From the NCBI RefSeq assembly GCF_001861355.1, contig NZ_MASN01000050.1, positions 1 to 36,064 of the forward strand: DNA of 36,064 nt. Direction: 5' to 3'. Both the position numbers and the translations under genes were made by a program. The stretch is from Natrialba sp. SSL1 (GTDB lineage: Archaea; Halobacteriota; Halobacteria; Halobacteriales; Natrialbaceae). The notes under the pieces were generated by a model that was not told where the DNA came from, searched no databases, and worked only from the letters and a program-made list of their open reading frames with translations. Shown here piece after piece: positions 1 through 36,064 of the stretch. How positions within the stretch are numbered: the stretch's first letter is position 1; each line of letters starts with the position of its first letter.

Positions 1-819
1 TGTGACCTGAACCTCCCCGACGAAGAAGACGGGTATCAACACGAATACTTCACCGGTGACGAGTGGGAAGTAACGGAGTCTACGCTGTCAAAGCGTGATG
101 GCGACTACTACCTCCACCTCGGGTTTCGCAAACCGAAGCCCGAGAAACAGGTCGAAATACAGGATGACGACGAGGACAGGACAGTTCTCGGCGTTGACCT
201 CGGCATCGTTAACATCGCCACCACCAGCACAGCGTACTTTGCGTCGGGGAGGGAACTTCGACACCAGCATCGAGAGTTCGAGCGGATTCGCGGCAACATT
301 CAGCAGACCGGTACACAATCTGCCCATCGAACGATTCAGCAGATGAGCGGAAGGGAGTCACGGTATCTTCGTGACGAACTCCACCAAGTCGCTAACCAGA
401 TTCTCGAAGAAGCACGCACACACGACTGTGAATACATCGCCTTCGAAAACCTGAAGCACATCCGAGAGCGTGCGCCACCTGTCAAGGAGTTTCACCAGTG
501 GGCACACCGGCAACTCGTTGACCTTGTGGAGTACAAGGCTGAAGCCCACGGGATTAGTATCGAGTTTGTAAGTCCGAAGAACACGAGTCGTCGGTGTCCC
601 GAGTGTGGGCATACGAGCGAAGGGAATCGGGTGCAACAGGCGGAGTTTGAGTGTGAGTCCTGCGGTGCAACACAGAATGCGGATTATGTGGGTGCAAAGA
701 ATGTTGGGTGGCGGTTTGTCCGTCGGGGCCTACAGTCGTCTCGGCGGATGGGCGACAGTCAACTCGCCCTGAAGTCAGGAACGGTGACACCAAACCGGGG
801 ATTTGTCCCGTCCGACTAA
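1..819 (+). CDS. tnpB: TnpB RNA-guided endonuclease (IS200/IS605 family), 5'-truncated by window
   Basis: The frame is open from base 1 to the TAA-type stop at 819; the N-terminal half lies outside the window. Seen: a RuvC-I motif GVDLGIVNIAT with Asp at 196-198, a RuvC-II motif FENLKHIRE with its Glu, a four-Cys zinc ribbon (CPECGH ... CESCG) and the RuvC-III motif NADYVGAKNV with its Asp. All three catalytic acidic residues are therefore present. TnpB proteins are known to use a guide RNA made from the element's right end to cut DNA and help keep the transposon. No TnpA is visible, so this may be a TnpB-only (IS1341-type) element. An ATG at 343 is internal and not the start. The C-terminal tail after the zinc ribbon is about 50 residues long and is not needed for catalysis. 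Confidence 0.93.
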   Translation, partial: CDLNLPDEEDGYQHEYFTGDEWEVTESTLSKRDGDYYLHLGFRKPKPEKQVEIQDDDEDRTVLGVDLGIVNIATTSTAYFASGRELRHQHREFERIRGNIQQTGTQSAHRTIQQMSGRESRYLRDELHQVANQILEEARTHDCEYIAFENLKHIRERAPPVKEFHQWAHRQLVDLVEYKAEAHGISIEFVSPKNTSRRCPECGHTSEGNRVQQAEFECESCGATQNADYVGAKNVGWRFVRRGLQSSRRMGDSQLALKSGTVTPNRGFVPSD

Positions 820-851
820 CCACGGTCGGCAGAGGCCGAGTTCACTGACAA

Positions 852-875
852 GCCCCGCGCCACCGTGCGCGGGGC
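852..875 (+). other. IS200/IS605 right-end hairpin / likely omega-RNA 3' scaffold
   Basis: A perfect 9-bp stem, GCCCCGCGC / GCGCGGGGC, with a 6-nt loop CACCGT lies 33 nt after the tnpB stop. Such GC-rich subterminal hairpins mark the right end of IS200/IS605 elements and, in the transcript, form part of the guide RNA scaffold. The element should end shortly after this hairpin, in the GTTGACC stretch, but the exact cut site cannot be fixed without the left end. Bases just outside would act as the guide. Confidence 0.65.
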
Positions 876-1256
876 AGTTGACCAATCGATGTTCCCTCCC
901 GAACTTGTGTCGTGGATGTACTCCAACCTTGGTTGCGAAGATACCGCCTTACATCGTTTATCTCGTCTGAAGAAGACACAGAATAGAATAGTCAGCTAAT
1001 ATTATATATTGATACCTGATTTTCAAATCTTCAGTTGCTTAGAGAACTGATTGATCCGAGTGGAACGCGTTATAGATCGACCTTTCGGAGATCGATACCG
1101 CTGTTCATACTAAAGAGACCATTGTGAGACACCCGTTTCGTAGTCCGCCAAGCTAGTCCTTTCGATATCGTTGTGATTGCAGAAACCAGAGAGTATTAGT
1201 AGAGTCGCACGACAGTAGTGATAGTTGAGATATCTGTTAGGTGGTGTGTCTCGGAA
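876..1256. other. Gene-poor stretch upstream of the glycan operon
   Basis: No convincing gene was seen. An AT-rich box ATTATATATT (1001-1010) could be a TATA element, but it lies about 250 nt before the first operon start. A weaker GTATTAGT at about 1192-1199 would put transcription start near 1220, closer to the ATG at 1257. A 36-codon open frame from 890 (starting MFPPELVSWM) has no supporting context and may be a relic of what was next to the TnpB element. Confidence 0.4.
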
Positions 1257-1841
1257 ATGACCGATTCAAATAACGAATACGATAATTACACTGGTGAAAA
1301 AGGGACGACTATTGGATACGAGTATACTGCGGATTCACGTTCGCCAATGCTCGGAGCAGACCCAACAGTGAGAGCAGGGACGATTATCTACAACGATGTC
1401 GTTATCGGGGATGGGTTTTCGACTGGGCATCATGCGCTCGTCCGAGAACTTACAGAGATTGGAGATGACGTTTTAGTGGGAACGAAAGCCGTCATTGATG
1501 GCCGGTCGACGATCGGTTCCCATGTGAGTTTACAGACGGGTGTGTACATTCCATCTCATACTGAGATTGGCGATTATGTGTTTCTCGGACCACATGCTGT
1601 GTTGACGAACGATCCGTATCCAATTCGGAAAGATGTTGAGTTAGCTGGACCGACACTCGAGGATCACGTCTCAGTGGGTGCGAACGCAACGATTTTGCCG
1701 GACGTGACTGTCGGTCGTGGCTCGTTCGTTGCTGCGGGGGCTGTTGTCACGGAAGATGTGCCAGAAGAGACATTAGCTGTGGGTGCACCAGCACAACATA
1801 GACCATTACCGGACACTCTCCAGGGGGAGAACGATATTTGA
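1257..1841 (+). CDS. wbpD: Left-handed beta-helix N-acetyltransferase (WbpD/WlbB-like)
   Basis: A 194-residue hexapeptide-repeat protein. Imperfect [LIV]-G-x4 repeats run from about residue 30 to 175 (for example VVIGDGF, TEIGDDV, STIGSHV, TEIGDYV, VTVGRGS), with the family segment FLGPHAVLTNDPYP in the middle. This family acetylates the 3-amino group of UDP-2-acetamido-3-amino-2,3-dideoxy-glucuronate using acetyl-CoA. The ATG at 1257 is preferred over the GTG at 1218: the extra 13 residues do not resemble the family. The stop shares one base with the next start, so translation is coupled. Neighbours encode an aminotransferase, an oxidoreductase and a nucleotide-sugar dehydrogenase, which supports the WbpD assignment. 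Another sugar O- or N-acetyltransferase cannot be excluded by sequence alone. Confidence 0.82.
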   Translation: MTDSNNEYDNYTGEKGTTIGYEYTADSRSPMLGADPTVRAGTIIYNDVVIGDGFSTGHHALVRELTEIGDDVLVGTKAVIDGRSTIGSHVSLQTGVYIPSHTEIGDYVFLGPHAVLTNDPYPIRKDVELAGPTLEDHVSVGANATILPDVTVGRGSFVAAGAVVTEDVPEETLAVGAPAQHRPLPDTLQGENDI

Positions 1842-2914
1842 TGATACCAATTGCGAACCCAGAACTTGGACAAGATGAGAAGGATCGTGTTGATGCTGTT
1901 ATCGATAGTGGGATGCTCGCGGATGGACCGGAAGTCCGTGAGTTCGAGACTGAATTTGCTGACTACTGTGGGACAGCACACGGGATTGGGACCTCGAACG
2001 GAACAACAGCATTGCATGCAGCGCTTGAGGCACTCGAAATCGGCAACGGCGACCAAGTACTGACAACACCGTTTTCGTTTGTCGCGACGGCTAACGCAGT
2101 TCGATTTACGGGTGCCGAGCCGGTGTTTGCCGATATCGATCCCGAAACCTACAATCTCGACCCTACTGCTGTACGAGAAGTTGCCCGTGAAACCGAGATT
2201 GATGCGATCCTCGCGGTACATCTGTACGGGCTGCCGGCAGCGTTAGAGCCCCTTCGAGAGATTGCCGATGAGTTGGATGTGCCGTTGATCGAAGATGCAG
2301 CTCAGGCACATGGAGCGACGTATGATGGTTCCCGGGTCGGGTCAATCGGTGACATCGCGTGTTTCTCCTTCTACCCGACGAAGAACATGACGACCGGCGA
2401 AGGTGGGATGGTGACGACCGATAGCGACGATGTAGCAGAGAAACTTCGCCAGTTCATTAATCACGGCCGGACAGACTCGTATGCGCATGCTTCGGTCGGG
2501 CATAATTTCCGGATGACTTCAATTGCGGCTGCGATTGGTCGTACTCAGCTCGAGCGTCTGCCTGAGTTTATCGAGGCCCGTCGAGCGAACGCTGCTCGGC
2601 TTACGGAGGGGATCGAGACGGATGCAGTGACATGTCCTGTCGAACCGGACGACCGAGAACACGTCTATCATCAGTACACGATTCGAACAAAGAATCGAGA
2701 TGGGCTACTGGAGCATCTCGAGGAGAACGATGTTGGTGCTGGCGTGTACTATCCGACGTGTATCCACAACCAGCCTGCATACGATAACGTCGAGTGTACA
2801 GTTCCGAATGCGGAGGCTGCTGCATCTGAGGTCCTCTCGTTGCCTGTCCATCCAAACGTCACTGCTGATGAGATTGACCACATCGTGGAGGTGATCAACG
2901 ACTATGCCGCATAA
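1841..2914 (+). CDS. wbpE: PLP-dependent sugar aminotransferase, DegT/DnrJ/EryC1 family (WbpE-like)
   Basis: A 357-residue protein of normal family length. Seen: N-terminal IPIANPELG, the cofactor loop TSNGTTALHA (about residues 51-60), EDAAQAHGA with the Asp (152) that binds the pyridine nitrogen, and FSFYPTKNMTTGEGG with the probable Schiff-base Lys at 181. WbpE transfers an amino group from glutamate to the 3-keto group of UDP-2-acetamido-2-deoxy-3-keto-glucuronate. The ATG at 1841 overlaps the upstream stop by one base and beats the TTG at 1838. The stop lies 11 bases inside the next gene. Position between WbpD- and WbpB-like genes makes the 3-amino-uronate role likely; other DegT members make other aminosugars. 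Confidence 0.87.
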   Translation: MIPIANPELGQDEKDRVDAVIDSGMLADGPEVREFETEFADYCGTAHGIGTSNGTTALHAALEALEIGNGDQVLTTPFSFVATANAVRFTGAEPVFADIDPETYNLDPTAVREVARETEIDAILAVHLYGLPAALEPLREIADELDVPLIEDAAQAHGATYDGSRVGSIGDIACFSFYPTKNMTTGEGGMVTTDSDDVAEKLRQFINHGRTDSYAHASVGHNFRMTSIAAAIGRTQLERLPEFIEARRANAARLTEGIETDAVTCPVEPDDREHVYHQYTIRTKNRDGLLEHLEENDVGAGVYYPTCIHNQPAYDNVECTVPNAEAAASEVLSLPVHPNVTADEIDHIVEVINDYAA

Positions 2915-3890
2915 GGACGAACCAATCGATGTCGGCGTGATCGGCGTCGGTTCGATGGGCCAACATCATGCTCGCGTCTACGACGAGTTACCCAACGCAA
3001 ATCTGGTTGGTGTCACAGACGTCGACGAAACGCAAGCGGAGGAGATTGCGGCGAAACACGGCGTCAAAGAACTGGATCGCGAGGCCTTACTTCAGGCAGT
3101 CGATGCCGTCTCGGTCGTCGTTCCGACACAGTTCCATTACGACGTCGTCACACAGTGTCTCGACGTGAACGTCGGGACGTTCGTCGAAAAGCCAGTGCTC
3201 GAAACCCTCGAGCAGGCGGATGCACTGCAATCCCGTGTCGAGCGAGCGGACGTCCCCGTCCAAGTCGGCCACATTGAGCGATTTAACCCTGCTGTACTGC
3301 AACTCGCTGAGTTCATCGATGACCTTTCGATCGTCAGTCTACGCGCCCAGCGACTTGGGCCACAACCTGACCGAACGATAGAAGACAGCGCAGTCCTCGA
3401 TCTGATGATCCATGATATCGATATCGTGCTGTCGCTGCTGGGTGAGATGCCGACGACGACCCAGAGTGCCGGCGTCGAAAAGAATCGTCATGCATCGGCG
3501 CTGCTTGAGTTCGACTCGGGCGTTATGGCATCGCTGACGGCGAGTCGAAAGACACAACGAAAGGTGCGGACGCTCGAGATTACGGCCGAGGAGTGTTTCG
3601 TCGAACTCGACTACATCGAGCAATCACTCGAGATTCACCGTAATTCGGTCCCGGAATATATCGAGCAAAACGGCGACGTCCGGTTCAAACACGAGAGCAT
3701 CGTCGAGCGACCGACAGTCCACAACGCTGAGCCGCTCCGCAATGAACTCGAGTCGTTCGTCGACACAGTCGATGCACACCGTATACCTGAAGTCACGGTA
3801 CAGGACGGAATCAACGCACTCAGAGTCGCTGAAGCGATCGAAACGACGGCACTCGAGGAGACCGGTCGGATGGTGATCGCAGATGACTGA
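2904..3890 (+). CDS. wbpB: Gfo/Idh/MocA-family NAD-dependent sugar oxidoreductase (WbpB-like)
   Basis: A 328-residue protein. The Rossmann motif GVIGVGSMGQHHA lies at residues 11-23, and EKP (95-97) is the family's conserved motif with the catalytic Lys. The C-terminal alpha/beta domain carries DLMIHDIDIV with the conserved His. WbpB oxidises C3 of UDP-GlcNAc uronic acid to the 3-keto form, which WbpE then aminates. It overlaps the genes on both sides (11 nt before, 8 nt after), so it belongs to the same transcript. The general family is certain; the exact substrate is inferred from the WbpD/E/A neighbours. Confidence 0.85.
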   Translation: MPHKDEPIDVGVIGVGSMGQHHARVYDELPNANLVGVTDVDETQAEEIAAKHGVKELDREALLQAVDAVSVVVPTQFHYDVVTQCLDVNVGTFVEKPVLETLEQADALQSRVERADVPVQVGHIERFNPAVLQLAEFIDDLSIVSLRAQRLGPQPDRTIEDSAVLDLMIHDIDIVLSLLGEMPTTTQSAGVEKNRHASALLEFDSGVMASLTASRKTQRKVRTLEITAEECFVELDYIEQSLEIHRNSVPEYIEQNGDVRFKHESIVERPTVHNAEPLRNELESFVDTVDAHRIPEVTVQDGINALRVAEAIETTALEETGRMVIADD

Positions 3891-5274
3891 TGCTGACGTA
3901 ACGCAGCGCTCTACGTCGTTGTACAGCTCGACGGCCGACGAAGAAACACAGCGCCAGGCGTTTGTGAACGGCGATGTTCCAGTTGCCGTCTATGGTCTCG
4001 GCAAAATGGGATTGCCGTTAGCCTCGGTTTTCGCTGAGACTAACGGGAACGTGCTCGGTGCCGATATCGATCCCGATGTCGTCGACACGATTAACGACGG
4101 GAACTGTCACGTCAAACGTGAGCCTGGTCTCGAGGAGTTGGTCGACCAGTTGGTAGCTGACGATGCGCTCGCTGCGACGACCGAGCCGCGCGAAGCGGCA
4201 CGTGACGCATCGGTCCACGTTATTATTGTTCCGACACCGATTACGGACGACAAAGAGCCCAACCTGGCAATTCTGGATGCCGTCGTTGAAGATATCGGCG
4301 CTGGACTCGAGAAGGGCGACCTGGTGATCGTCGAATGTACGGTCCCACCGCAGACGACCGAGCAGCGGGTGCTGCCAGCTCTCGAGGACGCGGCAGGGCT
4401 GTCGCTCGGCGAGTTCGGGCTCGCGTTCTGCCCTGAGCGGACCTCGTCCGGCCGTGCACTCGAAGACATTCGTGGGGCCTATCCGAAAGTCGTCGGCGGG
4501 GCAGATGCCGAGAGTACGCGGGCGGTATCCGTGATCTACGACGAACTCAACAGTGAGGGTGTGCTGCCCGTGTCGGACGCAACGACTGCAGAAGCGGTGA
4601 AGGTCTTCGAAGGCCTGTATCGCGATGTCAATATTGCGCTAGCGAACGAACTCGCGACATTCACTGACGAGCTCGGAATCGACGTCAACGAGGCGATCGA
4701 CACTGCAAACACGCAGCCGTTCTGTGATATCCATGATCCAGGTCCGGGCGTTGGCGGGCATTGTATCCCGTATTACCCGTACTTCATGATCAAGCCGTTC
4801 GAGACCGATTCGCGGTTACTCGAGACGGCGCGTACGGTCAACGATTCGATGCCTGCGTTTACGGTTGAGAAGGTTCGGGAAGCGCTTGAAGCAGATGGCA
4901 AGGACGTGTCCGAATCGACAGTCGTGATTCTTGGCTTGACCTATCGACCTGGGGTGGAAGAGATTCGAGCCTCGCCGTCGATTCCCATCTCTGAGCAACT
5001 GGCCAAATTGGGAGCGGATGTCTACGGTGTGGATCCGATGCTCGAGTCGGTCGAAGAGTTCGAACTCGAGCAGATAGATATTGCAGCCGTTGCCGATGTC
5101 GACCCAGATGCGCTCGTGATGGTGACTCCGCACGAGGAATTCCAACATATAAGCTGGAACAATATTCATCGCAACAGTAATAATCTGTCAGTGGTGATTG
5201 ACGGACGACAATCGCTCGAAGATGTAGACCTCGAGTCCCGTCAATACACGATCGGTAGCGGATATGGTGAATAA
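3883..5274 (+). CDS. wbpA: UDP-sugar 6-dehydrogenase, UDP-GlcNAc/ManNAc type (WbpA/WecC-like)
   Basis: A 463-residue three-domain dehydrogenase. Seen: NAD-binding YGLGKMGLPLA (about 37-47), ADIDP after strand 2, the mid-domain AEAVKVFEGLYRDVNIALANE with Lys240, and the active-site Cys294 in VGGHCIPYYPYF. The C-terminal domain has VVILGLTYRPGVEEIRASPS. These enzymes oxidise C6 of a UDP-N-acetylhexosamine to the uronic acid in two NAD-dependent steps through the Cys thioester. With WbpB, E and D beside it, UDP-GlcNAc is the likeliest substrate. The first 30 residues are a non-conserved extension; the ATG overlaps the upstream stop by 8 nt. UDP-ManNAc dehydrogenase (WecC) is the main alternative. 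Confidence 0.87.
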   Translation: MTDADVTQRSTSLYSSTADEETQRQAFVNGDVPVAVYGLGKMGLPLASVFAETNGNVLGADIDPDVVDTINDGNCHVKREPGLEELVDQLVADDALAATTEPREAARDASVHVIIVPTPITDDKEPNLAILDAVVEDIGAGLEKGDLVIVECTVPPQTTEQRVLPALEDAAGLSLGEFGLAFCPERTSSGRALEDIRGAYPKVVGGADAESTRAVSVIYDELNSEGVLPVSDATTAEAVKVFEGLYRDVNIALANELATFTDELGIDVNEAIDTANTQPFCDIHDPGPGVGGHCIPYYPYFMIKPFETDSRLLETARTVNDSMPAFTVEKVREALEADGKDVSESTVVILGLTYRPGVEEIRASPSIPISEQLAKLGADVYGVDPMLESVEEFELEQIDIAAVADVDPDALVMVTPHEEFQHISWNNIHRNSNNLSVVIDGRQSLEDVDLESRQYTIGSGYGE

Positions 5275-6335
5275 TGTATCGTGACCATACAACTGGAGTC
5301 GTGGTGCCGGCGTACAACGAAGAGGGATTCGTCGGCGATGTAATCGACACGATGCCAGAGTACGTCGATCGGATGTACGTTATCGACGATCGGTCGACCG
5401 ATGGCACGTGGGACGAGATCCAACGACACGCCGAGAAGGTGAATCAGGAATCCGTCTCGGTTGCCTATGATGAGGACGACGTGAAGGTAGAGGCAGAGCC
5501 CGTTGCTACCGACGGCGGAGTCGTGACCGATCCCGAATTCGATCGACGCGTCGTGCCGATTCAACATGAAGAGAATCGTGGCGTTGGCGGCGCGATCAAG
5601 ACCGGTTACAAGCGCGCTCTCGAGGACGAACTCGACATCACCGCCGTCATGGGTGGTGATGGGCAGATGGATCCCGATATTCTCTACAAATTCCTCGATC
5701 CGATCGTCGAGGATAAGGCCGACTACACGAAGGGCAATCGACTGCTCTACAAGGACTACCGCGAGGGGATGTCGAAGTGGCGGTTCTTCGGGAACTCCAT
5801 TCTGACGTTCCTGACGAAGATCTCGTCGGGCTACTGGAAGACGATGGATCCCCAGAACGGGTACGCCGCGATCTCGTACTACGCGCTGGACAACGTTGGA
5901 ATTGACGATATGTACGAGTACTATGGGTACTGTAATGACCTACTGGTGAAACTCAACGCCAAGGGGATGCGCGTAGCCGACGTCGCGATGCCCGCGGTGT
6001 ACGGCGACGAAGAGTCCAGTATCAAGTACTCGACTTACATTCGACGCGTGTCGGGGATGTTGCTGCGGAACTTCCTCTGGCGGCTGAAAACGAAGTACCT
6101 CGTACTGGATTTCCACCCGCTGGCGCTGTTTTACCTGTTTGGTGCTGTGACAACGCTGTTCGGATTATTCGCTGGCCTGTGGTCGATATACGGTAATGTG
6201 ATTCTGGACAATCCGTTGTTCGTTCGCGGTGTATCGAGTATGCTCCTGTTTACAGTGGGGAGTATGTTCCTCATGTTCGCGATGCTGTTCGATATGCAAG
6301 TTAACGAAACCCAGGAGGTGCAGATTCGTGACTGA
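5274..6335 (+). CDS. Membrane-anchored GT2 glycosyltransferase (polyprenyl-phosphate type)
   Basis: 353 residues. The GT-A domain has VVPAYNEEGFV near the N-terminus, DDRSTDGT, and the nucleotide/metal motif MGGDGQMDPD. A segment of about 40 residues between DDRSTDGT and ENRGVGGAIKTGY is longer than in simple dolichol-phosphate-mannose synthases. Two hydrophobic segments near the C-terminus (about 286-310 and 318-342) should anchor it to the membrane, active site inside. Such enzymes load a sugar onto dolichol phosphate or start a lipid-linked glycan, as AglJ does in Haloferax. Its place directly after the UDP-uronate genes suggests it uses that sugar or the first sugar of the same glycan. 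The ATG shares one base with the upstream stop. The donor sugar is not known. Confidence 0.85.
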   Translation: MYRDHTTGVVVPAYNEEGFVGDVIDTMPEYVDRMYVIDDRSTDGTWDEIQRHAEKVNQESVSVAYDEDDVKVEAEPVATDGGVVTDPEFDRRVVPIQHEENRGVGGAIKTGYKRALEDELDITAVMGGDGQMDPDILYKFLDPIVEDKADYTKGNRLLYKDYREGMSKWRFFGNSILTFLTKISSGYWKTMDPQNGYAAISYYALDNVGIDDMYEYYGYCNDLLVKLNAKGMRVADVAMPAVYGDEESSIKYSTYIRRVSGMLLRNFLWRLKTKYLVLDFHPLALFYLFGAVTTLFGLFAGLWSIYGNVILDNPLFVRGVSSMLLFTVGSMFLMFAMLFDMQVNETQEVQIRD

Positions 6336-7350
6336 GACGACACAACTTGAGCATGAGTCTTCCGAAGATGCAGTACTTGAGTACAAAGACAAGATGGCGA
6401 CTTGTAATTCAATCGAGCGGACTGACGAGAACGTACTCGCCGTCTCTGTCGACGTTGAGGATTGGTATCACGTGCCTGCAGTGACTGGTTCATCGTTCTC
6501 CGAATTCGAAGACGTCCACGAGTTCTTCGACAAGTGGAACGACGAGTACGATTACCTGACCGAGCCGACACATCGAACGCTTGATCTCTTCGACGAGTTG
6601 GGTATCACGGCGACCTTTTTCATCGTCGCCGACGTCGTCGACAACTATCCTGGACTCGTCGAAGAGATCGCCGACCGTGGCCACGAAATTGGTTGTCACG
6701 GCTTGCACCACGAGTGTGCGATCGATCCAGATACGAAGGAACCCCGGTTCACGAGAAAGGAATACAAAGAGCAGATCGGGACAGCAAAACGGAAACTCGA
6801 GGACGCGACCGGACAGGAGGTCGTTGGGTTTCGAGCACCAAACGCATACATCGGAGGATGGGTGCTCGACGTGATCGAGGAACTTGGTTTCGAGTACGAT
6901 TCGTCCGTCGCGAGGAACTCGCTTTTCAACAAAACCGACTCAGAACTTCCTCACGTCGATACACACCCATACGTCCCCAAACAGAACTCACTTTCTCCGG
7001 GAGGAGATCGGCCACTGATCGAACTTCCCTGGCCTTTCTGGGAAGTGGGGCCGGTAAGGATTCCTACCGGCGGTGGCCCGCTAATCCGCCTGTTTGGCGA
7101 GTCGGTCGTCAAACGTGGCGTCGTACAGAGCCTCGATCGAGGCCCCTCGAGTTTCTACTTCCACCCGGTCGATATCGCTCGAGCTGACTTCCCGAAAGTC
7201 GGAAACACGAAGCGACGACCAGTGTACTGGCTATTCAAAGGAGAAACGGCTGAAAAACGGATCCGGTCGCTTCTCACCAGTGTCGGTACGGAGCGTTGTC
7301 TCCCCTGTGGAACGACCCTTCAATGGTGGAAATCACAACATGCCCAGTGA
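6328..7350 (+). CDS. Polysaccharide deacetylase (NodB/PuuE-like, CE4)
   Basis: 340 residues from a GTG at 6328. This start is supported by a strong GGAGGTG ribosome site at 6314-6320 and avoids the implausible Cys-rich extension to 6229; it overlaps the upstream stop by 8 nt. CE4 motifs in order: SVDVEDW (catalytic and metal Asp), GCHGLHH (metal His pair), FRAPNAY, and FYFHPVD late in the protein. The family removes N-acetyl groups from amino sugars using a divalent metal. There is no signal peptide or membrane segment, so it probably acts on a cytoplasmic, lipid-linked glycan. The SVDVEDW...HP layout matches the subgroup common in exopolysaccharide clusters. Substrate is unknown; the diacetamido sugar made nearby is one possibility. 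Confidence 0.85.
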   Translation: MTETTQLEHESSEDAVLEYKDKMATCNSIERTDENVLAVSVDVEDWYHVPAVTGSSFSEFEDVHEFFDKWNDEYDYLTEPTHRTLDLFDELGITATFFIVADVVDNYPGLVEEIADRGHEIGCHGLHHECAIDPDTKEPRFTRKEYKEQIGTAKRKLEDATGQEVVGFRAPNAYIGGWVLDVIEELGFEYDSSVARNSLFNKTDSELPHVDTHPYVPKQNSLSPGGDRPLIELPWPFWEVGPVRIPTGGGPLIRLFGESVVKRGVVQSLDRGPSSFYFHPVDIARADFPKVGNTKRRPVYWLFKGETAEKRIRSLLTSVGTERCLPCGTTLQWWKSQHAQ

Positions 7351-8581
7351 AAACCAAGTCGTCGAAGGCCTCCCACCCGTCGAAGACGTCCTCGAACTAC
7401 TCGATGCCGCCTATGGCGGCTGGGGTGACGGGGAGTTCTTCGAGTGGAAATATAATTATCCGGGGACTACCCGAGACGACCACCATCTGTACATCGAGAC
7501 CGACTCGAAGCCGACCGCGTTCGCCCGGCTGTATCACAGAGAGCTCGAGATCGGTTCCGATCGACTGTCGGTCGTCGTTAGAGGAAATGCTGCGGTTCAC
7601 CCAGAATGTCAGCAGATGGGACAGTACAAGTCCCTCCACACGGCGACCGAGCGACACTGCGAATCGGCTGACGTCGACCTGATCATGACGTACAACCGGA
7701 AGGACAATCACTCCTTCCAGACGAACGCCAAGTCCGAGTGGTCACACGCGGAACTCCCGTTGTACCTGACGATACTCTCACCGACGGCAGCGCTCGAGGA
7801 GTACGCAGCGTCCGTCCTGGCAAACGAGGGCGCACTCGGGCAGCTCGCGTCGCTTCTCGGCGACCGAGTTCGAGTTTCGGTCGACGGTGACTCGGTGTCC
7901 CTCGCCTCTCTGGCCGGTGAATCGCCGGCTGATCGTCGTGGGCCAACAGTTCATCTCACTCGAGACGCACTCCACGAACTCGTTGGCCTCGTGGCCAATG
8001 GTGCGAGCGTTACGACACTCGCCAAACGCGGACTCTCGCTGGGTGCTCAAAACAAGATTTCACCACTTCCAGTTCGGAAGTCATCACAGCCGAACAGTGA
8101 GTTGGGAGACGTCGAGGTAATTCCGCAAGGACTCGATACCGATGCCGACCGTGAAGCGATGCTCGAGTTGTATCGGGCGACCGAGCGCGAAGACGAATCG
8201 GTCGTGCGGTTTCGCCGGTCAGAAGCCGACGTCGGGCATATGCTCGCCCACCCGAACCTCCTTGGTACGCTGTGGCTCGAGCGAGATGGAAGCCTCGTCG
8301 GCTTCGCTCCAGTCTTCGCCGTTAGATCCGGATCCGTACTGGAAGGACGAGTTGCAGACCTCTGTGCAGTCGATCGAGATGCGAGGAAGCAACTCGTCGA
8401 GGGAGTCGAAGCTTTCTGCCAGAACAATGGCATCGACGTGATCGCGATGTTCGCGCCAGAGCAGCCCAGCGACCGATGGGTGCGTATTCGTCGCCACGTA
8501 CTCATGTGGAACGAGTTGAAGAACGGATCTAGCCGATTCTCGCCGCATGAGTGGGATATCGGCTTCTACGACGTGGTGTGA
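7340..8581 (+). CDS. GNAT-like acyltransferase, probable two-domain protein
   Basis: 413 residues from the ATG at 7340, which overlaps the upstream stop by 11 nt; GGTGG at 7325-7329 may be its ribosome site. The N-terminus has FFEWKYNYPG and, further on, GNAAVHPECQQMGQYKSL, like the acetyl-CoA loop region of GNAT proteins. A second similar half from about residue 255 contains ATEREDESVVRFRRSEAD and GTLWLERDGSLVGFAPVF, so the protein looks like two GNAT folds in tandem. It probably N-acylates a sugar or other glycan part, in line with the deacetylase before it. No signal or membrane segment is seen. Catalytic residues cannot be named safely, and the family is divergent. Confidence 0.65.
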   Translation: MPSENQVVEGLPPVEDVLELLDAAYGGWGDGEFFEWKYNYPGTTRDDHHLYIETDSKPTAFARLYHRELEIGSDRLSVVVRGNAAVHPECQQMGQYKSLHTATERHCESADVDLIMTYNRKDNHSFQTNAKSEWSHAELPLYLTILSPTAALEEYAASVLANEGALGQLASLLGDRVRVSVDGDSVSLASLAGESPADRRGPTVHLTRDALHELVGLVANGASVTTLAKRGLSLGAQNKISPLPVRKSSQPNSELGDVEVIPQGLDTDADREAMLELYRATEREDESVVRFRRSEADVGHMLAHPNLLGTLWLERDGSLVGFAPVFAVRSGSVLEGRVADLCAVDRDARKQLVEGVEAFCQNNGIDVIAMFAPEQPSDRWVRIRRHVLMWNELKNGSSRFSPHEWDIGFYDVV

Positions 8582-8638
8582 TAGATGCCAGGCACCAACA
8601 GTCCTCGAAAATGCACTCAAATGAAATGAAAGTGATAC

Positions 8639-9735
8639 ATGACTGATATCGAGAGAAAAGTCGTCTACGGCACATACAAGGCTTCAAAACGGGTAGCGTC
8701 GTTTTTCAGTACCGTTGCTAACGTCATGCAGGTAATCCAGCGAGAACATCATTTCTGGGACATCTACCCTCTCTCGTTCAGGGAACGAGCGTCAGCCTGG
8801 CGCAACGGATTCACCTCGAGAGGATACCTGTTGTTAGAGCTGGACAAAAACAACCCGGAGAAGTATCTCTCGTACTCACAGCAAGCGAAACGGATCTACC
8901 CTGGAATAAACGAGGAGTACATGGACGTGATCGAGAACAAGGTCGCGTTCCACCTCTCAACGGCTCCGTATACGGATTACGTCCCAGAACTGGTTGGATA
9001 CGTGAGAAACGGCGAGTTCGTTCCGACGTCAGAACACGTGGAGGTGAACCTGATATCGATGGTCGACTCCGTGGTGACGTGATCGTGAAGCCGATCATGA
9101 GCGCAGGTGGAAAAAGCGTGCATCATATCAAATCCGAAAACGGGAGTTACTTCATCAATGGCTCACCCACTGAGCCAGACGCAGTAACGTCCACTATCAA
9201 GGATCTAGACGAACACCTGGTCGTCGAATACGTCGATCAACACGAGTACTCCGAAGAAATCTGGCCGGAATCGACCAACACGGTGCGAGTACTGACGATG
9301 ATCGATCCGGACACCGGTGAGTTCTTCGTCGGACGTGCAACGCATCGGTTTGGAGGCTCCGGAACTGGCCCTACGGATAACTGGAGTGGGGGTGGGTTCG
9401 CTGTCCCAGTCGACGTGGATACCGGACAGTTCCAGCAGCTGGTTTCCTACTCAACCGAGGAGGGGAAACAACAGTTCGACTGTCATCCGGAAACGGGAAC
9501 AACTGTCGCGGGAAAACACGTCCCACACTGGGACCGAATTCAATCGGCCGTCCTCGAAGTTGCCGAGATACACGAGCAAAACCCGTACGTCAGCTGGGAC
9601 GTCGTACTGGATTCGAATGGAGAACCGCAAATAATCGAAGGGGACTGCGCCCCCGGCCTGACTACGCTCCAGCTCGGGTGGGGTCTATTCGAAGACGAGC
9701 GAATCGAGCGCTTTTTCGAGAGTGATTTCGTATGA
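8639..9735 (+). pseudogene. Sugar-transfer-associated ATP-grasp gene (PF14397-like), split by a frameshift
   Basis: Two adjacent frames make one family member. Frame 1 (8639-9082, 147 codons) gives the helical N-terminal part with RNGFTSRGYLLLELDKN and ELVGYVRNGEFVP. Frame 2 (open well before 9079, to 9735) continues with RGDVIVKPIMSAGGKSV, the ATP-grasp nucleotide loop, then EEIWPESTNTVRVLTM, FDCHPETGTTVAGKHVPHW and SWDVVLDSNGEPQIIEGD with the metal-binding acidic residues. The shift lies roughly at 9030-9060. The joined product of about 360 residues matches the usual length. Members form amide or peptide bonds with ATP and are common in surface-glycan clusters. The next gene starts 4 nt before this stop. 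The shift may be a real mutation, a switch, or a sequencing error; all key residues otherwise look intact. Confidence 0.75.
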
Positions 9736-10766
9736 CAATCGTATTTACGATCCAACATCCAGCACACGTTCACCTGTTTCGGAACCCAATCAAAGAACTC
9801 GAGAAAACTGACGACGTTGAGGTCGTCGTCCGTGACAAAGAGATCATCGTCGATCTACTCGAGGCGTACGATATCGATCACACCGTACTTGCGGATGGGT
9901 CCGGGTCAATTTCCAGTCTACCACTCACACAACTGAAATACGAGTTCAACGTGTGGAGGCACGTTCGGAAGTTCGATCCAAACGTCATCGTCGGTGTCGG
10001 TGGGTTAACCGCATCCCACGTAGCGACGTTGACTGGCGCAACGAGTATCGTGTTTATCGACAACGAGGATAGACACGCACCGTCTAACAAGTTCGTTACC
10101 CCACTTGCAGACGTTATCTGTACACCACAGACACTGGAGAACGACTACGGGAGCAAGCAAGTTCGATACGATGGTTTCCACGAGCTAGCATATCTTCATC
10201 CGGACGAATTCGAACCGAAGGCAGAAATACTCAAGAAAAATGGGATCGATGTCGACGAACGATATTTCGTGCTTCGGTTTGTCGGGTGGAACGCACATCA
10301 TGACGTCGGACGGAGCGGTTTCTCGGTCGAGCAAAAGTCAACCCTCGTCGATAAACTTAGCGAGTTGGGTAATGTCTATATCACGAGTGAATCCCCTCTC
10401 CCATCCGAGTTCGAGGAGTACCGTTTACCTATAGAGCCACATCATATTCATCATCTTCTCTATTTTGCAAATATGTATATTGGTGACTCTCAGACAATGG
10501 CGACAGAAGCGGCAATGCTCGGTACACCATCTATCCGATCGAATTCGTTCGCTTCCGAGAACGATATGAGTAATTTTAAAATTTTTGAAGATAGATATGA
10601 TCTCCTATATTCGGTCGGTGACTCGGACAAGGCAATAACACGTGCTCTCGAGTTAGCGAACGATTCAGATAGCAAGAGTCGATGGCGATCGAAGAGTAAC
10701 AAATTAATGGACGATATGATTAACGTGAATGAATTTATCACCAAGCAAATAAGGAGATACCAATGA
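9732..10766 (+). CDS. DUF354-family protein, GT-B-like fold
   Basis: 344 residues. It starts MTIVFTIQHPAHVHLFRNPI, the typical opening of DUF354 proteins, followed by NVIVGVGGLTASHVATL, FIDNEDRHAPSNKFVTPLAD, and a C-terminal half with ANMYIGDSQTMATEAAMLGTPSIRSNSF. The last segment resembles the sugar-nucleotide site of GT-B enzymes such as WecB/MurG. DUF354 genes are found in archaeal and bacterial surface-polysaccharide clusters, but their reaction is not established. It overlaps both neighbours by 4 nt (ATGA), so it is translationally coupled to the ATP-grasp gene and the 2-epimerase. The 3' third is more AT-rich than the neighbours. Confidence 0.8.
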   Translation: MTIVFTIQHPAHVHLFRNPIKELEKTDDVEVVVRDKEIIVDLLEAYDIDHTVLADGSGSISSLPLTQLKYEFNVWRHVRKFDPNVIVGVGGLTASHVATLTGATSIVFIDNEDRHAPSNKFVTPLADVICTPQTLENDYGSKQVRYDGFHELAYLHPDEFEPKAEILKKNGIDVDERYFVLRFVGWNAHHDVGRSGFSVEQKSTLVDKLSELGNVYITSESPLPSEFEEYRLPIEPHHIHHLLYFANMYIGDSQTMATEAAMLGTPSIRSNSFASENDMSNFKIFEDRYDLLYSVGDSDKAITRALELANDSDSKSRWRSKSNKLMDDMINVNEFITKQIRRYQ

Positions 10767-11863
10767 CATCAATTCTTACCATTGTGGGAGCCCGTCCGCA
10801 GTTCATCAAGGCCTTTGCCGTTTCCAAAGAGCTGCAATCTACTCACAATGAAACTATAGTTCATACGGGACAACACTACGACGAGGAGCTCTCGGATGTC
10901 TTCTTCGAAGAACTCGGTATTCCGGAGCCCGACTACAACCTCGATATCGGCTCTGATAGCCACGGCCGACAGACGGCTGCGATGCTCGAGGGAATTGAAG
11001 AGATCATCGAAACTGAAGAACCCGACATCGTGTTACTCTACGGCGATACGAACTCGACACTTGCCGGTGCGATCGCAGCGTCGAAGATCGATCCGGTCGT
11101 CGCACACGTCGAAGCCGGGTTACGGAGTTACAACCGGGAGATGCCCGAGGAGATTAACCGCGTGTTGACCGACCACGCGTCGGATTTGCTGTTCCCGCCG
11201 AGCGAGTCAGCTGCCGACACGCTCGAGCAGGAGGGGATCACCGAGGGCGTTCACGTCGTCGGTGACGTGATGTACGACGCAATCCTCTGGGCTCGAGACG
11301 TTGCGGAAACTGAATCAGACGTACTCGAGCGCGTTGGCATTGAGGAGGGTGATTTCATCCTCTCAACGGTCCACCGTGCCGGCAATACCGACGATCCTGA
11401 TCGGCTCGAATCGATCGTCGATGCTCTGTCGAACGCACCGTTTCCTGTCGTCCTGCCAGTCCATCCACGTACCGAGAATCGGCTTCGAGAGTACGGAATG
11501 TGGGAGCGAGCAACGTCTGAACTTGAGGTCATCGATCCGGTCGGATACCTGGACTTCGTCCGGCTAATCGACGCGTCTGAACGAGTCGCGACTGATTCAG
11601 GTGGTGTCCAGAAGGAGGCGTTCTATCTCGATACGCCCTGTGTAACGATGCGTGATGAGACGGAGTGGATCGAGACCATGGAGAGCGGCTGGAACGTCCT
11701 CGTCGGAGCCGATCGGGAACAGATCGAGAAAGAACTTCGCGTGAATCGATATCTCGAGGAGAAACCAACTCCGTATGGTGACGGAACAGCTGCGGAAGCG
11801 ATCGTGGCGGTACTCACGGAGTACATCGGCGAGAAGCGCATGGAGGCTGTCGAGGATGCTTGA
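10763..11863 (+). CDS. wbpI: Non-hydrolysing UDP-sugar 2-epimerase, WbpI type favoured over WecB
   Basis: 366 residues, usual for the family. Seen: GARPQFIKAFAVSKEL at the N-terminus, HTGQHYDEELSDVFF, LLYGDTNSTLAGAIAA, HVEAGLRSYNREMPEEINR with the catalytic acids, and ATDSGGVQKEAFYLDTPCVTMRDETEW. This enzyme inverts C2 of a UDP-N-acetyl sugar by transient UDP elimination. The opening GARPQFIKA is what I recall from WbpI/WlbD-type epimerases, whereas E. coli-type WecB has GTRPEAIK. With WbpA/B/D/E-like genes in the same operon, the reaction would be UDP-GlcNAc3NAcA to UDP-ManNAc3NAcA. WecB (UDP-GlcNAc to UDP-ManNAc) remains possible. It overlaps its neighbours by 4 and 8 nt. Confidence 0.85.
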   Translation: MTSILTIVGARPQFIKAFAVSKELQSTHNETIVHTGQHYDEELSDVFFEELGIPEPDYNLDIGSDSHGRQTAAMLEGIEEIIETEEPDIVLLYGDTNSTLAGAIAASKIDPVVAHVEAGLRSYNREMPEEINRVLTDHASDLLFPPSESAADTLEQEGITEGVHVVGDVMYDAILWARDVAETESDVLERVGIEEGDFILSTVHRAGNTDDPDRLESIVDALSNAPFPVVLPVHPRTENRLREYGMWERATSELEVIDPVGYLDFVRLIDASERVATDSGGVQKEAFYLDTPCVTMRDETEWIETMESGWNVLVGADREQIEKELRVNRYLEEKPTPYGDGTAAEAIVAVLTEYIGEKRMEAVEDA

Positions 11864-12722
11864 GGATCATGAGTTCGCTTTCTGTCTCACGCACGACATC
11901 GATCGGCCATACAAAACGTTTCAGGCACCGTACTACGCTTTGAAAGACCGTGATCCATCGCACTTGAAGTCGCTCGTGAGTTCCGAACGTCCGTACTGGC
12001 AGTTCGAAGAAATCATGCAACTTGAAGAGGAACTGGGAGTGCGGTCGTCGTTTTACTTCCTGAACGAGAAGAACCTGTTTCGAGACAAGGAACCCCGTGA
12101 ATGGACGAAACCGAAGAACTGGAAACTCTTCACCGGTCGATACGACATCACCGACGACGAGATCGTCGACGTGATTCAGGCGCTCGACCGAGGCGGGTGG
12201 GAGGTCGGATTACACGGTTCGTATGAATCGTATAATGATCTCGAGCGGCTACGGTACGAGAAAGAGACGCTCGAGGACATTCTCGGCCACGACGTAATCG
12301 GAGGCAGACAGCACTATCTGAATCTCGATCGTCCCACGACGTGGGAGCACCACCGAGAAATCGGATTGAAGTACGATGCGAGCCTCGGCTCGAGTAGTGA
12401 ATACGGCTTCCAGAACGGGTACAACATCATTCAGCCGTTCGGCGATGGGTTTACAGTGTTTCCACTGACACTGATGGAAGTCGCACTTGTCGGCGGAAAT
12501 CCGGATATAGACTCGGCGAAACGCGAGATTGATCGATTACTTCGCCGTGCCTCAGAGTACGATGCAATCGCGTCCGCACTGTGGCACCCACGTGTGTTCA
12601 ACGAGCGAGACTTCCCCGGCTACAAGGAATTGTATCGGTATCTGATCACCAGCGCTCTCGAGATGGGAGCATGGGTTGGTCCGGTTGCGGAAGCATACAA
12701 CTACACTCAGACAGAGATATGA
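11856..12722 (+). CDS. Second polysaccharide-deacetylase-fold protein
   Basis: 288 residues from the ATG at 11856, eight bases inside the preceding gene; an earlier start at 11775 would add an Arg/Ser-rich tail that is only a shadow of the epimerase gene. Motifs: FCLTHDIDRPYK (the two Asp of the CE4 first motif), RSSFYFLNEKN, EVGLHGSYESYND (only the first His of the usual His pair is clear) and ALWHPRVFNE late in the chain. The fold is thus a NodB-like barrel, but metal ligands differ from the first deacetylase in this operon. It could remove an acetyl group or act on another glycan bond. No signal peptide is seen. ATGA overlap couples it to the next gene. Confidence 0.7.
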   Translation: MLEDHEFAFCLTHDIDRPYKTFQAPYYALKDRDPSHLKSLVSSERPYWQFEEIMQLEEELGVRSSFYFLNEKNLFRDKEPREWTKPKNWKLFTGRYDITDDEIVDVIQALDRGGWEVGLHGSYESYNDLERLRYEKETLEDILGHDVIGGRQHYLNLDRPTTWEHHREIGLKYDASLGSSSEYGFQNGYNIIQPFGDGFTVFPLTLMEVALVGGNPDIDSAKREIDRLLRRASEYDAIASALWHPRVFNERDFPGYKELYRYLITSALEMGAWVGPVAEAYNYTQTEI

Positions 12723-13540
12723 TAAAAAAGGCTCAAACGTACGCGAATACGGCGAGATATTTCGTCCACTCACAGTATCAGCAGTCGGATCTGGATATCC
12801 CGTTCGTCAGTTCGAACGAGGTCGGATCCGTCAACGAAGAGCGGTTCGACGAGATCCTTTCCCAATACGATGACGACGTCGTATTCGTTCACGCCGGGCT
12901 CAGTGACGTCAAGAATGCGTTCGGAACGGACCCCTACGAATTTCTTCTCGGCAAGTTAGACGAGCACTTCGAAAGTATACTTGCACCAGGATTTACGCCA
13001 TCGTTCCGTTCGACTGGCATCTACCACAAGAAGTTTTCGAGACCAGAGGTTGGTTCGTTCTCGAGACTCTTTCTGGAGGATGCCGATTACCGGACAAACG
13101 ATGCGATCCACTCCATTCTGGTTCGTGGCAAGTATCGTTTCAGCGATTATGACCACCGAGACAGTTTCTCGGAGAATGGTTGCTGGTCAAAGCTTGATGA
13201 AGAGAATATTCTTTATCTGAATATCGGGACACCATGGCTTATCAGCACCCATCATCACTTTATTGAGCACATGCTTGACGTTCCATACGTCGAGACCGTA
13301 TTGTACGATGGTGTTCTCTATCGCGATGAGTCCGAATGGGAGTCTATCAGACAGTGTAATTATATGTACCAGTGGCCTATCAAGCGCAATCCCAAGAAAA
13401 TTCAAAAATATTTAACCACTCAGAGAGTTTTGTCGGAATATACTTTGAATGGCCTGAAATTAATGTCTTTCAGGGCGCAGGAGATAAGAGAAGCACTCGG
13501 ACCTGAAATTAAATCAGATCCGTATTACCTCGTAAAATGA
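12719..13540 (+). CDS. AAC(3)-like acyltransferase (aminoglycoside N3-acetyltransferase fold)
   Basis: 273 residues from the ATG at 12719. The middle follows the AAC(3) pattern: VFVHAGLSDVKNAFG near residue 60, LAPGFTPSFRSTGIYH, then KKFSRPEVGSFSRLFLEDADYRTNDAIHSILVRG, where R-x-x-x-A-I-H-S corresponds to the family's conserved Arg/His/Ser region. A second block, LLYLNIGTPWLISTHHHFIEH, holds further His residues of the active site. In glycan clusters this fold uses acetyl-CoA or a related acyl donor to modify an amino sugar; antibiotic resistance is not implied. It overlaps both neighbours by 4 nt. The last 60 residues are more basic and AT-rich than the rest. Donor and acceptor are unknown. 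Confidence 0.75.
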   Translation: MIKKAQTYANTARYFVHSQYQQSDLDIPFVSSNEVGSVNEERFDEILSQYDDDVVFVHAGLSDVKNAFGTDPYEFLLGKLDEHFESILAPGFTPSFRSTGIYHKKFSRPEVGSFSRLFLEDADYRTNDAIHSILVRGKYRFSDYDHRDSFSENGCWSKLDEENILYLNIGTPWLISTHHHFIEHMLDVPYVETVLYDGVLYRDESEWESIRQCNYMYQWPIKRNPKKIQKYLTTQRVLSEYTLNGLKLMSFRAQEIREALGPEIKSDPYYLVK

Positions 13541-14472
13541 AGGTTCTTTCAATCGTCACTAATCGGTGCGCAACCTTTTACGAAAAGCAGACAGAATCGT
13601 TAGAAAAGAGGGGTGTGAAAATAACTCACGTCTGCCCCCCAAGACAGTCTTCCGATCACGAAGAACGGCAAGAGATAGAACGAACGAAACTCGACTACGC
13701 CAGATTGTACGCGAAGACTCTGCGGGAAGCGACGAGAGAATACGACCTCGTCCATGCTAACTACGGACTTACAGCACCGTTTGCACTCGCTCAACCGAAA
13801 CGACCGGTTGTTCTCTCTCTCTGGGGATCAGATCTGGCGGGACGGTTAGGGACGGTGAGTAATCAGTGTGTCAAGTACTGTGATGAGGTTATCGTGATGA
13901 GTGACGAAATGAAACGGCAGCTAGATATGGACGCCCACGTGATCCCACACGGTATTGATATGGAACGGTTCAGACCCATGGACCAGTTGGGCACGCAGAA
14001 CGACGTTGGATGGGACCCTGACTCGAAACATGTTCTCTTTCCGTACGATCCAAGCAGAGACGTCAAGAATTATCCTCTAGCAGAACGCGTCGTTGAACAG
14101 GTTCGGGAGAAGGTCGCCGAGTCCGTCAAACTGCAAGTGGTGTATGGGGTTGATTATGACGACATACCGCTTTACGTGAATGCCGCGGATTGCTTACTGC
14201 TCACGTCAAGACGTGAAGGATTTCCCAACTCAGTTAAAGAAGCGATGGCTTGTAACCTGCCAGTGGTCTCGACCGATGTCGGTGGGCTTCGGGACCGATT
14301 GGAGCCGGTAGACAACAGTTACGTGTGCAGGGCTGAAAGTGAACTCGCAGACCGACTTACTAAGGTACTCACCAGTGACCGGCAATCGAATGGCCGGGAG
14401 CATGTGATGGATCTCAGTCTCGATCGAATGGGCGATGATATCATTTCGATATACGAGTACGCCCTACGGTAA
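13537..14472 (+). CDS. GT4-family glycosyltransferase
   Basis: 311 residues, short for the family. The N-terminal domain opens MKVLSIVTNRCATFYEKQ, with DLVHANYGLTAPFAL and VVLSLWGSDLAGR, the acceptor-side domain pattern. The C-terminal domain has VIPHGIDMERFRP, then LYVNAADCLLLTSRREGFPNSVKEAMACNLPVVSTDVGG, with the Glu-x7-Glu motif (EGFPNSVKE) that holds the nucleotide sugar. It retains the anomeric bond and probably adds one sugar to the growing lipid-linked glycan on the cytoplasmic face. ATGA overlap with the AAC(3)-like gene; 23 nt separate it from the membrane protein that follows. Donor and linkage unknown. Confidence 0.88.
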   Translation: MKVLSIVTNRCATFYEKQTESLEKRGVKITHVCPPRQSSDHEERQEIERTKLDYARLYAKTLREATREYDLVHANYGLTAPFALAQPKRPVVLSLWGSDLAGRLGTVSNQCVKYCDEVIVMSDEMKRQLDMDAHVIPHGIDMERFRPMDQLGTQNDVGWDPDSKHVLFPYDPSRDVKNYPLAERVVEQVREKVAESVKLQVVYGVDYDDIPLYVNAADCLLLTSRREGFPNSVKEAMACNLPVVSTDVGGLRDRLEPVDNSYVCRAESELADRLTKVLTSDRQSNGREHVMDLSLDRMGDDIISIYEYALR

Positions 14473-14495
14473 AAGCACATATTCGAATTAATTTG

Positions 14496-16394
14496 ATGAA
14501 ACAACATAACTCACATCGAATATTCAAAGGGGGTATCAACGCCATTGTCCTCTCCGTAGCGCTATTGATACTTGGAGGGGTTGGTCTAGTGTTTGTCCGG
14601 AATTCACACGCAATCCGGTATCCATCCGCTCTGATCATTGGAGCGGCACTCTTTCTCATCTTTCGGAATCGGAACCCGTCAAGGATTCCCGAGTACAATC
14701 GTCGAATAGGAAAGGTAGCGTTAGCAACATTCTTCGTCATTTTGGCAATGGTTGTGCATCAGTATTACACCGCGGGATTTTGGCGAACCGACCGTGTTTT
14801 TCACCTGACGTTCCTGCTGTATGTAGTGGCTGGCACGTACGCGTTCGTTCGTCCGAATCCACGATCAGTGCTTCCAGTGATTGCGATTGCAGGATTCGCA
14901 AACCGGGCGATGGGGTACTTTGCGAGTGAAAAGTACGTCGGTGTCGACATCTATTCCCATAGCGAATGGGCTAGTTCCATAGCCACAGAGGGGTCGCTCG
15001 AACCTCTTTTCACATCGAAATACTACTATGCTCCCCTGTATCATATCCAATCGTCGATTGGAGAGCTAATCCTCGGTGTTCCCACGAAAACCGCTATCGC
15101 GATGGCGGTCATGGTCTCCGTTACGTTCGTCCCACTGCTAGGTATATACGTACTCACCAGCCGGTTTTGGGGCAGCCGGATCGGATTGTTCGCTGGATTA
15201 CTCTACATAGCCTCCGATCAAGCGATCCAGTGGGGGGTGCACTTGATCCCAACATCCTTGGGCATCGTGTTTTTCACGATCGTCCTGCTGAGTATTTTTG
15301 CATACATACTTTCCGGAGATAAACGTCAATTTGGGATACTCGCCGCAACTCTCGGAGCGTTGGTACTCACCCATCAGATTAGTCTATTCGTCAGTATAGT
15401 CGCGGTAGTGGCAATTACGGGAGCGGTGGTGATCTACCAAATGCGGATCACCATGCAGTCCGCCACTATAGGGCTGGTTTCTGGGTTTGTAGCATTTCTC
15501 GACTTCGTTACGACGAGATTCGGCGGGCCACAGGGCGAAGCCAGTTTCTTGGATATCGTGCTCGGTAATGTCGCTTCTTCGGTCCTGACCGCTGGAACCG
15601 AAACCCAACCCGAGGTTTATGACCCGTCGATAAGCCCAGGCAGAGCTACTGTGATGTCCAATATGCATTACCTCGGACCGAGTTTACTACTGGTACTGGC
15701 GATAGTCGGGGCCCTGTACTGGCTTCACTCCCGCCGAGACTCGAATAACACTCTGGTCGCCTTCTCTATTGGTATCTGTGTAACAGTTCTGTTTGGGTTT
15801 ACCTTGGTTCTTCCCATGGTTGGTACACGAGACCTTCTGCCCGGTCGGTGGTGGGGATTCCTGTACATTGGATTGGCCATATTTGCGGCACCAGGGTTGA
15901 TATATCTGAGTTCGAGAGTCCGCTTCAGTGGAGATCAGATGGGACCGCATCTTGCGACAGTACTCGTGCTCCTACTACTGATCGTTGCACTAATGACAGG
16001 TGCGCCGAACGCCTCTCAAGATAACCCCTATATGGACGATTCGGTCGGCGCAGAACGGCTGGGAGTTACCGAACAGGAAGTCGCTATCACCGAACATACC
16101 GAGAACGTTCGGACGGAGGAGATACAAGTTGAGAGCGATTTTCGGTTCCCCTATTACTATCAGACAGAGACCGTTCAGATGGACCACTCGAATCCAAATT
16201 CTATCGCATCGGGGACACCGAAGTTGATCCTCAATCGTGCATATATGAGTAAGCATCAAGCGCAGTACTTCGTGTCTATTGGAGAGGACCAAAGGCGGGT
16301 TCCCGGAGGCGTACCGATAGACCAACTGCCTCCCGACTACAGGTCGACTGTTTACGATAACGGAAGAGACACTCTTTTGTGGGTGTCACGGTGA
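14496..16394 (+). CDS. Polytopic membrane protein, probable GT-C-type glycosyltransferase
   Basis: 632 residues from the ATG at 14496; a TTG just before it is less likely. I count roughly 13-15 hydrophobic segments between residues 12 and about 505, then an exposed C-terminal tail of about 130 residues. The first large loop carries VGVDIYSHSEWA (Asp151), resembling the loop acid of GT-C enzymes that use polyprenyl-phosphate sugars outside the cell. It lacks the WWDxG motif of the oligosaccharyltransferase AglB, so it is not AglB. It may add the last sugar or transfer the glycan on the outer face. Its stop overlaps a GTG (16391) that appears to be the original start of the phosphatase-like gene now broken by an IS. 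A flippase- or polymerase-like role is the alternative. Confidence 0.65.
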   Translation: MKQHNSHRIFKGGINAIVLSVALLILGGVGLVFVRNSHAIRYPSALIIGAALFLIFRNRNPSRIPEYNRRIGKVALATFFVILAMVVHQYYTAGFWRTDRVFHLTFLLYVVAGTYAFVRPNPRSVLPVIAIAGFANRAMGYFASEKYVGVDIYSHSEWASSIATEGSLEPLFTSKYYYAPLYHIQSSIGELILGVPTKTAIAMAVMVSVTFVPLLGIYVLTSRFWGSRIGLFAGLLYIASDQAIQWGVHLIPTSLGIVFFTIVLLSIFAYILSGDKRQFGILAATLGALVLTHQISLFVSIVAVVAITGAVVIYQMRITMQSATIGLVSGFVAFLDFVTTRFGGPQGEASFLDIVLGNVASSVLTAGTETQPEVYDPSISPGRATVMSNMHYLGPSLLLVLAIVGALYWLHSRRDSNNTLVAFSIGICVTVLFGFTLVLPMVGTRDLLPGRWWGFLYIGLAIFAAPGLIYLSSRVRFSGDQMGPHLATVLVLLLLIVALMTGAPNASQDNPYMDDSVGAERLGVTEQEVAITEHTENVRTEEIQVESDFRFPYYYQTETVQMDHSNPNSIASGTPKLILNRAYMSKHQAQYFVSIGEDQRRVPGGVPIDQLPPDYRSTVYDNGRDTLLWVSR

Positions 16395-16401
16395 ACTGGG
16401 A

Positions 16402-17479
16402 GTTATACGGTCGGACGTGGGTTTTGATACTTTCCAACTCGTTGTCTCTTTATGACCGAGCACGGCGACAAAATCCCGAATCTCACAACAGAGCGAGTCC
16501 GCGAGAAACTCGCGGACGAGCGCGATCCCAAGGCGATCAAGCGATTAACTGCTGCACGTGAGTACCTCGAAAGGCTTTCTCCTGCCCAAATCGAGGACAA
16601 GTACGGCTGGTCTCGCCAAACCATCTACAACTGGTTGAATCGCTTCGAAGAGCGCGGCTTCGAGGCCGCGCTCTACGATGATCCCAAATCTGGCCGCTCA
16701 CCCAAACTTGACGATGATCAATTCGACCGTTTTGCTGACGCTCTTCAGGAACCACCGACAGAAGTTGGCTACAACGACCCAGTCTGGAGTAGTTAATTGG
16801 CTCAACAGTATCTCCTCGAAGAGTTTGACGTGGCCTATTCACAACGTCACGTCCGCCGGCTCATGCACAAGGCCGGGGTCTTGCCGAAGAGACCCCGACC
16901 GGAGCCAGCCAGTGCTGACGAGGCTGAACGAGGGGAGTTCTACGATACCGTCGAAAAAAGTAGGTCACCGGGATGAGAACGCAACTGTTGTGACGCTGGA
17001 TCAAACCAGAAAAACCGTCGGAGTAGATCTCTATTACGGTTGGTTTCCAGTTGGCGAGAGGCCGACACCTTCACTGTCGGTCTCTCGTGAAGGTGTCAAT
17101 CTCCTTGGAGCAGTCACCGAACACGGCGAAACAGAGGTTCTCGAATGCGGTGGCTCATTTACTGGAGATATAACGGTGAGGTTTTTGGCCCATCTCCAGG
17201 AAACGTTCGGAGAGAAGTTGGTCATGTTGCTGGACAAAGCGACGTACTTCACCGCCGGGGCGGTGAAGGACTTCGTTGACGGGGAACCAATAGAGTTGGT
17301 GTACTTTCCGACAGGCTCACCGGATCTGAACCCAACCGAAGAGTACTGGCGGCGGCTCAAACTCACACTTGACAATCAATACTTTGCCACGATTGCGGAA
17401 CTTCGAACGGCCATGTGGTCAGCGCTCAAAACGATCTCTCCGCCAAGAATCTATCAATACCTCTGTCCATGAGTATAAC
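16402..17479 (+). mobile_element. IS630-family insertion sequence, inactivated
   Basis: Imperfect terminal inverted repeats of about 28 bp bound the element. The left end starts GTTATAC at 16402; the right end finishes GTATAAC at 17479. Within the 28 positions about 20 match, including GGAC and a [TA]-TTGATA block. IS630 elements normally duplicate a TA dinucleotide; no clean TA pair is visible here, so the exact ends may be off by a few bases. The element sits four codons into the phosphatase-like gene. Confidence 0.7.
16452..17472 (+). pseudogene. IS630-family transposase with internal stop and frameshift
   Basis: The first part (16452-16796) is the helix-turn-helix region: AAREYLERLSPAQIEDKYGW then SRQTIYNWLNRF. 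A TAA at 16794-16796 interrupts it, after which the same frame goes on with LAQQYLLEEFDVAYSQRHVRRL. At a six-A run (16954-16959) the frame shifts by one and continues with VVTLDQTRKTVG (first catalytic Asp), MLLDKATYFTAGAVKDF (second Asp) and YFPTGSPDLNPTEEYWRRLK (catalytic Glu region). All DDE residues are present, but the stop codon and the shift should prevent a full-length product unless both are read through. A related but different N-terminal relic occurs at about 22800-23113. Confidence 0.8.
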
Positions 17480-18312
17480 ATATACAAACGAGACTGGGAT
17501 GTTCTACTCGTACTGGACGCCTGCCATGTTGAGCTCTTTGAAGAGTTCGCGCCCCAGCACCCCGTTTTGAAAAATTTGACTCCGTCTCCTCAATATCGTC
17601 TGTCGCATCAACAACGCAAAAGTGGCTCCCAAGAACATTCGACGACGGTCAGGATAACATCGTCGCGAGCACACACTATATTGCCCCGACAGGTCTTACA
17701 GAGGAACATCTGGTTGAGAACTGGCTCCACGATATTGAGCATATCTGGCGGTACGCTAAATCCCCATACTACGGACTCACAAAGCCTGAAGCAATCACTG
17801 ATGCTGCAATTAAAGCGATTCGAGGAGGTCATGCCGACCGAATTGTCGCCCATTATTCCCAGCCGCATGCTTCTTTCCTTCACTGTGCGGGGAAGTACGA
17901 CTCGCGGTTAACCAATTCGGAAAACACGCAGAACGTGTGGGCGGGACTGAAGGCTGGGAAATTTGATCACGGTGAGGTTTGGGATGATTACGGGGGAGGA
18001 TTTACTTCGTGTTCTTGACGAGATGGAAACTATCATCGAGAACGCGCCGGGAAAGGTTGTGATTACGTCAGGTCACGGAAGTGGTATGGGAGAATATGGG
18101 GTATATGAACACCCATCTTGGGCCCTGAACTCAGCGGTAAGAGCTGTTCCGTGGGCAACGGCTAAAGGAGAAAACAGAAACTTGTACGAAGTGAGGGGGC
18201 GTACGGCAATGGAAACCGAGACGTCAGAACCGACTGTCGAGGAACACCTTCGAGCGCTCGGATACCGCGCCTAAAATCACCATCGTTCCTTCTGAGCAAG
18301 CGATTCAAAACA

Positions 18313-18321
18313 AAAACAAAG
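18313..18321. repeat. Left copy of putative target-site duplication of the IS5-type element
   Basis: AAAACAAAG here is repeated exactly at 19250-19258, directly after the right end of the IS5-family element. One unmatched base (T at 18322) may separate this copy from the left inverted repeat. The sequence is A-rich, so chance cannot be fully excluded. Confidence 0.55.
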
Positions 18322-19249
18322 TGCTTTGTTGAATAGCTGCTGAATGGTAGTTAGAGTGGCTTACAGAGCTTTTCTATGTTGATGATGGCGAACATGAGGA
18401 CAATTTCACGGAACTGGCGATACCAGCCCAGCGCTCGCACGGCATCGCCGAGCGAGCGCTTCGTTGTTGAGTACGAGGTTTCGGCCATCCAGCGCTGAGA
18501 GTAGCCATTTGACCGGATAAGCGTGTTGTGTCCTTTGGTTAGGGGCCTCGATCCGCACTGTAAGATCAGTGGTTCGACACCGAGGGCGTAGAACTCGTAT
18601 TTCGTGATCCAGTTGTGGAAGGCTTTGTCCGCCGCCACGGACAGCAAGTCGTCCGCGTTCCGGCGGACGACCTGCGGCCCGGTCTTTGTATCATGTTTCC
18701 ACCGGGCTGAGATATGGACGTCAAGAACAGCAAGCGACTCTCTATCGGTTAATGTCGTCACTTTCAGTGTCTGTACGTCACTTCCAGACCGTTGGCGGTA
18801 GTACGACGAAGCAGCGCGTCGGTCGAAGAACGTACTGTCGAGCGCTGCGTGGCCAGACTGCGGGTGTTGCTGCGCTGAAACGCGCAGCAACGCCCGCCAC
18901 ACCCACATTTTCAGCCGATCAAACGACTTGTAGATCGTGCTGTAGTCAGGCAACTCGTCGCGATCAAGGCCAAGCACGTCACGAATCTCAGCCATATACT
19001 TCAGCCGGTTCGGCGTTTCACGGTAGCTGTGGCCCTCTTCGAGCCGAAAACAGTGCAGAACGACGTGCACCCAGCGGGCGAACCCGCCGCTGGCGGGCTC
19101 GCCCGCATGCTTCCCCAACGCTTGTTTGACTAGGTCCCGACACTGCTCAACGAAGTCGAGGAGATCGATTTCCATGGACAGAGTCGAATTCCTCGACTTC
19201 ACCCTTCTAATCCGTGATATCGGCTGATTCAATCGCTATTCAACAGGGC
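18322..19249 (-). mobile_element. IS5-family insertion sequence, apparently intact
   Basis: About 927 bp with terminal inverted repeats. The left end reads GCTTTGTTGAATAGC from 18323; the right end, read on the minus strand from 19249, is GCCCTGTTGAATAGC. The match extends with changes over about 23 bp (19 identical). It is flanked by a probable 9-bp duplication AAAACAAAG and contains one unbroken transposase gene on the minus strand. It inserted just downstream of the phosphatase-like pseudogene. Confidence 0.8.
18351..19175 (-). CDS. IS5-family transposase (DDE)
   Basis: 274 residues from the ATG at 19175; a TTG at 19232 would add 19 residues that overlap the inverted repeat region. Seen: helical N-terminus with RYRETPNRLK-like RLEEGHSYRETPNRLKYM, LPDYSTIYKSFDRL, then the catalytic core: ALDSTFFDRRAASSYY (first Asp), VLDVHISARWKHDTKTGPQ, VAADKAFHNW (second Asp) and AETSYSTTKRSLGDAVR (Glu). 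The order and spacing match haloarchaeal IS5-group transposases. It binds the element's inverted repeats and catalyses cut-and-paste transposition. The gene has no visible lesion. Confidence 0.88.
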   Translation of the reverse strand: MEIDLLDFVEQCRDLVKQALGKHAGEPASGGFARWVHVVLHCFRLEEGHSYRETPNRLKYMAEIRDVLGLDRDELPDYSTIYKSFDRLKMWVWRALLRVSAQQHPQSGHAALDSTFFDRRAASSYYRQRSGSDVQTLKVTTLTDRESLAVLDVHISARWKHDTKTGPQVVRRNADDLLSVAADKAFHNWITKYEFYALGVEPLILQCGSRPLTKGHNTLIRSNGYSQRWMAETSYSTTKRSLGDAVRALGWYRQFREIVLMFAIINIEKLCKPL

Positions 19250-19258
19250 AAAACAAAG
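19250..19258. repeat. Right copy of putative target-site duplication
   Basis: AAAACAAAG, identical to 18313-18321, abuts the right inverted repeat of the IS5-family element ending at 19249. Confidence 0.55.
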
Positions 19259-19284
19259 AACTCTCATGGATTGCGTAGTGAATT

Positions 19285-19370
19285 AGCGCATCAAGACGTA
19301 TCTTGACGAACTGATCCAACGATCGATCAAAACAACAATGAGCTGTGGCCTCCGTGTTTGCGAACTCTTG
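19285..19370 (+). pseudogene. ISH6-like transposase C-terminal relic (fragment 1)
   Basis: Read on the plus strand this gives IKTYLDELIQRSIKTTMSCGL, which lines up with the C-terminus of the other two fragments (RSFLDELLHRSTKTTMGCDL at 24.5 kb on the minus strand). The DNA match is clear around CAACAATGAGCTGTGGCC. It is in the opposite orientation to the other two. The remaining bases to 19614 (including a repeat-like GAGAGAGGGTATTCTCGAAATCC stretch) show no gene I can support; a 63-codon minus-strand frame here is a shadow of this relic. Confidence 0.5.
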
Positions 19371-19614
19371 GTCGAGGCGATACGAGAGAGGGTATTCTCG
19401 AAATCCTCTCTCGTGTATTCGCCGCACGGTTTCAAATCAAATTCCAGCCCTGGGAACAGGAGCGTCGACGCAGCGCAACAGATTTGTTTTGCTTAAGCTG
19501 TCTCGACTATGGCCAAGAAACTAACCGAATCAAAATGATTCTCAGCCCGGTTCGGCAACTTCTGTTCAGCGTGGGGAGGATGTCAACTGCTGTCTCCGAT
19601 GACGTTCAATGATT

Positions 19615-20826
19615 TTATTGCAATACGGCGAAGCCACGGGTGTGGGACTTAATAAACTCTCGGAGACGTTCGTTGGACGCTGCCGCATCTACCCCTGAAC
19701 GGACAGTATTCAAAGGCTTCACTACTCCAAGGGCGAGGAACTTCGAACGCAGCGGGAATCTGAAATTCTCTCTCTCGGCAAAAGACACAATCTCTTCCAG
19801 CAATGGATCATAGCTTGCTAATACCTCTGCCATGTAGTATTCTCGGCCATCGCGATAAGTATCCATATCGAATATATTATCATATCTGTCAAGCAATCCA
19901 GCAATCTCGAGGGTGAGAAGGGTCCGCCTGCATTTCCAACACTCGGAACAGTTTTCTGCTGAACCGGTTCGGACACAAATGTCTAGCGAATCGTGTGAAT
20001 CCTCCAGTCCCGCGATATTGAGAGTCTTCTCCACTCGAGTGTACTCGCTTCCGACTGCCCGACTGTCAATCCCACCTGTGGATAGGAGTGGAAGGGCGAT
20101 CGGGTCTGTGTACGCCATATCATAGATGGGTTTAACGGAGATATTTTCATAGTCGAATGTGGATCCATAGAGGAATGTTCCTATCCCTCCTTGGAGTAAC
20201 ATCGCCACTGCAGTGTTTCGTGGCGTGTGAGTCTGTTGGAAGGAAAACCTATTATAGAATTTATCCATGTTTGAATTCACGGAGATAAAGGGAAGGCCAA
20301 TCTCTTCAGCAGTTGGCCGAAGACGCTCAAATCGCTCACGGAACAATCTCTCCCCGCCGTCACTGTGTGACCCGACATTATTATACAAGAGATGGGTGAC
20401 CGTCAATTCCGATGGAGGATCGTTGTAATAGTAATCTGCAAGAACACAGTACGAGTCAACGCCAGCTGAGAAACCTGTGGCGACTCCCGACGCCCGGTCA
20501 CGAACTGGCTCCACATTCTCGGCGTGAATCTCCACGGAATTAAGTGACGGGATGACGGTCTTCAATAACTCTTGATATCCATGAGAGAGGTTGAAAAACA
20601 GCTCCTCAGAAACAGACCCTTTGACATGAACGTCCTCGTCTCTATCCATCGCAGGAATCAGCAAGGCCAGCAGAGCAGCATCCAATCTGTCGCTAATTAA
20701 GTGTTCGAATTGATTGTCGAGACTGAACCAAAGTGAATCGGGTCCCCAGTCAGACGACAAGTGAACAGGAAACTCACATACTGTCTTTCCATCTCGGTTG
20801 ATTAAATTCGGTCCACCTATCTCCAT
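19615..20826 (-). CDS. PP-loop ATPase-fold protein with Cys cluster, function unknown
   Basis: 403 residues from the ATG at 20826; an upstream TTG adds only six residues. A PP-loop-like motif GFSAGVDSYCVL lies at about 118-129 (SAGVDS in place of the usual SGGxDS). Around 292-300 is NCSECWKCR with three closely spaced Cys that may bind zinc or a metal cluster. Another glycine-rich segment STGGIDSRAVGSEYTR follows near 249-264. PP-loop enzymes activate a carboxyl, amide or thio acceptor as an AMP ester; asparagine synthase and tRNA-modifying enzymes belong here. Its neighbours (pyruvyl transferase, glycosyltransferases) suggest that it amidates or otherwise modifies a sugar, as is inferred for similar genes in surface-glycan islands. 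It lies alone on this strand among mobile elements. Substrate unknown. Confidence 0.7.
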   Translation of the reverse strand: MEIGGPNLINRDGKTVCEFPVHLSSDWGPDSLWFSLDNQFEHLISDRLDAALLALLIPAMDRDEDVHVKGSVSEELFFNLSHGYQELLKTVIPSLNSVEIHAENVEPVRDRASGVATGFSAGVDSYCVLADYYYNDPPSELTVTHLLYNNVGSHSDGGERLFRERFERLRPTAEEIGLPFISVNSNMDKFYNRFSFQQTHTPRNTAVAMLLQGGIGTFLYGSTFDYENISVKPIYDMAYTDPIALPLLSTGGIDSRAVGSEYTRVEKTLNIAGLEDSHDSLDICVRTGSAENCSECWKCRRTLLTLEIAGLLDRYDNIFDMDTYRDGREYYMAEVLASYDPLLEEIVSFAERENFRFPLRSKFLALGVVKPLNTVRSGVDAAASNERLREFIKSHTRGFAVLQ

Positions 20827-20869
20827 GATATACAGTATTAACAACTACCCGTTGAAGATTCTATTGTCT

Positions 20870-21395
20870 TGGTCGTGTCGCAAAGCGGCCTAGATTTGCC
20901 TCTGGTGCTCTCAACTGAGAGACCACAGCTCATTGTTGTTTTTGGTCGATGGTTAAAGCAGTTCGTCAAAAAACGATCGGTAGTGATCTAGGTCAGCATA
21001 CTTCACCAGCCAAAGTTGGAGCATCGCCTCCAACCCCTCCGCTGTCCAGCGCATCCACTGGTTCTTACATCGCTTGCTGACTTCACCCATCAGCCGTTCG
21101 ACGAGGTTCGAGGTCCACGGCACCTCGAACTCCTCGACAGCCTGCTCAGCAAACGTCACGATCGACGGTACCCACCGCCGAAGATATCCCGCAGCCTTCG
21201 CTGATCCGAACTGATCCAACTGCCATGCGGTCTTCTCGATGCGCTTTGTCGTTCGCGCCGACCCGCTCGCGGATCGCCGCGAATTCTTCGTCTGGACGGT
21301 GTTGACTCGTGGGATTTCTCGCTTATTCCACCTTTACGTGCAACTAGCACTGGCCCATCGCAATGATCCCATTCTGCATGCATATCGCCGCTGAG
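20870..21395 (-). pseudogene. ISH6-like transposase 3' remnant (fragment 2)
   Basis: The main frame (20953-21240 region, minus strand) reads IEKTAWQLDQFGSAKAAGYL, then WTSNLVERLMGEVSKRCKNQ and LQLWLVKYADLDHYRSFFDELL. This is the C-terminal third of a transposase I recognise as ISH6-like from memory. A frameshift upstream links it to EFAAIRERVGANDKAHR, and before that the similarity fades near 21395. A premature stop after DELL removes the usual tail. There is no N-terminal half, so it cannot transpose. It fills most of the gap between the PP-loop gene and the pyruvyl transferase. Confidence 0.65.
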
Positions 21396-21448
21396 ATTTA
21401 TGCAAAGATATATCGGATCTTAGGAGAAATCCCAATTCGTTCCACAAG

Positions 21449-21455
21449 TCATATT
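21449..21455 (+). promoter_or_regulatory. TATA-box candidate for the pyruvyl transferase gene
   Basis: TCATATT is centred about 27 nt before the ATG at 21480. This spacing fits a leaderless haloarchaeal transcript starting at or near the start codon. Confidence 0.45.
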
Positions 21456-21479
21456 CTTTAGTGCCATGATTATACTCCA

Positions 21480-22505
21480 ATGACCCCTTCTAACAAAATT
21501 GAAACAGTGTTCAACAATCCGGATGCGGTTCTGGAAAAGGCGAAGAGAGCTCGGAGGGGATTGCTGTCAAAACTACCAGTGGGGGTCGGAGTTCAGGGAA
21601 GTTATCGGACCGGGAACGTTGGCGACCTGGCAATTGCAGAGGCAATCAAGTCTGAACTCTCGTCCCGAGGGCACCGTGTTTTTCTCTTCGACAAGAATCG
21701 GCAGTCGTGTAATATGCCGATCCGAATGCTCGGGGGCGGTGGGGTCCTCCACGATTGGTATGGCACTCGGCACCTAGAGCGGAGATTGAATTTTATCAAG
21801 AATGGTGGATCAATGCTGGCTGTAGGTGCGCCCGGGTTCCGATCTAACCGAAGCAAGGATCTGATCCGTGAGGCGATGGCAGATGTCGATGTGGTGACTG
21901 TGAGAGACGAGAGATCGCGTGAACAAATCGAAAGGGCAACTGGAGTCTCACCGAGGGTGACTGCGTGCCCCGCCTTCCTACATCAAGATCCAGAAGTCCC
22001 ATCGACTGGACGGACTGGGGTCAACTTTCGGCCGTGGTTCATGAGCGATGAGAACCTCGACAGCGAGGATTTGGCGTTCTATTTCGATTACCCTGAAAAC
22101 CTGGATTTCGACGATGCTCGCAGGAAGTACGTTGAAAATGCTCGTGAGATATGCAACTCTGTCGACGATCCAGTGTTCATTCCTTTCCGAGAGAAAGATG
22201 AGCTATTCGCACGAGAGTACCTGAATGTGGATGTTCTTGACTACGAACTTTCTGTTGCGAGGACTCTCCAGAGGGTGAGTAGCGTAGATCGGATAGTCGC
22301 GATGCGGTATCACTCTCTGGTATTCGCAGCCATTTGCCGGACGCCGGCAGTCGCGTTGGCGTATGAACCGAAGGTAGGCCACTTGGCAGACCGTCTGGGA
22401 ATACAGTCAGCGCGTCCTCACGAGCAAATCGATTTGAGCTTCTCGGAACCATCTAATGTGGACGACTTAGAGAAATTGGCCAAAGAGAACTTCAAGAGAT
22501 TCTGA
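21480..22505 (+). CDS. Polysaccharide pyruvyl transferase family protein (CsaB/WcaK-like)
   Basis: 341 residues. Motifs: GSYRTGNVGDLAIAEAI (GNVGD at 45-49), MLGGGGVLHDW (GGGG at 85-88), GGSMLAVGAPGFRS, VVTVRDERSREQI, and late VDRIVAMRYHSLVFAAICRTPAVAL, whose R-x-H-S pattern is typical of the family. Members move a pyruvate from phosphoenolpyruvate onto a sugar as a ketal, or act as GT-B-like transferases. The product would be an acidic sugar in a surface glycan, acting in the cytoplasm. It is transcribed alone from its own TATA box between IS relics, so it may be cargo brought in with them. Acceptor sugar unknown. Confidence 0.87.
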   Translation: MTPSNKIETVFNNPDAVLEKAKRARRGLLSKLPVGVGVQGSYRTGNVGDLAIAEAIKSELSSRGHRVFLFDKNRQSCNMPIRMLGGGGVLHDWYGTRHLERRLNFIKNGGSMLAVGAPGFRSNRSKDLIREAMADVDVVTVRDERSREQIERATGVSPRVTACPAFLHQDPEVPSTGRTGVNFRPWFMSDENLDSEDLAFYFDYPENLDFDDARRKYVENAREICNSVDDPVFIPFREKDELFAREYLNVDVLDYELSVARTLQRVSSVDRIVAMRYHSLVFAAICRTPAVALAYEPKVGHLADRLGIQSARPHEQIDLSFSEPSNVDDLEKLAKENFKRF

Positions 22506-22799
22506 GGCGTATAGTCACGAACAAAGGTAGTTAGAGATTTTCGGCGGTTCGATGGTTGACAAGGGGTCTGTAATAACTGCCATCCGTCTTTATCTAACAC
22601 TGCTGGCAATATCCAAAACCATGGTTATTAATTTTGGAATATAATAGGGTGGTCCAGTTGGTGGGTGCCCTTCCTTGTGAAATCTGGCGAAAAACAGTGG
22701 TTAGATACGGTCTTCGGCGTCTTGGCAAGATATTCGGGCAAAACCCATCCGAAATAATTTCTATCCAATATCAATCTGAATATTAGATGACTCGATGGA
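22506..22799. other. Gene-poor stretch between pyruvyl transferase and IS630 relic
   Basis: No supportable gene. Minus-strand open frames here are short and unlike any family I recognise; the AT-rich block around 22610-22645 separates them. It may hold further decayed mobile DNA. Confidence 0.35.
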
Positions 22800-23113
22800 A
22801 ATTCTGCTATCCCATGAGAGCGCGAAACAAGATATGGGACGCAAGAGACCGATCCGTCTTTCGTGCCTTCGAGCACTTTAGCTGACTGGTCCGAGTGCGT
22901 AGGAAGCCGAGTCTTGGGCGTCACAGCCCGACTGCCGCGGAAAGCGTCAGTCGGGAAAGCCGAGCAACTCCCCCATCTCTGCCGGTGATTTTCCTGCCCA
23001 CACAGCAGCGCACTCGTGAGGCGTTCGATCGCTTTTGTGTCCGTCTCCGTGCGCAGTTTCTGGCGCAACTGCTCCTCATCAACACCAGCCAACTTGCCGC
23101 CCCAAGTCGTCAT
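22800..23113 (-). pseudogene. IS630-family transposase N-terminal relic
   Basis: The minus-strand start at 23113 reads MTTWGGKLAGVDEEQLRQKL, then TDTKAIERLTSALL, which lines up with the start of the IS630 transposase at 16452 (TTERVREKLAD ... DPKAIKRLTAAREYLE). A one-base slip then leads to WAGKSPAEMGELLGFP, matching the helix-turn-helix region (LSPAQIEDKYGW). After that the similarity ends at a stop and the rest of the transposase is missing. The two copies are clearly different subtypes, so this is not a piece of the 16.4-kb element. Confidence 0.6.
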
Positions 23114-23233
23114 GAGGCTCTCTACGCATCCAATAGATATGAACTAGCCTATTGATCCCTTATTAGTTGCTCCACGATAGAGACCGTGAACGTTGCGTAA
23201 TCAGGCTTCTAAATAAGGACCTTTGAACTACCT

Positions 23234-24457
23234 CTATCCATTATCTCTTTGTATGAGTGAATTAAACAAACACTCTAGCTCATCATTCAGATCTTCGAGA
23301 TCAAAGTGCTGCTCAACATATTTCCTTCCAGATCGTCCCATTTTAGGCAATCTTTCCGGATTCTCACACAGATGTTCTATCATGTGAGATAATGCAGTAG
23401 GGTTCTTGGGTGGTACAAGAATTGCTGATTCTCCAGGATTAACAGCTTGTGGAATACCGCCGACTTTAGTTGCAACTACTGGAACGCCAGTTGCCTGTGC
23501 TTCAAGAAGAACCTTCCCCAATCCTTCTTTTACACTTGACAGAACAAATAAATCCGTATTTTCCAGAAGTTCTACAACGGCAGATCGTTCTACCTGTCCA
23601 AGGAAGTTCACTGAATCCTCAATATCTAGATCTTGAACAAGATATCGAAGTTCTTCCTTCATCGGCCCATCACCTGCGATCTGGTACTCAATATTCAAAC
23701 CTGGATTTCGTTTCATCACGTCTGCGATTGCTCGGAGAGAGTATTGATACCCCTTCTCCTCGACTAGCCTACCAACTGTCGAAATACATACTACTCTATC
23801 TGACATACCTTCTACATCAATAGGTTCAAACTGGAATTTGTCAAGAGAAATGCCAATTGGGTGACAGTATATAGAATCTGGATCGGCACCAAGTTTGATA
23901 AGATTCTTTTTCGTATATTTTGAATTCGCCAATAAAAAGTCGCTATACTCAAATGCTGGTGCATACATACCCTCTCCCTTTTCCAATCCCCGCCGTACAC
24001 CATATCCATGAAACATTGTCACCAAATTGGCATCCGTTCCAGTCCGTTTGAGTAATGCACCTAAATTTCCGTTCGGGGCATAATGGCAAAATAACACGTC
24101 AAATCCTTCATCTTTGAAGGATATCGATCTATGAAGGAGGCGTAATGAACGGGAATCAGGGCCATACTTCCTGAATTGAAGCGACTCAAGCACCCTGTGT
24201 GGCTGTCGAATCGTTTCTGTTGCAATTAGTCGTCCAGCATTAAAGAAACGGTGAATCTTATTTTGAGGGGTGTTTGTATAATTTGTATTTGCTAATAGGT
24301 CATACTCCTTAATAGAATTATGTATCTGTTCACCTTCTAACCCTCTCTTGGCAAATATCTCAATCTCATGTCCTCTATCAATTAGCCCAGTAATCTGATT
24401 GAGGATAAAAGTTTCCGAAGCTTTGGGAAACGAGTCTACTATGAATGCGATTTTCAT
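23234..24457 (-). CDS. GT4-family glycosyltransferase (WcaL/colanic-acid type), AT-rich
   Basis: 407 residues. N-terminal domain: FIVDSFPKASETFILNQITG, the SETF-I--Q opening typical of WcaL-like enzymes, and CHYAPNGNLGALL and MFHGYGVRRG. C-terminal domain: CHPIGISLDKFQF, STVGRLVEEKGYQYSLRAI, YQIAGDGPMKEEL, and SSVKEGLGKVLLEAQATGVP with the Glu-x7-Glu sugar-nucleotide motif, then VVATKVGG. It is expected to add a hexose to a lipid-linked glycan in the cytoplasm. The gene is visibly richer in A and T than the genes around it, with many Ile/Asn/Lys codons ending in A or T, which suggests recent acquisition. It stands alone on the minus strand between IS relics. Confidence 0.9.
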   Translation of the reverse strand: MKIAFIVDSFPKASETFILNQITGLIDRGHEIEIFAKRGLEGEQIHNSIKEYDLLANTNYTNTPQNKIHRFFNAGRLIATETIRQPHRVLESLQFRKYGPDSRSLRLLHRSISFKDEGFDVLFCHYAPNGNLGALLKRTGTDANLVTMFHGYGVRRGLEKGEGMYAPAFEYSDFLLANSKYTKKNLIKLGADPDSIYCHPIGISLDKFQFEPIDVEGMSDRVVCISTVGRLVEEKGYQYSLRAIADVMKRNPGLNIEYQIAGDGPMKEELRYLVQDLDIEDSVNFLGQVERSAVVELLENTDLFVLSSVKEGLGKVLLEAQATGVPVVATKVGGIPQAVNPGESAILVPPKNPTALSHMIEHLCENPERLPKMGRSGRKYVEQHFDLEDLNDELECLFNSLIQRDNG

Positions 24458-24474
24458 AAGATGAAACTATTTAT

Positions 24475-24669
24475 TGGTTATGTCGTAAAGCGATCTAGAC
24501 TTTGCCTCTGGTGCTCTCAATTGAGAGGTCACAGCCCATTGTTGTTTTGGTCGATCGGTGGAGGAGTTCGTCAAGGAACGATCGGTAGTGTTCTGGGTCG
24601 GCATACTTCACCAGCCGAAGTTGGAGCAGCGCCTCCAACTCCTCCGCTGTCCAGCACATACACTGGTTC
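24475..24669 (-). pseudogene. ISH6-like transposase C-terminal relic (fragment 3)
   Basis: The minus strand reads NQCMCWTAEELEALLQLRLV, then KYADPEHYRSFLDELLHRST and KTTMGCDLSIESTRGKV with a stop. It matches fragment 2 residue by residue but lacks that fragment's early stop. The upstream side is cut exactly at 24670, where the MITE-like repeat begins. It cannot encode a working transposase. Confidence 0.6.
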
Positions 24670-24770
24670 GGCCTTGTTTAGACGTTCGAATTAGCGTGGG
24701 CCAGGGATTCTCGAATAACATCTAACGATCGACACCTCTAACGTAGGAATTTAGGCGTCTAAACAAGGCC
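24670..24770. mobile_element. 101-bp MITE-like element with perfect 15-bp inverted repeats
   Basis: The ends are GGCCTTGTTTAGACG (24670-24684) and its exact reverse complement CGTCTAAACAAGGCC (24756-24770); counting four further matching bases, similarity reaches 19 of 23. There is no coding sequence inside. The ends resemble those of the IS6-family element at 29671 (GGCACTGTCTAG), matching at about 11 of 15 positions, so it may be mobilised by an IS6-type transposase. No 8-bp target duplication is visible. It truncates ISH6-like fragment 3. Confidence 0.7.
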
Positions 24771-24803
24771 ACCTTTTGACGTGTTGAATCACGTACCGAT
24801 GAG

Positions 24804-24811
24804 ATTATAAT
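24804..24811 (+). promoter_or_regulatory. TATA-box candidate for the ABC exporter
   Basis: ATTATAAT is centred about 40 nt before the ATG at 24848, which would place transcription start roughly 12-15 nt before the start codon. Confidence 0.45.
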
Positions 24812-24847
24812 CCTTACTCGATGACTCTCGTTTAACCAGTCTTTGAC

Positions 24848-26653
24848 ATGCCCTCTAACGACTCCAAATCGGTCTTTCGGCGAGAAAAGATCGACGCACT
24901 ACTCGACGTCGCACGGTTCAATCCAAAATTCACTGTACTCATCGTCGTTCTCGGCCTCGCAGCAGCCGTCCTCGAAGGCGTCGGCCTGAGCTTTATTCTC
25001 CCGATCATCGAGATCGTCCAGGTTGACGATCCCACGGCCGAAGCGGATGGACTCATGGGAGTATTCGTAACGGCTTACGCGACGCTCGGAGTCCCGTTCA
25101 CACTGGGCTACGTCGTCGTCGGCGTTGCAGCCGTGATGACCGTTCGGTACACGACGAGTTTCGTCGTTGCATGGTTCCGGGAGGCACTCCGGACGTACTA
25201 TATCCGTAACTTGCAAATTCGAGCGTACGACAGCGCGCTCGACGCCCGCGTTAGCTACTTCGATGAAGAGGGATCCGACGATATTCTGAACGCGATCGTC
25301 ACACAGACCAACTACGCAGGGAGGGTCATCCAACGCGTCGTCAAACTACTCGAAAAACTCTTTCTCTCCTCGGTCTATCTACTTATTGCATTAATCATTT
25401 CGCCATTGTTGACCGTATTTGCTGTCGTCGTCCTAGGGTTCCTGACCGTATTCCTCCGACGGGTCGTTGAACCGGGCTACGCGGTTGGTGACCTGGTGGC
25501 TGATGCCAACGAGCGGAGACAGGAAGCCGCCCAGGCCGGGACGCAAGGAATTCGTGACGTTCGGATCTTCGGACTGGCCGATGAACTTCGCCAGGACTTC
25601 CTCGACGCAATCGACCAGTTCACGAGCGCACGTATCACCCTCCGTCGCAACGAGGCGGCGATCACCAACTTCTACAATCTTGGCGTCGCCGTCTCCGTGT
25701 TCGTCCTCATCTATCTCGCGTTGACGTTCGCTAATCTCTCCTTCGGGTCGCTCGGTGTCTTCCTCTTTGCGATGTTCCAGCTCGGCCCCCAGGTGAGTAG
25801 CGTGAACAACCTGTTCTATCGCGTCGAGAATGATCTTCCACACCTCGTTCGAACCCAACAGTTCATCACAGAGCTCCAGTCGCGAAAAGAGCCAAATGAT
25901 CCGACTCGGGAGGTTCCCGATGTGGTCGATCACGTGGAATTCGACAACGTCCACTTCTCGTACGACGAAGAGGAGCAGGTCCTGCGAGGAATCGACTTTG
26001 AGGTCAACAAGGGCGAATTCGTCGCCTTCGTCGGTCAGTCGGGCGCCGGAAAGTCGACGATCGTCTCGGTGCTCGCCCGACTGTACGAACTTGACGACGG
26101 CGAGATCCGTGCCAACGGCGTCCCGATCGACGAGATGGACATCGACGAGTGGCGAGAACGGATCGCCGTCGTCCGGCAGGATCCGTTCATCTTCAACGAC
26201 ACCCTCGAGTATAACCTCACGATCGGGAACCGCGACGTGACGCGAGCGGAGCTCGACCGTGCCTGCTTGATCTCGAAGGTCGACGAGTTTTTCGATGAGC
26301 TTCCCGACGGGTACGAGACGATGCTCGGCGACGACGGCGTCCGACTATCGGGTGGACAGAAACAGCGAGTAGCGCTGGCACGTGCACTATTGCAGGACGC
26401 TGATTTGCTGGTGCTTGACGAGGCGACCAGTGATCTAGACTCAAACCTCGAACAGGAGGTCCAGGCGGCAATCGAAGAGATGGAACGAGACTACGCGACG
26501 ATCGCTATTGCGCATCGGCTGTCGACAGTCGAGAATGCGGATAAAATTCACACAGTCGAAAGTGGTGAGATTATTGAAACTGGGACTCACGAGGAACTGA
26601 TCGCCAATGGCGGCCAGTATGCTGATCTGTACGCGATACAATCGCGCGGGTAA
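24848..26653 (+). CDS. ABC exporter, fused permease and ATPase (MsbA-type half transporter)
   Basis: 601 residues. The membrane part (about 1-335) has six hydrophobic segments, at roughly 25-45, 70-100, 170-200, 270-300 among others. The ATPase part shows Walker A VGQSGAGKSTI (about 392-402), Q-loop VRQDPFIFNDT, signature LSGGQKQRVALARAL, Walker B LLVLDEATSDLD and H-loop AIAHRLST. All catalytic parts are present. It should work as a homodimer that uses ATP to move a lipid-linked glycan or other amphiphile outward. Flanked by a GT2 and an asparagine-synthase-like gene, it is a candidate flippase of this glycan island. Base composition is GC-rich as in the main operon, unlike the preceding GT4. 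Confidence 0.92.
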   Translation: MPSNDSKSVFRREKIDALLDVARFNPKFTVLIVVLGLAAAVLEGVGLSFILPIIEIVQVDDPTAEADGLMGVFVTAYATLGVPFTLGYVVVGVAAVMTVRYTTSFVVAWFREALRTYYIRNLQIRAYDSALDARVSYFDEEGSDDILNAIVTQTNYAGRVIQRVVKLLEKLFLSSVYLLIALIISPLLTVFAVVVLGFLTVFLRRVVEPGYAVGDLVADANERRQEAAQAGTQGIRDVRIFGLADELRQDFLDAIDQFTSARITLRRNEAAITNFYNLGVAVSVFVLIYLALTFANLSFGSLGVFLFAMFQLGPQVSSVNNLFYRVENDLPHLVRTQQFITELQSRKEPNDPTREVPDVVDHVEFDNVHFSYDEEEQVLRGIDFEVNKGEFVAFVGQSGAGKSTIVSVLARLYELDDGEIRANGVPIDEMDIDEWRERIAVVRQDPFIFNDTLEYNLTIGNRDVTRAELDRACLISKVDEFFDELPDGYETMLGDDGVRLSGGQKQRVALARALLQDADLLVLDEATSDLDSNLEQEVQAAIEEMERDYATIAIAHRLSTVENADKIHTVESGEIIETGTHEELIANGGQYADLYAIQSRG

Positions 26654-26670
26654 GGATTAACAGACATTTG

Positions 26671-26676
26671 TATATT
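26671..26676 (+). promoter_or_regulatory. TATA-box candidate for the GT2 gene
   Basis: TATATT lies about 27-32 nt upstream of the ATG at 26703, the spacing expected for a leaderless transcript. Confidence 0.45.
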
Positions 26677-26702
26677 CTAGAAGATAGAAAATAACCTTGG
26701 CT

Positions 26703-27584
26703 ATGACACGAATCAGCATAATTCTCCCTGCGTATAACGAGAACGATGTCCTCTCGCGAGCGATATCGAGCGTCTTGGAACAAACGTTCGAAGACTGGGA
26801 GTTGATCGTCGTAGATGACTCCTCCACTGATTCAACCCCGGAAATTGCGAACTCCTTTACCGACGACAGAATACGGTTGTATCAACACCACACCAATAGA
26901 GGGGGGAGCGCTGCGAGGAACACGGGTATAATAAACGCTACTGGGGAGTACATTAGCTTTCTGGACGCGGATGACGAATGGTGGGATAGGAAATTAGACC
27001 GTCAACTTACCGCGCTAACGAGTGCTGGTGACGACGTTGTAGCCACCTATTGTGATATAACGAGAGAGCCGCCATCTAATTCGATCATTAAGTGCGCTCA
27101 ATCGATTCGTAAGACGGATTCCACACCTGTAGATGGGGGCGACGAGCTCATCCCGTATATTCTGTCTCGGAAGTTCGGTGTTGGGGGATCATCGACACTT
27201 CTCATCAAGTCGGAAATCGTCCGGGAGATCGGAGGGTTCAACCCACTCTTCAAACGGCACCAGGATTACGAGTTTTTAATCCGCGTTCTACAACGCGGGG
27301 AGATCCTGTACCAGGACGAAATTCTCGTGACGAAGCACCAAACGGGATCTGTCTCACCCGAAACGATACACGACGCCAAGGAACAACTGTTCGAGTCTTT
27401 TGAAGCGGAAATCCGCGATGCAGAAGAAGGCGGGTTTGATGTGGTCAAGGAACAGAAACTGGCGCTCGCACGGTCGTACGCCAGCGCCGGAGATTATGAT
27501 ATATCACTAAAGCTATTTTCTGACTTAAAAAACAAGAATACTTACGACTACATCAGATTTATAAAATCACTCACCCGTACATGA
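26703..27584 (+). CDS. GT2-family glycosyltransferase
   Basis: 293 residues from the ATG at 26703 (a TTG two codons earlier is less likely). GT-A motifs: ISIILPAYNENDVLSRAI, LIVVDDSSTDSTPEI, RGGSAARNTGI, ISFLDADDEWW (the D-x-D metal site) and, towards the end of the fold, FKRHQDYEFLIRVL with the catalytic ED-like DYE motif. There is no membrane segment. It most likely adds one sugar to a lipid-linked intermediate. The last 60 residues form a more charged helical tail. It has its own TATA box and stands 49 nt behind the ABC exporter. Confidence 0.92.
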   Translation: MTRISIILPAYNENDVLSRAISSVLEQTFEDWELIVVDDSSTDSTPEIANSFTDDRIRLYQHHTNRGGSAARNTGIINATGEYISFLDADDEWWDRKLDRQLTALTSAGDDVVATYCDITREPPSNSIIKCAQSIRKTDSTPVDGGDELIPYILSRKFGVGGSSTLLIKSEIVREIGGFNPLFKRHQDYEFLIRVLQRGEILYQDEILVTKHQTGSVSPETIHDAKEQLFESFEAEIRDAEEGGFDVVKEQKLALARSYASAGDYDISLKLFSDLKNKNTYDYIRFIKSLTRT

Positions 27585-27617
27585 TATTTTTTAAAGGAAA
27601 ACGGTATTCCATAGCAA

Positions 27618-27624
27618 TTATATA
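27618..27624 (+). promoter_or_regulatory. TATA-box candidate for the asparagine-synthase-like gene
   Basis: TTATATA is centred 29 nt before the ATG at 27650, consistent with a leaderless start. Confidence 0.5.
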
Positions 27625-27649
27625 GTCATGATTCGATACAACTGTTGAG

Positions 27650-29392
27650 ATGCCCGGCCTCACCCTTCTCAACAGCAATAGTGCAATTGCGAATTCTTCT
27701 TTCGACCAGTTGTTAGATTCCTTGTTGTTCTTTAATGAATACGATAAAGCCGTTTCATGGAACGAGGGCAGCACTGCAGTTGGGTACACCGGCTACGAGG
27801 ACTATCCAGTCACTGTTTACGACACATACGAATTTGTAATTGCACTCGAAGGACAGCTCTACGACATCTCCGACGAACGAGAAGCAGTTCACACCGTCGC
27901 TGAGAAGCTTCTCGCTGATGATATTGGATGGGTACGGGAGTGGCTGCTCGAGCGAGATGCTGAATTCATTCTTGTGATTATCGAGAAAGATACTGGCGAC
28001 ACGGTCGTTTTGAACGATGCTCTTTCACGACTTCCTATTTACACATACACTGAAGAACAAATGGTCTACCTCTCACGGGAGATGGCGTTTATTCTCGAGA
28101 ATGCCGATGTCGAACCGGATTCTATGGGGGTAGCCCACTATCTCCTGTTTGGATACCCGCTGGGGGAACGGACGCTATATGAAGGTGTGAAGCAGGTGCC
28201 GCCGGCCTCAGTTATCCGTATCTCTGACGGAGAGTTAGTATCTGACCAACTTCACCAGTTCGATATTGAGGAGAAGACTCATGCAGACAAATCCATCGAG
28301 GAAAACACATCCAATCTCTCAAATCTCATTGTGGAGACTACTCAACGACGGACTAATTCCGGCACGAACGTTGTGTCACTCAGTGGTGGACTAGATTCTC
28401 GAGCACTCGCCGCCTGTATGACTACCAATGAGATCCCGTACGTCGCTGCCACGTATAACAGGGGAACCAGCACAGCCTCAGAGGTAGAGGCCGCCGAGGA
28501 AGTGATGTCCGTCCTGGACGGTGAGTGGCACGAGTATCAACTTGAGGAGTCCATCACCGAACATAGGGATCGGTTGCTGGAACTGAAACGCGGTATGAAC
28601 ACCGTGGGAATGGGGCACATTCTGGAATTCTTCGAGCGGTTGCAATCCAACTTCGAAGATAATGTGACCTACTTCACGGGGGACGGTGGGGCCAAGTTTT
28701 CCTCCTGGACACCCCCACGAAATTTCGTCTCGAACGACGAAATCATCGAGTATCTCCTTGCCGACCAGACCCGGTGTCCCATGGAGCTGGTTGAGGAACT
28801 CTCGACTCACTCGCGGGGCGAGATCAAGGCGAGCATTCACGAACGCCTCGAGTCCTACCCGGAATCAGACGCCGGGCAACGCTTCGTGCACTTCTTGATC
28901 AGGGAACGAAGTCTCAAATGGGGATACCACGGGGAAGACCGGAATAGATACTACTTCTGGAGCACTGCGCCGCTCTACGCCTATCCAGTATTCAAGTACG
29001 CGATGAGGGTTCCGGATTCGCAGAAGAAACAGAACAAACTGTACTCGAGGATCATCGAGTCGTATTCTGCCGACGCACTCGACGTTTCGTACGCCAACTT
29101 CAATGCCCCGGTCGGAAGTCTGGAGTACAAACTCAAGAGTTCGCTTTACGGTTTAGCGTCGAAACGGCCATCGCTCCGCGAAACACTCATCGATAAATTT
29201 GTTCGGTCTGACTCGAAAGTAGATGAAATGACTATGCAATCAATTCAGGAGAATGCACAAATTGTCAATGAATATCCGAGCGTTTTCGCTCCAAGTTCAA
29301 TTGATGAGTTGATCAACGAGAAGGGTCTTTATTCCTCTCAGAAATCAGCAGAATATTTATTAACGGTGTTACTAATGCTGGATGAGTTATAG
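27650..29392 (+). CDS. Asparagine-synthase-like amidotransferase without the N-terminal Cys
   Basis: 580 residues. The first about 200 residues follow the layout of the glutaminase domain of asparagine synthase B (VALEGQLYDI-like EFVIALEGQLYDI, then ILVIIEKDTGDTVVLNDAL). The chain begins MPGLTLL: residue 2 is Pro, not the Cys nucleophile, so glutamine hydrolysis is not expected. The synthetase domain has VVSLSGGLDSRALAA (SGGLDS at 245-250), the ATP PP-loop, and TYFTGDGGAKF, like the family's GDGGDELF. Such proteins are frequent in surface-glycan clusters, where they are thought to amidate uronic acids, perhaps with free ammonia; the uronate made in the main operon would be a natural target. 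The 3' end is AT-rich. True asparagine synthesis is unlikely. Confidence 0.82.
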   Translation: MPGLTLLNSNSAIANSSFDQLLDSLLFFNEYDKAVSWNEGSTAVGYTGYEDYPVTVYDTYEFVIALEGQLYDISDEREAVHTVAEKLLADDIGWVREWLLERDAEFILVIIEKDTGDTVVLNDALSRLPIYTYTEEQMVYLSREMAFILENADVEPDSMGVAHYLLFGYPLGERTLYEGVKQVPPASVIRISDGELVSDQLHQFDIEEKTHADKSIEENTSNLSNLIVETTQRRTNSGTNVVSLSGGLDSRALAACMTTNEIPYVAATYNRGTSTASEVEAAEEVMSVLDGEWHEYQLEESITEHRDRLLELKRGMNTVGMGHILEFFERLQSNFEDNVTYFTGDGGAKFSSWTPPRNFVSNDEIIEYLLADQTRCPMELVEELSTHSRGEIKASIHERLESYPESDAGQRFVHFLIRERSLKWGYHGEDRNRYYFWSTAPLYAYPVFKYAMRVPDSQKKQNKLYSRIIESYSADALDVSYANFNAPVGSLEYKLKSSLYGLASKRPSLRETLIDKFVRSDSKVDEMTMQSIQENAQIVNEYPSVFAPSSIDELINEKGLYSSQKSAEYLLTVLLMLDEL

Positions 29393-29670
29393 TAAATCAA
29401 GCGCTACGTACTGGCAAGGCAGTGGTTCAGAAGAATTCTCATAGCGTGATGGCTGGACTGGCAACATCGTTCCTCGGTGGTGATTGGCGAGTGCAACGAC
29501 CAAGCGGAGGCAGAGCGCAAGAAAGACGTGTGCCTGCCCCTCACTTAGCCTCGGACCCATGGGGTCCTGAGGCCGAAATCCTTGCAGACGCCGATTCATC
29601 CGTGTTCGGTTAAGGAGCAAAACCGACGGATGCCAGGGTCTTGATGAGGTTATTTTCAGAAACCGCGTAG
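29393..29670. other. Non-coding stretch with a strong hairpin, possible IS relic
   Basis: No gene I can support. A long stem lies at 29548-29573: GCCTCGGACCC pairs with GGGTCC-T-GAGGC around an ATG loop, 11 bp with one bulged T. It is not followed by a T run, so it is not a simple terminator. It comes just after a frame ending KKDVCLPLT, which may be the tail of a lost gene. A right-end hairpin of an IS200/IS605-type element is one possibility. Confidence 0.35.
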
Positions 29671-30412
29671 GGCACTGTCTAGATGAGAGTTTGAGGAATG
29701 AGCAGGTGGTGGCGAGAAGTGCCTATGCAACTCGCCAACCTGCTCAGAGAGACCTTAGACGTGGATTGTGATGAGGTTTGGGAGAACGAGCGCACCCCGA
29801 CGCCCGTCAGGGTGTTCGGGGTGCGCCTGCATTCGATGGGATTGTCGGTTCGAGAGGTCGTCGCAGTGCTCGAATTACTCGGTATTGATCGCTCTCACGG
29901 CGCAATTTGGAGCTGGACGCACAAACTCTCAGAGGCCCAGAGCGATCCGCCAACGGCGGAGCCGTCGCGGGTCGCGGTCGATGAGAAACAGATTGAGGTA
30001 GACGGCGAGAAAAAGTGGTTGTACGCCGCGATCGACACAGAATCGAAACTCCTGCTCGAAATCGACGTATACAGCCGCCGCGGGACCGGCCCCGCGGCGG
30101 CGTTTCTGCATCGACTCACCGAGAAACACGAAATCGACGAGACAGAATTTCTCGTTGATGCTGGCGGCTATCTGACTGCCCTCGCTCGCCACGACTTGAG
30201 CGGTCAGCTCAACTATAGCGAGCGAAACACCGTCGAAAAGTGGTTTCAGACAGTCTCAATGCGGATCGACCGCTTTCACTCCTTCTGGCGGGGCAGTCCA
30301 GCCAGCGCACGCCGCTGGCTCAGACGTTCAGACACCACTACAACCACGATCGACCGAATCAAGCGCTGAATGGTCGAACACCAGCCGAGGAGGTGCTGAA
30401 CTAGACAGTGCC
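29671..30412 (+). mobile_element. IS6-family insertion sequence
   Basis: 742 bp bounded by perfect 12-bp inverted repeats, GGCACTGTCTAG at 29671 and CTAGACAGTGCC at 30401-30412. It carries one IS6-type transposase gene. The flanks (CCGCGTAG left, GCGAATCT right) do not form the 8-bp duplication expected for this family, so one end may result from recombination between copies. Confidence 0.8.
29698..30404 (+). pseudogene. IS6-family transposase with a late frameshift
   Basis: Reading from 29698 (or the ATG at 29728) the protein has the DDE core: SRVAVDEKQIEVDGEKKWLY (first Asp), EFLVDAGGYLTALAR (second Asp) and SERNTVEKWFQTV (Glu). Near 30300-30315, inside ARRWL, the frame slips by one: the original frame runs to a stop at 30369, while the -1 frame continues QTFRHHYNHDRPNQALNGRT then PAEEVLN and stops at 30402-30404 inside the right repeat, as expected for the intact gene. 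The catalytic residues survive, only the last 30 residues are altered, so some activity is possible. I treat it as a pseudogene. Confidence 0.75.
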
Positions 30413-30437
30413 GCGAATCTGATTACTTATTTCGTAC

Positions 30438-30506
30438 CGTTCGATTTCCGAACGCATACGCCACCTATAGAATCGATTCAGTACATACGGAATGACGCTT
30501 TCCGTA
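30438..30506. promoter_or_regulatory. Two small inverted repeats upstream of the winged-helix membrane gene
   Basis: CGTTCG/CGAACG (30438-30443 and 30449-30454) and TACGGAA/TTCCGTA (30486-30492 and 30500-30506, 7-nt spacer). They lie 75-145 nt before the start of a gene for a DNA-binding protein and could be its operators. A weak TATA-like TTTAGTA follows at 30547-30553, 28-34 nt before the ATG. Confidence 0.3.
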
Positions 30507-30580
30507 CATCGAATCTCATCCAGAGATACCTGAAACTAGCTGTGGTTTTAGTACCTTCCCAGACAGTCCCTCAAACGACA

Positions 30581-31189
30581 ATGTCAACGAGACCGGATTG
30601 GATCGACGAGCGACTCGACGAAAATGTCAATAACAAACTGACGCAGGGCCACGTCGTAGATACCATGCTCGAGGCGCAACGGCCCTTCTTTACGATAACG
30701 CAGCTGGAGTCTCGTCTGAAACCCGACGTGGATCGTGGGACAATACGAAATCGGCTCGATGAACTCCGGGAGATCGACGTCGTTTCCGAGGATTACCTTA
30801 AGGCGACTACGATATATTATGTCAACCATCCTGAGTCCAACTGGCCGCTATCTCCCGAAGGGAAAGAGGCGTTACAACATGGTACTCCGCTGGAGAATCT
30901 CTCACTGCGAGGGCTCGTCACGTTTAGCGATGCTGACGCAATTCGCTCGTTAGCATTAGCGAGTATGTATTTGGGGTTCATGTTGTTCTTTATTGGCGCA
31001 CTTACGAGTGGATTCGAGAGTCCGATCCATGTCGAAGCGGAGAGTCAAGTTATCATCGCCGGGATCACCGTGATGTTTCTCGCACCGACGTTATTGTTCG
31101 CGTTGTCGGTTGCTAACTGGATTCGTAATCGGAACTGGTGGCGTCCGAGTCGAATTCGAGCGATAACGACGAAACTCAGGTCCGACTAA
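30581..31189 (+). CDS. Winged-helix protein with two C-terminal membrane segments
   Basis: 202 residues from the ATG at 30581, preferred over the GTG at 30542 because a TATA-like box lies 28-34 nt before it. Residues about 20-85 form a winged helix: VVDTMLEAQRPFFTITQLES, then DRGTIRNRLDELREIDVVS (recognition helix) and a short wing. Two hydrophobic stretches (about 122-142 and 157-178) are followed by a basic tail RNRNWWRPSRIR. This makes it a membrane-tethered DNA-binding protein, a layout seen in many uncharacterised haloarchaeal regulators. Inverted repeats upstream suggest self-control. The regulated genes are unknown; the nearby membrane protein at 31255 is one possible partner. Confidence 0.7.
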   Translation: MSTRPDWIDERLDENVNNKLTQGHVVDTMLEAQRPFFTITQLESRLKPDVDRGTIRNRLDELREIDVVSEDYLKATTIYYVNHPESNWPLSPEGKEALQHGTPLENLSLRGLVTFSDADAIRSLALASMYLGFMLFFIGALTSGFESPIHVEAESQVIIAGITVMFLAPTLLFALSVANWIRNRNWWRPSRIRAITTKLRSD

Positions 31190-31254
31190 CGATCTGCAAC
31201 TAAAACACGAATCGAGCAATCATCGACTGATCGTCACGACACAGATACAATACT

Positions 31255-31842
31255 ATGGGAAACTTCGATCAACACTATGAAGCGGGCAAGAAGTACGCAG
31301 TTATCGCCGCCGGTATAGCCGCATTCCTCGCACTCGAGTGGGGTGCTACAGGAACTGAAACCATCCTTGCAGCAGTCGTTGCAGGCATCTACGGTATCGT
31401 CGCGTCGCTCATTCCGGATATCGATCACCAGGACTCGAGGCCACGACGTACTGCCGGGAAATATGCGAGTATCGGCGTAATTATCTCTGTCTTTGCGCTC
31501 CCAACGCTCTCACCGGAATTTGTCCGTGGATTAGGCCAGTTTGCTCACGTTTTCGGCGCAAGTGGTGACACACTCACGATCGGTAGCGGTGTTCTTCTTG
31601 TGAGTGGTATCGCAGTACTGTTTCTCGGCGGTGATACGTTCGATAGTATACTCACACACCGGGGATTTACGCACTCTCTCCCGTTCGCATTCATTACTGG
31701 TCTCATCTCGTACTTTAGCATTGGAATTGTCGGTCAAACATTCCAGCCAATCGCGTTTCTTGACGGAGAAATGGGTGTGATTATCGCGTTCGCAGCAGCT
31801 GGTGGCGTAATCGTTCATCTTGTTGTGGACCAAGAACTGTGA
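31255..31842 (+). CDS. YdjM-like membrane-bound metal-dependent hydrolase
   Basis: 195 residues with about five hydrophobic segments. The family signature is clear: SLIPDIDHQDSR (Asp-x-Asp-His near 55-60), THRGFTHSLPFAF (H-R-G-x-T-H near 140) and the late VIVHLVVD. These His and Asp residues should bind a metal at the membrane face. YdjM-family members (PF04307) are found next to LexA-controlled and lipid-related genes; the substrate is not established. The ATG at 31255 follows the winged-helix gene by 65 nt in the same direction, so they may share a transcript. Confidence 0.8.
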   Translation: MGNFDQHYEAGKKYAVIAAGIAAFLALEWGATGTETILAAVVAGIYGIVASLIPDIDHQDSRPRRTAGKYASIGVIISVFALPTLSPEFVRGLGQFAHVFGASGDTLTIGSGVLLVSGIAVLFLGGDTFDSILTHRGFTHSLPFAFITGLISYFSIGIVGQTFQPIAFLDGEMGVIIAFAAAGGVIVHLVVDQEL

Positions 31843-31887
31843 GATCAAACTGTTCGAGAAATGTAACTGCCTACCAGTGAAGCCTCT

Positions 31888-32151
31888 TTACTCGTCGTCA
31901 CGTTCGAGTTCACCTGCGTCGATTTCTCCATCAAGATATTCTTGTCCGAGTTTTGTGATTTCATAATATCCTTTGTCTACTCGTCGAACAAGATCATATT
32001 CAACCAACACAGATAACCGACGGTTCACTCCTGTACGATCTCGGTTGATGTTTCTAGCGATGACTGTAGGTCCTAACTCTAGTCCGGTGTTGAGTACTTC
32101 AAGAACTCTTTCATCAGTTGGATTTTGCATCCACTCACCGGGTTTCCTCAT
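31888..32151 (-). CDS. PhiH1-repressor-like winged-helix regulator
   Basis: 87 residues from the ATG at 32151, reading MRKPGEWMQNPTDERVLEVL, the usual opening of PhiH1-repressor-type proteins. It continues with LGPTVIARNINRDRTGVNRRL (helix-turn-helix) and YDLVRRVDKGYYEITKLGQEYL (wing). The start at 32151 is preferred to 32175 because a TATA-like box would overlap the longer start. It faces the unknown operon that begins at 32.3 kb, and a perfect palindrome lies between them, so it is a candidate repressor of that operon and perhaps of itself. The role is inferred from family and layout. Confidence 0.75.
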   Translation of the reverse strand: MRKPGEWMQNPTDERVLEVLNTGLELGPTVIARNINRDRTGVNRRLSVLVEYDLVRRVDKGYYEITKLGQEYLDGEIDAGELERDDE

Positions 32152-32173
32152 TGCTTGAAACTTCGTACCCAGC

Positions 32174-32180
32174 ATTATAC
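32174..32180 (-). promoter_or_regulatory. TATA-box candidate for the PhiH1-like regulator
   Basis: The minus strand reads GTATAAT, 23-29 nt before the ATG at 32151. This spacing fits a leaderless transcript and supports the shorter start. Confidence 0.5.
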
Positions 32181-32222
32181 ATGGTTCGGAACGGGGCTTT
32201 GTAAGTCCTAAGTCGAATATGG

Positions 32223-32238
32223 TCTACTGAACAGTAGA
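32223..32238. promoter_or_regulatory. Perfect 16-bp palindrome, candidate operator
   Basis: TCTACTG AA CAGTAGA: two 7-bp arms with a 2-bp centre, in the divergent region between the PhiH1-like regulator and the unknown operon. It ends 5 nt before the operon's TATA box, over the position where TFB would bind, so a bound repressor would block initiation. Confidence 0.55.
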
Positions 32239-32242
32239 AGAA

Positions 32243-32250
32243 TTTATATT
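32243..32250 (+). promoter_or_regulatory. TATA-box candidate for the unknown operon
   Basis: TTTATATT at 32243-32250, directly after the palindrome. It predicts transcription from about 32270-32280, which is after the GTG at 32267, and so argues for the ATG at 32378 as the first start. Confidence 0.5.
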
Positions 32251-32377
32251 GAAGGGGTGAATAACAGTGTATAAGGGAGTTCAACGAACCAGAGATTCAG
32301 CAAAGATAGGTTCAACGTGGATCGGTGCTTGGGACACCGAATCCACAGCGAGCTCCCGAAATGGACTCACGGAAGCC

Positions 32378-32809
32378 ATGTACGCCAACAACCCAAGAGG
32401 CCTTCAAGGTCTCGATCGACCAGATGCATCACCCGAAAACCACCCGACATGGACCATACTCATCGCACGCACTCGAGACATCCTCTTCGCGGTCGCGTGC
32501 CTTCAACAAACAACCAACCCCGCCACACCCAGAAAACTCAAACCAGCCCTCCAACGCTGGCACCCCGACCTCGAGTACAGCCAACTCCACGCCGACCTCC
32601 AGACGCTCACCCACAAGGGCCTCCTCACCGAACACCCAGCGACAAGCACCTACCACCTCACCGACAAGGCCACCAACTTCCTTGAGACCTACACGGCCCA
32701 CCTCCAACAGATCCTCCACCCAGATACGATCACCCTCGAGCTCGAGCGTCCGGTCACGTTGGGCGACATCGAACAGACCCACGCCAGACTGGTGGAAGAG
32801 AGCCGATGA
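32378..32809 (+). CDS. PadR-like winged-helix protein, first gene of the unknown operon
   Basis: 143 residues from the ATG at 32378. A longer form from GTG 32267 is open but would start before the predicted transcription start. Residues about 25-110 look like a winged helix: TWTILIARTRDILFAVACLQ, ATPRKLKPALQRWHPDLEYS, LHADLQTLTHKGLLTEHPAT and STYHLTDKATNFLE (wing), followed by a helical tail. It is probably a DNA-binding regulator of the genes that follow or a structural DNA-binding partner. Its stop overlaps the next start by 4 nt (ATGA), so translation is coupled. The coding strand is markedly rich in C and A compared with G and T. Confidence 0.6.
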   Translation: MYANNPRGLQGLDRPDASPENHPTWTILIARTRDILFAVACLQQTTNPATPRKLKPALQRWHPDLEYSQLHADLQTLTHKGLLTEHPATSTYHLTDKATNFLETYTAHLQQILHPDTITLELERPVTLGDIEQTHARLVEESR

Positions 32810-33249
32810 CCGACCCGATCACGATTCAGTGGACACCAGCAAATGCCCTCCCTCGAAGAATCACCTTCGAACCCCACGAGGACGGCTACCTCCGAATCGA
32901 ACGCGAGTGGAACGGCAGCGACTGGCGTCATTGTGGATCCGAACACACCACGGGCCTAACCACAAACCCTCCAGAAGACCCGCCAACACTCGAGGAGCTC
33001 ATCATCCAAATTCGAGACACCTGGAATCAACCCGACCCAACGGTCCTCAGCTTCACCAACGCAGAAGTCGTCGCCGCCGCCGACGGCCAACTCCGATACC
33101 GAAGCCACAACCAAGACGGCTGGTACGCAGTCACAAAAGAAGACCTCGAGAGCCATCTCCGGACGGGCGGCTACCCAACCACCAAATCCCTCTCAGAAAC
33201 GCCCTACGACCGCGCCGACTTCACCACCAACTCGATCCCCACCCAATGA
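32806..33249 (+). CDS. Unknown protein, first copy of a repeated module (module A)
   Basis: 147 residues, no family recognised. It begins ITIQWTPANALPRRITFEPH, then DGYLRIEREWNGSDWRHCG, a linker, PPTLEELIIQIRDTWNQPDP, TVLSFTNAEVVAAADGQLRY and a final half YRSHNQDGWYAVTKEDLESH and SLSETPYDRADF. The same blocks in the same order occur at 34893-35573 and, in part, at 35719 to the end. The pattern (many short beta-type stretches, conserved Trp, PRR) suggests a small beta-rich domain. It lacks signal peptide, membrane segment or obvious catalytic motif. ATGA overlaps on both sides couple it to its neighbours. Confidence 0.7.
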   Translation: MTDPITIQWTPANALPRRITFEPHEDGYLRIEREWNGSDWRHCGSEHTTGLTTNPPEDPPTLEELIIQIRDTWNQPDPTVLSFTNAEVVAAADGQLRYRSHNQDGWYAVTKEDLESHLRTGGYPTTKSLSETPYDRADFTTNSIPTQ

Positions 33250-33449
33250 GCACCCCAGACGAAGACACCTATCGAAAGACCCTCGAGGGCATCGAAACCC
33301 TCACGAACAACCTCCTCGAGGCAGCCGAAGCCGACCAAAACCTCGATCCAGCCACTCGCCAACAGCTCCTCGAGCGTCTCCACACCATCCGCGCCGAACT
33401 CCAACCGCTCTTGCTCACCTTCCGGTGGCAACCCAAAGAAGACCAATGA
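33246..33449 (+). CDS. Small helical protein in the unknown operon
   Basis: 67 residues: MSTPDEDTYRKTLEGIETLT and continuing in two amphipathic helices to FRWQPKEDQ. It starts at an ATGA overlap with module A copy 1 and ends in an ATGA overlap with the next gene, which is strong evidence that it is translated. The helical part resembles the N-terminal about 55 residues of the 226-residue protein at 34893, where it is fused to module A. It probably forms a helical hairpin or coiled-coil partner. No known family. Confidence 0.65.
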   Translation: MSTPDEDTYRKTLEGIETLTNNLLEAAEADQNLDPATRQQLLERLHTIRAELQPLLLTFRWQPKEDQ

Positions 33450-33826
33450 CTAACGACACCCCAAACCCGAACGCGGACTACGAGCAACTCAACCCACTAA
33501 GGGAGACCGTCGACTCACTCCAGGAAAACGCAATCATCCACAGCGACCTCGCAGACAACAGACGCCCGGTCCGACACTGTCTCTTCCAGATCGGACTCCA
33601 CATCCAGAAGGTACGTGAGATACTCCCTGATTCGGACTCAGTAGCCGAACTCGTCATCCAGTCAGTGATAGCTGCGGGCGGGGCATCTCTTGACCGTTCC
33701 TGTGAGATACGCATCGACAAACCACGTCAGGAAACCAGAGCTGAACCGACATACAACACCCTCGAGGCGAAGACCCCCCACACAGCTTCGCCACAACCCC
33801 ATCTCGGTGGTGAGACCGATGGATGA
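33446..33826 (+). CDS. Unknown protein in the coupled operon
   Basis: 126 residues from the ATG at 33446 (ATGA overlap with the previous stop); an ATG further upstream in the same frame is not needed. The first 85 residues look helical (YEQLNPLRETVDSLQENAII, RPVRHCLFQIGLHIQKVREI), with a possible second helical block DSVAELVIQSVIAAGG; the last 35 are Pro/Thr-rich and likely disordered. It has no signal peptide, membrane segment or recognised motif. It overlaps the next gene by 8 nt. Confidence 0.6.
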   Translation: MTNDTPNPNADYEQLNPLRETVDSLQENAIIHSDLADNRRPVRHCLFQIGLHIQKVREILPDSDSVAELVIQSVIAAGGASLDRSCEIRIDKPRQETRAEPTYNTLEAKTPHTASPQPHLGGETDG

Positions 33827-34865
33827 CTTCCAGGCCCGCCAACTCGCCCTCAGTCTCCAGACGATCCCACCCGAAGCCCGCCTCGAGATTACCTGGACCG
33901 ACGACAACACCGAGACAACCCAGACCGGCGTCGTCACCGATTACGATCCCGAAACCGCCTATCGAAAACTCGAGACCGACGACCGAACACTTGAGCTCAT
34001 CCCGGCAGGCGACCAAAGCCAAATCACCGTCACGGAACCAACCGCGACGACGACCCATACCCTTGGTGAACTCACGGCCGTCGATATCGAAGCGGTGCCT
34101 ATCTTCGAGGCCCCACTGACCGACGAGGGCTTCGAGGTCCCCGAGCCACTACTCGGCCTCACCGGCTACGTCACAGTTGACCTCCCGACGCGAAACCACG
34201 TCATCAACCTCGCAGATCACGGCCTCCAACAAACAGATTATCGCCTGATTGGCAACATCGGGACCGACCCCGACCCGAAGCTGCTCCCAGACGAAGTCAC
34301 AGCCATCCGGCCGGACACCGGGCCCCACTACCATATCAAGGTTATCGACGAACGCACCACGCCGGACAGCCACGAGTACGAGACAGCCGCCACCGACGAC
34401 CACCTCAAACAGCTCCGTCAGACGGTCAGCGAACTCAAAGCACACACACTCTGGGACACCACAGCAACCAGCAAAGATGTCTCCAGACAACTCATCTCGC
34501 TTGATGAACGACTCCGAAGAGCCCACCGGGAACTGTGTGTGGATGGGACACCACCCTCCCAACAGGTCGAACCCGCTGACGATTCCGTCGATGTCGAGAC
34601 GGTTGCTGCCCTCGAGGGCGAACTCGAAACCTACATCCAGACACTACAGGAGACACTCGAGGCCGACACATTCGAGCCAATCGAAACACACCTTCGTGAG
34701 GCCAGACTCATACTGCGAACACTCCGCCACATTCTGGGCGACGAGAAACGCACCACCCAGACCACAGCGACCGACACTGATCCATCACTCCCCGACCTCG
34801 AAGACTGGATCATCGAACCAAATGCACCCGCGCCCATCCAGCGAGGTGACCACGATGGCGAGTAA
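33819..34865 (+). CDS. Unknown 348-residue protein, beta-rich N-terminus and helical C-terminus
   Basis: Start ATG at 33819, overlapping the previous stop by 8 nt; a longer form to 33690 would run over the preceding gene. Residues about 1-75 look beta-rich (RLEITWTDDNTETTQTGVVT, RTLELIPAGDQSQITV), like a small SH3/Sm-type barrel. A middle block around LTGYVTVDLPTRNHVINLAD and LIGNIGTDPDPKLLPDEVTA follows, and the last 130 residues are helical with LETYIQTLQETLEADTFEPI. No known family or catalytic motif. The stop is 27 nt before the next gene; a 13-codon frame (34855-34896, MASNLSAPTEGHR) bridges the gap with an ATGA overlap and could keep translation coupled. Confidence 0.65.
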   Translation: MDDFQARQLALSLQTIPPEARLEITWTDDNTETTQTGVVTDYDPETAYRKLETDDRTLELIPAGDQSQITVTEPTATTTHTLGELTAVDIEAVPIFEAPLTDEGFEVPEPLLGLTGYVTVDLPTRNHVINLADHGLQQTDYRLIGNIGTDPDPKLLPDEVTAIRPDTGPHYHIKVIDERTTPDSHEYETAATDDHLKQLRQTVSELKAHTLWDTTATSKDVSRQLISLDERLRRAHRELCVDGTPPSQQVEPADDSVDVETVAALEGELETYIQTLQETLEADTFEPIETHLREARLILRTLRHILGDEKRTTQTTATDTDPSLPDLEDWIIEPNAPAPIQRGDHDGE

Positions 34866-34892
34866 CCTGTCAGCCCCGACGGAGGGCCACCG

Positions 34893-35573
34893 ATGAGTGA
34901 AGACCAACAACACCAGCAAGCCCTCGCGGCGATCGATGCCACCCTCGAGGCCTTGCTCACAGACCTCACAGCCACGGACGAACGTGGGTCTCGGGCAGAC
35001 ACACTCGCGGGGCTGCGACAGCTCAGAGCAACGATCGAGACGCTCCAGCGTCGGAGTTCTCACACCGAGTCCGACAGCCTCACCGTACAGTGGACACCCA
35101 CCGACAACCCTCCGCGACGACTCATCATCGACTCCAGTCACCATAGCGAGGGCTGGAGCCACCGCCGCCTCGAGTGGGATGGCAGCGGCTGGCGGCCACG
35201 AAGTCGCGAGAGTGTCGACGACGTCGCTATCCGTGCCCCGTCGGCAATCCAACAGCCGATCCTAACTGATCCACCCCGACTCGAGACACTCCAAGAGAGG
35301 CTTCGGGGAACGTGGACCCAACCGGAGCCACTGGCACTCGTCTTTGGAGCGACGACAACACAGGACCAGGCCATCGTCGTCGCGGTCGATGGCGACCTCC
35401 GATACCGCGACCGAAGCGATGATCGGTGGTATTCGATTTCCGAGCCAGTCCTCAAACACTGTCTTCAACAGCGGGGCCAGCCCACACTGACGTCTCTCTC
35501 GGAGACCTCACTCGAGCGAGCCCAGTTCGTTGATCGCCAAGAGAACAACCCGACAACAAACTCACAGCCATGA
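34893..35573 (+). CDS. Helical domain fused to module A (second copy)
   Basis: 226 residues. The first about 55 residues (ALAAIDATLEALLTDLTATD ... LRQLRATIETLQR) resemble the separate 67-residue protein at 33246. From about residue 63, LTVQWTPTDNPPRRLIIDSS, EGWSHRRLEWDGSGWRPRS, PPRLETLQERLRGTWTQPEP, LALVFG, VVAVDGDLRYRDRSDDRWYS and SLSETSLERAQF match module A copy 1 block by block. This is a fusion (or, at 32.8-33.4 kb, a split) of two parts that therefore probably act together. It has no signal peptide, membrane segment or known catalytic motif. ATGA overlap with the next small gene. Confidence 0.7.
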   Translation: MSEDQQHQQALAAIDATLEALLTDLTATDERGSRADTLAGLRQLRATIETLQRRSSHTESDSLTVQWTPTDNPPRRLIIDSSHHSEGWSHRRLEWDGSGWRPRSRESVDDVAIRAPSAIQQPILTDPPRLETLQERLRGTWTQPEPLALVFGATTTQDQAIVVAVDGDLRYRDRSDDRWYSISEPVLKHCLQQRGQPTLTSLSETSLERAQFVDRQENNPTTNSQP

Positions 35574-35722
35574 TGAGCAGTCCACGACTCACGAGTTCGA
35601 CGACGGCCACCGACGGCAGTGTCCCATCCACTCCCGTACTCGAGACCAACGCAGGTTCGCTCCTCGAACAACCACCGAACACCGACACGCACCAGAACGG
35701 CCGCAACCGGAGGGGACGATGA
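35570..35722 (+). CDS. Small Ser/Thr/Asn-rich protein in the unknown operon
   Basis: 50 residues, MMSSPRLTSSTTATDGSVPS then a polar tail ending RNRRGR. It is supported only by its position: the start overlaps the preceding stop (ATGA at 35570) and its stop overlaps the next start (ATGA at 35719). The composition suggests a disordered chain. It may be a true peptide or a device that keeps ribosomes moving along the transcript. Confidence 0.4.
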   Translation: MMSSPRLTSSTTATDGSVPSTPVLETNAGSLLEQPPNTDTHQNGRNRRGR

Positions 35723-36064
35723 CACCGATGCACGTCCAGTGGGAGCCACGCGATGGCCCACCACGACGAGTTACCTTCGAGCCGGCCGAAGAGGGCTGGC
35801 ATCGACGAACCGAGATCTGGGATGGCCAAGAGTGGCACGAACAGGCCCTCGATCTCGTTACAGAGCCGTCAGTCTATGCCCCCGATCACGCGACGGAGAC
35901 GGAACAGACACCGCCAACGCTACCATCACTCCTGGATGGACCGCATCTGACATGGGGTGACGATAACCCCGAAGTTCTCGTCTTCGACAGACCGGGTAGT
36001 CCGATCGCTATTGGCACACCTGCTGGCATCCTGCGGTACTACAGCCACCAGCTCCCAACAGCCC
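35719..36064 (+). CDS. Module A, third copy, cut by the window end
   Basis: 115 codons visible, open to the end. It starts MTPMHVQWEPRDGPPRRVTF after a GGAGGGG ribosome site (35709-35715), then EEGWHRRTEIWDGQEWHEQA, PPTLPSLLDGPHLTWGDDNP, EVLVFDRPGSPIAIGTPAGI and LRYYSHQ. These blocks match the two earlier copies (QW-P, PRR, W-G--W, P-P-L, a strand block, and L-R-Y). It shows that the operon goes on and that the module is repeated at least three times. Function unknown. Confidence 0.7.
   Translation, partial: MTPMHVQWEPRDGPPRRVTFEPAEEGWHRRTEIWDGQEWHEQALDLVTEPSVYAPDHATETEQTPPTLPSLLDGPHLTWGDDNPEVLVFDRPGSPIAIGTPAGILRYYSHQLPTA

Follow-up and report, generated by a model that had tools for sequence, protein, structure and literature searches.

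A coupled operon of module and hairpin proteins in Natrialba sp. SSL1, probably part of a restriction-like nuclease system of Halobacteriales

Eight consecutive genes at the end of a haloarchaeal contig, three of them sharing one protein module, raise a simple question: what system do they encode? They lie in the window analysed here, the entire 36,064-nucleotide contig C50 (NZ_MASN01000050.1) of Natrialba sp. SSL1, whose assembly comprises 4.58 Mb in 61 contigs. The contig stops at 36064, inside the last gene (o8), and the operon is thus interrupted by the assembly. A sequence-only reading of this DNA had considered the function not inferable. This was too pessimistic, as related loci connect these genes with a restriction nuclease of the Mrr-like kind and sometimes with genes of HRAMP, a CRISPR derivative. 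The co-translated genes most likely belong to a defence-type DNA-restriction system that is missing from the family libraries searched.

Operon layout and the repeated module

The genes (o1 to o8, 32378-36064) are all on the plus strand, and the coupling first read from the sequence was borne out when the junctions were inspected base by base. ATGA overlaps of 4 nt join o1/o2, o2/o3, o3/o4, o6/o7 and o7/o8, the o4/o5 overlap is 8 nt, and the 27-nt gap between o5 and o6 is spanned, as had been noticed, by a putative 13-codon frame (34855..34896, plus strand). Upstream of o1, the TATA-like AATTTATATTG (32240..32250, plus strand) may be an archaeal promoter, judged by its letters. Purifying selection acts on most of the frames, at dN/dS 0.10-0.46 for most pairs compared, the exception being o4. 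Elsewhere, the contig carries many insertion sequences among surface-polysaccharide genes, and transposase-like ORFs occur at 29698-30369 and 16678-17472.

The claim that three genes carry a common module also held. The module, about 150 aa long, stands alone in o2 (32806..33249, about 147 aa), forms residues 60-213 of o6 behind a helical hairpin at residues 3-53 (34893..35573; protein B, with 31 relatives in alignment A3), and recurs in o8 (35719..36064), which is cut off by the contig end. Thus 32806, 34893 and 35719 are correct as starts, except that in o6 the module proper begins only near residue 60. BLASTP E values are 6e-32 for o2/o6, 8e-17 for o2/o8 and 2e-12 for o6/o8, and in the proposed comparison with 1000 shuffled sequences the same pairs reach Z scores of 42, 20 and 19. 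The o8 gene is 89% identical in DNA over 330 bp to a copy on another contig of this genome (C48:404-733; dN/dS 0.19). Between o6 and o8 lies o7 (35570..35722), a doubtful 50-aa frame of low complexity whose coupling is one of position only; no relative supports it, and the C48 copy has no counterpart between B and the module.

The earlier view that the module belongs to no recognised family stood up to library searches, which found it in no Pfam, PHROGs or NCBIfam family, and protein B has no PADLOC match. An AlphaFold2 model of protein B has a mean pLDDT of 76, exceeding 90 in the module core. Known folds for the module were sought with Foldseek and VIA, and the matches were unconvincing (best whole-model E 0.02), which is not proof of a new fold; the module part aligned with pieces of beta-propeller-like chains over about 50 residues, at Z 5.6 or less.

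A profile search found module-like matches in 93 of 392 genomes of the order. About 36 of the matches listed span the whole module, and the remainder are mostly 60-110-aa ORFs resembling its N-terminal half. In a phylum-wide sample of 393 genomes, every module match fell within the same order. The suggestion that the genes derive from an integrated element or virus holds in part: relatives lie on plasmids and in variable regions, but neither the module nor the nuclease described below has a relative in 2.9 million viral contigs, and a viral origin was therefore rejected. Phage records gave one small half-module: the haloarchaeal virus HJTV-4 (OP374082.1, 22267-22386, minus strand) encodes a small protein that corresponds to the module's N-terminal half. 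Natrinema thermotolerans carries this stretch as well, in a region that resembles a provirus (L048:5980-6174).

The nuclease cassette in related loci

In its compact form the gene set is a three-gene cassette, consisting of a winged helix-turn-helix (wHTH) protein with a DUF7344 domain, protein B (hairpin plus module), and protein C (hairpins plus nuclease). It occurs on pNRC100 and on many Halorubrum and Halobacterium replicons, and the B and C genes overlap, by 4 or 14 nt, in 22 of the 25 loci. Searches with tblastn of all fetched loci found a nuclease gene within a few kb of every complete module locus that lies away from contig ends, and a nuclease profile matched 41 of the 392 Halobacteriales genomes sampled. 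The conserved parts are a wHTH repressor in divergent orientation; a second wHTH protein, either o1 or DUF7344; B, which may be split into o2+o3; and a protein of the C type, in which tandem hairpins precede a PD-(D/E)XK nuclease of the Mrr_cat type; o5 additionally has a beta domain.

Several lines of evidence identify the nuclease. Against the curated Pfam Mrr_cat cut-off of 21 bits, a copy on contig C23 of this genome scores 24.4, the pHLAC01 protein HLAC_RS19760 24.2, and the L047 and L120 proteins 23.2 and 21.9; that of Halobacterium salinarum falls just under it (20.4), and the copy on contig C11 of this genome has no Mrr_cat match. Across 31 sequences E170, D196 and K217 are invariant and position 215 is Q or E, and alignment A4 conserves WLE, E-x-D and [QE]CK[DN]W. 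For the L094 protein, an AlphaFold2 model (mean pLDDT 66, about 80 in the nuclease core) displays a PD-(D/E)XK core and two helical hairpins. Foldseek matched the model to MspJI, Cdn1, AspBHI and Can2 at probabilities of 0.97-1.00, with E values above 0.001. MspJI and AspBHI, related by fold, are modification-dependent enzymes. With VIA, the nuclease domain aligned with AF1548 over 105 residues (Z 13.2, rmsd 2.7), and with NucS/EndoMS (Z 11.6), FokI (Z 9.4) and AspBHI. The hairpins also gave ferritin/Dps-like matches, at Z about 10, which we take to reflect generic four-helix bundles.

Two kinds of putative regulator accompany these genes. The first operon gene, o1 (32378..32809), encodes a winged-HTH protein (HTH_45 E 0.005; phrog_4278 E 2e-4; dN/dS 0.32) whose one PADLOC match is a weak winged-helix hit (E 0.012). 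Its orthologues head the same operon in L009, L051, L052/L095, L072/L121 and L073, and o1 and DUF7344 are alternative wHTH proteins in this leading position. On the minus strand, a small repressor-like winged-HTH gene (31888..32175; Pfam HVO_A0261_N / HTH_45, below cut-off) diverges from the operon. In all 9 loci where a homologue is present (37-58% identity), solo-nuclease loci included, it stands 5' of the cassette or nuclease in divergent orientation, and the gene is therefore probably part of the system. A dedicated multi-protein system beside a repressor-like gene, as the sequence-only reading had supposed, agrees with this arrangement and with the recurrence of the gene set across Halobacteriales.

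A divergent repressor, a plasmid location, the absence of a methylase partner and the tight translational coupling of B and C could also describe a plasmid-maintenance or toxin-antitoxin-like addiction cassette, in which the nuclease would be the toxin, B or the module its restraint and the wHTH proteins autoregulators. We regard this as quite improbable: the size and modularity exceed those of usual toxin-antitoxin pairs, nucleases of the same family occur alone, without B (L123, L125-L130), and the cassette has ties to HRAMP and other defence genes. B and C distances are correlated over 20 loci (r about 0.8), as expected because the genes are linked.

Other genes recur beside these loci. A coiled-coil gene often follows the nuclease (L009:12987-13865; L132:626-1462; L047:9840-10742); its C-terminal domain is highly conserved (69-91% identity), and it is also found 3' of small half-module ORFs in L077, L081 and L087. 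An HTH-containing hypothetical protein of 930-1130 aa (L125:5848-8688; L128:5896-8697; L130:5001-7442; L043:310-3696), possibly a plasmid replication or regulatory protein, is encoded 5' of solo nucleases and also 5' of the pNRC100 cassette.

The remaining window genes can be mapped onto B and C. The helical hairpin encoded by o3 (33246..33449; dN/dS 0.21 against L051) is the one found at the N-terminus of B (E 6e-11 and 97% probability in hhalign); o6 corresponds to B, and o2 plus o3 to a split B. Kinship of the B hairpin to the C hairpins was tested but not shown, at hhalign probabilities of 15% or less. The o4 gene (33446..33826) is the truncated 5' end of a C gene, with the first hairpin only: positions 33429-33652 are 83% identical in DNA to gene C of L051, the likeness ends there, and the profile of C matches 33446-33646. 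It represents the first ~70 codons of C. Its dN/dS of 0.58-0.68 suggests relaxed constraint. Similarity to the o5 region of the L095 type starts near 33812, and o5 itself (33819..34865) comprises a beta-rich domain and two helical hairpins, without a nuclease domain; these hairpins correspond in order to C hairpins 1 and 2 (hhalign 91% and 81%). Its resemblance to the N-terminal region of the nuclease suggests that o5 is the N-terminal half of such a protein. Rosetta-stone fusions agree with both assignments, as o3 plus module equals B and o5 plus nuclease equals HLAC_RS19760, in which an o5-like architecture is fused to the Mrr_cat nuclease. The switches in DNA similarity at 33652 and about 33812 therefore make the window a mosaic of a truncated nuclease gene and an o5 that resembles the N-terminal half of a nuclease.

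Might the operon then have decayed into a mostly non-functional relic of a mosaic mobile region? The truncation and relaxed constraint of o4, the recombinational junctions, the doubtful o7 and degraded copies on contigs C59 and C48 would fit. We find this scarcely probable, as o1, o2, o3, o6 and o8 have intact frames with dN/dS of 0.19-0.44, and two nuclease copies of this genome, on contigs C23 and C26, have a dN/dS of 0.10.

There is no nuclease domain inside the window, which ends at 36064, and further copies in the same genome bear on where it might be. These lie on C11, C48 and C59. C11 carries a B gene followed by a gene with an o4-like N-terminus and a nuclease C-terminus. Read in the direction of the operon, C48 opens with B and an o8-like module, followed by an o5N-like gene that is cut off by the contig end. 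Two further nuclease genes open other contigs, starting at about position 286 of C23 and at position 3 of C26; these two contigs are 89% identical over 1066 bp, the same identity as between o8 and the C48 copy. The simplest reading would be that a recent duplication gave two loci and that the assembler split both, leaving the 5' halves on C50 and C48 and the 3' halves on C23 and C26. We propose two reasons why the window has no nuclease domain: one copy has decayed to o4, and the second lies beyond the contig end, where it would follow o8. Adjoining the C23 nuclease is a gene (L131:1805-5017) for a 1070-aa protein with about 30 near-identical repeats of ~20 aa (F-T-DGDGDV-F), which terminates in an ion-channel-like membrane segment.

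Relation to HRAMP

HRAMP (haloarchaeal RAMP) is a CRISPR derivative that combines homologues of Cas5 and Cas7 with nucleases and uncharacterised proteins (PMC8730458). In L051, the operon holds between o5N and C the genes for a Cas7-like protein (E 3e-6 to PADLOC Csm3) and a Cas5-like protein (E 5e-7 to Cmr3), with that for a conserved middle protein between these two; this HRAMP core occupies L051:6950-9549 (G179 C8), embedded in the module/nuclease operon. On pAArc-Mg-01 (L135), the middle protein, Cas5 and a DEDDh nuclease are followed by o5N-like, module, nuclease and coiled-coil genes. The gene sets of both loci match the published account of HRAMP (PMC8730458), and the nuclease family is common to the cassette and to these two HRAMP loci. 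The middle protein was not seen in those loci of this genome that were read. Within 37 kb, the wider pAArc-Mg-01 region (NZ_CP027032.1, 68400-104966) combines the cassette and HRAMP-type genes with Piwi, TnpB and a McrB-like/McrC-like pair, and is likely a defence island.

Such loci raise the possibility that the operon serves HRAMP as an accessory block, supplying its nuclease arm, and that the Cas5/Cas7 part has been lost or left unassembled here. Besides L051 and L135, a Cas7 remnant adjoins the module in L120, the nuclease lies less than 2 kb from Cas5 in G178 and G257 as it does in G179, and published HRAMP loci include additional nucleases (PMC8730458). Nevertheless, we consider this explanation unlikely. 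Neither queries with the L051 Cas7 and Cas5 proteins nor the Cas5 profile found Cas5 or Cas7 in the window or in this genome, whose assembly is broken at the locus. The Cas5 profile matches 107 of 392 genomes; only 1 of the 20 best Cas5 (HRAMP) loci carries the cassette (about 1.5 kb of flank read per side), and nearly all cassettes are without Cas5/Cas7. Finally, L051 has a 50-bp repeat of the o3/C junction downstream of Cas5, which suggests that the HRAMP genes were inserted later into a pre-existing o3-C operon.

We conclude that the cassette swaps parts with HRAMP, at times within one operon, and is restricted to haloarchaea as HRAMP is, but is not HRAMP in this genome. It is possible, and we put this forward tentatively, that module and hairpin proteins with the Mrr-like nuclease form an undescribed, independent haloarchaeal defence complex that has repeatedly exchanged parts with HRAMP.

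Probable restriction-like defence and its significance

The operon is probably the 5' part of a restriction-like nuclease system specific to Halobacteriales, and its most likely function would be to defend the cell from foreign DNA, the nuclease being the effector. We favour this because of the type of nuclease, the patchy occurrence and plasmid location of the genes, and the linkage in a few loci to HRAMP, pAgo, McrBC-like and methylase genes. The defence reading is weakened because most neighbours are ordinary plasmid genes (integrases, transposases, TnpB, ParA). A PADLOC scan of the flanks gave scattered matches, without a control set, and PADLOC has no model for the cassette, with A, B, C and o5 all unmatched.

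In the mechanism we envisage, B and the hairpin regions would form a complex in which the nuclease is held and regulated, the module would sense or bind the target, the nuclease would cut foreign DNA, and the wHTH genes would repress the operon; defence would be the benefit. No methylase is linked, and the closest working model is therefore type IV restriction, modification-dependent or otherwise self-sparing. A type IIG-like methylase gene is present at the pHLAC01 locus.

Like Mrr-like and type IV restriction endonucleases (PF04471; AF1548 fold), the cassette nuclease has a PD-(D/E)XK core with E, D and [QE]xK in a common C-K-D-W context, and likewise no methylase. It differs in having helical hairpins and a beta domain in place of a target-recognition region, and in the close family, known from sequence, it always travels with a module protein. 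Archaeal restriction-modification systems in REBASE (PMC10609329) also have a restriction-type nuclease, whereas the cassette has no linked methyltransferase.

The plasmid pNRC100 of Halobacterium salinarum is well studied, and its "hypothetical" genes VNG_RS12775-12780-14380 (wHTH with DUF7344, B and C) now emerge as a conserved three-part nuclease cassette. They resemble the window operon in parts, B being a relative of o6 and C a relative of o4/o5 plus the nuclease, whereas in the window the parts are split, duplicated or truncated and the wHTH protein is a different one. H. salinarum and Haloferax are genetically tractable, and the function of the cassette is therefore directly testable. 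If it is defence, haloarchaea have one more system absent from PADLOC. To our knowledge, HRAMP lacks CRISPR effectors. A defensive cassette would offer a testable idea of how HRAMP could destroy invaders, and a HRAMP-independent complex that swaps parts with it would, if real, explain the source of its DNA-cutting arm.
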